NCBI RefSeq assembly: GCF_902833045.1
Contig: NZ_CADFDU010000022.1
Coordinates: 19,192-83,191 of the forward strand
Length of the DNA: 64,000 nt
Direction: 5' to 3'
From: Burkholderia sp. BCC0322
GTDB lineage: Bacteria; Pseudomonadota; Gammaproteobacteria; Burkholderiales; Burkholderiaceae
The notes under the pieces were generated by a model. It did no database searches. It was given only the letters and a program-made list of their open reading frames with translations, and was not told the DNA's origin. Position 1 is the stretch's first letter; each line of letters starts with the position of its first letter. A program made the translations under genes and the position numbers. This document shows positions 1 through 64,000 of this stretch, piece by piece.

Positions 1-565
1 GGATCAGGTTCGCGGTGATGCCGAGCGAGATCGGATCGAGGCCCGCGAACGGCTCGTCGTACATGATGAGCTGCGGATCGAGCGCGATCGCGCGTGCCAG
101 CGCGATGCGGCGCGCCATCCCGCCCGACACCTCGGACGGCATCAGGTCGCGCGCACCGCGCAGCCCGACCGCGTTGAGCTTCATCAGCACGAGGTCGCGG
201 ATCAGGTCGTCGGGCAAGTCGGTGTGCTCGCGCAGCGCGAACGCGACGTTCTCGAACACCGACATGTCGGTGAACAACGCGCCGAACTGGAACAGCATGC
301 CCATCTTGCGGCGCAGCGCGTACAGGCCGTCGCGCGATTGCGTGCCGACATCGGCGCCGTCGAACAGCACCTGGCCGCGGCGCGCGCGCACGAGGCCGCC
401 GATCAGGCGCAGCACGGTCGTCTTGCCGCAACCCGACCCGCCCATGACCGCAACGACCTGCCCACGCCCGAAGCGCAGGTTCAGGTTGGACAGGACGAGG
501 CGGTCGCCGTAGCCAAAGTCGACGTCGCGAAGTTCCAGCAATGTCTCGGGAGGAGTGGGGCTCAC
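1..565 (-). CDS. mlaF: MlaF, phospholipid-trafficking ABC ATPase (3' end beyond window)
   Basis: This is the cytoplasmic ATPase of the Mla (Ttg2) system, which moves phospholipids between the outer and inner membranes and maintains outer-membrane asymmetry. About 188 residues are visible. Walker A (GGSGCGKTT) is at residues 42-50, the Q-loop glutamine near 93, the signature SGGMARR at 147-153 and the Walker B aspartate-glutamate at 170-171, followed by an EPFAGLDPI D-loop. The M-A after SGG and the GALFTDMSVFENVAF stretch are typical of MlaF. I place the start at a GTG at 565 because no ATG fits upstream and the protein then begins just before the first beta strand. The C-terminus lies off the left edge, where mlaE and mlaD would be expected. 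It is read in the same direction as the thi operon upstream. Confidence 0.92.
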   Translation of the reverse strand, partial: MSPTPPETLLELRDVDFGYGDRLVLSNLNLRFGRGQVVAVMGGSGCGKTTVLRLIGGLVRARRGQVLFDGADVGTQSRDGLYALRRKMGMLFQFGALFTDMSVFENVAFALREHTDLPDDLIRDLVLMKLNAVGLRGARDLMPSEVSGGMARRIALARAIALDPQLIMYDEPFAGLDPISLGITANLI

Positions 566-649
566 GGAGCGGACAGTCCTTTTACGCAGAACGCCGAATT
601 ATAGGGCCTGCATTGGAATGATGTCGTGACGCCGTTCCGGGCCCTGCGG

Positions 650-1774
650 TCAATGATTGTCAAATTGTCCGGGAAAACATTGCTGCAACGCAACAACGGC
701 AGCCCGATAGTCGGCCGCGCCCGTCACCGCACTGACCACCGCGACACTGCCGACGCCGGTTGCCAGCACGGCCGGCAGCGTATCGAGGCCCACCCCGCCG
801 ATCGCGACGAGCGGCGCCTGCGTGCCCGCGAAGCGCGCATAGCGGGTGATCCGCGCGAGGCCCTGCGGCGGCGCCGCAACAGCCTTGGTCGCGGTCGCGT
901 ACACGGGGCCGAGCGCGAGGTAGCTCGGGCGCTCGTGCAGCGCCCGCAACATTTCGTAATAACCATGGCTCGACAGTCCGAGCCGCAGCCCCGCGCGCGC
1001 GATTGCCGCCAGGTCGGCCGTCTCGAGGTCTTCCTGACCGAGATGAACGCCGTACGCGCCTTCATCTGCCGCGATCTGCCAGTGATCGTTGACGAACACG
1101 CGTGCATCGGGATGGCGTCGCCCCGCCGCGACCGCACGCGCGATTTCCCGGCGCAACGCGTCCGGCGTCGCGCCTTTCACGCGCAACTGCACGGTCCGCA
1201 CGCCGCAATCGAGCACGCGCTCGACCCATTCGGCGTCCGGCACGACCGGATAGAGGCCGAGCTGCGCGGGGCATGGCGCGAACGCGGGCTCGGGCGCGGC
1301 CGGCAGCCCGGCGACGCGCGGGAACCGTGCGGCGTCGACCGGCCACGCGTCTGCCGCGCGCGTCTCGTCGCCGTCACGCCAGGCCAGCGCGAGCACCAGC
1401 GCGTCGACCGGTGCAAAGCCGCAATCGAGGAACGCGGCGAGCGCGGCGATCCAGTCGTCCCCGAGCGGATGCGCGGCGTCGAGCGCGTAGCGTGCACCCG
1501 CCGCGTGCAGCACCGCGCCCTGCTCGTCGAATTCGATCGCGACCGCGCCCGGCGCCGCGGGCCGCGACGCAGCCGACGCGCGCGCCTGCGCGGCGCGGTC
1601 GCCAGCCGAGACGATCAGCACGTCGCCGTCGGCCGGCACATCGGGCACCGCAACGCAGAGCCGCCACGGCGCCGCACCGCCCGGCCAGTCGCCGAGCCGC
1701 GCGCGAATCCGTTCGGCCGCTTCGGCCAGTTCGTCGGCCGGCGGCCAGAATGCATCGGCGAAACGCGCGCTCAT
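650..1774 (-). CDS. thiE: ThiE, thiamine-phosphate synthase with extra N-terminal domain
   Basis: The protein condenses hydroxymethylpyrimidine diphosphate with carboxythiazole phosphate to thiamine phosphate. The 374-aa protein is much longer than a plain ThiE (about 210 aa). The TMP-synthase barrel starts near residue 172 (LGLYPVVP) and shows QLRVKG, the FVNDHWQIA and GVHLGQED metal/diphosphate motifs, LGLSSHG, LALGPVYATATK and a phosphate-binding VAIGGVG. Residues 1-170 form a separate domain. Its final part (HPLGDDWIAALAAFLDCGF and on) resembles the C-terminal helices of ThiD-type pyrimidine kinases, but no kinase active site is visible. The ATG at 1774 overlaps the thiG stop by 4 nt (ATGA), so the two are translationally coupled. 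It is the last gene of thiO-thiS-thiG-thiE and is presumably controlled by the upstream TPP riboswitch. Confidence 0.9.
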   Translation of the reverse strand: MSARFADAFWPPADELAEAAERIRARLGDWPGGAAPWRLCVAVPDVPADGDVLIVSAGDRAAQARASAASRPAAPGAVAIEFDEQGAVLHAAGARYALDAAHPLGDDWIAALAAFLDCGFAPVDALVLALAWRDGDETRAADAWPVDAARFPRVAGLPAAPEPAFAPCPAQLGLYPVVPDAEWVERVLDCGVRTVQLRVKGATPDALRREIARAVAAGRRHPDARVFVNDHWQIAADEGAYGVHLGQEDLETADLAAIARAGLRLGLSSHGYYEMLRALHERPSYLALGPVYATATKAVAAPPQGLARITRYARFAGTQAPLVAIGGVGLDTLPAVLATGVGSVAVVSAVTGAADYRAAVVALQQCFPGQFDNH

Positions 1775-2586
1775 GCGCCGCCTCCGTCCTGGTGCCAGAA
1801 CGGCATCCCGACGACCGGCGTGCTCGCATGCGCGGTCTCGCGCGCATCCATCGGCCCGGCGAGATATGCGGCGCGGCCGGCCTCGACGCCCTGCGCAAAC
1901 GCGCGCGCCATGATCTCCGGGTGCGTGGCCTGCGACACGGCGGTGTTCAGCAACACGCCGTCGAAACCCCACTCCATCACCTGGCACGCGTGCGACGGCA
2001 CGCCGAGCCCCGCGTCGACGATCAGCGGCACGTCGGGCAGCCGCTCGCGCAGCACGCGCAAGCCGTACGGGTTCACGACGCCCTTGCCCGTGCCGATCGG
2101 CGCGCCCCACGGCATCAGCGCCTCGCAGCCGACATCGAGCAGGCGCCGGCCGATCACCAGATCCTCGGTGCAGTACGGCAGCACCTTGAAACCGTCCTTC
2201 ACCAGTTGCGCGGCGGCCTCGATCAGCCCGACCGGATCCGGCTGCAGCGTGTAGTCGTCGCCGATCAGTTCGAGCTTGATCCAGTCGGTGCCGAAGACCT
2301 CGCGCGCCATATGTGCGGTCGTCACGGCTTCGGCGACGGTCTGGCAGCCGGCCGTGTTCGGCAGCAGCGGCACCGCGTGGCGCTTGAGCAGCTCGAAGAA
2401 GCCGGCTTCGGCCGTGCCGCCCGCCATCTGGCGGCGCAGCGCGACCGTCACCATCCCGGGGCGCGACGCGGCGATCGAATCGGACAGCGACTGCAGCGAC
2501 GGGTAGCGCGACGTGCCGAGCAGCACGCGGCTTGCGAAGGTTTCGCCGTACAGCGTCAGCGCGTCGGCGGAGGTGAGGGACGTCAT
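1771..2586 (-). CDS. thiG: ThiG, thiazole synthase
   Basis: ThiG builds the thiazole ring of thiamine from 1-deoxy-D-xylulose 5-phosphate, dehydroglycine and the thiocarboxylate on ThiS. The protein is 271 aa, the normal length. The Schiff-base lysine is seen in DWIKLELIGD (K104). The LPNTAGC segment (76-81), VLPYCTEDLV, the MPWGAPIGTG loop and the C-terminal IVDAGLG and VLLNTAVSQA motifs are all present. The start at 2586 is the ATG immediately before the first recognisable strand. It lies 38 nt downstream of thiS and overlaps thiE by 4 nt. The direct neighbours ThiS (sulfur carrier) and ThiO (glycine oxidase) supply its sulfur and dehydroglycine. Confidence 0.95.
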   Translation of the reverse strand: MTSLTSADALTLYGETFASRVLLGTSRYPSLQSLSDSIAASRPGMVTVALRRQMAGGTAEAGFFELLKRHAVPLLPNTAGCQTVAEAVTTAHMAREVFGTDWIKLELIGDDYTLQPDPVGLIEAAAQLVKDGFKVLPYCTEDLVIGRRLLDVGCEALMPWGAPIGTGKGVVNPYGLRVLRERLPDVPLIVDAGLGVPSHACQVMEWGFDGVLLNTAVSQATHPEIMARAFAQGVEAGRAAYLAGPMDARETAHASTPVVGMPFWHQDGGGA

Positions 2587-2624
2587 GTCGTTTTCCTGGA
2601 AGAGCGGGGACGAACCGGCGGCGC

Positions 2625-2822
2625 TCAGCCGCCCGCGACCGGGTGCACGACGTCGAGCTTGTCGCCCGCCGCGAGTGCGCGCGCCGCGTGCTGCGTGCGC
2701 GCGACGAAGTTGCCGTTCAGCGCGACCGCATACGGCGGACGCGCGCCGTATGCGGCGAGCGCGTCGGCCACCGTTGCGCCGTCGGGCAACGTCAGGTTCT
2801 GTTGGTTGATCTGGATATCCAT
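2625..2822 (-). CDS. thiS: ThiS, sulfur carrier protein
   Basis: This is a 65-aa ubiquitin-fold protein that carries sulfur as a C-terminal thiocarboxylate and donates it to ThiG. It ends in the diagnostic Gly-Gly (HPVAGG). The body has the TVADALAAYG helix and the VALNGNFV strand expected for ThiS. It starts at the ATG at 2822, 32 nt downstream of the thiO stop, and sits between thiO and thiG, so the cluster order is thiO-thiS-thiG-thiE. No ThiF-like adenylyltransferase is visible in the window, so activation must be done by an enzyme encoded elsewhere. Confidence 0.93.
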   Translation of the reverse strand: MDIQINQQNLTLPDGATVADALAAYGARPPYAVALNGNFVARTQHAARALAAGDKLDVVHPVAGG

Positions 2823-2854
2823 GAGGCTTCGTCGAATTCGGTCGGCAGCGCGCG

Positions 2855-3991
2855 TCAGGCCGGCTGGCGCGCGTCGTTGCGATGATGAAGGAGCGCCGGC
2901 CAGCGCTCGGCGTCGCGCCACGCGGCAAACGCATCGGCATCGCCGAACGCGCCGCCGAGCGCGGCTTCGGCGACCGCGACCGCCGCGTGCGCGACTTCCG
3001 GCGCGATCATGAAGCCGTGCCGGTACAGGCCGTTGACGGCGAGCGTCGATGCGCCGTCCCAGATCACCGCCGGGCGATGATCGGGCAGCGTCGGCCGGCA
3101 CTGCGCGTTGAGTTCGAGGATGCGCGCCTCGCCGAACGCCGGATGCACGGAGAACGCCGCGCTCAGCAGTTCGAGCGCGGAGCGCACGCTGACGGGCGAC
3201 ATGTCCTCGCCCTCCACCTCGGTCGCGCCGATCACATAGAGATCGTCCTGTTTCGGCGCGATGTACAGCGGGTAGCGCGGATGCAGCAGCCGCACGGGCC
3301 GGGTCAGCCCGATGCCGGGCGCGCGCACGCGCGCGACTTCGCCGCGGATGCCGCGCAACGCCGGCAGCGCGGATTTCGCGCCGAGCCCGCGGCAATCGAT
3401 CGTGAAATGCGCGGCGGGCAGGTTCGCATCGTCGATCGTGACGTGCCAGTGCAGGTCGACGCCGCGCTCGACGAGGCCCGCCGCGAGCGCGCGCAGCGCC
3501 TGGCGGTTGTCGAGCTGCCCTTCGTTCGGCAGCAGCAGGCCGCGCGCGAAGCGGCCCGCGAGCACCGGCTCGGCCGCATCGACCTGCGCACCGGCGAGCG
3601 CCACGAAACCGCCGTCGAACAGGTCGGCCGGCGCGTTCGCGCGCACGCGCCGCTCGAACAGCGGCGCCTCCGCACGGTCCGCGTGATGCCAGACGACGAG
3701 CGTGCCGTGATGCTGGAAGAACACGGGTTCGGGCAACTCGGCGAGCCACTGCGGCCAGCGCGCGAGGGAAGCTGCGCCGAGCTCGGTGATCAACAGTTCC
3801 GCGCTCGCCGCTTCCGCGAGCGGCGCGAGCATCGCGGCCGCGACCCACGCGGCCGACTGCTCGCCGTCCGGGCCGCCGCGCTCGTAGAGCGCGACGCGAT
3901 GCCCGTCGCCCGCGAGCCGCCATGCGATCAGGCGGCCGACTAGGCCGCCACCGAGCACCGCGAAATCGGGCCGGGAATCCTGGACGTTCAT
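2855..3991 (-). CDS. thiO: ThiO, glycine oxidase (FAD-dependent)
   Basis: ThiO oxidises glycine to dehydroglycine, the imine used by ThiG. The 378-aa protein opens with a Rossmann dinucleotide motif (FAVLGGGLVGRL, about residues 10-21) followed by an acidic residue closing the second strand (ALYERGG). It continues through the DAO fold to a C-terminal GLYRHGFMIAPEVA segment that binds the FAD. The start at 3991 is chosen because this ATG precedes the Rossmann strand directly and has a GAGGAG Shine-Dalgarno about 8 nt upstream; a longer open frame exists but has no conserved sequence. It is the first structural gene of the thi operon, about 245 nt downstream of the TPP aptamer. Confidence 0.92.
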   Translation of the reverse strand: MNVQDSRPDFAVLGGGLVGRLIAWRLAGDGHRVALYERGGPDGEQSAAWVAAAMLAPLAEAASAELLITELGAASLARWPQWLAELPEPVFFQHHGTLVVWHHADRAEAPLFERRVRANAPADLFDGGFVALAGAQVDAAEPVLAGRFARGLLLPNEGQLDNRQALRALAAGLVERGVDLHWHVTIDDANLPAAHFTIDCRGLGAKSALPALRGIRGEVARVRAPGIGLTRPVRLLHPRYPLYIAPKQDDLYVIGATEVEGEDMSPVSVRSALELLSAAFSVHPAFGEARILELNAQCRPTLPDHRPAVIWDGASTLAVNGLYRHGFMIAPEVAHAAVAVAEAALGGAFGDADAFAAWRDAERWPALLHHRNDARQPA

Positions 3992-4116
3992 CGCACACGC
4001 TCCTCGCGAACCGCGCGAGCACGCGCGACGAGCGTCGACGTGCACGCGCCGCCGCATGCGAACGCACGCGACATCGGGCCGGGAACCATGCAAAAGACTG
4101 AAGATTGTGCGGTCAT
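3988..4116 (-). CDS. Possible 42-aa leader ORF coupled to thiO
   Basis: This short frame lies between the TPP aptamer and thiO. It has an unusually good Shine-Dalgarno (GGAAGG) 4-5 nt before its ATG at 4116 (a second ATG lies directly upstream at 4119), and its TGA overlaps the thiO ATG as ATGA. The 42-residue product is Ala/Arg-rich with three cysteines and matches nothing I recognise. It could be a translated leader that couples thiO translation to the riboswitch, or a chance frame in GC-rich DNA. Only the coupling geometry and the ribosome-binding site support it. Confidence 0.3.
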   Translation of the reverse strand: MTAQSSVFCMVPGPMSRAFACGGACTSTLVARARAVREERVR

Positions 4117-4147
4117 CATTCCTTCCGTAACGCGCAAAGCGCGTACC

Positions 4148-4177
4148 CAAAAGGACGAAACCGGCAGCAAAGGCCGG
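4148..4177 (-). terminator. Possible expression-platform terminator of the TPP riboswitch
   Basis: Downstream of the TPP aptamer the transcript can form a short GC stem (CCGGC/GCCGG, loop of about 7 nt). It is followed by a T-rich stretch interrupted by G and C (read on the minus strand). This is a plausible but weak intrinsic terminator, and masking of the ribosome-binding site is an equally possible mechanism. Confidence 0.3.
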
Positions 4178-4236
4178 CCGGGCGGGACAAGGGCGCTGAC
4201 CATGTGGGATGGCAGCCAGCGCGACCCGGCGGGATC

Positions 4237-4345
4237 AGAAACTTCCCTCGCCGGTATTACCCGGATCGGGTGCGAAGGGTCTTTCTCAGCCTCATCGCGC
4301 CGCCCGGAACATCTGCCGGCCGCGCCACGAAGCACCCCTGTTTCG
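4237..4345 (-). promoter_or_regulatory. TPP (THI-element) riboswitch aptamer
   Basis: Read on the minus strand, the segment shows the invariant parts of the TPP aptamer in order. First comes a 5' P1 strand GAAAC (4344-4340) followed by AGGGGTGC, then the pyrimidine-sensor CTGAGA with flanking GATGAGG, then ACCC and a CACCCGATCCGGGTAATACC helix-loop, and finally GGCGAGGGAAG. A 3' P1 strand GTTTC (4242-4238) closes it. The match to the THI box is nearly complete. It lies upstream of thiO-thiS-thiG-thiE and is expected to repress the operon when thiamine diphosphate is plentiful. Confidence 0.95.
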
Positions 4346-4354
4346 TCGTCGGCC

Positions 4355-4384
4355 ATTAGACCATAAAAGCGGAAAGCGCCGCAA
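4355..4384 (-). promoter_or_regulatory. Candidate sigma-70 promoter for the thi riboswitch transcript
   Basis: On the minus strand a TTGCGG (4384-4379) and a TCTAAT (4360-4355) are 18 nt apart. Transcription from here would start a few bases before the P1 stem of the TPP aptamer. The position is right but both boxes are imperfect. Confidence 0.35.
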
Positions 4385-4618
4385 ACTGTCCCCCTTGCGG
4401 CAAATTCGCCGTCGTGCCGCGCCGCTCTGGCACAATGCCCGCAGGCCGGCCGCGCGAGCGGCCGGTTGCCGCGTCACCGCCGGCCTTAAGTGCCGTTTAA
4501 GACACGCGGGCGACCATCCGGACGCCCGCCGTCAGTCGGCGCCGCGTCCCGGCATGCCGTATCGCGGCGCGCGCCCGGCTTCGCCCGGCCCGCGCGCCGG
4601 CTACTCATCAGGAAGCAC

Positions 4619-6391
4619 ATGACCCAATCGATCGATCCCGTCCGCTCCGCCGCCTCAGACGCGCCGCAGGACGAGCGCCCGGTATCCGCATGGAGCCTCA
4701 TCAAGCCCTACTGGGTATCGTCCGAATGGAAAATCGCGTGGGGCCTGCTGGTCTCGATCATCGCGATCAACCTCTGCGTGGTCTGGATCAACGTCCGGCT
4801 GAACAAGTGGAACGCGGAGTTCTACAACGCGCTGCAGTCGAAGAACGTCCACGACTTCCCGAACCTGCTGATGCAGTTCTCCGCGCTCGCGTTCGCCTTC
4901 ATCATCCTCGCCGTGTACGGCCGCTACCTGCGGCAGATGCTCGGCTTCCGCTGGCGCCAGTGGCTCACCGACCGTTTTCTCGGCCAGTGGCTCGGCGATC
5001 GCGCGTTCTACCGGATCGAGCGTGACCGCCTCGCCGACAACCCCGACCAGCGGATTACCGACGATCTCCAGTCGTTCGCGACGACCACGCTCGCGCTGTC
5101 GCTCGACCTGCTGTCGACGGTCGTCACGCTCGTGTCGTTCATCACGATCCTGTGGTCGCTCGCCGGCGCGCTGACGATTTCGCTCGGCGCGACGCCGATC
5201 GCCATCCCCGGCTACATGGTGTGGGCGGCCGCGCTGTACGCGGTGGTCGGCTCGCTGATCATCCAGAAGGTCGGCCATCCGCTCGTGTCGATCAACTACC
5301 AGCAGCAGCGTGTCGAGGCCGACTTCCGTTTCGGGCTGATCCGCGTGCGCGAGAACGCCGAGCAGATTGCGTTCTACGACGGCGAGAAGACCGAGACCGG
5401 CAACGCGCAGAACCTCTTCATGCGCATCCGCGACAACTGGTGGCGCGTGATGAAGTACACGAAGCGGCTCACGTTCGTGCTGAGCTTCTACGGGCAGATC
5501 GCGATCATCTTCCCGCTGGTCGTCGCCGCGCCGCGCTATTTCGCGGGCGCGTTCTCGTTCGGCGTGCTGATGCAGATTTCGTCCGCGTTCGGCACCGTCA
5601 GCGATTCGTTTTCGTGGTTCATCAACAGTTACTCGACCCTCGTCGAATGGCGCGCCACCGTCAACCGTCTGCGCGAATTCAAGCGCGTGATGGGTACGTC
5701 GCACCTGAAGGAAAGCCTGTCGCCCGCGACCGAGCACGGCGGCATCAACCTGCACTATGTCGATGCGGCGAAGCTGTCGACGTCGTCGCTCAAGCTCGCG
5801 CTGCCGAACGGCGATGCGCTCGCGAACATCGGCAGCGTCACGATCGAGCCCGGCTCGCGCTGGCTCGTGATCGGCAAGTCGGGTTCCGGCAAGAGCACGT
5901 TCATGCGCGCGCTCGCGGGCCTGTGGCCGTTCGGCGACGGCGCGATCGATGCGCCGGTCGGCGCGCGGATGATGTTCGTGCCGCAGACGAGCTACTTGCC
6001 GATCGGCACGCTGAAGGCAGCACTCACCTATCCGGCGACACCCGACGCGTTCAGCGACGAAGCCTGCCGCGACGCGCTGCGCGCATGCCGCCTCGAGGAT
6101 TACGTCGACCGCCTCGACGAGAACGCGCACTGGACCCGCGTGCTGTCGCCGGGCGAACAGCAGCGCCTGGCCGGCGCGCGCGTGCTGCTGCACAAGCCCG
6201 ACTTCCTGTTCCTCGACGAAGCGACCAGCGCGCTCGACGCCGACAACGAAGCGCGCCTGTACCACCTGTTCGCCGAACGGCTGCCGAAGGCCGCGATCGT
6301 CAGCATCGCGCACCGCGAGTCGCTGGCCGCGTTCCACGTCGGCACGATCAACGTCGAGCGCGTGAACGACAGCGACAAGGTCGCGGCGTGA
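4619..6391 (+). CDS. SbmA/YddA-type ABC transporter, fused permease-ATPase
   Basis: This is a 590-aa half-transporter of the SbmA/BacA-like ABC_membrane_2 class fused to its own ATPase, as in E. coli YddA and mycobacterial Rv1819c. Residues 38-60, 88-105, 158-182, 192-215 and 290-305 are hydrophobic spans. LNKWNAEFYNALQ and RWRQWLTDRFLGQWL are family hallmarks of the membrane domain. The nucleotide-binding domain has Walker A GKSGSGKST (419-427), signature LSPGEQQR (509-516) and Walker B DFLFLDEA (528-535). Relatives move peptides, cobalamin or very-long-chain fatty acids, so the substrate cannot be named here. The ATG at 4619 follows an AGGAAG Shine-Dalgarno. The stop overlaps the next gene (GTGA), so an SDR enzyme is co-translated. 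Confidence 0.88.
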   Translation: MTQSIDPVRSAASDAPQDERPVSAWSLIKPYWVSSEWKIAWGLLVSIIAINLCVVWINVRLNKWNAEFYNALQSKNVHDFPNLLMQFSALAFAFIILAVYGRYLRQMLGFRWRQWLTDRFLGQWLGDRAFYRIERDRLADNPDQRITDDLQSFATTTLALSLDLLSTVVTLVSFITILWSLAGALTISLGATPIAIPGYMVWAAALYAVVGSLIIQKVGHPLVSINYQQQRVEADFRFGLIRVRENAEQIAFYDGEKTETGNAQNLFMRIRDNWWRVMKYTKRLTFVLSFYGQIAIIFPLVVAAPRYFAGAFSFGVLMQISSAFGTVSDSFSWFINSYSTLVEWRATVNRLREFKRVMGTSHLKESLSPATEHGGINLHYVDAAKLSTSSLKLALPNGDALANIGSVTIEPGSRWLVIGKSGSGKSTFMRALAGLWPFGDGAIDAPVGARMMFVPQTSYLPIGTLKAALTYPATPDAFSDEACRDALRACRLEDYVDRLDENAHWTRVLSPGEQQRLAGARVLLHKPDFLFLDEATSALDADNEARLYHLFAERLPKAAIVSIAHRESLAAFHVGTINVERVNDSDKVAA

Positions 6392-7164
6392 ACGAACGCG
6401 CCGCGCACATCGTCCGGATCGCGCTGATCACCGGCGCCGGTTCGGGGATCGGCGCGGCACTCGCGCAACGGCTCGCGGCACCCGGCATCGCACTGGCGCT
6501 GCATGCGCGCGGCGCGGACGGCGCAGCGCGCGCCCGGCTCGCCGAAGTCGCGCATGCGTGCACGGAGGCCGGCGCGGCGTGCATCACGCTCACCGGCGAT
6601 CTCGGTGAACCGGGCGTCGCCGCTTCGCTCGTCGATGCAGCCGCCACGCGCTTCGGCGGGCTCGATCAGCTCGTCGCCAACGCGGGCTTCGCCGCCCGGC
6701 AATCCTTCTCCGATCTTTCCGCGGACGCGCTCGCGTCCACCTTCGCGGCGATGCCCGGCGCGTTCTCCTCGCTCGCGGGCCGCGCGCGGCCGCTGCTCGA
6801 AGCGTCGGCCGCGCCACGGATCGTCGCGGTCAGCTCGTTCGTCGCGCACCGCTACCGCGCCGACGCACCGTTCGCGGCCACCGCCGCCGCGAAGGCCGCG
6901 CTCGAATCGCTCGTGCGCACCGCCGCCGCCGAATTCGCCGCGCGCGGCATCACCGTCAATGCCGTCGCGCCGGGCTTCACGCGCAAGGACCACGGGCCGA
7001 GCGCCGGCAATGCGGCTGCGTGGGCGCACGCCGAACAGGCGACACCCCTCGGCCGGATCGCCGAACCCGACGATGTGGCCGCACTGATCGCGTTCCTGTT
7101 GTCGGACGCCGCGCGGCAAATTACCGGTCAGGTCATTCACGTCGACGGCGGCCTGACGCTCTGA
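6388..7164 (+). CDS. SDR-family oxidoreductase with altered catalytic tyrosine
   Basis: This is a 258-aa short-chain dehydrogenase/reductase with a GTG start at 6388 that overlaps the ABC transporter stop by 4 nt. The cofactor motif TGAGSGIG is at 15-22, the structural NAG at 98-100 and the late INGQ/DGG-type segment (ITGQVIHVDGGLTL) at 245-258. The usual YxxxK active site reads T165-A-A-A-K169: the lysine is kept but the tyrosine is threonine (codon ACC). Serines 149-150 lie near the expected catalytic serine. It may be a divergent dehydrogenase using another acid or a non-catalytic family member. The substrate is unknown. Coupling to the exporter suggests a shared pathway. Confidence 0.82.
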   Translation: MNERAAHIVRIALITGAGSGIGAALAQRLAAPGIALALHARGADGAARARLAEVAHACTEAGAACITLTGDLGEPGVAASLVDAAATRFGGLDQLVANAGFAARQSFSDLSADALASTFAAMPGAFSSLAGRARPLLEASAAPRIVAVSSFVAHRYRADAPFAATAAAKAALESLVRTAAAEFAARGITVNAVAPGFTRKDHGPSAGNAAAWAHAEQATPLGRIAEPDDVAALIAFLLSDAARQITGQVIHVDGGLTL

Positions 7165-7345
7165 AGCAAGTGCCGGCATGGCGCCCGAGCGCGATCGGCC
7201 GTCACGCCTTCCCCGAACGAACGCCGCCCTCACCGTTCGCCGCACCGCCACGCACCTGCACGCACCTTTTTGGCACCCCGCATCCCGCCCGTAAAATAGC
7301 CGCCGTACGGCAGCGCGAGACGAGACAAACGAGGGGGCGGCAAGC

Positions 7346-8608
7346 ATGCAGGCATTCCAGTGGTTCAACGAACTGTCGACGCGCGAGCGCAGGACGCTGT
7401 ACGCCGGTTTCGGCGGCTACGCGGTCGACGCGTTCGACTTCATGATCTATTCGTTCCTGATTCCGACGCTGATCGCCACCTGGGGCATGACGAAGAGCGA
7501 GGCCGGGATGATCGCGACGAGTTCGCTGATCTCGTCGGCGCTCGGCGGCTGGGTCGCCGGCATCCTTGCCGATCGCTACGGCCGCGTGCGCGTGCTGCAG
7601 TGGACGATCGCGACGTTCGCGCTGTTCACGTGCCTGTCCGGCTTCACCCACTCGTTCTGGCAACTGCTCGCGACGCGCACGCTGCAGGGCTTCGGCTTCG
7701 GCGGCGAATGGTCGGTCGTGACGATCATGATGGCCGAGACGATCCGCTCGCCCGAGCATCGCGGAAAAGCGGTCGGCACCGTGCAGAGCAGCTGGTCCTT
7801 CGGCTGGGGCGCGGCCGCGATCCTCTACTGGGCGTTCTTCGCGCTGCTGCCCGAGCAGGTCGCGTGGCGCGCGTGCTTCTGGATCGGCATCTTGCCCGCG
7901 CTGTGGATCCTGTACATCCGCCGCAACGTCAGCGATCCCGACATCTACACGGCCACCCGCCGCGCGCGCGACGAAGGCCGCGTGTCGGGCCACTTCCTCG
8001 AGATCTTCTCGCCAGCGCACCTGCGCGCGACGCTGTTCGGCAGCGCGCTGTGCACCGGGATGCTCGGCGGCTACTACGCGATCACGACGTGGCTGCCCAC
8101 CTACCTGAAAACCGTCCGCCACCTGTCGGTGTTCAACACGAGCAGCTATCTCGTCGTGCTGATCGTCGGCTCGTTCGTCGGCTACGTGGTCGGCGCGATC
8201 CTGTCCGACCGGCTCGGCCGCCGCGCGTCGTTCATCCTGTTCGCGATCGGCTCGTTCTCGCTCGGCATGGCGTACACGATGCTGCCGATCACCGACACCG
8301 CGATGCTGCTGCTCGGCTTCCCGCTCGGCATCGTCGTGCAGGGGATCTTCGCCGGCATCGGCGCGTACCTGTCGGAGCTGTATCCGGGTGCGATCCGCGG
8401 TTCCGGCCAGGGCTTCTGCTACAACCTCGGGCGCGGACTCGGCTCGTTTTTCCCGATCCTCGTCGGCTCGCTGTCGCAGTCGATGTCGCTCGTGAAGGCG
8501 ATCGGCCTCGTCGCGGGCGGCGGCTACCTGCTCGTGATCGTCGCCGCGCTCGTGCTGCCGGAAACGCGCGGCAGGTCGCTCGTCGACGATCCGGCCATCG
8601 CGTCGTGA
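7346..8608 (+). CDS. MFS transporter (sugar/organic-acid porter type)
   Basis: This is a 420-aa major facilitator with about twelve membrane spans. The loop 2-3 signature reads GILADRYGRVRVL, and its repeat in the second half is GAILSDRLGRRA. PETRGRSL near the C-terminus is typical of the metabolite:H+ symporter and aromatic-acid porter branches. A GAGGGGGCGG stretch precedes the ATG at 7346. It lies 25 nt upstream of a D-amino-acid dehydrogenase-like gene, so an amino acid or related small acid is a reasonable substrate guess, but the sequence does not decide it. Confidence 0.85.
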   Translation: MQAFQWFNELSTRERRTLYAGFGGYAVDAFDFMIYSFLIPTLIATWGMTKSEAGMIATSSLISSALGGWVAGILADRYGRVRVLQWTIATFALFTCLSGFTHSFWQLLATRTLQGFGFGGEWSVVTIMMAETIRSPEHRGKAVGTVQSSWSFGWGAAAILYWAFFALLPEQVAWRACFWIGILPALWILYIRRNVSDPDIYTATRRARDEGRVSGHFLEIFSPAHLRATLFGSALCTGMLGGYYAITTWLPTYLKTVRHLSVFNTSSYLVVLIVGSFVGYVVGAILSDRLGRRASFILFAIGSFSLGMAYTMLPITDTAMLLLGFPLGIVVQGIFAGIGAYLSELYPGAIRGSGQGFCYNLGRGLGSFFPILVGSLSQSMSLVKAIGLVAGGGYLLVIVAALVLPETRGRSLVDDPAIAS

Positions 8609-8633
8609 GCGCCTTCTTCGTTCCGGAAACCGC

Positions 8634-9947
8634 ATGCATGTAATCGTTCTCGGCGCCGGCGTGATCGGCGTCGCCACCGCGTGGCACCTGCGCGAAGCAG
8701 GCTGCGACGTCACCGTGATCGAGCGCGAGGCCGACGTCGCCCAGGCGACGAGCCTCGGCAACGCGGGCGTGATCGCCCCCGGCTACGTGACGCCGTGGGC
8801 CGCGCCCGGCATGCCCGGCAAGATCCTCAAGTACCTGTTCAAGCCCGCGTCGCCGCTGATCTTCAGGCCCACGCTCGACGCCGCGCAGTGGCGCTGGATC
8901 GCACGCTGGCTGCGCGAATGCGAATTCGAGCGGTTCCGCGTGAACAAGCAGCGGATGCAGCGCATCGCGTACTACAGCCGCGCATGCCTGCACGCGTTTC
9001 GCGACAGCCATCCGTTCGACTACGGCGCGAGCCGCGGCTACCTGCAACTGCTGCGCGGCGCATTCGACGTCGAGATGGTGCAGCCCGCGCTGAAGGTACT
9101 GCGCGACGCGGGCATCGCGTTTCGCGAACTCGACGCGGCCGGCTGCACGGCGATCGAACCGGGCCTGCGCTGGGCGCGGCAGGCGCCCGTCGGCGGCATC
9201 TACCTGCCCGACGACGAAGCCGGCGACTGCGCGCGCTTCACGCGCGAGCTGCGGGCGCTGTGCGAAGCGAACGGCGTGACGTTCAGCTTTCGCACGCAGG
9301 TGCAGGCGCTCGACGTTGAAGCCGGCCGGGTGCGCGGCGTGCGGATCGTTGGTAATGGCGACGAGGATGACGGGCCGAATCCGCCCGCATCGAACCGCGG
9401 CGGCAAGCACCGCGACGCGCGGCTCGCCGCCGATGCGATCGTCGTCGCGCTCGGCGTCGACAGCGCCGGCCTGCTGCGGCCGCTCGGCATCGATGTGCCG
9501 CTGTATCCGGTGAAGGGCTACTCGGCGACGCTCACCGTCGTCGACGACGAGAAAGCACCGCGCGCCGCGCTGATGGACGAATCGCTGAAGACGGCGATCA
9601 CGCGTTTCGGCCCGACGTTGCGCGTCGCGGGTACCGCGGAACTCGGCAACCGGCGCGCAGCGCTGCGACGGCAGGCGCTCGATACGCTGATGAAGGTGCT
9701 CGACGACTGGTTCCCCCACGCGGCCGACCGCACGTCGGCGCGCTTCTGGGTCGGCCGCCGGCCGATGACGCCTGACGGGCCGCCGCTGCTCGGCGCGAGC
9801 GGGATCGACGGGCTCTGGCTCAACGTCGGCCACGGCTCGACCGGCTGGGCGATGTCGATGGGATCGGGGAAGGTGTTGGCGGATCTCGTTACAGGACGAG
9901 ATCCGGAAATCGATCTGTCGGGATTGACGCTCGCGCGCTACGGATAG
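8634..9947 (+). CDS. D-amino-acid dehydrogenase-like FAD oxidoreductase (DadA family)
   Basis: This 437-aa flavoprotein is expected to oxidise a D-amino acid and pass electrons to the respiratory chain. The N-terminus has the FAD motif VIVLGAGVIGVATAW with an acidic end of strand two (VIERE). It also has the GNAGVIAPGYVTPWAAPGMP segment that is diagnostic of the DadA small subunit, PVKGYSATL, and a C-terminal NVGHGSTGWAMSMGSGK loop over the isoalloxazine. Acidic or basic inserts (GNGDEDDGPN and following) around residues 240-262 are unusual. It follows an MFS transporter by 25 nt, so it is probably a catabolic paralogue rather than the housekeeping DadA, which normally sits with alanine racemase dadX. 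Confidence 0.85.
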   Translation: MHVIVLGAGVIGVATAWHLREAGCDVTVIEREADVAQATSLGNAGVIAPGYVTPWAAPGMPGKILKYLFKPASPLIFRPTLDAAQWRWIARWLRECEFERFRVNKQRMQRIAYYSRACLHAFRDSHPFDYGASRGYLQLLRGAFDVEMVQPALKVLRDAGIAFRELDAAGCTAIEPGLRWARQAPVGGIYLPDDEAGDCARFTRELRALCEANGVTFSFRTQVQALDVEAGRVRGVRIVGNGDEDDGPNPPASNRGGKHRDARLAADAIVVALGVDSAGLLRPLGIDVPLYPVKGYSATLTVVDDEKAPRAALMDESLKTAITRFGPTLRVAGTAELGNRRAALRRQALDTLMKVLDDWFPHAADRTSARFWVGRRPMTPDGPPLLGASGIDGLWLNVGHGSTGWAMSMGSGKVLADLVTGRDPEIDLSGLTLARYG

Positions 9948-10048
9948 CAGGCTGGAGGTTGCGCGATGTCGCCGCAGCAATGCAGCGGCAGCCCGCACGC
10001 GGCATGGCAACGACGGCGGCCCGCCTGTGCAGGCCTCCCCGGGACGGC

Positions 10049-10615
10049 TCAATCCGCCGCCTCTCCGCCCGCCCGCGCAATCGGCGCCGACACGATCGGC
10101 CGATGCGACACGCCTTCGTGCGACAACCGGCTTTCAAACAGCGTAAGCGCATCGAACCGCAGCGCGACCGTCCGCTTCACCGCACCGCCGTGCGCCGGCT
10201 GTCCGACCGCATCGTGCGGCAGCCGTGCGAGTGTCACGTGCGGGCGGAACGGCCGCCGGTCAGCCGGCACGCCGAGCTCGCGCAGCTTCGCCGACAGCGC
10301 GACATTCAACGCGGCACACGCGGGCTCGGCGGCCAGTTCCGCGACGATCAGCCGCGCGCGCGGCAGGCTCGGCCACCACGCGATCCGTTCGACCGGCATC
10401 AACGGCAGCGCATGCGCGGCCGCGAGCGCCGGCAGGCATGCGGCCAGCTCGTCGCAGCGCACCCGCTCGATCGCGCCAACGAACGCGAGCGTCACATGCA
10501 GTTGCGCGGGCAGCGAACGCCGTGCGCCCCGGGTAACCGGCAACGCGTGCAGCGCGTCGCGCGATGCCGCATCGGGCATCAGCGCGACGAACACGCGCAG
10601 CCGGTCGCCGTTCAT
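10049..10615 (-). CDS. thpR: ThpR, RNA 2',3'-cyclic phosphodiesterase (2H family)
   Basis: This 188-aa member of the 2H phosphoesterase superfamily was formerly called 2'-5' RNA ligase. The two catalytic HxT motifs are H40-V-T-L and H126-V-T-L, each on a hydrophobic strand and spaced as in the family. The N-terminus RVFVALMPDAASRDAL is also typical. The enzyme opens 2',3'-cyclic phosphates on RNA ends. Its ATG at 10615 overlaps the stop of the upstream symporter gene by 4 nt (ATGA), so the two are co-translated, although no functional link is obvious. Confidence 0.9.
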   Translation of the reverse strand: MNGDRLRVFVALMPDAASRDALHALPVTRGARRSLPAQLHVTLAFVGAIERVRCDELAACLPALAAAHALPLMPVERIAWWPSLPRARLIVAELAAEPACAALNVALSAKLRELGVPADRRPFRPHVTLARLPHDAVGQPAHGGAVKRTVALRFDALTLFESRLSHEGVSHRPIVSAPIARAGGEAAD

Positions 10616-12102
10616 GACTCGCGCACCACCGCGCGAGGCACGCTCTCGGCATCGGCCGCGGCCGGACGCTGCGGCAGCGGACCATGCTCGCCCCACACGT
10701 CGGCCGGCAGCACGTTCGCGAGTTCCGGAATCGTGTTGCGCGTGAACACCGGATCGGCAACGCCTGCCGCGCGCTGACGGCGATAGTCGCGCCATGCCGC
10801 GTGCGCGTACTTGCCGAGCGCGAGGATCGCGATCAGGTTGATGATCGCCATCAGCCCCATGCTCGTATCGGCCATCGCCCACACGAGCGGCAATTGCCCG
10901 ACGCTGCCGAACATCACCATCGCGAGCACCGCGACGCGGAACAGCAGCAGCACGCCGCGCCGCTTCGTGATGAACTCGACGTTGCCTTCCGCATACGCGT
11001 AGTTGCCGATCACCGACGAGTACGCGAAGAAGAAGATCGCGAAGGCCATGTAGATGCCGCCCCAGTCGCCGACGTGGCTCGCGATCGAGCGCTGGGTGAG
11101 CGCCGCGCCTTCCATGCCGGTGCCCAGTTCGTACTGGCCCGACAGCAGGATCACGAAGGCGGTGGCGCTGCAGATCACGATCGTGTCGACGAACACGCCG
11201 AGCATCTGGATCAGCCCCTGCACGACCGGATGCCGCGTGCTGGCGGTTGCCGCCGCATTCGGCGCGCTGCCCATGCCGGCCTCGTTCGAGAACAGCCCGC
11301 GCTTCACGCCCATCGCGACTGCCTGGCTGACCGCATAGCCCGTCAGGCCACCCGCCGCCTGCTCGAGACCAAACGCGCTCTTCACGATCAACGCGATCAC
11401 GCCCGGCACCATCGCGATGTGCGTCGCGACCGCGTAGACCGCGAGCGCGAGATAGCCGATCGCCATCAGCGGCACGATCACCTGCGCAACTGCCGCGATC
11501 CGGCGAATCCCTCCGAAGATGATCGGCGCGGTCAGCAGCACGAGCCCGAGACCTACCGTCGCGCGGCTCCAGCCGAACGACGTGTCGAACGCATCGGCGA
11601 TCGCGTTGGCCTGCACCGCGTTGAACACGAAGCCGAACGCGAGGATCAGCGACAGCGAGAACAGCACGCCGAAGCCGCGCGAGCGCAGGCCCGTCTGGAT
11701 GTAGTACGCGGGGCCGCCGCGATAGCTGCCGTCCTGATGCGACACCTTGAAGATCTGCGCGAGCGTCGCCTCGACGAACGCGGACGACATCCCGACGAGC
11801 GCCGTCATCCACATCCAGAAGATCGCGCCCGGGCCGCCGACGGTCAGCGCGACCGCGACGCCGGCGATGTTGCCGGTGCCGACGCGGCTCGCGAGCCCGG
11901 TCGCGAACGCCTGGAACGACGAGATGCTGCCCGGCTCGCCCTTGCTGCCGACCAGCTTGATGCTGAGCAACAGCGCCTTCAGCTGGATCATCCGGAACCG
12001 CACCGTGAACCACGCGCCCACGCCGAGCAGCAGCGCGATCAGCACGTAGTTCCACAGCACGCCGTTGACGGCGTCGATCAGCCCTTGCACGAATGCTTCC
12101 AT
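10612..12102 (-). CDS. Sodium/alanine-glycine symporter, AGCS family
   Basis: This 496-aa inner-membrane protein with about ten to eleven hydrophobic spans belongs to the AGCS (alanine or glycine:cation symporter) family, which imports alanine or glycine with sodium. Diagnostic segments are SSFQAFATGLASRVGTGNIAG, VGGPGAIFWMWMTALVGM, the SYRGGPAYYIQ loop, KRGLFSNEAGMGSAPNAAA and FAYSSVIGNYAYAE. A hydrophilic tail of about 45 residues ends the protein. The gene starts at 12102 and overlaps thpR by 4 nt. Upstream lies the AT-richer accessory island transcribed in the opposite direction. Confidence 0.92.
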   Translation of the reverse strand: MEAFVQGLIDAVNGVLWNYVLIALLLGVGAWFTVRFRMIQLKALLLSIKLVGSKGEPGSISSFQAFATGLASRVGTGNIAGVAVALTVGGPGAIFWMWMTALVGMSSAFVEATLAQIFKVSHQDGSYRGGPAYYIQTGLRSRGFGVLFSLSLILAFGFVFNAVQANAIADAFDTSFGWSRATVGLGLVLLTAPIIFGGIRRIAAVAQVIVPLMAIGYLALAVYAVATHIAMVPGVIALIVKSAFGLEQAAGGLTGYAVSQAVAMGVKRGLFSNEAGMGSAPNAAATASTRHPVVQGLIQMLGVFVDTIVICSATAFVILLSGQYELGTGMEGAALTQRSIASHVGDWGGIYMAFAIFFFAYSSVIGNYAYAEGNVEFITKRRGVLLLFRVAVLAMVMFGSVGQLPLVWAMADTSMGLMAIINLIAILALGKYAHAAWRDYRRQRAAGVADPVFTRNTIPELANVLPADVWGEHGPLPQRPAAADAESVPRAVVRES

Positions 12103-12640
12103 CCAGAGTCCTTGTAAATAGGGTCGGTCATGTGCGGCCGCCGCGGACGCGGCCTGAAAGGCGACATGATATGACAGTTCTCAAGGATCATTACAAAATG
12201 AAAGGATTCGGTGTCATGACAAATCACGGGGCCGATCTCTCCTGATCAGATGCGTCAACACGCCCCCGTCACCTTGGGCAATCTCCCGTGACTGTTTGAC
12301 ACATTGCTCAGTCAACAGGACACGCAGAGAAAAGTGTTTCCGTATTTCGACTTTTCTCGGCGCTTACCCGAACGATATACATCGGTCGCCGATCGGTCGA
12401 CCGACCACGCGTCCTCCGCATCCCCACGTCCCGCGCCGGCGCCCGGCTAATTTCGAGACAAGGGAGCGCGGTCGCATGCTCTCGGGAATCTGTTTTGACT
12501 TCGCTTCCTAGAAGCGTTCCGGATGATTCCCCATGAATACGTGCCGAACGAACTCCTTGCAGATAGCATAAAAAAACATAACCGTCTCATTCTCAGGCAT
12601 GCGAATCAATCATCGAAATCACCACTGCACGGGATATGAA
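12103..12640. other. Gene-free junction with two inverted repeats
   Basis: This 538-bp stretch separates the divergent symporter gene and the bacteriocin locus. I find no convincing gene; a 71-codon frame at 12296-12511 has no conserved features. Base composition falls from the chromosomal high GC to clearly AT-richer DNA. Two inverted repeats stand out: CTGTTTGAC/GTCAACAG (12292-12300 and 12311-12318) and GAGAAAAGT/ACTTTTCTC (12327-12335 and 12350-12358). No perfect LexA box (CTGT-N8-ACAG) is seen. The symporter promoter (leftward) and the bacteriocin promoter (rightward) should both be here. Confidence 0.6.
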
Positions 12641-12859
12641 ATGACGAAGCATAACCATTTGAAACAGACAAGCCACGCCTCTGAAGAAAAACAACAGCCT
12701 TTGATGCGACGACGTCTTCTGGTCGCGTCAACCATGCTTCCGTTTGGCACGTTGCTGAAGCACGCGACGGCCATGGCTCAGAACAACGTCCTCCCACCCA
12801 TCGAGATCACGGCACCGAGGTGCCCGACTTTAATTTTGGTGATTTCGGCATCAAGGTAA
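12641..12859 (+). pseudogene. N-terminal fragment of the colicin M-like bacteriocin (out of frame)
   Basis: This frame (first ATG at 12641; another in-frame ATG at 12599) encodes a basic leader. It holds a MRRRLLVAS stretch, a hydrophobic run and AMAQ (signal-like, possibly twin-arginine or Sec), followed by NNVLPPIEITAP. The IEITAP part resembles a TonB box, which colicin M-type toxins carry near their N-terminus. After codon 12815-12817 the protein-like reading continues in the next frame (EVPDFNFGDFG), so this frame ends early at a TAA at 12857-12859. A single lost base at about 12817 (CCGGAG to CCGAG) would explain the break. It is most simply the true N-terminus of the downstream toxin, disconnected by a frameshift. 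Confidence 0.6.
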
Positions 12860-13773
12860 ACGAAATTCCTGGCGCCAACCCCGGCACCGGAATGCCGGCA
12901 CCTTCAATTTGCTTCAATCAGTATTGCACATCGAATTTCATGTTGCTGTTTGCAAACACGGGCAACATGATCCGTGCCACCGAGATGTTTCTCAAACATC
13001 TCCAAGTCTTCGGGGGCAACGACACAAAATTCTGGCGTAATCAATTAATACGGGTGGGAGGCTTCACTCCTTGGTTGGCCATCGGTGGCTACAAACATTT
13101 TCCCGGTGCCAATCAGTACGGATTCAATTTCGAACCAGGAACATATGCAAACATCACTGCGCTATTTGGTAGCTATATCGGACAATCAAGCAGCATCCCG
13201 CCAACAAGCACATTCGCGTCGTACGGCAATCCGCTGATGTTCGTCGAAGCACTCAATCATTGGATACACGGAGACGGAACTCAACGAACCGTTCATATTG
13301 AATCACTCAACTTGAAGATGAGCATCAGCAATTTCTCGGAAATATCGAGAGCCATTGAAAATCCCGGATACGGCCCCGGCATCTACTCGTTCGACACCGG
13401 TTTCAGCACCAACATCTTCAATCACGGGAGAAAGGATCTCTGGAGCGCCGCAGTCTTTGGGCGAGTATCCGGCAGGGTACGTGGCACGCTTGAAATGCTG
13501 GAGGACGATACATATCGATTCGTCGGTTACTACTCACTCAATCCCGACAAGTTCGATGCAGATCCTTCAAACCGACCGTTTCTGCAGGAGGCTGCGACGA
13601 CGTTCCTGTCCAAGCTCGGCGCCACCTTGGGACATAAGGACTATCAAATCAACTTTTTCGGTGAAAAAAGTCTCACGTTCTCTGGCCAACGACCTGTCAA
13701 GAATGCCGGTACACGCCCCCCGCAGGCGGTCCATAGGCCGTCGTTCGGTGGACTGATGCGACCGACTCGCTAG
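12820..13773 (+). CDS. Colicin M-family bacteriocin (M-type burkhocin-like) body
   Basis: This frame is open from a GTG at 12820 and gives 317 aa. The C-terminal half matches the colicin M lipid II phosphodiesterase domain as I know it. It has a HGDGTQRTVHI segment (150-160) with LKMS after it, GRVSGRVRGTLEM (214-226), an active-site strip D243-K-F245-D246 ending N251-R252, and EAATTFLSKLGATLGHKDYQ with FSGQR at 288-291. In colicin M the strip is D226-K-Y228-D229...H235-R236. So the essential aspartate and the arginine remain, but tyrosine is phenylalanine and histidine is asparagine. Such toxins enter through TonB receptors and cut lipid II in the periplasm. The TonB-box-like segment is in another frame upstream, so uptake by this product is doubtful. 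The DNA is AT-richer than its neighbours, which suggests transfer. Confidence 0.8.
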   Translation: MPDFNFGDFGIKVNEIPGANPGTGMPAPSICFNQYCTSNFMLLFANTGNMIRATEMFLKHLQVFGGNDTKFWRNQLIRVGGFTPWLAIGGYKHFPGANQYGFNFEPGTYANITALFGSYIGQSSSIPPTSTFASYGNPLMFVEALNHWIHGDGTQRTVHIESLNLKMSISNFSEISRAIENPGYGPGIYSFDTGFSTNIFNHGRKDLWSAAVFGRVSGRVRGTLEMLEDDTYRFVGYYSLNPDKFDADPSNRPFLQEAATTFLSKLGATLGHKDYQINFFGEKSLTFSGQRPVKNAGTRPPQAVHRPSFGGLMRPTR

Positions 13774-13849
13774 CAGGCCCCGGGCGGCTCCGGAAATTCG
13801 ACTGCCCGGGTCAACCCCGCATTTTATTCATACCCACAGTGAGCGCCTC

Positions 13850-14233
13850 ATGATTTCCAGAGTCATACGCGGAATCCTCCGGCTAGTTCTCTGGCTAGTT
13901 ATCGCAGCGATTGGCACCTATGCGCTACTGTTCGTCGTCGTTGCGACTTCCCGATATGAGCGGACCGAAGGCACTTGCCCTGACATGTCTCTCGATACGC
14001 TACGAAACAAGGTCCTGCTACGTCTCGAGGAACAAGGAATACCGATGGACAGCATCCGGTTCGACGGTGCGCCGCAGTATCACGCATGGAAACTGGGCAT
14101 GTGGGAATTCCCGCTGCTCATTGAGGAAACTAGATACATCGCGATGATCGACTGCAACGAACAGCTTTCAAGCTATTGGCAAGTCAAAGATCAGCCAGTC
14201 GACAAAACCGGACAAGCTCACGATCGCCGATAA
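13850..14233 (+). CDS. Putative immunity protein for the colicin M-like toxin
   Basis: This 127-aa protein is not recognisable by motif. Residues 7-32 form one strong hydrophobic span (ILRLVLWLVIAAIGTYALL and on), preceded by arginines, so the remaining 95 residues should face the periplasm. Two cysteines there (C43, C102) could form a disulfide. The build is like E. coli Cmi, the colicin M immunity protein: a short N-terminal anchor with a periplasmic domain. It lies 76 nt downstream of the toxin on the same strand in equally AT-rich DNA. Known M-type burkhocins have adjacent inner-membrane immunity proteins of more than one type. Function is inferred from position and topology only. Confidence 0.6.
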   Translation: MISRVIRGILRLVLWLVIAAIGTYALLFVVVATSRYERTEGTCPDMSLDTLRNKVLLRLEEQGIPMDSIRFDGAPQYHAWKLGMWEFPLLIEETRYIAMIDCNEQLSSYWQVKDQPVDKTGQAHDRR

Positions 14234-14237
14234 CTTC

Positions 14238-14270
14238 AAAAAAAAACCGGGCGCCCTTTCGGACGCCCGG
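14238..14270 (-). terminator. Intrinsic terminator of gltB-gltD
   Basis: On the minus strand a 10-bp stem (CCGGGCGTCC/GGGCGCCCGG, one mismatch, GAAA loop) is followed by nine or more T. It lies about 30 nt after the gltD stop. Confidence 0.9.
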
Positions 14271-14301
14271 TTCTCATCGAAACCCGCTCGCGCTATTCAG
14301 C

Positions 14302-15768
14302 TCAGCGCGGCAGTTCCGAATGCCCCATCAGGTACGCATCGACCGAGCGCGCGCACTGGCGGCCTTCGCGGATCGCCCACACCACGAGCGACTGGCCGCG
14401 GCGCATGTCGCCCGCCGCGAACACCTTGTCGACCGACGTGTAGTACGAACGATCGCCTTCGGTCGCCGCACGCGCATTGCCGCGCGCATCCTTCGCGACA
14501 CCGAATGCCTCAAGCACGGGTGCCGCCGGCTGCGTGAAGCCCATCGCGAGCAGGACGAGGTCGGCCTTCATTTCGAATTCGGAGCCCGGCACCTCCTGCA
14601 TCTTGCCGTCCTTCCACTCGACGCGCACCGCGATCAGCTTCTCGACCTTGCCGTTCTTGCCTTCGAGACGCTTCGTCGCGACTGCCCAGTCGCGCTCGCA
14701 ACCTTCCTCGTGCGACGACGACGTGCGCAGCTTGATCGGCCAGTACGGCCACACGAGCGGCTTGTTTTCCTCTTCCGGCGGCTGCGGCAACAGCTCGAAC
14801 TGCGTGACCTGCTTCGCGCCGTGACGGTTCGACGTGCCGACGCAGTCCGAACCCGTATCGCCGCCGCCGATCACGATCACGTGCTTGCCCTTCGCGAGCA
14901 ACTGGTCGACGAGCTTGTCGCCCGCGTTCACGCGGTTCTGCTGCGGCAGGAAGTCCATCGCGAAATGGACGCCCGCGAGCTCGCGGCCCGGCACCGGCAG
15001 GTCGCGCGGCGTTTCCGAACCGCCGGCGATCACGACCGCATCGAATTCTTCCTTCAGCGTGTCCGGCGAGATGGTTTCCTTCGCGAGACTGCCGATCGAC
15101 TCCGGCAGCGGATCCTTGCCGATGAACACGCTGGTGCGGAACGTCACGCCTTCCGCTTCCATCTGGCGCATGCGGCGGTCGATCAGCCACTTCTCGAGCT
15201 TGAAGTCGGGAATGCCGTAGCGCAGCAGGCCGCCGACACGATCGTTCTTCTCGAACACCGTCACGTCGTGGCCCGCACGCGCGAGCTGCTGCGCCGCGGC
15301 GAGGCCCGCGGGGCCGGAGCCGACGACGGCAACCTTCTTGCCCGTCTTGTGTGCGGCCGGCTCAGGCTTCACCCAGCCTTCCGCCCATGCCTTGTCGATG
15401 ATCGCGTGCTCGATCGACTTGATGCCGACCGGGTCGTCGTTGATCCCGAGCGTGCACGCCGCTTCGCACGGCGCCGGGCAGATGCGGCCCGTGAATTCCG
15501 GGAAGTTGTTGGTCGAGTGCAGGACTTCGATCGCCTGCTGCCAGTCCTGGCGGTAAACGAGATCGTTGAAGTCCGGAATGATGTTGTTGACCGGGCAGCC
15601 GTTGTTGCAGAACGGGATGCCGCAATCCATGCAGCGCGCGCCCTGGACCTTCGCGTCCGCGTCGGTCAGTGCCGCGACGAATTCCTTGTAGTGCTTCACG
15701 CGCGTGAGCGGTACTTCGTACGCCTCGTGGCGGCGTTCGAACTCCAGAAAACCGGTTGCCTTGCCCAT
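14302..15768 (-). CDS. gltD: GltD, glutamate synthase small subunit
   Basis: This is the 488-aa NADPH-oxidising beta subunit of glutamate synthase, which feeds electrons to GltB for making glutamate from glutamine and 2-oxoglutarate. N-terminal cysteines for the iron-sulfur clusters are C46, C49, C54, C58 and C97, C101, C105. The FAD motif [11 protein letters not shown] starts at 150, and a second dinucleotide motif ([12 protein letters not shown]) binds NADPH. The C-terminal [16 protein letters not shown] is the usual FAD-contacting end. The ATG at 15768 begins [10 protein letters not shown], the conserved start of the family. It lies 85 nt downstream of gltB in the same operon. Confidence 0.97.
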
Positions 15769-15853
15769 AAGGTGCTCTTCTGTTCGGTATGTCGGGTGGG
15801 GGAGCCGCGCGCGGCAATCATGCGCGCGCGGCATTCGCTATGTCGTTCGTCGC

Positions 15854-20557
<4,704 letters not shown>

Positions 20558-20687
20558 GGGGACACCGTCGTAAAGGGGGCCTGGAGGCCGTTGAACCATT
20601 TTCTTGTTGCCGTCGATCCCGCTCCCGACGGGAGACGGCGCGGCCGACGGTGGATGGGCATGCTTCGCCCGGGCCACCGGAATTCGG

Positions 20688-20717
20688 AATATACGCGACG
20701 AATCAAAGGAATAGCAA
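20688..20717 (-). promoter_or_regulatory. Candidate sigma-70 promoter of gltBD
   Basis: On the minus strand TTGCTA (20717-20712) and TATATT (20693-20688) are 18 nt apart, in a locally AT-rich stretch 131 nt upstream of gltB. It is the best promoter-like pair in the gap between the transposase-like gene and gltB. Confidence 0.45.
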
Positions 20718-20797
20718 CAAAAACCGCTTGATCGAACCCCAATTAAATGGATGCTTCGATCTGGTGCCGTTTTATTGGGGTCGTATCGTTTTGGTGC

Positions 20798-20825
20798 AAA
20801 AAAGAAGCGGCGCCCGCAGCGCCGC
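20798..20825 (-). terminator. Intrinsic terminator of the RAYT-like gene
   Basis: A 7-bp stem GCGGCGC/GCGCCGC with a 5-nt loop is followed on the minus strand by TTCTTTTTT. It starts 21 nt after the stop codon. Confidence 0.85.
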
Positions 20826-20846
20826 CTCTCGGCTGCCGCTCCCGCG

Positions 20847-21560
20847 TTACTGCTGGATCGGCGGCGTGTTTTCACGCACCTTTCTGGGGCGTCCGCGCGG
20901 CAGCGGCGATACGCGCCGGTTCGCGGTGCGCGCCGCCCACTCGCGGTAATTCTCGCCGCCGAGTACCCAGCCCTTGAGCGTCGCCTGCTGCAACTGGTCG
21001 GCCTGCCGCTCGTCGAGCGGCTGCTCGCACAGCTCCTTGTACGCACGCTGGCGGTCGAACGGCGTGTTGCCGAGCGCCCAGTAGAGCGGATGGTCGGTGA
21101 TCAGGCTGTCGACGGTGAGCCCGACGTGATGCCGGTAGCTCGACCAGCGATAGGCCTCGGGCGTCGCGACGAGCTGCGAGCGCACCGGGCTCATCTCGAC
21201 CACGCGACTCGCGAGCAGGAAATAGCGCTCGCCTTCGATCACGGTCGCGCGATAGCGGCCTTCCCACAGGGTGCCGCGCCGCGAATAGCGCCGGTTGAAA
21301 TGCGCAACGTAGCGGCGACCGACGGCCTGCATCGCCTTCGGCAGGCTCGCCTCGTCGCTCGGGGTCACGAGAAGTTGCACCTGGCGCGGCAGCAGCACAT
21401 AGGCATGCACCGACAGGTGGTGATCGCGCGCGGCGGCCTTCAGGCAGTCGATGAAGAGTTCGTAGTCCTGGTCGTCGACGAACGCGGGTTGCTGATCCAG
21501 GCCGCGCAGTATCACGTGCTGCGGCTGGTCGGGAACGTAGAGTCGTGCTAACCGTGCCAT
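20847..21560 (-). CDS. RAYT-like (Y1 transposase family) protein without catalytic residues
   Basis: This 237-aa protein has the fold markers of REP-associated tyrosine transposases: [47 protein letters not shown] and YRWSSYRHH. The usual metal-binding HUH (NHVHLL) reads RQVQLL, so both histidines are glutamine (Q60 and Q62; codons CAG and CAA). The catalytic tyrosine in the RYIELNPVRA helix is valine (V120 in [10 protein letters not shown]). The reading frame is otherwise intact and codon use is normal, so the protein looks maintained but unable to cut DNA. Residues after 190 form a basic tail ending [12 protein letters not shown], which may bind nucleic acid. It has its own terminator and lies upstream of gltB on the same strand. 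A DNA- or RNA-binding role is my inference. Confidence 0.8.
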
Positions 21561-21695
21561 GCTGAATGTCCGTTTGAACGCGTTAGGAAATACCCGGAGG
21601 TCCGAAAGTGCGCACCTACGTAGAATGCCCGTCCTATCGGTGCGCGAATGCGTACGGTCGTACTAATCCTAGGGTGAAAACTCTAACTTACGAGC

Positions 21696-21725
21696 TTGTT
21701 TGGTTTTAAACGCAGTCGTCATAAT
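21696..21725 (+). promoter_or_regulatory. Candidate promoter of ompW
   Basis: TTGTTT and CATAAT are separated by 18 nt, with the predicted start about 20 nt before the GGAGGAG ribosome-binding site of ompW. The stretch is AT-rich compared with its surroundings. Confidence 0.4.
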
Positions 21726-21753
21726 GAGCACGCCTTAGATCGGAGGAGACACA

Positions 21754-22485
21754 ATGAAACGAAAACTGGCCATTACGGGGGCCGCAGCGCTCGCATTCAC
21801 GTTTGCGGGCGGTACGGCACATGCACAATCCGCAGGTGATTTCTACGTCAGCACCGGCTGGCTGCACCTGTCACCGCAGGACAGCAGCGATCCGCTGTTC
21901 CTGTATGGCGTCGGCGGCACGCCCATCAACCAATCGATTCCCAACACGGGCGCCGGCATCAACGACGCCGATACGCTCGGGCTCGCCGCTGGCTACTTCG
22001 TCACCGACCACATCTCCACCGAGCTCGTGATGGGGATACCGCCGAAGTTCGACATTACCGGCAAGGGTCAGTTCGACAAGTTCGGCGTACTCGGCCGTGC
22101 GTACCAGTGGAGCCCCGCCGTATTGCTTCGCTACCACTTCAACGACGCCAACGCGAAGTTCCGTCCGTATGTCGGCGTCGGCGCGACGTACGTCTGGTTC
22201 ACCGGCGCAAAGATCACGAACAGCAGCTTCGAGAACGGCGTGCTCGGCGGTCCGACCAGCGCTACGACCAGCAACCAGTGGGCGCCCGTGTTCAACGCCG
22301 GCTTCACGTACAACTTCACGAAACACTGGTTCGCGGGCCTGTCGCTCTCGTACATCCCGGTCAGCGTGACCGCCACCTTCACGACGGCCCGCCGGACGCC
22401 GGTCGGCACCCTGACCGAAACGTCGAAAGCGAAGATCTCCCTCAACCCGATCGTCACCTACCTGAACGTCGGTTACCGCTTCTAA
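21754..22485 (+). CDS. ompW: OmpW-family outer-membrane beta-barrel
   Basis: This 243-aa small porin of the OmpW family forms an eight-stranded barrel with a narrow hydrophobic channel. Residues 1-24 are a signal peptide cut after AHA. Family hallmarks are GDFYVSTGWLHLSP, the NDADTLGLAAGYFVTDHISTEL region, GRAYQWSPAVLLRYHF, KFRPYVGVGATYVWF and a C-terminal NVGYRF ending in phenylalanine, which is the BAM recognition signal. The Shine-Dalgarno GGAGGAG precedes the ATG. Family members are linked to uptake of small hydrophobic compounds and to stress or anaerobic response; the substrate cannot be read here. It is a single-gene unit with its own terminator. Confidence 0.93.
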   Translation: MKRKLAITGAAALAFTFAGGTAHAQSAGDFYVSTGWLHLSPQDSSDPLFLYGVGGTPINQSIPNTGAGINDADTLGLAAGYFVTDHISTELVMGIPPKFDITGKGQFDKFGVLGRAYQWSPAVLLRYHFNDANAKFRPYVGVGATYVWFTGAKITNSSFENGVLGGPTSATTSNQWAPVFNAGFTYNFTKHWFAGLSLSYIPVSVTATFTTARRTPVGTLTETSKAKISLNPIVTYLNVGYRF

Positions 22486-22567
22486 GCGTAGTCGAATATT
22501 TGGGGAATGGTTAATCCTGCTGCAATTTGTAGCGGAATTTTCGTGACGTAACGTCTCCACGATGCAA

Positions 22568-22605
22568 AACGCCCCGGCGGATTCCCGTCGGGGCGTCGTT
22601 TTTTT
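22568..22605 (+). terminator. Intrinsic terminator of ompW
   Basis: An 11-bp stem (CGCCCCGGCGG/CCGTCGGGGCG, one G-T pair, ATTC loop) is followed by TCG and seven T. It lies between the converging ompW and ugpQ genes. Confidence 0.9.
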
Positions 22606-22648
22606 GTCTCAGGGTCTTCCCGCATCCACCATCGCGCGGGACCAGCCG

Positions 22649-23416
22649 CTACGCGATGTCGTCCAGCGCATCGGGGGGGATGAGGTCGATCCGGTCCGTG
22701 CAGACCGCGTCGACGCCCCAGCGCGCGAGTTCTCGCGCCCGTTCGAGGTCGTTCACCGTGTACACCAGGATGCGCAGCCCGGCTGCCTTGATCGCCCGCA
22801 CGAGCGTTTCGTCGAGCTGTTTGTGGTCTGCATGCAACGAAACGCAGCCGAGCGCCCCGACGACTTGCGCATGCCAGTCGTCCGGCACCGCCTCGTAGAG
22901 CATCCCGCGCGGCAGCGCAGGCGCCGTCGCGCGCGCCTGTTGCAGCGCATCGAACGAGAACGACGACAGGAGCGGCGGGACCGCGGCATCACGCCAGTAC
23001 ACTGCCGCGTCGGCCGCCACGCGCTGCCCCGTCTCGCGCTCGCGCCCTGGGCACGGCTTGATCTCGACATTCGCGGCCAGCCCGTGCGCGATGCAGCGCG
23101 CCGCCGCCGCCTCGAGCGTCGGCATCCGCTCGCCCGCGAAACGCGTGTCGAGCCACGCACCCGCGTCGAGCGCGGCCAGCGCCGCATAACGCATGCCCGC
23201 CGCCGCGCCGTGACCGTTCGACGTGCGGTCGACCGTGTCGTCGTGCAGCAGGAACGTCACGTCGTCGGCCGACAGCTTCGCGTCGAACTCGACCATCCGG
23301 TGGCCGCGGCGCGCGCCCTCGTCGAGCGCGGCGAGCGTGTTCTCCGGTGCGAGCGTGCCGCCGCCGCGATGGGCGACGACGCGCGGATAGGGCCACCAGT
23401 CGGTACGGGTCGTCAT
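22649..23416 (-). CDS. ugpQ: UgpQ, glycerophosphodiester phosphodiesterase
   Basis: This 255-aa cytoplasmic GDPD enzyme releases glycerol 3-phosphate from glycerophosphodiesters imported by the Ugp system. The catalytic core is at the N-terminus: VAHRGGGTLAPENTLAA, then VEFDAKLSADDV and LLHDDTVDRT. NVEIKPCPGRE supplies the metal-binding glutamate. DRIDLIPPDAL is near the end. The ATG at 23416 (MTTRTDWW) was chosen over a longer frame because it sits just before the HRGG strand and has a GAGAGA ribosome-binding site. It is the last gene of ugpB-ugpA-ugpE-ugpC-ugpQ, 28 nt after ugpC. Confidence 0.94.
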   Translation of the reverse strand: MTTRTDWWPYPRVVAHRGGGTLAPENTLAALDEGARRGHRMVEFDAKLSADDVTFLLHDDTVDRTSNGHGAAAGMRYAALAALDAGAWLDTRFAGERMPTLEAAAARCIAHGLAANVEIKPCPGRERETGQRVAADAAVYWRDAAVPPLLSSFSFDALQQARATAPALPRGMLYEAVPDDWHAQVVGALGCVSLHADHKQLDETLVRAIKAAGLRILVYTVNDLERARELARWGVDAVCTDRIDLIPPDALDDIA

Positions 23417-23444
23417 CGTCGGTCTCTCGCCAAGGTCAGCAGGT

Positions 23445-24530
23445 TCAACCGGCACGCTTGCCGGTCTCGGGATCGAAGAAATGCAGCCGGTGCGCGGGCA
23501 GCGCCGCCGCCAGCGCCGCGCCGCGCGCGGGACGGTCCGCGTGCGGCAGGCGCACCGCGACGTCGTGATTGCCCCAGCGGCCGTGCGCGAGATTGTCCGC
23601 GCCGAGCAGCTCGCACGAATCGACCGGCAGCGTCGCCTGCGCGACGCCCGGCTGCGGCGTCATGTGCTCGGGACGCACGCCGAGCACCCAGTCGCGCCCG
23701 GTGGCGATCGTCGTGCCGATGCCGGGGGCGCCGGCGACCGGCAGCGCGGGGCCGCCACCCGCGACCGTAAACGTCGCGCCGTCGTCCGACAGCCGGCCGT
23801 GCATCAGGTTCATCGCGGGCGAGCCGATGAAGCCCGCGACGAACACCGTCGCCGGCTTCTCGTACACGTCGACCGGCGCACCGATCTGTTCCGCGTAGCC
23901 GCGATTCATCACGATCACGCGCTGCGCGAGCGTCATCGCCTCGATCTGGTCGTGCGTCACGTAGACGCTCGTCGTCGCGAGCCGGGCATGCAACCGCTGG
24001 ATCTCGAGCCGCATTTGTACGCGCAACTTCGCGTCGAGGTTCGACAACGGCTCGTCGAACAGGAACACCGACGGCTCGCGCACGATCGCGCGCCCCATCG
24101 CGACGCGCTGCCGCTGGCCGCCCGACAACTCGCGCGGCCGCCGCGCGAGCAGCGGCTCGAGTTCGAGGATCTTCGCGGCCGCCGCCACCCGCGAATCGAT
24201 CGTCGTGCGCTCGATTCCGCGGATCTTCAGCCCGTAGCCCATGTTCTGCGCGACCGTCATGTGCGGGTACAACGCATAGTTCTGGAACACCATCGCGATG
24301 TCGCGATCCTTCGGCTCCAGTGCGTTGACGACGCGATCGCCGATCGCGATCTCGCCGTCCGTCACGCTCTCGAGCCCCGCGATCATCCGCAGCAACGTCG
24401 ACTTGCCGCAGCCCGACGGGCCGACCAGCACGATGAATTCGCCGTCGGCGATCTCCACGTCGATGCCATGCAGCACGTGCTGCTTGCCGTCGTAGGATTT
24501 CCTGACGCCCTTCAAGCTCAGCGCAGCCAT
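23445..24530 (-). CDS. ugpC: UgpC, glycerol-3-phosphate ABC transporter ATPase
   Basis: This 361-aa ATPase belongs to the MalK/UgpC class. Walker A is GPSGCGKST (about 38-46), with the Q-loop in [12 protein letters not shown], signature LSGGQRQR, Walker B VFLFDEP and the H-loop in VYVTHDQ. A C-terminal TOBE domain follows (LGVRPEHM onward). It powers import of sn-glycerol 3-phosphate and glycerophosphodiesters with UgpA, UgpE and UgpB. The start at 24530 ([13 protein letters not shown]) matches the usual family N-terminus. It is 32 nt downstream of ugpE. Confidence 0.95.
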
Positions 24531-24562
24531 TCTTGGTCTTTCTCCCGGTTGCCGTCCGTCAT

Positions 24563-25408
24563 TTATTTCTCGGAATCGACGAGGCCGCGCACGAACCAGC
24601 GCTGCATCGCCAGCACGACGACGAGCGGCGGGATCATCCCGAGCAGCGTCGCCGCCATCACGTATTGCCATTCGGTCGCGGCGTCGCCGCTCGCGATCAT
24701 CGTCTTGATGCCCACCACCGCCGTCGACAGCGACGCCTCCGTCGTGATCAGGATCGGCCACAGATACTGGTTCCAGCCGTAGATGAACGTGATCACGAAC
24801 AGTGCCGCGATGCTCGTCTTCGACAGCGGCAGCACGACGTCCCAGAAGAACCGCAGCGCCCCCGCACCGTCGATGCGCGCGGCGTCCATCAGCTCGTCGG
24901 GCAGCGTCATGAAGAACTGGCGGAACAGGAACGTCGCGGTCGCCGAAGCGATCAGCGGCAGCGTGAGCCCTGCGTAGGTGTTCGTCAGGTGCAGCGTCGA
25001 CACGACCTGCACGGTCGGGAAGATCCGCACTTCCACCGGCAGCATCAGCGTGACGAAGATCAGCCAGAACGCCGTGTTGCGGAACGGGAAGCGGAAATAG
25101 ACGATCGCGTACGCGGACAGGATCGACACCGCGATCTTGCCCACCGCGATGCCGAGTGCCATCGCGAAGCTGTTCACGAGCAGGCGGCCGAACGGCGCCG
25201 TCGTGCCGCCGCTGCCGTGCCCCCAGATGTACGCGACGTTCTCGAACAGGTGCGTGCTCGGGACGAGCGACAGCGGCACCGTGAACACTTCCTGCGCGTT
25301 CATCGTCGCCGCGCAGAATGCGACGTACACGGGAAACACGATCAGCACGACGCCCGCGATCAGCACCGCGTGGCAGAACAGGTCGAAGCCCTTGCGATTT
25401 TCGATCAT
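24563..25408 (-). CDS. ugpE: UgpE, glycerol-3-phosphate ABC transporter permease
   Basis: This is a 281-aa permease with six predicted spans and a long periplasmic loop after the first. The EAA-type coupling motif, [20 protein letters not shown], contacts UgpC. The N-terminus [16 protein letters not shown] is typical of UgpE. Its ATG overlaps the ugpA stop by 4 nt (ATGA), so the two permease subunits are translationally coupled. It forms a heterodimer with UgpA in the inner membrane. Confidence 0.94.
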
Positions 25409-26289
25409 GCGTATTGCACCCTGCGTTCGACGAAGCGGAACTGGATCACCGTGAGCCCGACGACGATGATCATCAGCACGACCGACTGCGCGCCCGAGCT
25501 GCCGATATCGAGCCCCTGGAAGCCCTCCGCGAAGATCTTGTAGATCAGCGTCTTCGTGCTCTGCGCCGGGCCGCCGCCGGTGGCTGCGTCGATCACCGGG
25601 AAGGTGTCGAAGAACGCGTAGACGAGGTTCACGACCAGCAGGAAGAAGCTGGTGGGCGACAGCAGCGGCAGCACGATGTTGAAGAAGCGCCGCACCGGCC
25701 CGGCGCCGTCGATCGCCGCCGCCTCGATCAGCGAGCGCGGGATCGCCTGCAGACCCGCGTAGAAGAACAGGAAGTTGTAGCTCACCTGTTTCCACACCGA
25801 CGCGAGCACGACCAGGAACATCGCCTGGCCGCCGTTCAGCGCGTGGTTCCACACGATGCCGCTCTTCGCGAGCGCATAGGTGATCAGGCCGATGCTCGGG
25901 TTGAACAGGAACGCCCACAGCACGGCGGCGATCGTCGGGGCGACCGCGTACGGCCAGATCAGCAGCGTGCGATACACGCGCGCGCCGCGGATCACGCGAT
26001 CGGCGCACGCGGCGAGGATCAGCGACACGACGAGCCCGCTCACCGTGACGAGCGAACTGAACACGAGCGTCGTGCGGAACGAATCGAGATACAGCGGATC
26101 GGCGAACAGGTGCGTGAAGTTCGCGAGGCCGACGAATTCGCTCGACGTGCCGAACGCATCCTGCATCTGCGTCGACTGCCACAGCGCAACGCCAGCCGGC
26201 CACAGGAAGAACACGGCGGTGATCGCGAGCTGCGGCGCGATCAGCAGGTACGGCAACAGGCTCGTACCGAAACGGGAACGGGATTGCAT
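25405..26289 (-). CDS. ugpA: UgpA, glycerol-3-phosphate ABC transporter permease
   Basis: This 294-aa permease has six hydrophobic spans, starting with [19 protein letters not shown]. The coupling motif [20 protein letters not shown] is intact. The C-terminal span ends in a short basic tail ([10 protein letters not shown]). It partners with UgpE and takes substrate from UgpB. A 102-nt gap separates it from ugpB and holds a long stem-loop. It overlaps ugpE by 4 nt. Confidence 0.94.
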
Positions 26290-26324
26290 CGCGGATATCC
26301 GGTCAGGCGCAACGGAAAGGGGCT

Positions 26325-26377
26325 GTGCCGCCGGCCGGCGCGCGCATCCGTACAGGATGCGACGCGGCCGGCGGCAC
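26325..26377 (-). repeat. Long inverted repeat between ugpB and ugpA
   Basis: GTGCCGCCGGCCG and CGGCCGGCGGCAC flank a further partly paired GCATCC/GGATGC with a GTACA loop, giving an imperfect hairpin of about 24 bp. It begins 15 nt after the ugpB stop and has no T-run. Such intercistronic stems often protect the mRNA of the binding protein or reduce read-through to the permeases. Confidence 0.75.
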
Positions 26378-26391
26378 GGTGCGATGCGGGC

Positions 26392-27726
26392 TCAGCCGCC
26401 CGACTTCTCGAAGCGGCGCAGCAGTTCGTCGCCGCGCGACGCGGCCGAATCGAGCGCGTCCTTCGGCGACTTCTTCTGCGCCCAGACCTGTTCGAACTCC
26501 TCGTCGACCACCGTGCGGATCTGCGGCATGTTGCCCAGGCGCAGCCCCTTCGTGTACGGCAGCGGCGGCTTGTTCAGCATCTGCTTGATCGCGGTTTCGG
26601 CGCTCGGATTCTTCGCGTAGAAGCCCTGCTGGCGCGTGAGGTCGTACGCGGCGGTCGTCACCGGCAGGTAGCCCGTGTCCTGGTGCCACTTCGCGGCGAC
26701 CGCCGGCGAGGCCAGGTACGCGAGGAATTTCGCGACGCCCTTGTAGGTCGCCGGATCCTTGCCGGCCAGCACCCACAGGCTCGCGCCGCCGATGATCGCA
26801 TTCTGCGGCGCGCCCTTCACGTTCGCGTCGTACGGCATCATGCCCGTGCCGTAGCTGAACTTCGCGAACTTCTGCACGTTCGCGAGCGCGCCCGACGACG
26901 TCGTCATGATCCCGCAGTCGCCACTGTAGAACTTCGCCGACGCTTCATCCTTGCGGCCCGCGTAAGTGAACGTGCCGTCCTTCGCCATCTGCTGCAGGAA
27001 CGAGATGTGCGCGATCTGCTGCGGCTTGTTGAATTCGAGCACCGCGTCGGTGCCGTCGAAGCCGTTGTTGCGGCTCGCGAACGGCAGCCCGTGCCAGGCA
27101 CTGTAGTTCTCGAGCTGAATCCAGCCCTGCCAGCCGGTCGTGAAGCCGCATGCCATTCCCGACTTGCGCAGTTTTTCTGCATCGGCCTGCACGTCGGCCC
27201 ACGTCTTCGGCGGCTGGTTCGGATCGAGGCCGGCCTTCTTGAACGCGTCCTTGTTGTAGTACAGCACCGGCGTCGAGCTGTTGAACGGCATCGATACGAG
27301 ATGGCCCGTCTTCGCGTCGCTGTAGTAACTCGCGATGGTCGGCACGAACGCCTTTTCGTCGAGCGGCACGCCGGCCTGCTTGAACACGTCGTAGACAGGC
27401 ACGACGGCCTTCTTCGCCTGCATCATCGTGGCCGTGCCGACTTCATAGACCTGGAGGATCGCCGGCGCGTTGCCGCTGCGATAGGCGGCGATGCCGGCCG
27501 CGAGCGCCTGATCGTAGGTGCCCTTGAAGACCGGCACGATCTTGTAGTCGCTCTGCGACGCATTGAACTGGTCGGCAATCGCGTTGACCCGCTCGCCGAG
27601 CGCGGCTTCCATCGCATGCCAGAACTGGATTTCCGTCGCGGCTAGCGCCACGTGCTGCACCCCGAACATCAGCGCGCCGCCGAGCGCGATAGAACGAACC
27701 AGTGTCCCCGCAGGCTTCTTCTTCAT
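26392..27726 (-). CDS. ugpB: UgpB, glycerol-3-phosphate periplasmic binding protein
   Basis: This 444-aa extracellular solute-binding protein of family 1 captures sn-glycerol 3-phosphate and glycerophosphodiesters. Residues 1-29 are a signal peptide (cut after ALA). The mature part begins TEIQFWHAM and contains the UgpB-typical segments [52 protein letters not shown] and [12 protein letters not shown]. An AGGAGAGAGG ribosome-binding site precedes the ATG. It is the first gene of the ugp operon. A partial Pho-box-like sequence lies upstream (27800-27816). Confidence 0.96.
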
Positions 27727-27799
27727 CGACCTCTCTCCTATGAAAACGTTACCAACAGCGTGTGCAACATTCTCGTCGCCATTGAACCGGCGAAGTCTA

Positions 27800-27816
27800 G
27801 TGATCGTTTGTGACAG
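27800..27816 (-). promoter_or_regulatory. Possible partial PhoB box upstream of ugpB
   Basis: On the minus strand CTGTCAC, an A-rich spacer and CGATCAC form one good and one poor half of a PHO box (5 of 7 bases, with a 10- rather than 11-nt repeat). It lies about 75-90 nt before the ugpB start. The ugp genes are PhoB-controlled in other bacteria. Confidence 0.25.
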
Positions 27817-29025
27817 TCAGTTGTCGCTCATGACGAACAGGCGCTGATACTCCTTCAGCGCGAAGCGGTCGGTCATGCCGGCGATGTAGTGCGCGACGAG
27901 GCGCGGCTGCTGCGCGGTGTCGTCGGACTGGTACGGCGGCGGCAGCAGGCGCGGATCGTCGATGAATGCATCGAACAGCCCGGTGACGACACGCTGCGCC
28001 TTGCTCGCCATGCGCATGACCTTGTAGTGGCGATAGAGGTTCTTGAAGAGGAAACGCTTGAGGGCGGCTGCCTGCGCAGCAACCGTTTCGCTGTGCGACA
28101 CGAGCGGCGGCGCGGCGCGCACGTCATCAAGCGACGCGGGCGCGACGCGCGCGAGATTGCGCGTCGTCTCGTCGATCAGGTCGACGATCAGCGTGTTGAT
28201 GATGCGGCGCACCGTCTCGTGCACGAGACGGCGGCCTTCGAGGTGCGGGAATTCGGCGAGCGCGGCCTCGAAGTGGCGCTGCCACAGCTCGACTTCCGCG
28301 AGTTGCTCGATCGTGATCAGGCCGGAACGCAGGCCGTCGTCGACATCGTGGTTGTTGTACGCGATCTCGTCCGCGATGTTGGCGAGCTGCGCTTCGAGCG
28401 ACGGCTGGCGGCCCTGCAGGAAGCGCTCGCCGAGCGCGCCGAGCTTGCGCGCATTCTCGCGCGAGCAGTGCTTCAGGATGCCTTCGCGCGTTTCGAAGCA
28501 CAGGTTCAGCCCGTTGAACGCGCCGTAGTGCTCCTCGAGCTCGTCGACGACTGCCAGGCTCTGCAGGTTGTGCTCGAAGCCGCCATGCTCGCGCATGCAG
28601 GCATTCAGCGCGTCCTGCCCGGCATGGCCGAACGGCGTATGGCCGAGATCGTGCGCGAGCGAGATCGCCTCGACGAGATCCTCGTTCAGGCGCAGGTTGC
28701 GCGCGACCGAGCGCGCGATCTGCGCGACTTCGAGGCTGTGCGTGAGGCGGGTGCGGAACAGGTCGCCTTCGTGATTGACGAAGACCTGCGTCTTGTATTC
28801 GAGACGGCGAAACGCGGTCGAATGAACGATGCGGTCGCGGTCGCGCTGGAATTCGGTGCGCGCCGCCGGCGGTGTTTCCGGATGGCGGCGGCCGCGCGAC
28901 TGCGATGCGTGTGCGGCATACGGGGCGAGATGGGCTTCCAGCGCCGCCAGCGTCGGCGGCTCGGCCACCGGCGCAACGGATGCGCGGCCGGCTTCGGGCA
29001 ATGTGCTGCTGGATGTCTCGCTCAC
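27817..29025 (-). CDS. dgt: dGTPase-like HD-domain triphosphohydrolase
   Basis: This is a 402-aa enzyme of the deoxyguanosinetriphosphate triphosphohydrolase-like class, which removes triphosphate from dNTPs. The HD metal site is visible as [10 protein letters not shown] followed by [12 protein letters not shown], and the third aspartate lies in [14 protein letters not shown]. The [24 protein letters not shown] segment is typical. The product is shorter than E. coli Dgt and belongs to the dgt-like branch found widely in proteobacteria. It is 41 nt downstream of aroB and is probably in the same transcript as pilMNQ-aroKB. Confidence 0.92.
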
Positions 29026-29066
29026 GTGTCCTCCAGGTCAGGGGCGCCGGGGCATCCGGGCGGCCG

Positions 29067-30146
29067 TTAGCAGGTCGTCTGTGCCAGTGTAGCGGACACG
29101 GCTTCGTCGGGCGCCTGCGTGATCAACGTATCGCCGAATCGCTTCAGCAGGATGAACTTGATCGCACCGGCCTCGGCCTTCTTGTCGACGCGCATCAGGT
29201 CCATGTAGCGCGTGTCGCCGAGCGCGGGCCCGCGGGTCGGCAGGTGCGCGGCCGCGATCACCGCATCGAGGCGCTGCCGCGACGCTTCGTCGAGCAGGCC
29301 GAGCCGCACCGACAGGTCACCCGCCATCACCATCCCGCAGCCGACCGCCTCGCCGTGCAGCCACTCGCCGTAGCCGAGCCCGGCCTCGATCGCGTGGCCG
29401 AACGTGTGGCCGAAGTTCAGGATCGCGCGCAGGCCGCCTTCGCGTTCGTCGGCCGCCACCACGCTCGCCTTGATCTCGCACGAGCGCTTCACCGCGTGTG
29501 CGAGCGCAGCCGGGTCGCGACGGTTGAGCGCGTCGACGTTCGCCTCGATCCAGTCGAAGAATTCAGCATCGGCAATCGCGCCGGTCTTGATGATCTCGGC
29601 GACGCCGGCCGCCAGTTCGCGGTCGGGCAGGGTCGTCAGCGCGCCAATGTCGGCGATCACGGCCTGCGGCTGGTAGAACGCGCCGATCATGTTCTTGCCG
29701 AGCGGGTGGTTGATGCCCGTCTTGCCGCCGACCGACGAGTCGACCTGCGACAGCAGCGTCGTCGGCACCTGGATGAACGGCACGCCGCGCATGTAGCACG
29801 CGGCCGCAAAGCCCGTCATGTCGCCGATCACGCCGCCGCCGAGCGCGACGAGCGTCGTCTTGCGGTCCGCGCGGTCGGTCAGCAGGCCGTCGAAGATCAG
29901 GTTCAGCGTTTCCCAGTTCTTGTACGCCTCGCCGTCCGGCAGCACGACCGTCGACACACGCTTGCCGAGCGGCGCGAGCGCCGCGCGCAGCGCGTCGCCG
30001 TAGAGCGGATCGACCGTCGTGTTCGTGACGATCGTGACGGACGAGCCCTTGATATGAGGCGCGAACAGTTCGGCGCGGCCGAACAGGCCGGCGCCAATGT
30101 GAATCGGATAGGCGCGGTCGCCCAGATCGACGTTGACAGTAATCAT
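29067..30146 (-). CDS. aroB: AroB, 3-dehydroquinate synthase
   Basis: This 359-aa NAD- and zinc-dependent enzyme catalyses the second step of the shikimate pathway, DAHP to 3-dehydroquinate. NAD-binding motifs [12 protein letters not shown] and [16 protein letters not shown] are present. Zinc and active-site residues appear in [19 protein letters not shown] and [11 protein letters not shown]. The start at 30146 ([15 protein letters not shown]) overlaps the aroK stop by 4 nt. The aroK-aroB pair downstream of pil secretin genes is a conserved proteobacterial arrangement. Confidence 0.97.
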
Positions 30147-30697
30147 GCTTGTAGCGGCTTGGCAATGACGCCCGCCAGTTCGAGTTGCATCAACACCATG
30201 TTGACGAGACCGTTGACCGACGGACGGCCGGTCTCGATGACGAAATCCGCGCATTCGCGGTACAGCGGATCGCGCACCTCGTAGAGCGCTTCGAGACGCC
30301 CTTTCGGATCTTCGGTCTGCAGCAACGGGCGGTTCTTGTCCTTGCGCGTGCGCAGCCACAGATCGTGCGGATTGGCGCGCAGGTAGACGACGATGCCGTG
30401 GCTTTTCAGGCAGTCGCGGTTTTCCGGGCGCAGCACCGCGCCGCCGCCCGTCGCGAGCACGATGTTCTCGCGCTGCGTGAGATCGGCGATCACCTGCGTT
30501 TCGCGATCGCGAAACCCGGCCTCGCCCTCCAGCTCGAAGATCACCGGAATGCGTGCGCCCGTGCGGGCCTCGATTTCGTGGTCGGAGTCGAAGAACGTCC
30601 TGTCGAGACGACGCGCGACCGCACGGCCCACGGTGGTCTTACCCGCTCCCATAAGGCCGACGAAAAATACGTTTGCATGTGGGTCCCGCGCTTGCAA
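30143..30697 (-). CDS. aroK: AroK, shikimate kinase
   Basis: This 184-aa kinase phosphorylates shikimate at the 3-hydroxyl. Walker A is GLMGAGKTT (14-22), shikimate-binding FFDSDHEIE follows, and the [14 protein letters not shown] and lid (RKDKNRPLL) motifs are intact. I start it at a TTG (30697). The first conserved residues [16 protein letters not shown] come right after it, and a GAGGAAG ribosome-binding site lies 3 nt upstream. The nearest in-frame ATG would extend into the pilQ 3' end with a non-conserved arginine-rich stretch. It overlaps aroB by 4 nt. Confidence 0.93.
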
Positions 30698-30737
30698 CGG
30701 CTTCCTCTGCTTCAATCTTGCTGGTGTGTGGCGCAGC

Positions 30738-32369
30738 TTACTGGCAAAGCGGCTGCCTTGTCGAGCCTGCGCCGGCGGCTTCCGGCCCCGTTTTTTCGAC
30801 ATTCGCGCTGCCCGCGCCGCGCGCATCGCAGCGCGCATCGACGACGGTCGGCGTGATGAAGACGACCAGTTCGCTGCGCTGGTCGCGCTGCGCGCGATGC
30901 CGGAAAAGCGCGCCCAAAAACGGTATTTTGCCCAAGAGCGGGACGCGCGTCACATCGTTCCGGTTCAGCTGCTCATAGATCCCGCCGATCGCGACCGTCC
31001 CACCGTTCTCGACCTCGACGCGCGTCTGGACGTGCTTTGTATGGATCGCCGGGCCGGCCGCCGTCGGCTCGCCGATGCTGTCCTTCGTCACGTCCAGGTC
31101 GAGCACCACGCGCCCGTCCGGCGTGATCTGCGGCTCGACCTCAAGCTTGAGCGTCGCCCGGCGGAACTGCACGCCGCTCACGCCGTTGCCGACCTTCGCC
31201 TGGTACGGCAGCTCCGAACCCTGTTCCACGATGGCCTTGACGCGATCGGCGGTCACCACGCGCGGGCTCGAAACGATCTGGCCCCGCCCCTGCGCCTCGA
31301 GCGCGCTCAGTTCGACATCGAGCACACGGCTGAGCGGCGCGGCGAACAGCGTGAAGCCGGCGGTTGCCGCTTCGAAGCCGCCGAGCGGCCGCGCAGCAAG
31401 GTCGAGCGCGTTGCGCGCGCCGGTCGTGAATGTGCCGCTCTCGCCCGACGGCGGCCGCTCCTGCGCCCGCAGCGCGACGCGTGCGCCGAGATTGCGCGAA
31501 AAACCCTGCTCGCCCTCGACGATGCGGGCCTCGATCCGGACCTGCCGCGACGGCCGGTCGATCGCATCGATCAGGCTCGCGATCTGGCCGAGACGCGGCG
31601 CGAGATCGGTGACGAACAGCAGGTTCGTACGCGGATCGGCCGCCGCGGCCCCACGCTTCGACAGCAGGCGCTGGCCGGTCGCGCCGGCCAGCAGCCGTTG
31701 CACGTCCTGCGCGCGCGGGTAGTGCAGCGCGAACGTACGGCTCGCAAGCGGCTCCAGATCGGCAGCCCGCGCGTGCATTTCGAAGCGCTCGCGTTCGCGC
31801 GCGGCCAGCTCGGCCGCCGGCGTGACCCATATCACGTTGCCCCGCCGGGACATCGCGAGCCCGTGCGTATCGAGCAGCGTGTCAAAGGCATCGCGCCAAG
31901 GCACATTGTTCAGACGTAACGTGACGGTGCCACGCACCTGCTCGCCGACGACGATATTGAGTCCGGTGAAGCGGGCGAACGCGTCGAATGCGGCCGCGAG
32001 CCCCGCCCCCTGCAGATTCAGCGAGATCCGCCGTGCGTCGTCCGCATCGCCCGGGTGTCGGGCAGCAGCGTCGGCCATCCGGGCCGGCGGCGCCAACGGG
32101 ATCGGCGGCCCCTCCAGCCCGGGTGCCGGGGTGGCGGCCTCCGCCTGAAGCGCCGCGCGAGCCGCCTGGTCGAACGGAGGCTGGCCGGCCGCCGTCGATA
32201 CGGCGTTGTCCGCACCGTCCACCGCACCGTGCGGCAGCGGCAGGCTCGGAACCGGCATATCCATCGCCGCTGCAGGCCAGACGGCCGGCAGCGGCGGCAA
32301 CGCGGCGCTTGCACCGGCCGCGCTCAATCCGGCCCAGACAGCAAGTGCCCGACATCCGGGTTTCATCAT
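30738..32369 (-). CDS. pilQ: PilQ-type secretin (short form)
   Basis: This 543-aa outer-membrane secretin lets a type IV pilus or DNA-uptake pseudopilus through the outer membrane. Residues 1-22 look like a signal peptide, then comes a proline/alanine-rich linker. A secretin short domain follows ([20 protein letters not shown], about 113-180), then an N1-type domain ([17 protein letters not shown]), and then the C-terminal secretin core with [23 protein letters not shown] split by normal spacing and [17 protein letters not shown]. The AMIN domains of longer PilQ proteins are not evident, so it resembles HofQ. It overlaps the PilO-PilP fusion by 4 nt and precedes aroK by 40 nt. Confidence 0.9.
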
Positions 32370-33235
32370 GGCCGCCTCCCTTCGTTCAGGGTGACTCGGT
32401 ATGCGCCGTCCGCCGTCGCGAGCGTCACGGCGACGGGATCGACTCGCACCACTCGCGCTGCCCCGAGGGTTTCGCCGGGCACCACGGCCGTGAACGCGCC
32501 GTCACCGTCGTCGAACAACGCGAGACCGGTGCGCCCATCGCGGATCGTGCCCGCCAGGCGAGCAGCCGCCCCCGCCGCTTCAGACGAATCAGCCTCGCCG
32601 AACGGATCGGCATCAGGCGCATCGGCCAGATCCGGCGTCTCCCCGCCCGTGGACATTACCGCCGGCAACTCCGGAAACACGTCGACAGACATTTCCACGC
32701 GCGCAGCCTCCTTTCCCCGTTCGACACGCAGCGCGGTCGGCACCGCCAGCACCGGGAAACGCGCCAGCCCGCCGACCATCTGCAGCAACGCGCGAAAGCC
32801 GCCATCCGCGACGATGCGCACCGTGCGCCGGCCGTCCGAACCCGCACCATCGGTGCGCAACGGCTCGATCGATACGCCGAGCAGCCCGCTCGACGCGGCG
32901 CGATCCGCCAGTTCCAGCATCAACGCGGCCCATTCCGGCGCATGCGACGAGCGATCGCCGTATGCCGCCGCCGGATGCCCGTCGCGTTGCCGGGCAGCGG
33001 CCGTCAAAACACGCTGCGCGTCGGCCTCGCGCATCTGCGCCGCCGCCAGCAACGCGCGGCTGTGCGCAAGCCCGCTCCAGTCGGCGGCATTCGCCAGATG
33101 AATGCCACCCGCCAGCACGGCCGCGAACGCGAGCATGCAGCCTGCGATGTGTGCGGCCGCCGGCGGCACGCGCCGCATGCCCCCCAGCCACTCATCGCCA
33201 CGCCGTGCGGGCCGATGCGCGAGCGCCGCCGTCAT
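32366..33235 (-). CDS. PilO-PilP fusion-like pilus assembly protein
   Basis: This 289-aa protein occupies the place of pilO and pilP between pilN and pilQ. A span at about 29-50 follows a basic N-terminus, as in PilO. A helical stretch and a ferredoxin-like domain (GGFRALLQMVGGLARFPVLA, then VEMSVDVFPEL) complete the PilO part by about residue 195. After an acidic linker, residues 225-289 read like a PilP beta-sandwich (AGTIRDGRTGLALFDDG, VVPGETLGAARVVRV). PilP normally carries a lipoprotein signal; here the domain would be anchored by the PilO span. Start and stop overlap pilN and pilQ by 4 nt each. The fusion assignment is inferred from order and weak pattern similarity. Confidence 0.7.
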   Translation of the reverse strand: MTAALAHRPARRGDEWLGGMRRVPPAAAHIAGCMLAFAAVLAGGIHLANAADWSGLAHSRALLAAAQMREADAQRVLTAAARQRDGHPAAAYGDRSSHAPEWAALMLELADRAASSGLLGVSIEPLRTDGAGSDGRRTVRIVADGGFRALLQMVGGLARFPVLAVPTALRVERGKEAARVEMSVDVFPELPAVMSTGGETPDLADAPDADPFGEADSSEAAGAAARLAGTIRDGRTGLALFDDGDGAFTAVVPGETLGAARVVRVDPVAVTLATADGAYRVTLNEGRRP

Positions 33236-33840
33236 GCGCCGCCTCCCGGGGCTTTTCGAGGCAACATCGCGTCGTGCCAGCGCAGTTGAACCGAGAACCG
33301 GAAAGGCATCCCGCCCGTCGCGACAGGCGCATCCGAGGCAGGCTTCAACGCATCGATGTCGATCCGCCAACCACGCTGCTCGCGCGCCATCCCGGCGAGC
33401 CATCGCGCGGCCGCCCGGTAGCTCGCGGCGCGTGCATCGAGCACGGCACCGGCCGACGTCGTGCGCAGCGCGTCGAGCCGCACGGTGCCGTCGCGCACCT
33501 CCGCCAACATGGCCAGCAGCCCCGCGACGTGCCGGTAGGGCGCGGCAAGCGCGTCCGCCTGCGCGTCACGCTGCGAGGCAACGGCCGCTGCATTTGCAGC
33601 GCGCGTCGCGGCGCCCACCTGCGGCTGCAACTGCCGCAGCCGCGCCTCCACGCTTGCGCGCTCGGTATCCACACGCCACCGCGCCCCGGCGGCGGCGCCT
33701 GTCCACAGGCCGGCGCCGAGCACGCCGAACAGAATCGCCGCACCGCACTGCATGGCGCGACGACGTCGCAACGCCCGCGCCAGCCGCTCGCGGTAGGGCA
33801 GCAGGTTGAAGCCCCACGGCCCCGCATGACGGACCGTCAT
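33232..33840 (-). CDS. pilN: PilN-like pilus assembly protein
   Basis: This 202-aa inner-membrane protein begins with the PilN hallmark FNLLPYRERLARALRRRR, the segment that binds PilM. A single span at about 33-52 follows. A periplasmic coiled stretch (about 60-120) and a small alpha/beta domain complete it. It links cytoplasmic PilM to the periplasmic PilO/PilP domains. The ATG at 33840 overlaps the pilM stop, and its own stop overlaps the next gene, so the four pil genes are tightly coupled. Confidence 0.82.
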   Translation of the reverse strand: MTVRHAGPWGFNLLPYRERLARALRRRRAMQCGAAILFGVLGAGLWTGAAAGARWRVDTERASVEARLRQLQPQVGAATRAANAAAVASQRDAQADALAAPYRHVAGLLAMLAEVRDGTVRLDALRTTSAGAVLDARAASYRAAARWLAGMAREQRGWRIDIDALKPASDAPVATGGMPFRFSVQLRWHDAMLPRKAPGGGA

Positions 33841-34763
33841 TCCCACACCCCGCGCAATGCCAGCCCGAACGCGACAGCCCATGCCGGGCCGCCCGGCGTG
33901 CCGGCGGGCGGGCACGCTTGCCCGTTCCAGCCCGTGCAGTCAAACGGCACCACAACCGCGCCGAGCACGTCGCCGATTTCGGCAATGGACGTATCGAAAC
34001 GGGCGAGACACCGCTCGTCCCCGGCCACGAGTACGCAACACAAGGCCCCGAGCGAGCGCCTGCGCAATGCATCGGAAATCGGCCCCGGCACGGCGCCGGA
34101 CAGCGTCAGCACCGGCACGGCCAACGGGCCGTCGATGCGCCAGCCGTGCACGCCCGAGTCATGAAACCAGAGCGCCGCGCAGGGCCCCGCCTGCGCGTCG
34201 GGTTCGAATTGCGCGGCATAGCGCAACGCACGCAGCGCCGCGGCCGACTCCCCGTCGACCACCGTCAGGTCGACACCGGCCTGCGCGGCTACGTCGATCC
34301 GCCGTTCGAGCAGCGCCAGCGGAGCCACGGCAATCTCGATCGCGCCCGACCCCGCTCCGCCATCCTGCCGCCAGTCGAACGCGAGACCGTCCGGCGCCAG
34401 CCCCGAGATGCGTTCGGCCGCCTGCCGCGCGGCGTCCTCGATATCGTCCCGCCCGGCCAGATCCAGCGTCGCGGTGCGTATCTCGTCATCGTGCAACGCC
34501 ATCACGCCACGCGCATCGCACCGCACGCCGGCCGCCGACAGTCTCGACACGGCTGCGGCCAGCGCTCGCGCGACCGCCGCCCAGCGCGCATCCTCCGGCC
34601 CGCCCGCCAACCCGACCGGCTCCCGTTCGAGCCCCTCAACGTACACCTGAGCGCCCCGGCCGCGCCGGCTCAGCACGACCACCCTCACCTCGTCCGCACC
34701 GACGTCGATTCCCGTCGACCGGTGCCCGCCCCGCGCAAACCGCGCTCCCCATCGTCCCGCCAT
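33837..34763 (-). CDS. pilM: PilM-like pilus assembly ATPase-fold protein
   Basis: This 308-aa cytoplasmic protein has an actin-like fold, diverged from classical PilM. The N-terminal GIDVGADEVRVVVLSRRG matches the first phosphate-binding loop of the fold, and VVDGESAAALRALRYA corresponds to the later conserved helix. It is the first gene of the pilM-pilN-PilOP-pilQ unit, whose product binds the PilN N-terminal tail. The start at 34763 was preferred to a longer frame because of a GGGAGG ribosome-binding site and because the conserved part begins shortly after it. The low similarity makes the exact role less certain than for pilQ. Confidence 0.75.
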   Translation of the reverse strand: MAGRWGARFARGGHRSTGIDVGADEVRVVVLSRRGRGAQVYVEGLEREPVGLAGGPEDARWAAVARALAAAVSRLSAAGVRCDARGVMALHDDEIRTATLDLAGRDDIEDAARQAAERISGLAPDGLAFDWRQDGGAGSGAIEIAVAPLALLERRIDVAAQAGVDLTVVDGESAAALRALRYAAQFEPDAQAGPCAALWFHDSGVHGWRIDGPLAVPVLTLSGAVPGPISDALRRRSLGALCCVLVAGDERCLARFDTSIAEIGDVLGAVVVPFDCTGWNGQACPPAGTPGGPAWAVAFGLALRGVWE

Positions 34764-34934
34764 CCCAGCCTCCCGAAATCGTCGCGGCCCGTGCCGCGTT
34801 TCCAAGACCTGATTCTGCAAAGCGGCGGGGGCGCCCGACAGTCGGCCTAACGGCCAGCATCCGCTCGCGACGGCCTCGCGCGGGCTATGCTGGAAGTACG
34901 CCAAGCCGCGTCTTCGCGGCGGGCGGCCCCCGCG

Positions 34935-34964
34935 TCAAGGCCGGTCTTACCGGGCGGCTATAAT
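34935..34964 (+). promoter_or_regulatory. Candidate promoter of mrcA
   Basis: A perfect TATAAT (34959-34964) lies 20 nt before the mrcA start codon, with TCAAGG 18 nt upstream as a weak -35. The predicted leader is only about 13 nt long. Confidence 0.5.
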
Positions 34965-34983
34965 CGCGGGACTGTTTTCCGGT

Positions 34984-37374
34984 ATGCCTATGCAATCCAC
35001 GACTCCTACGTCCCCGCCTCCTGCCCCGGAGCCGAAGAAGCGTCCCTGGTGGCAAAAAGTCCTGCTCGGATTCGCCACGATGTGCGTGGCGCTCGTCGTG
35101 GCCGGCGGCCTCGTGCTCGGCTACGCGCTCGTCGTTGCGTGGCCGAACATGCCGTCGCTCGACGCGCTGACCGACTATCGGCCGAAGGTGCCGCTGCGCA
35201 TCTATACGTCCGATCACGTCCTGATCGGCGAATTCGGTGAAGAACGCCGCGACGTCGTCCATTTCAAGGACGTGCCCGACTCGCTGAAGAAAGCGATCCT
35301 GGCGATCGAAGACGCGCGCTTCTACGATCACGGCGGTGTGGATCTCACCGGCATCGTCCGCGCCGGCTTCGTCGCGCTGACGAACGGCCATGCATCACAG
35401 GGGGCGAGCACGATCACGATGCAGGTCGCGCGCAACTTCTTCCTGTCGAGCGAGAAGACCTACACGCGCAAGATCTACGAGATGCTGCTCGCGTACCGGA
35501 TCGAGCGTGCGCTGACGAAGGATCAGATTCTCGAGGTCTACATGAATCAGATCTATCTCGGCCAGCGCGCGTACGGCTTCGCGAGCGCCGCGCGGGTCTA
35601 CTTCGGCAAGGACCTGAAGGACATCACGCTAGCCGAAGCGGCGATGCTCGCGGGGCTGCCGAAGGCGCCGTCCGCGTACAACCCGGTCGTGAACCCGAAG
35701 CGCGCGAAGGTGCGCCAGGAATACATCCTGCAACGGATGCTCGAGCTGAACTTCATCTCGCGCGAGCAGTACGACGAGGCCGTCGCGCAGCCGCTCGTCG
35801 TCAAGGGACCGGGCCGCGATTTCAGCGTGCACGCAGAGTACGTCGCGGAAATGGTCCGGCAAATGATGTACGCGCAGTACCGTGAGGAAACCTACACACG
35901 CGGCTTCAACGTCGTCACGACGATCGACTCCGCGGACCAGCAGGTCGCGTACACCGCGCTGCGCAAGGGCATCATGGATTACGAACGCCGGCACGGCTAT
36001 CGCGGTCCGGAAGGCTTCATCGAGCTGCCGGCCGGCGCCGACGACCGCGAACAGGCGATCGACGATGCGCTGCTGGAACACCCCGACAACGGTGAGCTGA
36101 TTGCCGCGGTCGTCACGGCCGCCAGTCCGCGCCAGATCACGGTTGCGTTCATCGACGGCAGCAATGCGACGATCGAAGGCGACAACCTGCGCTTCGCGTC
36201 GGGCGCGCTGTCGGCCAACGCGCAGCCGAATCGCCGCATCCGGCCGGGTGCGATCGTCCGCGTCGTGAAGAACGACACCGGCAAATGGTCGATCACGCAG
36301 TTGCCGCAGGTCGAGGGGGCGTTCCTGTCGATCGTCCCGCAGGACGGCGCGATCCGCTCGCTTGTCGGCGGCTTCGACTACAACAAGAACAAGTTCAACC
36401 ACGTCACGCAGGCATGGCGGCAGCCGGGTTCGTCGTTCAAGCCGTTCATCTATTCGGCGTCGCTCGACAAGGGCCTCGGGCCGGCAACCGTGATCAACGA
36501 CGGCCCGCTGTATTTCAGCGCGGCCGAAACGGGCGGCCAGCCGTGGGAACCGAAGAACTACGGTGGCGGCTTCGAAGGCCCGATGTCGATGCGTACCGCG
36601 CTGCAGCGCTCGCGCAACCTCGTGTCGATCCGGATCCTGAACCACATCGGCACGAAGTACGCGCAGCAGTACATCACGCGCTTCGGCTTCGACGCCGAAC
36701 GTCATCCGGCCTACCTGCCGATGGCACTCGGCGCGGGCCAGGTCACGCCGCTGCAGATGGCGGGAGCGTACTCGGTCTTCGCGAACGGCGGCTACCGCGT
36801 CAATCCGTACCTGATCGCCGAAGTCACCGATCCGAACGGCGCGATCGTCGTGCGCGCGCAGCCGCTCGTCGCCGAGCAGAATGCGCCGCGCGCGATCGAC
36901 GCGCGCAACGCGTACGTGATGAACAGCCTGTTGCAGAGCGTCGCGCAGCGCGGCACGGGCGCCCGGACCAACGTGCTGAAGCGCACCGACCTCGCGGGCA
37001 AGACCGGCACGACGAACGACTCGCACGACGCGTGGTTCGCCGGCTATCAGCACACGCTCGCCGCGATCGCGTGGATCGGCTACGACAATCCGCGCAGCCT
37101 CGGCGATCGCGAAACGGGTGGCGGCCTGTCGCTGCCGGTCTGGATCGACTACATGGGCGCCGCGCTGAAGGGCGTGCCAGAGTACAAGCCGGCGGTGCCT
37201 GACGGCGTCGAGTCGCTTGGCGGCGAGTTGTACTTCACCGAGTTCACGCCCGGCCACGGCTTCGTGTCGACGGTTGGCGTGCCGCAGGCGCCGGCCGCGC
37301 AGAACGTCGACGCCACCGTGCCGCACGTCGACGAGCAGGAAAAGCAGGACATCATGAACCTGTTCGCGCACTGA
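34984..37374 (+). CDS. mrcA: Penicillin-binding protein 1A, bifunctional peptidoglycan synthase
   Basis: This 796-aa class A PBP polymerises glycan strands and cross-links them at the inner membrane. One span lies at about residues 28-50. The glycosyltransferase domain has the catalytic glutamate in EDARFYDHGG (E109), then STITMQVARNFFLS and EVYMNQIYLGQRAYG. The transpeptidase motifs are SSFK (S483-K486), SRN (543-545) and KTGTT (673-677). An OB-like insert between them is typical of PBP1A. The stop is followed by a hairpin terminator shared with cyaY. It stands divergent to pilM, a common arrangement in proteobacteria. Confidence 0.97.
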   Translation: MPMQSTTPTSPPPAPEPKKRPWWQKVLLGFATMCVALVVAGGLVLGYALVVAWPNMPSLDALTDYRPKVPLRIYTSDHVLIGEFGEERRDVVHFKDVPDSLKKAILAIEDARFYDHGGVDLTGIVRAGFVALTNGHASQGASTITMQVARNFFLSSEKTYTRKIYEMLLAYRIERALTKDQILEVYMNQIYLGQRAYGFASAARVYFGKDLKDITLAEAAMLAGLPKAPSAYNPVVNPKRAKVRQEYILQRMLELNFISREQYDEAVAQPLVVKGPGRDFSVHAEYVAEMVRQMMYAQYREETYTRGFNVVTTIDSADQQVAYTALRKGIMDYERRHGYRGPEGFIELPAGADDREQAIDDALLEHPDNGELIAAVVTAASPRQITVAFIDGSNATIEGDNLRFASGALSANAQPNRRIRPGAIVRVVKNDTGKWSITQLPQVEGAFLSIVPQDGAIRSLVGGFDYNKNKFNHVTQAWRQPGSSFKPFIYSASLDKGLGPATVINDGPLYFSAAETGGQPWEPKNYGGGFEGPMSMRTALQRSRNLVSIRILNHIGTKYAQQYITRFGFDAERHPAYLPMALGAGQVTPLQMAGAYSVFANGGYRVNPYLIAEVTDPNGAIVVRAQPLVAEQNAPRAIDARNAYVMNSLLQSVAQRGTGARTNVLKRTDLAGKTGTTNDSHDAWFAGYQHTLAAIAWIGYDNPRSLGDRETGGGLSLPVWIDYMGAALKGVPEYKPAVPDGVESLGGELYFTEFTPGHGFVSTVGVPQAPAAQNVDATVPHVDEQEKQDIMNLFAH

Positions 37375-37391
37375 CCACCGGCCCGGACATG

Positions 37392-37418
37392 AAAAAAGCG
37401 CCCTGCGGGGCGCTTTTT
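37392..37418. terminator. Bidirectional terminator between mrcA and cyaY
   Basis: A symmetric hairpin AAAAAGCGCCC/GGGCGCTTTTT with a TGCG loop has a T-run on both strands. It can end the converging mrcA and cyaY transcripts. Confidence 0.88.
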
Positions 37419-37465
37419 CTTTGGCACGACGCATCGGGGCACGGCCCCGGCTCCGGGCTGGGCTG

Positions 37466-37819
<354 letters not shown>

Positions 37820-37831
37820 TCAGGGACGATC

Positions 37832-38110
37832 ATGCGAGTCGTTTTCCGGATGAGCGCGATTGTAGCGGCTTTGGCGATTCTTGCCGGCTGCGGTCAAAGC
37901 GGCGCGCTCTATCTGCCCACCGTGCCTCCGATGCCCAAGCCACTCCAGCAGCAGGACACGCCGCCGTCGGACGTGAAGCCGACCGATGAAAACGCGTCGT
38001 CCGACAGTGTGCCCGATTCGTCCGGCACGCCGCTCACGCTGTCACCCGAATTGTCGAGCGGTGCATCGACCATGCCCGCACCGGCGTCGAGCCCGGCCGT
38101 CGCGAAGTAA
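37832..38110 (+). CDS. lptM: LptM-type small lipoprotein
   Basis: This 92-aa lipoprotein has a signal peptide ending in LAGC, with the lipidated cysteine at residue 20. GQSGALYLP directly after it is the signature of the LptM/YifL family, whose members help mature the LPS transporter LptD. The rest is a low-complexity Pro/Ser/Asp-rich tail. It is divergent from cyaY as in many proteobacteria. I chose the ATG at 37832 because a longer frame lacks any conserved sequence before the signal peptide. Confidence 0.88.
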   Translation: MRVVFRMSAIVAALAILAGCGQSGALYLPTVPPMPKPLQQQDTPPSDVKPTDENASSDSVPDSSGTPLTLSPELSSGASTMPAPASSPAVAK

Positions 38111-38140
38111 CGACGCGCCGCCTGCACGGCCCACGAAACG

Positions 38141-38175
38141 AGGCGATGACTTCCCGGTCATCGCCTTTTGTTCTT
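38141..38175 (+). terminator. Intrinsic terminator of lptM
   Basis: A perfect 10-bp stem AGGCGATGAC/GTCATCGCCT with a TTCCCG loop is followed by TTTGTTCTTT on the plus strand. It lies between the converging lptM and msrQ. Confidence 0.8.
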
Positions 38176-38188
38176 TCAGGCTGCGCCG

Positions 38189-38890
38189 TCACGCGCGCGC
38201 GCGCCGCCATCCCCATGCAACGAGCCGCCAGCCGAGCAGCGCGGCCACGATTGCCGCATAAAGCCTCGGCTGCGCGAGATTGTGCTTGCCGGCCCTCATC
38301 CACCAGAAGTGCAGCACGCCGAACAGCACGATCGCATAGATCGCGCTGTGCAACGTCGCCCAGTGGCGGCCGAGCCGGCGCGCCATGGCACGCGGCGAGG
38401 TTGCCGCGAGCGGAATCAGCAGCACGAACGCGGCGAACCCGACCGTGATGAACGGGCGCTTGCCGACGTCCTTCAGGATCGCGACGACGTCGAACCACTT
38501 GTCGAACCACAGGTAGGTCGTGAAATGCAGCGTCGCGTAAAAGAACGCGAACAACCCGATCATCCGGCGAAAGCGCAGCAGCGCGGTGAACCCGGTCATG
38601 CGCCGAAGCGGCGTGACGGCGAGCGTGACGCAAAGCATCACGAGCGTCCAGAGGCCCGTCGAGCGCGTGATGAACTCGATCGGATTCGCGCCGAGCCGGT
38701 CGGTCAGCCCGAACAGCACGAGACGCGCGAGCGGATAAAGGCCGGCCGCGAAAACCAGCACCTTGGCCGGTGCGAGCCAGCGCGGCGCGGTGGCGAGACG
38801 GACCGCGCTGCGCCGTGCGGCACGTGCTGCCGGGCCCGCGCCAGCGGTGGGCACCTGGGTCAGCGTCGAAGGGGGCATGTCGTTTCTCAT
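38189..38890 (-). CDS. msrQ: MsrQ, heme-binding membrane subunit of periplasmic Met-sulfoxide reductase
   Basis: This 233-aa protein has about six spans (ferric-reductase-like fold) and passes electrons from the quinone pool to MsrP. Conserved stretches are TGLWTLVMLCVTLAVTPLRR, RRMIGLFAFFYATLHFTTY with a heme histidine, and RRLGRHWATLHSAIYAIVLFGVLHFWW with two more. I start it at the ATG at 38890 (MRNDMPPS); an internal ATG at 38878 is possible. It is 8 nt downstream of the msrP stop, so the two form a small operon. Confidence 0.92.
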   Translation of the reverse strand: MRNDMPPSTLTQVPTAGAGPAARAARRSAVRLATAPRWLAPAKVLVFAAGLYPLARLVLFGLTDRLGANPIEFITRSTGLWTLVMLCVTLAVTPLRRMTGFTALLRFRRMIGLFAFFYATLHFTTYLWFDKWFDVVAILKDVGKRPFITVGFAAFVLLIPLAATSPRAMARRLGRHWATLHSAIYAIVLFGVLHFWWMRAGKHNLAQPRLYAAIVAALLGWRLVAWGWRRARA

Positions 38891-38898
38891 CGCCGCCC

Positions 38899-39894
38899 TC
38901 AAAAATTCTTCTTCAGGTCCATGCCCTGATACATCGACGCGACCAGGTCGCCGTAGCCATTGAACATCAGCGTCTTGCGCTTCGGCGTGAAAAAGCCGTC
39001 CTCGCCGATGCGCCGCTCGGTTGCCTGGCTCCAGCGCGGATGATCGACGTTCGGGTTCACGTTCGAATAAAAGCCGTATTCGTTCGACGCATACGTGTTC
39101 CAGCTTGTCTTCGGCTGCTTGTCGACGAAGCGGATCTTCACGAGCGACTTCGCGCTCTTGAAACCGTACTTCCACGGCACGACGATTCGTACCGGCGCGC
39201 CGTTCTGGTTCGGCAGCACCTGCCCGTAGACGCCCATCGTCAGCAGCGTCAGCGGATTCATCGCCTCGTCCATCCGCAGCCCTTCGGAGTACGGCCAGTC
39301 GAGCACCGGCGTCGAGAGGCCGGGCATCTGCGACGGATCGGCCAGCGTGATGAACTGCACGTACTTCGCGTTACCGGTCGGCTGTACGCGCTTGATCAGT
39401 TCGGACAGCGGCACGCCGATCCACGGGATCACCATCGACCATCCTTCGACGCAGCGCAGCCGGTACACGCGCTCCTCGAGCGGCGCGAGCTTCAGCAGTT
39501 CGTCGAGATCGAACACCTTCGGATGCAGTACCTCGCCCTCGACGCTCACGCGCCACGGGCGAGGCCTCAGCGTGCCGGCGTTCTGCGCGGGGTCACGCTT
39601 GTCGGTGCCGAATTCGTAGAAGTTGTTGTAGGAGGTAATGTCCTTGAACGGTGTCACCGTGTCGGTCGCGACGAACTTCGGATTCGTCTTCGCCGCGAGC
39701 TTCGCGGCCCGCGCGTCGGGCGACGCATAGGCGGCAAGTGCCGCGCCGCTGCTGCCGAGCAGCCCGCCGGCCGCCGCGAGGCCGGCCGCCTGCAATACGC
39801 GCCGCCGGTTCTCGAACACCGCACGCGGCGTGATTTCTCCGGGCGCGATATCGCCGCCGGTCAGTACGTTCCGCAAAGGGCGTTTGATCCACAT
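38899..39894 (-). CDS. msrP: MsrP, periplasmic molybdopterin Met-sulfoxide reductase
   Basis: This 331-aa molybdoenzyme of the sulfite-oxidase fold repairs oxidised methionines in envelope proteins. A twin-arginine signal is seen at [16 protein letters not shown] (about 29-44), with cleavage after ALA. The molybdenum-coordinating cysteine is C148 in [32 protein letters not shown] and [19 protein letters not shown] are typical of MsrP. It forms an operon with msrQ. Confidence 0.95.
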
Positions 39895-39989
39895 CGTGCT
39901 GCTCCTCCTGCATGCGCCGCGCGCAGCTTCATGAGCGTTCGACCGGCCCCGTCTTGCGCCGTTCGACGCCCGGATCGCCCGCCCGTTAC

Positions 39990-40025
39990 AAAAGAAAACC
40001 GCCGGGCACGCAGTGCGCCGGCGGT
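39990..40025 (-). terminator. Intrinsic terminator of resB-ccsB
   Basis: On the minus strand the long hairpin ACCGCCGG...GCAC/GTGC...CCGGCGGT (small internal mismatches) is followed by TTTTCTTTT. It starts 27 nt after the ccsB stop. Confidence 0.82.
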
Positions 40026-40052
40026 CTCATAGTCGGACGAACAGCGGAAATC

Positions 40053-41243
40053 TTACAGCTTGCCGTAGCTGTGCAGCCCGGACAGGAACATGTTGACGCC
40101 GAGGAACGCGAAGGTCGTCACGAGCAGGCCCGTGAGCGCCCACCATGCGGCCACCGTGCCGCGCAGGCCCTTCATCAGGCGCATGTGCAGCCACGCCGCG
40201 TAATTGAGCCACACGATCAGCGCCCAGGTTTCCTTCGGGTCCCAGCTCCAGTAGCCGCCCCATGCTTCGGCGGCCCACAGCGCGCCGAGGATCGTCGCGA
40301 TCGTGAAGAACGCGAAACCGACCGCGATCGACTTGTACATCACGTCGTCGAGCACTTCGAGCGTCGGCAGGCGATCGGCGAGCACGCCGCGTTCCTTCAT
40401 CAGGTACGCGACCGACACCATCGCCGACAGCGCGAAGCTGCCGTAGCCGATGAAGTTCGCCGGCACGTGGATCTTCATCCACCAGCTTTGCAGCGCCGGC
40501 ACGAGCGGCTGGATCTGCTGCGCATCGCGCGCGACCGAGTACCACATCAGGAAGCCGACGGCCGCACTGATCACCAGCAGCACGAACGCGCCGAGCGCGC
40601 GCGTGCCGTAGTGGCCTTCGTAATAGAGATAGAGCAGCGCGGTGATCAGGCTGAACAGCACGAACACTTCATACAGGTTCGACACCGGTATGTGCCCGAC
40701 GTCCGCCCCGATCAGGTAGGACTCGTACCAGCGCACCATCAGGCCGGTGAAGCCCATCAGCACGGCGACCCACGTGAGCTTCTGGCCGATCGCGGCGCCC
40801 GACTCCGAGCGCGCGAGCAAGCCGATCCAGTAGAAGATCGTCGCGAGCACGAACAGCGCGCTCATCCACAGGATCGCGGACTGGCTCGACAGGAAGTACT
40901 TGAGGAAGAACGCCGAATCGGCGCGCGCCAGATCGTCCTGGTAGATCTGGATCGACAGCAGCGCCAGCACGGCGATCGACGCCATCATCAGCCGCGCGGG
41001 CTTCCAGCGCCAGCCAAGTGTGATGAGCGCCGGCACGGTGCCGATCATCACCGCCTTGTCGTAGTAATCCATGTGCGCGTTGTAGTGCACGAGCGCATAG
41101 CCCGCGCCCACCACGAGCGCCAGTGCGAACAGCCAGTCGAGCAACGACAGGCGCGCGAGGAACGGACGGTCGTCGAACAGCGGCGCCGTTACCGGAGCCT
41201 GGGCCGACGCCCGATGGGAAGAGGAAACTTGCGTGAGATCCAT
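40053..41243 (-). CDS. ccsB: CcsB/ResC-type cytochrome c heme-ligation protein
   Basis: This 396-aa membrane protein with about eight or more spans is the heme-handling half of System II cytochrome c assembly (called CcsA, ResC or CcsB in different schemes). The WWD heme-binding loop reads WGGYWSWDPKETWAL. Histidines flanking it are in WWMKIHVPANFIGYG and near FLSGLHSYG at the C-terminus. SNLYEVFVLFSL is also diagnostic. It follows resB by 4 nt, and the two proteins form one complex that attaches heme to CxxCH motifs, for example those of the cytochrome c4 encoded just upstream. Confidence 0.95.
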   Translation of the reverse strand: MDLTQVSSSHRASAQAPVTAPLFDDRPFLARLSLLDWLFALALVVGAGYALVHYNAHMDYYDKAVMIGTVPALITLGWRWKPARLMMASIAVLALLSIQIYQDDLARADSAFFLKYFLSSQSAILWMSALFVLATIFYWIGLLARSESGAAIGQKLTWVAVLMGFTGLMVRWYESYLIGADVGHIPVSNLYEVFVLFSLITALLYLYYEGHYGTRALGAFVLLVISAAVGFLMWYSVARDAQQIQPLVPALQSWWMKIHVPANFIGYGSFALSAMVSVAYLMKERGVLADRLPTLEVLDDVMYKSIAVGFAFFTIATILGALWAAEAWGGYWSWDPKETWALIVWLNYAAWLHMRLMKGLRGTVAAWWALTGLLVTTFAFLGVNMFLSGLHSYGKL

Positions 41244-41247
41244 GATG

Positions 41248-43470
41248 TTACCGGGTGGAATTCTCGGAATCGGAACCGGAACCGCCGCCGGCAGGCGGGC
41301 GGGCCGTCGATGCCGCACCGGCCGGCGCGGCGTCGCGAGGTGCGGCGTGCAAGGCGGCACCGGCCGCGTCGCGCGTCTGCACGAATTCTTTCTCGAAATC
41401 GAAGGTCTTGCGGGCCGTGGACATTGCCATCACCACATCGACGCCCGAGCCGGCGTCCTTCAGCCAGAACCAGAGGCGCCGCTCGCGCACGTAGAACATC
41501 GAGAAGATGCCGGCGACCAGCAGCAGGCTGCCAAGATACACCAGATTCTTGCCGGGTGCGCGCGTCAACTGAAATACCGAAGCTTGCACCTGCTTGAATG
41601 AGTCAAGCTGCAAATAGACCGGCGATCCATACAAAAAGCTGTCGGATAGCGCATTGATCGCGTTCTGCACGAAGCGGATCGTGTCGGCGCCCTGCTGCGC
41701 GGCCGGCTCGCCCGTACGCTCGCGCGCGATCTGCCAGACCTCCCACATCGAGCCTTCGAGCATGCGCAGCAGCAGGCTCGCCGCCTTCTCCTGCTCTGCC
41801 TTGGGCACCGAGCGGTCGATGAACGTCGCCACGGCCTGGAAGCCGCCGATCGGTTGGCCGTCGGCGCCACGGCCGACGCTGTCGTCGCTCGCAGCAAAAA
41901 GGGTCAGCACCTTCAGTGCGCTGTCCTGCAGGCGGCTGCGCAGCGATGCGTCCGTGCCCGGCAGCGAACGCTGCGCGAAGCGCGCGGCGGCTTCGGCGCG
42001 CACGGACGGATCCTCGAGCGCGGCGCGCAGGCGCATCCATTCGCCGATCGAATCCTGGCTGTCGGCCGGAATCCGCATGTAGCGGAACGGGTCGTTCGGG
42101 CTCGCACGCACGCCGGCGAGGAACACGCGCTCGCCGTTCATGTCGACGGGCAGCATGTAGTTGTTGAATTCGCGCGCCTGGCCGTCCTTGCCGCGGATCT
42201 TGTATTGCACGGACGGGCCGATGTTGTGGAGCTGCGTCGGCTTCGACGTCTTCGCGCCGGAGCCGAGGCGTTCGTCGAACACTTCCTTCAGCGAGCTCGT
42301 CGTCGCGACACCGCGCACGTCCGGCTTGCCGTTCGCGTCAGCCATGTTCTCGACGTTGATCGCCCGGAAATCGGAGAACTCGATCGTGTCGCCGTCGTTG
42401 CCCGGCATCTGCAGCGGCGCCGAACTGCCAATCGTCCCCTTTACGGGGAAGGTCTTCGCGTTGCCTCCCGTCATCGGGTAGGCCGTCATCTGCATCTGCG
42501 AGCCGCCGTCCTGGAAGCTCGACTGGTAGATCGACACGCCCTTGTACGTGAACGGCTTGTTGACCTCGACGCGCGCCGGGATCTTCTGGCCGGTCTCGCG
42601 ATCGATCACGACGATGTCGCTCGCGAACAGCTTCGGCATGCCCGTCGTGTAGTAGTCGACGATGAACTTGTTGAGCTGGATCGAGAACGGCAGATCCTGG
42701 ATCAGCGAGCCGCTCGGCTGGTTCAGGATCGCGGTCGACACGAACTGGCCCTCGGGCACCCACGCGTAGCCGCGGAACGTCGGGTTCGACGCGGACAGGC
42801 GATGGTCGGGCGAGATCTCGCTAATCGTCGCGCTCGTGTTGACCGGGCTCTTGCCGAACATCCACATCTGGAATTTGATCGGCAGGTTGCTGTCGAGGAG
42901 GCCGCCGATACAGATCACGACGATCGCCAGGTGCGCGGAGATGTAGCCCCACTTGGTCATCGCACCGCGCTTCGCGGAGATCAGCGTCGCGCCGTCGTTC
43001 TCACGCACGATGTGCTTGTAGCCGGCCTTGGTGACGAACGTGGCGAGCGTCGCCGCGACGCTCGCGCGGGTGCCGGAAGCGGTGTATTCGGCCTTGTGGT
43101 GGAACGCGCGCAGGCTGCCTTCGCGAACCTTGTCCTTCCAGCTCTTCGCATCGGCGAGCATCTTCGGCGCGTTGCGGATCACGCACAGCGAGATCGACAC
43201 GACGAGGAAGATCAGGATCAGCATGAACCACCACGCGCTGTACACGTTGTACAGGCCGAGCGAGCGGAAGATGTCCGCCCAGAACGGCCCGAACTGGTTC
43301 ACGTAGTTTGGATACGGATCATCCTGGGTCAGGACCGTGCCGATGATGCTCGCAATCGACAGCACCACCAGCAGTGCAATCGCGAAGCGCATCGAGCTCA
43401 GCAACTCGACCACTCGCTTCGACACACCCTGACCCGACTTCGACTGCAACCCCGACGTGGTAACGCTCAT
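41248..43470 (-). CDS. resB: ResB/Ccs1-type cytochrome c assembly protein
   Basis: This 740-aa partner of the WWD protein in System II cytochrome c biogenesis has spans near residues 28-48, 75-98 and 170-188, a large periplasmic domain (about 190-630) and a last span near 650-670. SSMRFAIALLVVLSIASIIG and the PYPNYVNQFGPFWADIF loop are typical of beta-proteobacterial ResB. The C-terminal 60 residues are an Ala/Pro-rich cytoplasmic tail ending GSGSDSENSTR. It is translated immediately before ccsB. Confidence 0.94.
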   Translation of the reverse strand: MSVTTSGLQSKSGQGVSKRVVELLSSMRFAIALLVVLSIASIIGTVLTQDDPYPNYVNQFGPFWADIFRSLGLYNVYSAWWFMLILIFLVVSISLCVIRNAPKMLADAKSWKDKVREGSLRAFHHKAEYTASGTRASVAATLATFVTKAGYKHIVRENDGATLISAKRGAMTKWGYISAHLAIVVICIGGLLDSNLPIKFQMWMFGKSPVNTSATISEISPDHRLSASNPTFRGYAWVPEGQFVSTAILNQPSGSLIQDLPFSIQLNKFIVDYYTTGMPKLFASDIVVIDRETGQKIPARVEVNKPFTYKGVSIYQSSFQDGGSQMQMTAYPMTGGNAKTFPVKGTIGSSAPLQMPGNDGDTIEFSDFRAINVENMADANGKPDVRGVATTSSLKEVFDERLGSGAKTSKPTQLHNIGPSVQYKIRGKDGQAREFNNYMLPVDMNGERVFLAGVRASPNDPFRYMRIPADSQDSIGEWMRLRAALEDPSVRAEAAARFAQRSLPGTDASLRSRLQDSALKVLTLFAASDDSVGRGADGQPIGGFQAVATFIDRSVPKAEQEKAASLLLRMLEGSMWEVWQIARERTGEPAAQQGADTIRFVQNAINALSDSFLYGSPVYLQLDSFKQVQASVFQLTRAPGKNLVYLGSLLLVAGIFSMFYVRERRLWFWLKDAGSGVDVVMAMSTARKTFDFEKEFVQTRDAAGAALHAAPRDAAPAGAASTARPPAGGGSGSDSENSTR

Positions 43471-43584
43471 TCAAACTCCGACTAAGGGGAAACTGCCCCC
43501 AACGCTCTCTATGTTTGCTTTGGGGGCGCAGCCCCCATTTCCGGCATGCCTCGTCGTCCTGGCTCGGCCCGGCGAGTGCTGACA

Positions 43585-43635
43585 ACAAAAAAGGGCAAGG
43601 CGACCGCAACAGTGCGGCGCCCCACCCTTTTCTTG
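43585..43635 (-). terminator. Intrinsic terminator of the cytochrome c4 gene
   Basis: On the minus strand an imperfect hairpin (GGCG-CGCA/TGCG-CGCC with a bulge, CTGT loop, outer GGG/CCC) is followed by TTTTTTGTT. Confidence 0.7.
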
Positions 43636-43689
43636 TTCTGACTCCGGCCGCCCTTCGGGCGCCCGGTCATTCCATTCGCGGCTGACCGC

Positions 43690-44343
43690 TCAACGCAGGC
43701 CCGCGATGTAATCCGCGACGGCCTTGATCTCGTTGTCCGACAGCCGCGATGCGATCTGATGCATCGCCTCGTTGTTGTTGCGCGCGCCGGCACCCTGCTG
43801 GAACGCGGTCAACTGCGCGACCGTGTAATCGGCCCATTGCCCCGACAGCCGCGGGTACTGGACCGGAATCCCCTGCCCTGTCGGCCCGTGGCAGCTCGCG
43901 CAGGCGGGTACGCCCTTCTCCGCGATGCCACCGCGATAGATCTTCTGGCCGATCGGCACGGTGGCCGCATCGCGTGCGGTGCCGAGCTTTGTCGTCTGCG
44001 ACCCGTAGTACGCAGCGACGTTACGCATGTCGTCCGCGCTCAGCGCGCTCGCGAATCCGACCATGACCGCGTTGGAGCGCGCCGGCCCCTTCGCGCCCGG
44101 CTGCGTCTTGAAGTCGTTCAACTGCTTGACCAGATATTCGGGATGCTGGCCGGCAAGCTTCGGGAAACTGCCCGACGCGCTATTGCCGTCGGTGCCGTGA
44201 CACGACGCACAAACCTGCCCGGCAATTGCCTTGCCACGGTCGAGATCCGGCTTTGCCGCATCCGCCGCGTTTGCCTCCGCCACGAAACCTACGAACCCTG
44301 CTGCAACCTGAAGCACCATCAGAGACTTGCACAGTCGATTCAT
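43690..44343 (-). CDS. Cytochrome c4, periplasmic diheme electron carrier
   Basis: This 217-aa protein carries two class I cytochrome domains. The heme motifs are CASCH at 45-49 and 148-152; axial methionines lie in NAVMVGFAS and NNNEAMHQIAS. Residues 1-28 are a signal peptide. It passes electrons to terminal oxidases, and its hemes would be attached by the ResB-CcsB pair encoded downstream in the same direction. I chose the ATG at 44343 over a GTG two codons upstream. It is divergent from engB. Confidence 0.93.
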   Translation of the reverse strand: MNRLCKSLMVLQVAAGFVGFVAEANAADAAKPDLDRGKAIAGQVCASCHGTDGNSASGSFPKLAGQHPEYLVKQLNDFKTQPGAKGPARSNAVMVGFASALSADDMRNVAAYYGSQTTKLGTARDAATVPIGQKIYRGGIAEKGVPACASCHGPTGQGIPVQYPRLSGQWADYTVAQLTAFQQGAGARNNNEAMHQIASRLSDNEIKAVADYIAGLR

Positions 44344-44557
44344 TCGCACACCCTGTTTCGTCTTGTGGGAATTTGAGGTTCTGCAAAAAACGACGGCGTT
44401 CAGTCTACCGCAGAAGCTACATAAAAGTGCGAGGCAGGCGCCCGGTAGCCTTCGGTAAAACCGCCGTATTGTACAATATCGTGTTGAAAGCTCCCGCGCC
44501 TATCGGGGCTACCCCGCCTCCACCAAGCGGCTCGCGCCGCCCGTCCTTCCGGTTCCC

Positions 44558-45217
44558 ATGGCCTTTCTGCTCCATCAAGCCCGCTTTTACACGACCGTCA
44601 ACCATCTGCGCGACCTGCCGCCGACGGTCCAGCCGGAAATCGCGTTCGCGGGCCGCTCGAATGCCGGCAAGTCGACGGCGATCAACGTGCTGTGCAACCA
44701 GAAGCGGCTCGCCTTCGCGTCGAAGACGCCCGGCCGCACGCAGCATATCAACTACTTCTCCGTCGGCCCGGCCGCCGAGCCCGTCGCGAATCTCGTCGAC
44801 CTGCCCGGCTACGGCTATGCGGAGGTGCCCGGTGCCGCCAAGGCGCACTGGGAAATGCTGCTGTCGTCCTACCTCGCGACCCGCTCGCAGCTTTGCGGCC
44901 TGATTCTGATGATGGATTCGCGCCGTCCGTTGACCGACCTCGATCGCCGCATGATCGAGTGGTTCGTGCCGACCGGCAAGCCGATCCACACGCTGCTGAC
45001 GAAGTGCGACAAATTGACGCGACAGGAAAGCATCAACGCGCTGCGGACCACGCAAAAGGGGCTCGATGCGTATCGCGATCAGGGTGTCCAGGGCAAGCTG
45101 ACGGTTCAGCTGTTCTCGGCAATGAAGCGCACGGGGCTGGACGAGGCGCACGAGCTGATCGAGAGCTGGGTGCGGCCGTCCGCCGCCGACGAAAAAAGCG
45201 AGCCTGTAGCACAATGA
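44558..45217 (+). CDS. engB: EngB/YsxC ribosome-biogenesis GTPase
   Basis: This 219-aa essential GTPase takes part in 50S ribosomal subunit assembly and cell division. G1 is GRSNAGKST (32-40), the switch region has [14 protein letters not shown]3 is [10 protein letters not shown] and G4 is TKCDK. The family-typical [10 protein letters not shown] start and the [11 protein letters not shown] stretch are present. The short C-terminal tail ([14 protein letters not shown]) is variable. It stands alone on the plus strand between cytochrome c4 and hemB. Confidence 0.95.
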
Positions 45218-45283
45218 TCGGGCAGCGCGCGGCCGGGATCGGCGGCGCGCACCTGACGGCGCCTGCGGTTTCGGCCGGCTCAT

Positions 45284-45309
45284 AAAAAAACCCGCCGTTG
45301 AACGGCGGG
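45284..45309 (-). terminator. Terminator-like hairpin facing leftward between engB and hemB
   Basis: A perfect CCCGCCG/CGGCGGG stem with a 5-nt loop is flanked by seven A on its left side only, so its T-run exists only on the minus strand. Both neighbouring genes are on the plus strand, so it would stop an antisense transcript rather than engB mRNA. Confidence 0.55.
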
Positions 45310-45421
45310 TCAAACAGCCTAATCGAAAAACGACAGGCACCCGCTCAGGGAGGAGAAGCGGGGAGTTGCACGCGACGCGTGCCGCTCGATCGCTATCATA
45401 TACCAACGCTCCCGAAAATGA

Positions 45422-46468
<1,047 letters not shown>

Positions 46469-46490
46469 TTGCCCGCCGGCAGGCGGAAAG

Positions 46491-46528
46491 AAAAACGGCG
46501 GGACACTTCGGTGTCCCGCCGTTTTTTT
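46491..46528 (+). terminator. Strong terminator of hemB
   Basis: A perfect stem AACGGCGGGACAC/GTGTCCCGCCGTT with a TTCG loop is followed by T7. It also has A5 on the left, so it may work for the converging dsbD transcript. Confidence 0.93.
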
Positions 46529-46617
46529 GCCTTCGATCGGGCCGCCTGCCCTTGTCGATCGTCAGCTCATGCCACGCAAGCACACCGGTTCGCGGCACGC
46601 ACCTTACAGAGGCAGGG

Positions 46618-48465
46618 TCATACCGTCGGGACCGCCGCCCGGTCGAGGCTGCGCAGGAACGTCTCAGCGGCCTGATAGCCAACCACGCGCCCGATCTCGT
46701 TGCCGTTGCGATCGAAGAAGATGATGCCCGGCGGCCCGAACAGGTTGAAACGCTTCAGCAGCGCCCGGTCGTCAGGGTTGTTCGCGGTGACGTCCGCACG
46801 CACCAGGTGAAGCTGCGCGAGCCGCGCCTGCACGCGCGCGTCGGTAAACGTCAGATGCTCCATCTCCTTGCAGCTCACGCACCAGTCGGCATAGAAGTCG
46901 AGCATCACCGGCTGGCCCGACGTCTTCAGCAGCGCGTCGAGTTCGCCACTCGAGCGCACCGATGCGAATGCAGGCCCGTCCTGCGCTGCAGCCGCACCTG
47001 CCGTCGCAGCGCCGCCTGACGCAACCGTACGTGCCGCCAGCACCGCCAGCGGCTTCACCGGATCGGTCGACCCCGCAGCCAGGCCGACGAGCAGCGTGGC
47101 CGCCCAGATCGCGAGCGCGGCACCTACGCCACGGCCGAGGCGACGCCAGATAGACGTGGCGCCGGCATTCGGCGTGAACAGGCCGAGCGCAGCAGCCGCG
47201 ATCAGCAGCCACAACGCAGCGAGCACCATCCTCAGGCCACCCGCAAGCACCGGCCATACGATCCACAGCGCGGCCGCGAGCAGCACGATGCCGAAGAACA
47301 CCTTCACGCCATCCATCCATGCACCGGCGCGCGGCAGCACCGTCCCGGCACCGACGCCGACGACCAGCAGTGGCACGCCCAGCCCCAACCCCATCGCGAA
47401 CAGCGCGGCGCCGCCGAGCAGCGCATTGCCCGTGTGCGCGATGAAGGCGAGCACCGCGAACAGCGGCGCCGTCATGCATGCGCCGACGACCAGCGCGGAC
47501 AGCGCGCCCATCGCCGCGACCGCAACGAAATGGCCGCCCTGGCGCGCGCTCGATGCCTCGGCCGCGCCATTCTGCCAGCGCGCGGGCAGCGCGATGTCCT
47601 TGCCTGAAATCAGCGAGACGGCGAACGCTGTCAGCAGCACGCCGAACGCGCCGAGCACCCATGGGTTCTGTAGCCACGCACCAAGGCTCTGGCCGACCAG
47701 TGCCGCGGCGATGCCGAGCACCGTGTAGACCAGCGCCATGCCCACCACGTAGGTCAGCGACAGTGCGAAGCCGCGCGCATGCGTCGCGCGCGTGCCCTGG
47801 CCGATGATGATCGCCGACACGATCGGGATCATCGGGTACGAACACGGCAGGAGGCTCAGCACGACGCCCGCGACGAAGTACAGTGCGACGATCGTGAAGA
47901 AACCATGCCCTTCGAGCAGCGACTGTGCGAAATCGGCGCTCGTGACCTTGTCGAACCAGCTGCCCGCGGCAGCCGTATCGCCGGACGACGAGGCGGCGCC
48001 CAGCGCGGCGCCATCGACCTTCACGACGTGCTCGGCCGGCGGATAGCAGATGCCTTCGTCCGCGCACCCCTGCGACGTCACCGCGAGCTCGAACGGGCCC
48101 GACGCCTGCTTGACGGGCACGTGCACGACGACTTCGTCACGGTAGGTCTCGACGTTTTTCTGGAACGTCTGGTCGAACTTCACGTGGCCGGCCGGGAACT
48201 GCGGATCGCCGAGCGTCGCCTGGCCGTTCTTCACCGCGAACGCAAACCGCTCACGGTACAGGTAATAACCGTTGGCGACCTTGAAGCGGACGTCCACCTG
48301 CCCCGGCGATTCGCTCGCACTGAACTTGAACGCAACCGACGGATCGAGAAAATCGTCGGCCGCGCGCGCGAGCGACATGCCGCCCAGCACGAACATGAAC
48401 GACAACAGGACTGCGAGGAACCGCAGCGCGCGCACGCGCACGGGAAGCGCCATACCGTTAAACAT
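46618..48465 (-). CDS. dsbD: DsbD, thiol:disulfide interchange protein
   Basis: This 615-aa protein brings reducing power across the inner membrane to periplasmic DsbC and the cytochrome c pathway. After a signal region, the N-terminal domain holds C134 and C140 (GCADEGICYPP). The eight-span middle domain has C208 in LLPCSYPM and its partner in GACMTAP. The C-terminal thioredoxin domain has FYADWCVSCKEME. All three cysteine pairs are intact. Translation starts at 48465 (a later ATG at codon 5 is possible), overlapping cutA by 8 nt. Confidence 0.95.
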   Translation of the reverse strand: MFNGMALPVRVRALRFLAVLLSFMFVLGGMSLARAADDFLDPSVAFKFSASESPGQVDVRFKVANGYYLYRERFAFAVKNGQATLGDPQFPAGHVKFDQTFQKNVETYRDEVVVHVPVKQASGPFELAVTSQGCADEGICYPPAEHVVKVDGAALGAASSSGDTAAAGSWFDKVTSADFAQSLLEGHGFFTIVALYFVAGVVLSLLPCSYPMIPIVSAIIIGQGTRATHARGFALSLTYVVGMALVYTVLGIAAALVGQSLGAWLQNPWVLGAFGVLLTAFAVSLISGKDIALPARWQNGAAEASSARQGGHFVAVAAMGALSALVVGACMTAPLFAVLAFIAHTGNALLGGAALFAMGLGLGVPLLVVGVGAGTVLPRAGAWMDGVKVFFGIVLLAAALWIVWPVLAGGLRMVLAALWLLIAAAALGLFTPNAGATSIWRRLGRGVGAALAIWAATLLVGLAAGSTDPVKPLAVLAARTVASGGAATAGAAAAQDGPAFASVRSSGELDALLKTSGQPVMLDFYADWCVSCKEMEHLTFTDARVQARLAQLHLVRADVTANNPDDRALLKRFNLFGPPGIIFFDRNGNEIGRVVGYQAAETFLRSLDRAAVPTV

Positions 48466-48784
48466 GAAATAGACGTTGAGTTTCGCTCGTCACCCACTGA
48501 CCGTACGCGGCCGATGCCGTCGCCTGCCACGAGACGATTTCGGGCGTCTCGTAAGGATGATGCGCGAGAATAAATCGCTCCAGTTCGAGCGCCCGCATGG
48601 GGCTCGTCTTGAACAGCAACTGGATCTCGTCGGCCGTTTCGACCTTGCCCTGCCAGTGATAGCGCGACCTGATCGCACCGAGCTCCGACACGCACGCGGC
48701 AAGCCGCGCATCGAGCGCACCGTCTGAAAGCACCTTGGCGGTCTCGGCATCGGGCACCGTCGTCAGCATCAGCACCACTATCAT
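48458..48784 (-). CDS. cutA: CutA-type divalent-cation tolerance protein
   Basis: This is a 108-aa trimeric ferredoxin-like protein of the PII-like CutA family, linked to divalent-cation tolerance; its exact role remains unsettled. Typical segments are VLMLTTVPDAETAKVLSDG, LAACVSEL, SRYHWQGKVETADEIQLLFKT split as usual, and HPYETPEIVSW. I start at the ATG at 48784 because a longer frame has no conserved sequence before IVVLMLTTV. The stop overlaps the dsbD start region by 8 nt, the common cutA-dsbD arrangement. Confidence 0.94.
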   Translation of the reverse strand: MIVVLMLTTVPDAETAKVLSDGALDARLAACVSELGAIRSRYHWQGKVETADEIQLLFKTSPMRALELERFILAHHPYETPEIVSWQATASAAYGQWVTSETQRLFHV

Positions 48785-48925
48785 CCGCGCCCTCCAGGCT
48801 GGTCCATTGGCTCCTGCCGACGCGGATTGCCCACCTGGGGAGCGCGCCGGCTGCCCCGTATCGTAGCGCAGCCCGCACAACGCTGCCGGCACCGCCCTGC
48901 GACAATCGATCGCAGCCGGTGCCGG

Positions 48926-48960
48926 AAAAACAAAAAGGGCCAAGCAATTGCTCGGCCCCT
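48926..48960 (-). terminator. Terminator at the end of the ribosomal superoperon (after rplQ)
   Basis: On the minus strand GGGGCCGAGCA/TGCTTGGCCC forms a stem with one G-T/A-C irregularity, followed by TTTTTGTTTTT. It lies about 26 nt after the rplQ stop. Confidence 0.85.
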
Positions 48961-48986
48961 TTCAGATACTGCTGCGTACCGGAAGC

Positions 48987-49382
48987 TTACTCAGCTTCTT
49001 GCACGTTTTCCGTTTCGTCGACTTCCGGACGATCGAGCAGCTCGACCAGTGCCATCGGTGCGTTGTCGCCCACGCGGAAGCCGAACTTCAGCACGCGCAG
49101 GTAGCCGCCCGGACGGTTCGCGAAACGCGGACCGAGTACGTCGAACAGCTTCGCCACCGAGTCACGATCGCGCAGGCGGTTGAACGCCAGGCGACGGTTT
49201 GCCAGCGACGGCTTCTTGCCGAGCGTGATCAGCGGCTCGACGACTTTACGGAGTTCCTTCGCCTTCGGCAGCGTCGTCTTGATGACTTCGTGTTCGATCA
49301 GCGAGTTGGACATGTTACGGAGCATAGCCAGGCGGTGGCTGCTCGTGCGGTTCAGTTTCCGCAAACCATGACGATGGCGCAT
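48987..49382 (-). CDS. rplQ: Ribosomal protein L17
   Basis: This is the 131-aa large-subunit protein L17, located near the exit tunnel. It begins [18 protein letters not shown], the invariant start, followed by [26 protein letters not shown] in the usual place. An AAGGAA ribosome-binding site precedes the ATG. It is the last gene of the alpha operon, but unlike the textbook arrangement a strong terminator separates it from rpoA. Confidence 0.97.
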
Positions 49383-49452
49383 TTCAGTTTCCTTGATTCA
49401 AAGTTTTGATCCAGCTCTTCTATCGCACCTCGACGGGTGCACGGGCCGGTAA

Positions 49453-49497
49453 CGAAAAAAAGCAAGATGCGGATTTTAAAGGAAAATCCGCATCTTT
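49453..49497 (-). terminator. Strong intrinsic terminator between rpoA and rplQ
   Basis: On the minus strand AAGATGCGGATTTT pairs perfectly with AAAATCCGCATCTT around a CCTTT loop, followed by GCTTTTTTTCG. It lies directly after the rpoA stop and about 70 nt before rplQ. Confidence 0.88.
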
Positions 49498-49520
49498 GCC
49501 AACTACAGCAACAACCGGGC

Positions 49521-50498
49521 TTACTTGTCGAGACCAGCCGGCGGCCAGTTCTCGAGCTTCATGCCCAGCGTGAGACCGCGCGAAGCGAGCACTTCCTTGA
49601 TCTCGTTGAGCGACTTGCGACCGAGGTTCGGCGTCTTCAGCAGCTCGTTTTCCGTGCGCTGGATCAAGTCGCCGATGTAGTAGATGTTCTCGGCCTTCAG
49701 GCAGTTCGCCGAACGAACCGTCAGCTCGAGATCGTCCACCGGACGCAGCAGGATCGGATCGATCTGCGGTGCACGCGACGGCGCTTCGGCTGCCGTTTCC
49801 GTACCTTCCAGCGCCGCGAACACGGACAGCTGGTCGACCAGGATGCGGGCCGATTGACGGATCGCTTCTTCCGGCGTGATCACACCGCTCGTCTCGATGT
49901 TCATCACGAGCTTGTCGAGGTCGGTACGCTGCTCGACCCGTGCGCTTTCGACAGCGTAGCTCACGCGGCGAACCGGCGAGAACGATGCGTCGAGGACGAT
50001 GCGGCCGATGATCTTGGCCGTGTCTTCGCCGTAGCGACGGACGTTGCCGGGCACGTAGCCGCGACCCTTTTCGATCTTGATCTGAACGTCGAGCTTGCCG
50101 CCCTTCGACAGGTGCGCAATCACGTGATTCGGGTTGATGACTTCGCAGTCGTGAGCCAGCTCGATATCGCCGGCCGTGACAACGCCTTCACCTTCCTTGC
50201 GCAGCGTAACCGTCACTTCGTCACGGTTATGCAGCTTGAACACCACGCCCTTCAGGTTCAGCAGCAGGTTGACGACGTCTTCCTGCACGCCATCCAGCGT
50301 CGAGTACTCGTGCACCACGCCCGCGATCGTCACTTCGGTCGGCGCGTAGCCAACCATCGACGACAGCAGCACGCGGCGAAGCGCATTGCCCAAGGTGTGG
50401 CCGTAACCGCGTTCGAACGGTTCCATGACCACCCTCGCGTGGTTCTCGCCCAGCGATTCCACGGCGATGATCTTGGGTTTCAGCAAACTGGTTTGCAT
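49521..50498 (-). CDS. rpoA: RNA polymerase alpha subunit
   Basis: This is the 325-aa alpha subunit. The N-terminal dimerisation domain starts [20 protein letters not shown] and contains [20 protein letters not shown]. After a linker (about 235-250, [11 protein letters not shown]), the C-terminal DNA- and activator-binding domain has [20 protein letters not shown] and [14 protein letters not shown]. The length is normal. It lies 124 nt downstream of rpsD; that gap can form a large hairpin. Confidence 0.98.
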
Positions 50499-50569
50499 GG
50501 GCTTTCCTCTTCAATACCCTCGGCTCGTTACACCGATAAGGCTGACCGGTAACAACCAGAAAATAAACA

Positions 50570-50611
50570 GCCGAGGCCCCTCCTTGCGCAACGCAATCGG
50601 GGTACCTCGGC
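50570..50611 (-). repeat. Large imperfect hairpin in the rpsD-rpoA gap
   Basis: On the minus strand GCCGAGG/CCTCGGC, then CCCC/GGGG and TTGCG/CGCAA can stack into one long stem with small bulges, followed by TGTTTATTTTC. It could act as an attenuator or mRNA-processing site between rpsD and rpoA. Confidence 0.6.
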
Positions 50612-50622
50612 CGTCAATCGGA

Positions 50623-51246
50623 TTAACGCGAATACAATTCGACGATCAGGCTTTCGTTGATGTCGCCTGCGATTTCAGCGCGTTCCGGCATTTGCTTGAA
50701 CGTGCCTTCAAACTTCTTCGCATCGACTGCAACCCAGCTCGGCATGCCGCCTTGCTCGGCCAGCGACAGCGCTTCGACGATACGCGCCTGCTTCTTCGCC
50801 TTTTCGCGGATCGCGACGACGTCGCCTGCCTTCACTTGCTGCGACGGGACGTTCGCGACGACGCCGTTCACGGTGATCGACTTGTGGCTCACCAGCTGAC
50901 GCGCTTCAGCGCGGGTCGAGCCGAAGCCCATGCGATACACGACGTTGTCGAGGCGCGACTCGAGCAGTTGCAGCAGGTTTTCACCCGTGTTGCCCTTGCG
51001 GCGGTCGGCTTCAGCGAAGTAGCGGCGGAACTGACGCTCCAGCACGCCGTAGATACGCTTGACCTTCTGCTTTTCGCGCAGCTGCGTACCGTAGTCGGAC
51101 GTACGTGCGCCCGAGGTACGGCCGTGCTGACCCGGCTTGCTGTCGAGCTTGCACTTGTCGGCGAGCGAGCGGCGTGCGCTCTTCAGGAACAGGTCGGTGC
51201 CTTCACGGCGGGACAGCTTGGCTTTGGGGCCGATATAACGTGCCAC
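50623..51246 (-). CDS. rpsD: Ribosomal protein S4
   Basis: S4 is a primary 16S rRNA-binding protein and in many bacteria is the translational regulator of its own operon. It is 207 aa, starting at a GTG (51246) that gives the canonical [16 protein letters not shown] start. An AAGGAA lies about 6 nt upstream, and an ATG further upstream would add only a non-conserved extension. The S4 RNA-binding domain ([20 protein letters not shown] in its usual place) is intact. A tetraloop hairpin lies 25 nt before the start. Confidence 0.97.
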
Positions 51247-51271
51247 TTTGCATTCCTTTATCAATCAGTCA

Positions 51272-51289
51272 CGCGGATCGAAATCCGCG
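51272..51289 (-). promoter_or_regulatory. UUCG-type hairpin upstream of rpsD
   Basis: On the minus strand CGCGGAT-TTCG-ATCCGCG is a perfect 7-bp stem capped by a stable TTCG tetraloop, ending 25 nt before the GTG of rpsD. It may take part in translational control by S4 or another factor. Confidence 0.55.
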
Positions 51290-51400
51290 CTAGTCCGCTC
51301 CCTTTGGGGCGAACGGTGGGCTTAGTCAATCAAAAAAGCAACGCCCGTCGACGCTGAGCGGCGACAGGCAATGTGCTAGCACGAACGTGCCAGCACATCT

Positions 51401-51802
51401 TTAGATACGACGACGCTTCGGCGGACGGCAGCCGTTGTGCGGAATCGGGGTGACGTCCGAAATCGCGGTGATCTTGATGCCGAGGCCGTGCAGTGCGCGC
51501 ACTGCCGACTCACGACCCGGGCCGGGACCCTTGATCCGCACTTCCAGATTCTTCACGCCGTATTCCATCGCGACGCGGCCAGCCGACTCGGCTGCGACCT
51601 GGGCAGCGAACGGCGTCGATTTGCGCGAGCCCTTGAAGCCCTGACCGCCCGACGTCGCCCATGCCAGAGCGTTGCCTTGGCGATCGGTGATCGTGATGAT
51701 CGTATTGTTGAACGACGCGTGAACGTGAACCACGCCTTCAGCGACGTTCTTCTTAACCTTCTTGCGAACGCGTTGCGCCGCGGTGTTCGAAGCCTTAGCC
51801 AT
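51401..51802 (-). CDS. rpsK: Ribosomal protein S11
   Basis: This is the 133-aa small-subunit platform protein S11. It has the conserved [18 protein letters not shown] stretch and the C-terminal [22 protein letters not shown]. The N-terminus ([18 protein letters not shown]) is basic as usual. It lies between rpsM (28 nt upstream) and rpsD. The 154-nt gap to rpsD contains several hairpins. Confidence 0.98.
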
Positions 51803-51830
51803 TACGTTTTCCTGTAACTGTCAGTTCCGC

Positions 51831-52196
51831 TTACTTCTTCAGCGCTTGCGCTGCACGACGCGGACCCTTGCGAGTACGTGCGTTCGTACGCGTACGCTGA
51901 CCGCGCATCGGCAGGCCCTTGCGATGACGAACACCACGGTAGCAACCGAGGTCCATCAGGCGCTTGATGTTCATCGTCACTTCACGGCGCAGATCGCCTT
52001 CGACGACAAACTTGCCCACTTCTTCACGCAGCTTTTCCAAGTCTGCGTCGGTCAAGTCCTTGACCTTCTTCGAAAAATCGACGCCAGCTGCCACGCAGAT
52101 GCTGCGCGAACGGGTGCGGCCGATACCAAAGATAGCCGTCAGGCCGATCTCGGTATGCTGGTGATTCGGGATGTTAACCCCTGCGATACGAGCCAT
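51831..52196 (-). CDS. rpsM: Ribosomal protein S13
   Basis: This is the 121-aa head protein S13, which contacts the large subunit and tRNA. It starts [19 protein letters not shown] and ends in the basic tail with [14 protein letters not shown]. The [20 protein letters not shown] segment is characteristic. It begins the alpha-operon block of genes, downstream of rpmJ, with no terminator between them. Confidence 0.98.
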
Positions 52197-52234
52197 TGTT
52201 TTTCCTCAAACAAAAAGCGCAAACAAACGCGCGG

Positions 52235-52351
52235 TCAGCCTTGGCGCTGCTTGTGGCGCGGATCCGAGCTGCAGATCACGCGAACGACGCCTTTGCGCTT
52301 GATGATCTTGCAATTGCGGCAAATGCGCTTAACCGATGCCATCACTTTCAT
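52235..52351 (-). CDS. rpmJ: Ribosomal protein L36 (zinc-binding type)
   Basis: This is a 38-residue protein, [17 protein letters not shown] at the start and [11 protein letters not shown] at the end. The cysteines of RICRNCK and VICSSDPRH form the zinc ribbon (C-x2-C-x12-C-x4-H). It lies between infA (20 nt upstream) and rpsM (38 nt downstream), which is the normal place. Confidence 0.96.
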
Positions 52352-52371
52352 GATAATACCCTTTTTTCAAA

Positions 52372-52590
52372 TCACTTCGCCCGGAACACGATCCGCGCAC
52401 GAGACAGATCGTAAGGCGTCAATTCAACCGTCACCTTGTCGCCCGGGAGAATGCGGATGTAGTGCATCCGCATCTTTCCGGAGATATGCCCCAACACGAC
52501 ATGGCCGTTTTCCAGCTTCACACGGAAGGTCGCATTCGGGAGGTTTTCGATCACCTCACCTTGCATCTGGATTACATCGTCTTTGGCCAT
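52372..52590 (-). CDS. infA: Translation initiation factor IF-1
   Basis: This 72-aa OB-fold protein blocks the A site during initiation. It has [19 protein letters not shown], then [20 protein letters not shown] and the C-terminal [18 protein letters not shown] in their usual places. It sits within the superoperon between secY (8 nt upstream) and rpmJ, as in other Burkholderiales. Confidence 0.97.
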
Positions 52591-52598
52591 AGTCCTTA

Positions 52599-53948
52599 TT
52601 AACGCGTTGGGATGTTGCCGCCCTTGAAGTTGGCCTTCTTGAGCAGCGACTCATACTGTTGCGACATAACGTACGACTGCACCTGCGCCATAAAGTCCAT
52701 CGTGACGACGACAATGATCAGCAGCGACGTTCCACCAAAATAAAACGGCACGTTCCAGCGCAGCACCAGAAACTCCGGCAGCAGACACACGAAGACGATG
52801 TAGATCGCACCGGCCAGCGTCAGACGCGTGAGGATGCGGTCGATATATCGTGCGGTCTGATCGCCCGGACGGATGCCCGGAACAAACGCGCCGCTTTTCT
52901 TCAGGTTATCTGCGGTTTCCCTGCTGTTGAACACCAGTGCGGTGTAGAAGAAGCAGAAAAACACGATCGCCAGCGTGTACAGCAGCACGTAGACCGGCTG
53001 GCCCGGCTTCAGCGCTTCCGCAACGTTATGCAACGTATTGGAAATCCAGCTTCCCGTCGGCTGACCGGTACTGAACCAGCCGAGAATCGTTGCCGGGAAC
53101 AGAATGATCGACGATGCGAAGATCGGCGGAATCACACCCGACATGTTCAGCTTCAGCGGCAGATGCGACGACTGCCCACCGTAGATCTTGTTACCGACCT
53201 GGCGCTTCGCGTAGTTCACGAGGATCTTGCGCTGACCGCGTTCGATGAACACGACCAGGTAAGTCACCGCGGCAATCAGAACGACGATGATGATCGCCGA
53301 AATGATGCTCATCGAACCCGTACGCACCAGCTCGAACAACCCACCGACGGCATTCGGGAACCCTGCTGCGATCCCGCCGAAGATGATGATCGAGATACCG
53401 TTGCCCAGACCACGCTCGGTAATCTGCTCGCCGAGCCACATCAGGAACATCGTGCCGGTAACCAGCGTCACGACCGTCGTCAGACGGAACAGCATGCCGG
53501 GATCGGTGACGAGGCCCGGCTGGTTTTCCAGCGCAGCCGCGATACCGAACGCCTGGAAGGTCGCGAGCACCACGGTGAAATACCGCGTGTACTGCGTGAT
53601 CTTCCGTTGCCCTGCCTGCCCTTCCTTCTTCAGCGCCTCGAGCTGCGGCGATACGATCGCCAGCAACTGCATGATGATCGACGCCGAGATGTACGGCATG
53701 ATCCCCAGCGCAAAGATCGTGAAGCGGGAAAGCGCGCCACCCGAGAACATGTTGAACATGCCCAGGATGCCGCCCGCCTGGCTCTGGAACAGCTTAGCCA
53801 GTTGATCCGGATCGATGCCCGGCACGGGGATGTGCGCGCCGATGCGATAGACGATCAGCGCCAGGAGCAAGAACATTGCTCGCCGGCGCAGATCGCCGAA
53901 TTTCGCCGTGCTTCGACCGGGTTTTGCAAGACTCGGGCTGTTAGCCAA
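52599..53948 (-). CDS. secY: SecY, protein-translocation channel
   Basis: This 449-aa protein with ten spans forms the channel of the Sec translocase with SecE and SecG. The N-terminus has [20 protein letters not shown] with IPVPGID after it. The plug region ([20 protein letters not shown]) and the cytoplasmic loops for SecA/ribosome binding, such as [20 protein letters not shown], are all present. It follows rplO by 42 nt in the spc block. Confidence 0.98.
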
Positions 53949-53990
53949 GTACCTTCTCCGATGAATGCAAGTGACGACGCGCTACGCGTG

Positions 53991-54425
53991 TCACTCGGCG
54001 AACGAACCGCCAGCCGCTTCGATCGCAGCGCGCGCACCCTTGGTGGCACCGAGACCCTTCACGACGATCTTGCGCTTCAGTTCGCCCGTCGCGATGATCT
54101 TTGCGCTCTTCGTCAGCTCACCGACCAGGCCGGCTTGCTTCAGTGCGAGCAGATCGATCTCGTCGACCGGCAGCTTCTCGAGGTCGCCCAGGCGCACTTC
54201 ACCGACGAATTCCTTCGTCAGCGACGTGAAGCCGCGCTTCGGCAGACGACGTTGCAGCGGCATCTGACCGCCTTCGAAACCGACTTTGTGGAAGCCGCCC
54301 GAACGCGATTTCTGACCCTTGTGACCACGGCCAGCCGTCTTGCCGAGGCCCGAACCGATGCCACGGCCGACGCGACGCTTGGCGTGCTTGGCGCCAGCTG
54401 CCGGCTTCAGGTTATTCAATTCCAT
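53991..54425 (-). CDS. rplO: Ribosomal protein L15
   Basis: This 144-aa large-subunit protein starts [20 protein letters not shown] and has the glycine/arginine-rich [20 protein letters not shown] and [18 protein letters not shown] segments. The C-terminal domain ([18 protein letters not shown]) is complete. It lies between rpmD and secY, the standard order. Confidence 0.98.
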
Positions 54426-54451
54426 ATCAACTCCTTGATCCGTAGGGCCGC

Positions 54452-54634
54452 TTACGCGATGACCTTAACGAGGTACGAGACCTTGTTGATCATGCCGCGG
54501 ACCGCCGGCGTGTCCTGAAGCTCGCTGACCGAGTTGAGTCGGCGCAGGCCCAGGCCACGCACGGTCGCGCGGTGCGATTCGCGGGTCCCGATCAGGCTCT
54601 TAACGAGCTGAACCTTGACAGTTTTTTCAGACAT
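54452..54634 (-). CDS. rpmD: Ribosomal protein L30
   Basis: This is a 60-aa protein starting [20 protein letters not shown] and carrying [20 protein letters not shown]. The ATG at 54634 gives the usual N-terminus; one three codons upstream would add MVT. It is 15 nt downstream of rpsE and 26 nt upstream of rplO. Confidence 0.97.
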
Positions 54635-54649
54635 GGTGACCACCCGGGC

Positions 54650-55168
54650 TTAGCCCAAAATTTCTTCGACGGACTTGCCGCGCTTCGCCGCGATGTCTGC
54701 CGGGGTGGACTGCTTGCGCAGACCGTCCAGCGTGGCACGAACGAGGTTGTACGGGTTCGTCGAACCGTGGCTCTTCGCCACAACGTTCTGAACGCCCATC
54801 ACGTCGAACACTGCGCGCATCGGGCCGCCGGCGATCACGCCCGTACCTGCCTTCGCCGGAGCGAGGAGGACGGCGGACGCGCCGTGCTTGCCGTGCACTT
54901 CGTGCTGCAGCGTGCCGTTCTTGAGCGGCACCTTGAACATGTTGCGGCGAGCTTGTTCCATTGCCTTCTGGACAGCGACCGGCACTTCCTTCGCCTTGCC
55001 CTTGCCCATACCGATGCGGCCATCGCCGTCGCCAACCACGGTCAGTGCGGCGAAGCCGAGAATACGGCCACCCTTCACGACCTTGGTCACGCGGTTGACC
55101 GAAATCATCTTTTCACGAAGGCCGTCGTCGCGCTCGTCAGCCTGAACTTTCGCTTGCATCTTTGCCAT
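54650..55168 (-). CDS. rpsE: Ribosomal protein S5
   Basis: This 172-aa protein acts in mRNA entry and decoding accuracy. The double-stranded-RNA-binding fold begins [20 protein letters not shown], the site of spectinomycin-resistance mutations in other bacteria, followed by [20 protein letters not shown]. The C-terminal half has [19 protein letters not shown]. It lies between rplR and rpmD. Confidence 0.98.
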
Positions 55169-55182
55169 GACGAATTCCTTCC

Positions 55183-55548
55183 TTAGAACTTGAGCCCAGC
55201 TTCACGAGCTGCCTCAGCCAGCGCTTTCACGCGGCCGTGGTAGCGGAAGCCCGAGCGGTCGAAGGCGACGGATTCGATGCCGGCGGCCTTGGCCTTCTCG
55301 GCAATACGCTTGCCGATCAGCGTCGCGGCGTTAACGTTGCCACCCTTGCCCGACTTGTCGGCGAGCTCGGCACGCACTTCTGCCTCGAGCGTCGACGCGC
55401 TGGCGAGCACCTTGGTGCCGCACGGCGAGAACACTTGAGCGTAGATGTGCGTGTTCGTGCGATGCACGGCGAGACGCGCGACCTGCAGCTCAGCGATCTT
55501 GATACGCGTCTGGCGAGCGCGGCGCAGGCGAGATTGAGTCTTATCCAT
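55183..55548 (-). CDS. rplR: Ribosomal protein L18
   Basis: This 121-aa 5S rRNA-binding protein has a basic start ([20 protein letters not shown]), the [18 protein letters not shown] strand pair and the C-terminal [20 protein letters not shown] helix. It is 12 nt downstream of rplF and 14 nt upstream of rpsE. Confidence 0.98.
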
Positions 55549-55560
55549 GATTGCGCACCC

Positions 55561-56091
55561 TTACTTCTTCTTCGTTTCTTTGAGGATCACAACCTCGTCG
55601 GAATAACGCACGCCCTTGCCCTTGTAGGGCTCCGGCGGACGGTAACCGCGCACTTCCGCAGCTACTTGACCGACTTGTTGCTTGTTGATCCCCTTGATCA
55701 CGATTTCGGTTTGCGTCGGGGTTTCGGCCTTGACGCCTTCCGGCATCTGGTGCACCACCGGGTGCGAGAAACCCAGCGACAGGTTCAGCTTGTCGCCTTG
55801 CGCTTGCGCACGGTAACCGACGCCAACCAGCGTCAGCTTGCGCTCGAAACCCTTGGTCACGCCGTGCACGGCATTCGCGATGATCGCGCGCATCGTGCCC
55901 GACAGTGCATTTGCTTCGCGGCTTTCGTCGACCGGCGACAGATTCAGCGTGCCGTCGTTGTTCGCCACGTTCACGAGCGGATTGATCGCTTGCGTGATGG
56001 TGCCCAGCGGACCCTTGACGGTGATTGCACCGTCGGCCAGCTTGACTTCCGCGCCTTGCAGCGCGATCGGGCTCTTACCTACTCGAGACAT
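55561..56091 (-). CDS. rplF: Ribosomal protein L6
   Basis: This 176-aa protein has two similar domains. It starts [20 protein letters not shown], the [20 protein letters not shown] joint is intact, and the RNA-contacting C-terminus has [17 protein letters not shown]. It lies 18 nt downstream of rpsH in the spc block. Confidence 0.98.
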
Positions 56092-56109
56092 GTTTCTCTC
56101 TCCTCGGCT

Positions 56110-56505
56110 TTAAGCGACGTAGCAGATGACTTCGCCGCCGACGCCGGTAGCGCGCGCCTTGCGGTCGGTCATCACGCCCTTCGGCGTCGACACGATTGCC
56201 ACACCGAGGCCGTTCATGACCTGCGGAATGTCGTTACGGCCACGGTACACGCGCAGACCAGGCTTCGACACGCGCTCGAGGCGTTCGATGACCGGGCGGC
56301 CCGCGTAGTACTTCAGCGCGATATTCAGTTCGGACTTCGCACCTTCCGCCTTGACAGCGAAATCGTCGATGTAACCTTCGTCCTTCAGGACTTGCGCGAT
56401 TGCAACCTTGACCTTCGACGAGGGCATCGCAACCGATACCTTCTCGACCATCTGCGCGTTGCGGATGCGAGTCAGCATATCGGCGATAGGATCACTCATG
56501 CTCAT
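56110..56505 (-). CDS. rpsH: Ribosomal protein S8
   Basis: This 131-aa primary 16S rRNA-binding protein is the translational repressor of the spc operon in E. coli. It starts [20 protein letters not shown], and ends with [20 protein letters not shown]. The RNA-binding residues near the C-terminus are conserved. It lies between rpsN and rplF. Confidence 0.98.
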
Positions 56506-56519
56506 TTACGTTTCTCCTA

Positions 56520-56825
56520 TTACCAGCTCGCCTTGGTCAGGCCAGGAATCTCGCCACGGAATGCGATTTCACGAATCTTGTTACGCGCGAGGCCGAATTT
56601 ACGGAACGTGCCACGCGGACGGCCCGTGATCGCGCAGCGGTTACGCTGGCGGGTCGGGTTTGCGTTGCGGGGCAGTTGCTGCAGCTCAAGGCGTGCTTCG
56701 TAGCGCTCTTCTTCCGACTTGCTTTGGTCTTCGACGATCGCCTTTAGCGCATCGCGCTTTGCTGCGAACTTCGCGACCAGGCGGGCGCGCTTCTTTTCAC
56801 GTTCGATCAGTGCCAGTTTAGCCAC
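56520..56825 (-). CDS. rpsN: Ribosomal protein S14 (zinc-free long form)
   Basis: This 101-aa S14 is the long type without the zinc-binding cysteines. It starts [20 protein letters not shown] and ends with [20 protein letters not shown] followed by [11 protein letters not shown]. It lies 7 nt downstream of rplE and 14 nt upstream of rpsH. Confidence 0.98.
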
Positions 56826-56832
56826 GGTAACC

Positions 56833-57372
56833 TCAGTTTCTGAACGGGAACTTGAAGCTGGCGAGCAGAGCCTTTGCTTCGTCGTCGGTCTTCGCAGTCG
56901 TCGTGATGCTGATGTTCAGCCCACGCAGTGCGTCGATCTTGTCGTAGTCGATTTCGGGGAAAATGATCTGCTCTTTCACACCGATGTTGTAGTTGCCACG
57001 GCCATCGAAAGCACGACCCGACACGCCGCGGAAGTCACGCACGCGGGGCAGGGCAACCGTCACGAAACGGTCGAGGAATTCGTACATGGCACGGCCACGC
57101 AGCGTCACCATCGCGCCGATCGGGTAACCCTGGCGGATCTTGAAGCCTGCGATTGCCTTGCGTGCCTTCGTCACGACCGGCTTCTGACCAGCGATCTTCG
57201 TGAGGTCGCCAACGGCGTTCTCGATGATCTTCTTGTCAGCGATCGCTTCGCCAAGACCCATGTTCAGCGTGATCTTGGTGATGCGCGGCACTTCCATGAC
57301 CGACTTGTAACCGAACTTCTCGATCAGGCCGGGCACAACCTTTTCTTTGTAAAACTCTTGAAAACGAGCCAT
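56833..57372 (-). CDS. rplE: Ribosomal protein L5
   Basis: This 179-aa 5S rRNA-binding protein has the conserved [19 protein letters not shown] segment, the [20 protein letters not shown] loop contacting P-site tRNA, and the C-terminal [20 protein letters not shown]. It lies 16 nt downstream of rplX. Confidence 0.98.
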
Positions 57373-57388
57373 TTTTTACTCCGCTGCG

Positions 57389-57697
57389 TCAGGCGCTCAG
57401 TACGGCACCGGTCGTCTTCAGGAAGCGAACCTTCTTGCCTTCCTCGACCTTGATGCCAACACGCGACGCCTTGCCATTCGCGTCGACCAGTGCGACGTTC
57501 GAAATATGCAGGGGCATCGTCTTCGCTTCCACGCCACCCGTCGTACCCTTCATCGGGTTCGGCTTCACATGCTTCTTGACGAGGTTGATACCTTCAACCG
57601 TCACATGCTCTGCACCGACAGCCAGCACGACGCCGCGCTTGCCCTTGTCCTTACCAGTGACGACGATGACTTCGTCACCTTTGCGAATCTTGTTCAT
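57389..57697 (-). CDS. rplX: Ribosomal protein L24
   Basis: This 102-aa assembly-initiator protein of the large subunit has an N-terminal KOW motif ([22 protein letters not shown] split here) and [15 protein letters not shown]. The C-terminal half ends with [18 protein letters not shown]. It is 9 nt downstream of rplN. Confidence 0.98.
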
Positions 57698-57706
57698 CGC
57701 GACTCC

Positions 57707-58075
57707 TTACAGCACTTCCGGCGCCAGCGAAACGATCTTCATGAATCGTTCGCTACGCAGCTCACGCGTGACCGGCCCGAAGATACGGGTGCCGATCGGC
57801 TCGAGCTTGTTATTCAAAAGCACAGCGGCGTTGCCGTCGAACTTGATCAGCGAGCCGTCTTGACGGCGCACGCCCTTGGCGGTGCGGACCACCACGGCGT
57901 TGTAAATTTCGCCTTTCTTCACGCGCCCGCGCGGCGTTGCCTCTTTGACGCTCACCTTGATGATGTCGCCAATGCCGGCATAACGACGCTTCGAGCCGCC
58001 GAGCACCTTGATGCACAGGACTTCACGTGCACCCGTGTTGTCGGCTACTTCGAGCCGAGATTCGGTCTGGATCAT
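57707..58075 (-). CDS. rplN: Ribosomal protein L14
   Basis: This 122-aa subunit-interface protein starts [20 protein letters not shown], and [19 protein letters not shown] is near the end. It is the first gene of the spc block. A 309-nt gap with its own promoter and a structured leader separates it from rpsQ, so it can be transcribed independently of the S10 block. Confidence 0.98.
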
Positions 58076-58101
58076 GGTTTGTCTTTCCCAACTTAATCCG
58101 G

Positions 58102-58120
58102 ATGCACCACCATGATGCAT
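58102..58120 (-). promoter_or_regulatory. Compact hairpin in the rplN leader
   Basis: On the minus strand ATGCATCA-TGG-TGGTGCAT forms an 8-bp stem (one G-T pair) with a 3-nt loop, ending 26 nt before the rplN start codon. Confidence 0.5.
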
Positions 58121-58384
58121 TCGGTCAGTCTTGGTCCCGTCAGCCAATCGGCTGCTTGGGTTGGAACAGCAGCGACGGCAAACGAAACCCGCCATCGCAA
58201 TTCGGTGAATCTTTCGGACAGGCAGGCGCCAGTCCGCTTCCCCCACCAACTTCGCCCGCGACGGGGCTCCCATAAAGAGGGAAGACCAGGATTATAACAA
58301 ATAATCCTGGTCACGCAAGCAAATACTTTGCGATTTCAAGCACTTCGCGGAGAAGTGCTTGTTACTGCCTACTGCTCTGCCCGC
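58121..58384. other. rpsQ-rplN intergenic leader region
   Basis: No gene is visible in the gap between rpsQ and rplN (58076-58384). It holds the rplN promoter (58291-58318), a long transcribed leader of about 210 nt and the leader hairpin described separately. A short repeated CCTGGT/ACCAGG flanks the -10 box (58285-58290 and 58306-58311). Confidence 0.6.
58291..58318 (-). promoter_or_regulatory. Sigma-70 promoter of the spc block (rplN)
   Basis: On the minus strand a perfect TATAAT (58296-58291) is preceded at 16 nt by TTGCGT (58318-58313). The surroundings are AT-rich. The implied transcript has a leader of about 210 nt before rplN. Confidence 0.7.
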
Positions 58385-58657
58385 TTAGATGACGCGAGCT
58401 GCTTCGACGAGGCGCGAAACCGTCCAGGCCTTCGTCTTCGAAACAGGACGCGTTTCCTGGATTTCGACGAGATCGCCTTCGTTGTAGGTGTTCGCTTCAT
58501 CGTGCGCGTGGTACTTCTTCGAACGCACGACATACTTGCCGTAGATCGGGTGCTTGACGCGGTGCTCGATCAGCACGGTGACGGTCTTGTCCATCTTGTT
58601 GCTGACGACCCGACCGACCAGCGTCCGCTTCAGCGAGGTTTTCACGCTATCGTTCAT
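58385..58657 (-). CDS. rpsQ: Ribosomal protein S17
   Basis: This 90-aa OB-fold 16S-binding protein has [20 protein letters not shown], the [19 protein letters not shown] stretch and [18 protein letters not shown] near the end. Its ATG overlaps the rpmC stop by 4 nt. It is the last gene of the S10 block. Confidence 0.98.
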
Positions 58658-58848
58658 TTCTGGTTCGCCTTCTGAGTCATGACGGTCCGCACACGTGCGA
58701 TGTCGCGACGAACCTTCTTCAGCTGGCTCGTGTTCGTGAGCTGCTGGGTCGCGAGTTGCATGCGCAGGCCGAATTGCGCCTTCAGCAGGTCCGCCAGCTC
58801 CTTGTTGAGCGCGGCCTGGTCTTTCTGGAGAAGTTCGGAAGCCTTCAT
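58654..58848 (-). CDS. rpmC: Ribosomal protein L29
   Basis: This 64-aa two-helix protein near the exit tunnel has [20 protein letters not shown] at the start and the invariant [20 protein letters not shown] and RDIARVRTV motifs. It overlaps rpsQ by 4 nt and follows rplP by 9 nt. Confidence 0.98.
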
Positions 58849-58857
58849 ATTTTCTCC

Positions 58858-59274
58858 TTAGGCGCCGAGCTGGCGCACGATGAACGCCGTCTTCAGCGGC
58901 AGCTTGGCTGCAGCCAGACGGAACGCTTCGCGTGCCAGTTCTTCGGTTACGCCGTCCATTTCATAGAGCATCTTGCCCGGCTGGATCTCGGCGACGTAGT
59001 ACTCCGGGTTACCCTTACCGTTACCCATACGCACTTCGGCCGGCTTCTGCGAAATCGGCTTGTCCGGGAAGATCCGGATCCAGATGCGGCCGCCACGCTT
59101 GATGTGACGCGTCATTGCACGACGCGCCGCTTCAATCTGGCGTGCGGTCAAACGACCGCGACCGATCGCCTTCAGACCGAATTCACCGAACGACACTGCG
59201 TTGCCGCGCGTCGCCTTGCCGGTGTTACGACCCTTCTGCTCTTTACGATACTTTCTGCGTTTCGGTTGCAGCAT
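58858..59274 (-). CDS. rplP: Ribosomal protein L16
   Basis: This 138-aa protein lies near the A site and peptidyl-transferase centre. It starts [20 protein letters not shown], and has [20 protein letters not shown] with [15 protein letters not shown]. The arginine residues for the usual post-translational contacts are in place. It is 2 nt downstream of rpsC. Confidence 0.98.
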
Positions 59275-59276
59275 CG

Positions 59277-60077
59277 TTATTCTCCAGTCTTGCCGTCTTC
59301 GGGCTTGCCGGCGCCGCGGCGCGGTGCGCCACGACGAGCACCCGGAGCGCCGCCTTCGCCGTCACGGCGCGGACGACGGTCGCCCGGACGCGCATTGCGA
59401 CGCGGACGCTTGTCTTCGGCTACCTCTTCCACCACCGGTGCGTCGTTGCGGCCGAGCGTATCGCCCTTGTAGACCCACACCTTGACGCCGATGATCCCGT
59501 AAGTCGTCTTCGCTTCCGAAGTCGCGTAGTCGATATCGGCACGCAGCGTGTGAAGCGGCACGCGACCTTCGCGATACCACTCCGTACGAGCGATTTCGAT
59601 ACCGTTCAGACGGCCCGCGCTCATGATCTTGATGCCCTGGGCACCCAGACGCATCGCGTTCTGCATCGCACGCTTCATCGCGCGACGGAACATGATCCGG
59701 CGCTCGAGCTGTTGCGTGATCGAGTCAGCGATCAGCTGAGCATCGGTTTCCGGCTTGCGGATTTCTTCGATGTTGACGTGAACCGGAACGCCCATGCGGC
59801 GTTGCAGTTCCGTCTTCAGCTGCTCGATATCCTCGCCCTTCTTGCCGATGACCACACCCGGACGCGAGCTGTAAATCGTAATGCGCGCGTTCTTCGCCGG
59901 ACGCTCGATGACGACCCGACCGACCGAAGCGTTCTTCAGCTTCTTCTTCAGGTATTCACGAACACCGATGTCTTCCTGCAGCATCGCCGCGAAATTGTTG
60001 TTGTTCGCGTACCAACGCGAAGCCCAATTGCGGCTGACAGCCAGGCGGAAGCCAGTCGGATGAATTTTCTGTCCCAT
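59277..60077 (-). CDS. rpsC: Ribosomal protein S3
   Basis: This 266-aa protein lies at the mRNA entry. The KH domain has [19 protein letters not shown], and the start is [18 protein letters not shown]. The last 55 residues are a basic, glycine- and arginine-rich tail ([15 protein letters not shown]), longer than in enterobacteria and typical of beta-proteobacteria. It follows rplV by 11 nt. Confidence 0.98.
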
Positions 60078-60088
60078 CGTATGGCTCC

Positions 60089-60418
60089 TTAATTCCCGAC
60101 CGTCACAGTGATGTGACAGGATTGCTTCTCGATGCGGTTACCGCGGCCCTTGGCGCGCGCGGTGAAACGCTTGAGCGATGCAGCCTTGTCGACGTAGATG
60201 CTCTTGATCTTGAGCTCGTCGATATCGGCGCCTTCGTTGTGCTCCGCATTCGCGATTGCCGACAGCACAACCTTCTTCACGATGCCAGCCGCCTTCTTCG
60301 GCGAGAACGTCAGAACGTTCAGCGCCTTGTCGACCGGCAAACCGCGGATCTGGTCAGCCACAAGGCGCGTTTTTTGCGCCGAGATGCGGGCACCGCGATG
60401 AATTGCTTTCACTTCCAT
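60089..60418 (-). CDS. rplV: Ribosomal protein L22
   Basis: This 109-aa protein lines the nascent-peptide tunnel. It starts [20 protein letters not shown] and contains the tunnel loop [20 protein letters not shown] 12-nt spacing separates it from rpsS. Confidence 0.98.
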
Positions 60419-60430
60419 CTTGATTGCCCC

Positions 60431-60706
60431 TTATTTCTTGGCCTTCTTGTCGGCTGCGTGACCCTTGAACGTACGGGTCAGTGCGAACTCGCCAAGCTTG
60501 TGGCCGACCATGTTTTCCGAGATGTACACCGGAACGTGTTGACGGCCGTTGTGAACAGCGATCGTCAGGCCGATGAAATCCGGCAGAATCGTCGAGCGAC
60601 GCGACCAGGTCTTGATCGGCTTTTTGTCGCGCGAAGCTGCAGCCGCCTCAACTTTCTTCAGCAAATGGGCGTCGCAGAACGGACCTTTTTTAACAGAACG
60701 TGCCAT
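60431..60706 (-). CDS. rpsS: Ribosomal protein S19
   Basis: This 91-aa head protein has [20 protein letters not shown], then [20 protein letters not shown] and the [17 protein letters not shown] motif. It is 10 nt downstream of rplB. Confidence 0.98.
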
Positions 60707-60716
60707 TGCCTACTCC

Positions 60717-61544
60717 TTAACGCTTGTGACGGCGCTGGACGATCATCGTCGTCGTGCGCTTGTTGCTACGGGTGCGATAACCCTTAGCCGGAGTACCCCA
60801 CGGGCTAACCGGATCGCGACCTGCAGCCGTCTTGCCCTCACCACCACCGTGCGGGTGATCAACCGGGTTCATCGCAACGCCACGCACCGTCGGGCGGATA
60901 CCGCGCCAGCGGTTCGCGCCAGCCTTGCCGATCTGGCGCAGGCTATGCTCTTCGTTGCCGACTTCACCGATCGTTGCACGGCACTCGATGTGCACGCGGC
61001 GGATTTCGCCCGAACGCAGACGAACCTGCGCGTAGACGCCTTCACGGGCGAGCAGCATGGCCGACGTGCCAGCCGAACGCGCCATTTGCGCGCCCTTGCC
61101 CGGCAGCATCTCGATGCAGTGGATCGTCGTACCGACCGGAATGTTGCGGATCGGCAGCGTGTTGCCTGCACGGATCGGCGCTTCCGAACCCGACATCAGC
61201 TGTTGGCCGACGGTCAGGCCCTTCGGGGCGATGATGTAGCGACGTTCGCCGTCTGCGTAGAGCACCAGCGCGATGTTCGCGCTACGGTTCGGGTCGTACT
61301 CGAGACGCTCGACCTTTGCCGGAATGCCATCCTTCGTGCGACGGAAATCGACGATACGGTAGTGCTGCTTGTGACCACCACCCTTATGACGCGTGGTGAT
61401 ACGGCCGTTGTTGTTACGGCCGGCGGTCGAGCTCTGCGAGTCGAGCAGCGCCGCGAACGGCTTGCCCTGGTGCAGGTTCTTGTTGACCACCTTGACCATC
61501 GCGCGGCGACCCGGCGATGTCGGCTTAACTTTCACGATTGCCAT
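60717..61544 (-). CDS. rplB: Ribosomal protein L2
   Basis: This is a 275-aa core protein needed for subunit joining and peptidyl transfer. It starts [20 protein letters not shown]. The peptidyl-transferase-proximal loop has the key histidine in [17 protein letters not shown], followed by [20 protein letters not shown]. It lies 2 nt downstream of rplW. Confidence 0.98.
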
Positions 61545-61546
61545 GA

Positions 61547-61861
61547 TTACTTGGCCTCCGCTTCAAAGTTGATTTCCTGGCCGGGCTTCAGGCAAACGTA
61601 CGCCTTCTTCACGTCCTTGCGGCGGCCCATCGAACGGCCAAAGCGCTTTTGCTTGCCCTTCTGAACCAGCACGTTGACGGAATCAACTTCGACCTTGAAC
61701 AGCAGCTCGACAGCCGCCTTCACTTCCTGCTTCGTGGCATCCGGAGCGACTTCGAACACGACTTGCTCGTTCTTGTCGGCAACCAGCGTCGCCTTTTCCG
61801 AGATCACCGGTGCGAGCAGGACCTGCATCAAACGATGATCGTTCTTGCGAATCTCGCTCAT
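61547..61861 (-). CDS. rplW: Ribosomal protein L23
   Basis: This 104-aa exit-site protein is the dock for trigger factor and SRP. It has [20 protein letters not shown] and the trigger-factor-binding surface near [20 protein letters not shown]. The loop [20 protein letters not shown] reaches into the tunnel. It overlaps rplD by 4 nt. Confidence 0.98.
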
Positions 61862-62478
61862 GACAGCAACTCCTCGATCTGGGCGACCGCAGCCTTCGTG
61901 ACCAGCACTTTCTTGAAGTAGATCAGCGAGAGCGGGTCAGCGTAGCGCGGCTCGACAATTGCCACGTGCGGCAGGTTGCGCGATGCCAGGTACAGGTTTT
62001 CGTCAACCGTGTCGGTGATGATCAGCACGGAGTCGAGACCCATGGTCTTGAATTTGTCGGCCAGCAGCTTGGTCTTCGGCGCTTCGAGGACGATATCCTC
62101 GACGACCGACAGACGGCCTTCACGGGCCAGCTGCGAGAAGATCGAGCAGAGACCTGCGCGATGCATCTTCTTGTTGACCTTGTGCGAGAAGTTTTCTTCC
62201 GGCGAATTCGGGAAGATACGACCACCGCCACGCCACAGCGGGCTCGACGACATACCGGCACGAGCGCGGCCCGTACCCTTCTGGCGCCACGGCTTCTTGG
62301 TCGTGTGCTTGACTTGCTCACGGTCCTTCTGTGCGCGGTTACCCTGGCGAGCATTCGCCTGGTAAGCGACGACGACCTGGTGGATCAGCGCTTCGTTGTA
62401 GTCACGACCGAACACGACGTCCGATGCGTTGACCACTGCACCTTCCTGACCATTTTCGTTCAGGAGCTTGAGTTCCAT
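61858..62478 (-). CDS. rplD: Ribosomal protein L4
   Basis: This 206-aa large-subunit protein regulates the S10 operon in E. coli. The tunnel loop [20 protein letters not shown] is intact, and the globular part ends with [20 protein letters not shown]. Its start overlaps the rplC stop (TAATG) and its stop overlaps rplW by 4 nt. Confidence 0.98.
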
Positions 62479-63128
62479 TATTTCGCCCCCTTGGTCTTGA
62501 CGGCCGGCGTGACAAAAACCTTGCCACCCTTCGCGCCCGGAATCGCACCCTTCACGAGCAGCAGCTTGCGCTCTGCGTCGATACGAGCGATTTCGAGGTT
62601 CTGCACCGTCACCGTCACGTCACCCATGTGACCCGTCATGCGTTTACCCGGGAAAACGCGACCCGGATCCTGCGCCATACCGATCGAGCCCGGCACGTTG
62701 TGCGAGCGCGAGTTACCGTGCGTGGCACGGCCGGAGGAGAAGTTGTAACGCTTGATCGTACCGGCGTAGCCCTTACCGATCGACACGCCTTGCACGTCGA
62801 CCTTCTGGCCCACTTCGAAAAGATCAGCACCGACCACGGCGCCATTCGACAGCTCAGCTGCCTTGGCCGCGTCAATGCGGAATTCCTTGAGGATTTCACC
62901 GGCTTCGACACCGGCTTTGGCGAGATGACCTGCCAGCGGCTTCGTCACGCGCGAGGCACGACGGGAGCCGAATGCAACCTGCACGGCCGTGTAGCCGTCG
63001 GTTTCAACAGTCTTGATCTGCGTCACGCGGTTGTCCGACACGTCCAGCACGGTGACGGGAATCGAATCCCCTTCAGCCGTGAAGATACGGGTCATGCCAA
63101 CCTTGCGACCTACGAGTCCAAGGCTCAT
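62478..63128 (-). CDS. rplC: Ribosomal protein L3
   Basis: This 216-aa core protein reaches the peptidyl-transferase centre. It starts [20 protein letters not shown]. Three in-frame ATGs lie close together (63140, 63131, 63128). I chose 63128 because GGAG lies at the right distance (6-7 nt) and the product has the canonical N-terminus. The centre loop [20 protein letters not shown] contains the glutamine that is methylated in E. coli. A separate promoter precedes the gene. Confidence 0.98.
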
Positions 63129-63141
63129 CATTTTCTCCATT

Positions 63142-63161
63142 CCCGACTGCGATTGGTCGGG
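63142..63161 (-). promoter_or_regulatory. Hairpin at the rplC ribosome-binding site
   Basis: On the minus strand CCCGAC and GTCGGG pair around an 8-nt loop; the stem ends 13 nt before the rplC start, next to the Shine-Dalgarno. Confidence 0.4.
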
Positions 63162-63227
63162 GCTGATTTACAAAATGCCGGGCACGCAAGGCCCAACTTT
63201 TTTACGCGAATACGCGAAAAGCCAAGC

Positions 63228-63256
63228 ATTATAGCTCGACCCCGCGTTTTCCGCAA
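63228..63256 (-). promoter_or_regulatory. Sigma-70 promoter of the rplC unit
   Basis: On the minus strand TTGCGG (63256-63251) and a perfect TATAAT (63233-63228) are 17 nt apart, the ideal spacing. It lies in the 177-nt gap between rpsJ and rplC, with a leader of about 95 nt. Confidence 0.75.
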
Positions 63257-63305
63257 GCAATCAAAGACTTAGCGCCGCCCGGCAAGCCGATCGGCGCCGG
63301 AAGCC

Positions 63306-63617
63306 TTACTGCAGCTTGATTTCCACGTCGACGCCAGCCGGCAGATCGAGCTTCATCAGCGCGTCAACCGTCTTGTCGGTCGGATCGACGATGTCCATCA
63401 GGCGCTGGTGGGTACGGATTTCGAGCTGATCGCGCGACGTCTTGTTGACGTGCGGCGAACGCAGGATGTCAAAACGCTGAATGCGCGTCGGCAGCGGCAC
63501 CGGGCCACGGACGATTGCACCAGTCCGCTTCGCGGTATCGACGATCTCGGCAGCCGATTGATCGATCAGACGATAGTCGAATGCCTTCAGGCGAATGCGG
63601 ATTTTCTGTTGCTGCAT
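63306..63617 (-). CDS. rpsJ: Ribosomal protein S10
   Basis: This 103-aa head protein, also the NusE partner in transcription antitermination, has [20 protein letters not shown] at the start, [20 protein letters not shown] in the long loop and [20 protein letters not shown] near the end. An AAGGAA lies before the ATG at 63617. It stands between tuf and rplC. Confidence 0.98.
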
Positions 63618-63639
63618 GACGATTCCTTGGAAAGAGCGA

Positions 63640-63656
63640 GGCGATGTTGCATCGCC
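63640..63656 (-). promoter_or_regulatory. Compact hairpin in the rpsJ leader
   Basis: On the minus strand GGCGATG-CAA-CATCGCC is a perfect 7-bp stem with a 3-nt loop, ending 22 nt before the rpsJ start codon. Confidence 0.5.
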
Positions 63657-63739
63657 GGACACTAAAAGAACGTGAAACATGACGCCCGCGGGGAGCGAGG
63701 CATCAGGTTCCGGACAGTACTTCCACTGCTAAGCCCGCG

Positions 63740-63745
63740 ATTCTA
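63740..63745 (-). promoter_or_regulatory. Candidate -10 box of the rpsJ promoter
   Basis: TAGAAT on the minus strand lies about 120 nt before rpsJ, downstream of the tuf terminator. No good -35 hexamer is visible at the expected distance, so this is tentative. Confidence 0.35.
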
Positions 63746-63800
63746 CACGAAATTCTGGAGCGGTGGTGCGAGTTTCTCGCCCCTCGCTTTCTTGCCACAT

Positions 63801-63841
63801 AAAAACAAAACCGGGTGCCAGCGCAAGCTGGGCACCCGGTT
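63801..63841 (-). terminator. Intrinsic terminator of tuf
   Basis: On the minus strand the stem ACCGGGTGCC.AGC/GCT.GGCACCCGGT with a TTGC loop is followed by TTTGTTTTT. It lies 64 nt after the tuf stop and separates tuf from rpsJ. Confidence 0.9.
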
Positions 63842-63904
63842 TCGACGGTACGGACTGCATACCGCGGAATGGCGGATCCCGTCGGGATCCGCGGATCGTC
63901 GAAA

Positions 63905-64000
63905 TTACTCGATGATCTTGGCGACGACGCCGGCGCCGACCGTACGGCCGCCTTCGCGGATTGCGAAGCGCAGACCTTCTTCCATCGCGATCGGAGCAAT
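63905..64000 (-). CDS. tuf: Elongation factor Tu, C-terminal end (partial)
   Basis: Only the last 31 codons are in the window. They read [18 protein letters not shown] followed by [13 protein letters not shown] and a TAA, the invariant C-terminus of domain 3 of EF-Tu, the GTPase that delivers aminoacyl-tRNA to the ribosome. The gene continues beyond the right edge. Its own terminator follows, so it is probably not needed for transcription of rpsJ. Confidence 0.97.

What the first reader, a model, noticed from the sequence alone, without database searches (positions are those of the whole stretch)
12641..14233. Colicin M-like bacteriocin with a putative immunity partner in an AT-rich island
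The 317-codon frame at 12820-13773 shows colicin M-type motifs: HGDGTQRTVHI, a GRVSGRVRGTLEM strand pair, a D-K-F-D...N-R active-site strip, and LGATLGHKDYQ with FSGQR. The next gene encodes a small protein with one N-terminal span and a periplasmic domain containing two cysteines, like a Cmi-type immunity protein. The DNA is AT-richer than its flanks and is inserted between housekeeping genes. M-type burkhocins with unusual immunity proteins are known in Burkholderia, so the family is established. This pair may be a new, diverged member.
Basis: partly seen in the sequence, partly recalled or inferred. Interest (0 to 1): 0.85.

Follow-up and report, generated by a model that had tools for sequence, protein, structure and literature searches.

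The report
Burkhocin M pair with broken toxin
This is a known kind of Burkholderia bacteriocin-and-immunity gene pair at a known chromosomal site, but here the toxin gene is split between two reading frames while the immunity gene next to it is whole, so the strain looks protected but unable to make the weapon.

Summary
The frame at 12820-13773 matches Pfam Colicin_M (E 4e-15) and solved colicin M (E 1e-9), and keeps the strip DKFDADPSNR. The next gene (13850-14233, 127 aa) has one N-terminal span and two cysteines. Both lie in the lowest-GC 2-kb stretch of the window (0.526 against 0.648).

The kind is not new. It is a burkhocin M / BmiB pair (Ghequire and De Mot 2015, PMC4661593; [quoted passage not shown] Toxin frames 96-97% identical exist in two relatives.

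In this sequence the toxin gene is broken: its signal-peptide end (to 12859) and the rest lie in different frames, while relatives hold one open frame. The immunity gene is whole. In 65 genomes of the genus the site is empty in 27, holds an intact toxin with bmiB in 7, a broken toxin in 2, bmiB without toxin in 12, other cargo in 5, and lacks an intact adjoining symporter in 12. I read the window as a former producer that kept immunity ("cheater"); a sequencing error at the break is not excluded. Interest is low to moderate.

The parts
12205..14237 (.). low-GC insert carrying burM and bmiB between the symporter gene and gltD (edges approximate)
   Evidence: similarity to empty sites of other genomes ends near 12204-12208 and resumes near 14237-14240 in most of the 27 empty gaps compared (a few run on to 12210-12226); GC 0.526
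12599..12859 (+). N-terminal piece of burM in its own frame (ATG at 12599 or 12641): twin-arginine-type signal sequence, then LPPIEITAPR; leaves the homologous frame near 12.82 kb and stops at 12859
   Evidence: 95% identity over 76 residues to residues 20-95 of the intact B. metallica protein; stop; the twin-arginine label is my reading of MRRRLLVAST, no signal predictor was run
12820..13773 (+). remaining burM frame: binding/translocation part, ColM catalytic domain (residues 136-291) and C-terminal extension
   Evidence: PF14859 E 4e-15; PDB colicin M E 1e-9; 97% to residues 95-410 of the B. metallica protein
13543..13575 (+). active-site strip PDKFDADPSNR (ColM D226, Y228, D229, H235, R236 align to D, F, D, N, R)
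   Evidence: alignment to 3da4; residue roles from PMC4661593
13850..14233 (+). bmiB-type immunity gene, 127 aa, whole; one span (best 19-residue segment starts at residue 13), Cys43 and Cys102
   Evidence: 98% and 97% identical to copies beside intact burM in G036 and G024
10612..12102 (-). left flank: sodium:alanine symporter gene
   Evidence: PF01235 E 8e-156
14302..15834 (-). right flank: gltD-type glutamate synthase small subunit gene (family matches; gene name inferred)
   Evidence: PF14691 and PF07992; a match in 65 of 65 genomes of the genus

Best explanation
A burkhocin M gene (burM) of the subgroup that sits between the symporter gene and gltD, with its downstream bmiB immunity gene, on a small low-GC insert. 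In the intact relatives the toxin has a signal peptide for export and a short conserved N-terminal box, is expected to enter related cells through an outer-membrane receptor, and uses its ColM domain to cut lipid II in the periplasm; BmiB, tethered to the inner membrane with its cysteine-bearing domain in the periplasm, protects the producer. In the window the toxin reading frame is broken between the exported N-terminus and the rest, so no export-competent toxin should be made, while bmiB is whole. The strain would be an immune non-producer. Shown here: family, site, break, whole bmiB, intact and decayed copies elsewhere. From the 2015 paper: killing by BurM1 and BurM2, need for the motif Asp, protection by the cognate bmi. 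Inferred: lipid II as target, continued protection in this strain, and that the break is real. The identification alone I hold at about 0.95; the stated confidence is for the whole statement including a real break.
For: Pfam and PDB matches. Same site, orientation, GC drop and BmiB features as the published clade. N-terminus and remainder match one intact protein in two frames. 18 burM copies in 17 of 65 genomes, 3 of them (G045, G049, G060) also split over two frames, at points different from the window's. Site survey: 7 intact toxins with bmiB, 2 broken toxins with bmiB, 12 bmiB without burM, of 65. In G054 an 82-bp remnant of the 5' end of burM (84% identical) lies directly before a whole bmiB, so at least one orphan came from loss of the toxin gene. 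Amino-acid changes on the window's lineage: 11 nonsynonymous to 19 synonymous against 2 to 17 on the two relatives' lineages (counts by hand; Fisher p 0.053), a hint of relaxation that misses 0.05. The same cheater state is described for orphan pmiA in Pseudomonas (PMC5277000, passages).
Against: The window's own assembly is not held, so the break could not be checked in another read set or strain. The 317-codon frame still looks constrained (dN/dS 0.10-0.14 against its two nearest relatives), as an error or a very young break would give. In 1 of the 2 other broken copies at the site, G049, bmiB is broken too, so immunity is not always kept. 11 of 12 orphan bmiB loci showed no burM remnant at E 1e-3, and those orphans may have arrived alone. 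The ColM structure model failed (pLDDT 41). Tyr228 and His235 of ColM are Phe and Asn here, and lipid II cleavage by a burkhocin is not reported in the parts I read.
Confidence: 0.6

Rival explanations
1. The break is a sequencing or assembly error, and the strain carries an ordinary working burM-bmiB pair.
For: Everything on either side of the break is well kept (95% and 97% to the intact relative), dN/dS is low, bmiB is whole, and the window's assembly could not be examined.
Against: 3 of 18 other burM copies are split as well, so real decay is common in this gene; the window lineage has a marginal excess of amino-acid changes.
Confidence: 0.35
2. The two frames are used together by programmed frameshifting, or the GTG at 12820 starts a shorter functional toxin.
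For: A GTG opens the second frame, and the frames overlap by 40 bases.
Against: No burM copy of the five closest intact relatives is split at this point; they have one open frame, and split copies are split at different points. A product from 12820 would lack the signal sequence and the N-terminal box.
Confidence: 0.03
3. The pair is not a bacteriocin system but a housekeeping lipid II phosphatase with an accessory membrane protein.
For: The intact proteins carry their own export signal, unlike other ColM-type bacteriocins (PMC5821083).
Against: Patchy presence (17 of 65 genomes), odd GC, 27 of 65 empty sites, and BurM2 kills Bcc strains and its bmiB protects (PMC4661593).
Confidence: 0.02

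Closest known systems
Burkhocin M2 / BmiB of B. ambifaria AMMD and the related pairs of B. cepacia GG4, ATCC 25416 and B. ubonensis Bu (PMC4661593)
   Different: the window's toxin gene is split between two frames; BmiB is 127 aa (published sizes 124 for AMMD, 127-132 in the ATCC 25416 subgroup). I did not align against the AMMD protein itself; subgroup placement is inferred from sizes and from the 58% identity to two other genomes at the same site
Colicin M / Cmi of E. coli
   Same: ColM catalytic domain (PF14859); membrane-anchored periplasmic immunity protein with two cysteines
   Different: no export signal, and cmi runs opposite to the toxin gene (PMC4661593 and PMC5821083); Tyr228 and His235 differ; BmiB has no detectable sequence relation to Cmi
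Orphan pmiA 'cheater' loci in Pseudomonas (PMC5277000)
   Same: toxin remnants beside a kept immunity gene
   Different: PmiA is a four-span protein unrelated in sequence to BmiB; other genus

Membership tests
ColM family (PF14859) | Pfam profile match above the curated cut-off | tested here: met
   56.1 bits against 27, E 4e-15, profile 130-281 of 281
ColM family (PF14859) | signature DXYDX5HR | tested here: not met
   window has DKFDADPSNR, i.e. DXFDX5NR by alignment; the same departure (Tyr mainly Phe, His absent) is stated to typify burkhocins, so it does not exclude membership in the burkhocin branch
Burkhocin M | cleavable N-terminal secretion signal | tested here: inconclusive
   signal-like sequence present in the N-terminal piece and in intact relatives, in another frame than the catalytic part; no signal predictor was run; best 19-residue hydropathy 1.38
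Burkhocin M | C-terminal extension of about 26-36 aa beyond ColM | tested here: met
   26 residues after 291 of 317
Burkhocin M | low-GC stretch, for one clade between glutamate synthase and symporter genes | tested here: met
Burkhocin M | one continuous toxin gene | tested here: not met
   split between two frames; the window holds a broken copy of the gene
Burkhocin M | kills related strains; lipid II is the target | not testable with these tools
   bench assay
BmiB immunity | about 126 aa, downstream on the same strand, one N-terminal span, two conserved cysteines | tested here: met
   127 aa, one span, Cys43 and Cys102 invariant in 20 of 20 aligned rows; 3 broken or partial copies and 2 with long N-terminal extensions were left out of that alignment
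BmiB immunity | protects against the cognate burkhocin | not testable with these tools
   shown for the AMMD pair in PMC4661593, not for this protein
Cmi / YebF (PF13995) | YebF profile match | tested here: not met
   0 Pfam families for the window protein at E up to 1; PF13995 not among the 10 families listed for the 20 members
Cmi / YebF (PF13995) | Cmi/YebF fold | tested here: inconclusive

The most novel reading that the evidence does not exclude
The gltD-symporter site is a standing turnover site for burkhocin pairs, where toxin genes repeatedly decay and bmiB is often kept, sometimes in tandem (G011, G023, G048), so that many strains of the genus are immune non-producers; the window is one caught soon after the break.
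Probability: 0.45. Interest if true: 0.4.

Novelty: new member of a known kind. Interest (0 to 1): 0.22.

Why it matters
It adds a broken copy to a known bacteriocin family and gives a set of natural states at one site (empty, intact toxin with immunity, broken toxin, immunity alone, one deletion scar). These make the published idea that orphan immunity genes come from producers that lost their toxin directly testable in Burkholderia. For the family itself it changes nothing.

Tried and rejected

Mobile-element origin: no close relative in phages or plasmids (only colicin M-type proteins below 60% identity, none covering 80%), none confirmed in viral contigs; no flanking direct repeats at the insert edges. 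Phage-type families: bmiB none, burM one of unknown function.

Wider distribution of BmiB: 0 of 369 genomes of the class at E 1e-6 with the 20-row profile. The tool warns that without a positive control this shows nothing; the sample held few Burkholderia relatives and missed nothing or something, I cannot tell. PF14859 in 299 genomes of the family: 15 with a match, in 3 of 25 genera. Terminator and promoter scans gave nothing above shuffles that I would use (3 found against 1.2, and 3 against 2.5).

Rows dropped: G043, G049 and the second G048 copy from the BmiB tree, with N-terminal extensions of G006 and G055 trimmed; G006, G043, G049, G055 and the second G048 copy from alignment A3. The tree needs at least 5 changes of the paired/orphan label, of which well-supported branches force 2; I did not build more on it.

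Papers: PMC4661593, parts 1 and 2 of 5 of the text, its figure and table section, and passages. PMC5821083, parts 1 and 2 of 6 and passages. PMC5277000, passages only. PMC8469651, PMC11148199 and the other titles: search listing only. I did not find burM remnants beside bmiB described in what I read, but I did not read these papers whole and ran no search aimed at that beyond. The twin-arginine reading and the gene name gltD are mine, from recall.

Full report
What is there. The window holds a frame of 317 codons at 12820-13773 and one of 127 codons at 13850-14233, both on the + strand, between an Na/alanine symporter gene and a gltD-type gene, both on the - strand. GC falls from 0.648 for the window to 0.526 for 12205-14237; of 1240 sampled windows of that length 2 are as low, both overlapping it. 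Against 27 empty sites of other genomes, similarity on the left mostly ends at 12204-12208 and on the right resumes at 14237-14240, so the insert is about 2.03 kb. No flanking repeats were found.

The toxin. The 317-codon frame matches PF14859 (E 4e-15, 56.1 bits, cut-off 27), solved colicin M (E 1e-9), pectocins M1 and M2 and other bacteriocin chains. Of the colicin M residues D226, Y228, D229, H235 and R236, the window has D, F, D, N and R; the 2015 paper states that burkhocins keep the first Asp and the Arg, mainly have Phe for Tyr, and lack the His.

The break. The gene's N-terminal part is in another frame, 12599-12859. That piece is 95% identical over 76 residues to residues 20-95 of an intact B. 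metallica protein, and the 317-codon frame is 97% identical to residues 95-410 of the same protein. The five closest intact relatives (G007, G009, G012, G024, G036) have one open frame. So in this sequence the export signal and N-terminal box are cut off from the catalytic part. It could be a sequencing error: the window's own assembly is not held. The frame's dN/dS against its two nearest relatives is 0.10 and 0.14. Splitting the changes among three lineages by hand gives 11 nonsynonymous to 19 synonymous on the window's and 2 to 17 on the other two together, Fisher p 0.053, a hint and no more.

What it is. [quoted passage not shown] They show killing by BurM1 and BurM2, loss of BurM2 activity on replacing the motif Asp, and protection by the cognate bmi. 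The window fits in every sequence feature tested except the continuity of the toxin gene. It is therefore a broken member of a known kind.

How common and in what states. Of 65 genomes of the genus, 17 have a burM match (18 copies, 3 of them split over two frames: G045, G049, G060) and 26 a bmiB match; all 65 have gltD. I fetched the site beside gltD in all 65 (three contigs, G051, G052 and G058, gave under 3 kb) and sorted them by hand: 27 empty, 7 with an open burM frame and bmiB, 2 with split burM and bmiB (in G049 bmiB is split too), 12 with bmiB and no burM (two copies in G011, G023 and G048; partial in G043), 5 with other content, 12 without an intact adjoining symporter. Among the 12 bmiB-only loci one, G054, keeps an 82-bp stretch of the 5' end of burM at 84% directly before bmiB; the other 11 show none. 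So one orphan plainly came from deletion of the toxin gene; for the rest this is not shown.

Mechanism. Shown here: family, site, break, whole immunity gene. From the paper: killing and immunity of the type pair. Inferred: in intact relatives, export, entry into kin cells, lipid II cleavage, and blocking by BmiB in the periplasm; in this strain, no working toxin and kept immunity. The same state with toxin remnants is described for pmiA in Pseudomonas, where the authors speak of possible cheaters (PMC5277000, passages). Split copies are split at different points, which speaks against programmed frameshifting.

Outside the genus. In 299 genomes of the family, 15 have PF14859, in 3 of 25 genera. 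Two are from other genera: G138, whose protein is 45% identical to the window frame over 248 residues and has a BmiB-like partner (probability 98.3, E 2.2e-14), and G299, 40% over 285 residues, with a three-span partner unrelated to BmiB. Both have His where Burkholderia copies have Asn in the strip.

Verdict. Interest 0.22.

Noticed in passing
L088 (G046) and L086 (G045), site between symporter gene and gltD: A low-GC insert (0.55-0.56) at the same site carries a 168-175 aa protein; the G046 one has a weak ricin-B-lectin match (E 9e-5, under the cut-off).
   Followed up: partly
L059 (G001), L066 (G020), L073 (G062), same site: Frames of about 318-363 aa fill the site; the G020 protein matches PhyH (phytanoyl-CoA dioxygenase, E 3.5e-8), and G001 shows a similar frame. 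Similar frames also lie in G050 and G006 beside bmiB.
   Followed up: partly
L091 (G009), original coordinates 2533-3420: An IS3-type transposase gene (rve, HTH_21) lies between the symporter gene and an intact burM.
   Followed up: partly
L089 (G011), L104 (G023), L101 (G048): Two bmiB genes in tandem at the site without burM, the copies belonging to different BmiB branches in G011 and G023.
   Followed up: partly
L077 (G006), bmiB near 2660 of the oriented locus: The BmiB protein carries a run of repeated LAE units after its first cysteine and lacks the second cysteine.
   Followed up: no
L125 (G299) 913-2320 and L128 (G138) 832-2365: Burkhocin-like ColM proteins in two other genera of the family, one with a three-span partner and one with a BmiB-like partner; both have DxFxADxSHR with His.
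   Followed up: partly
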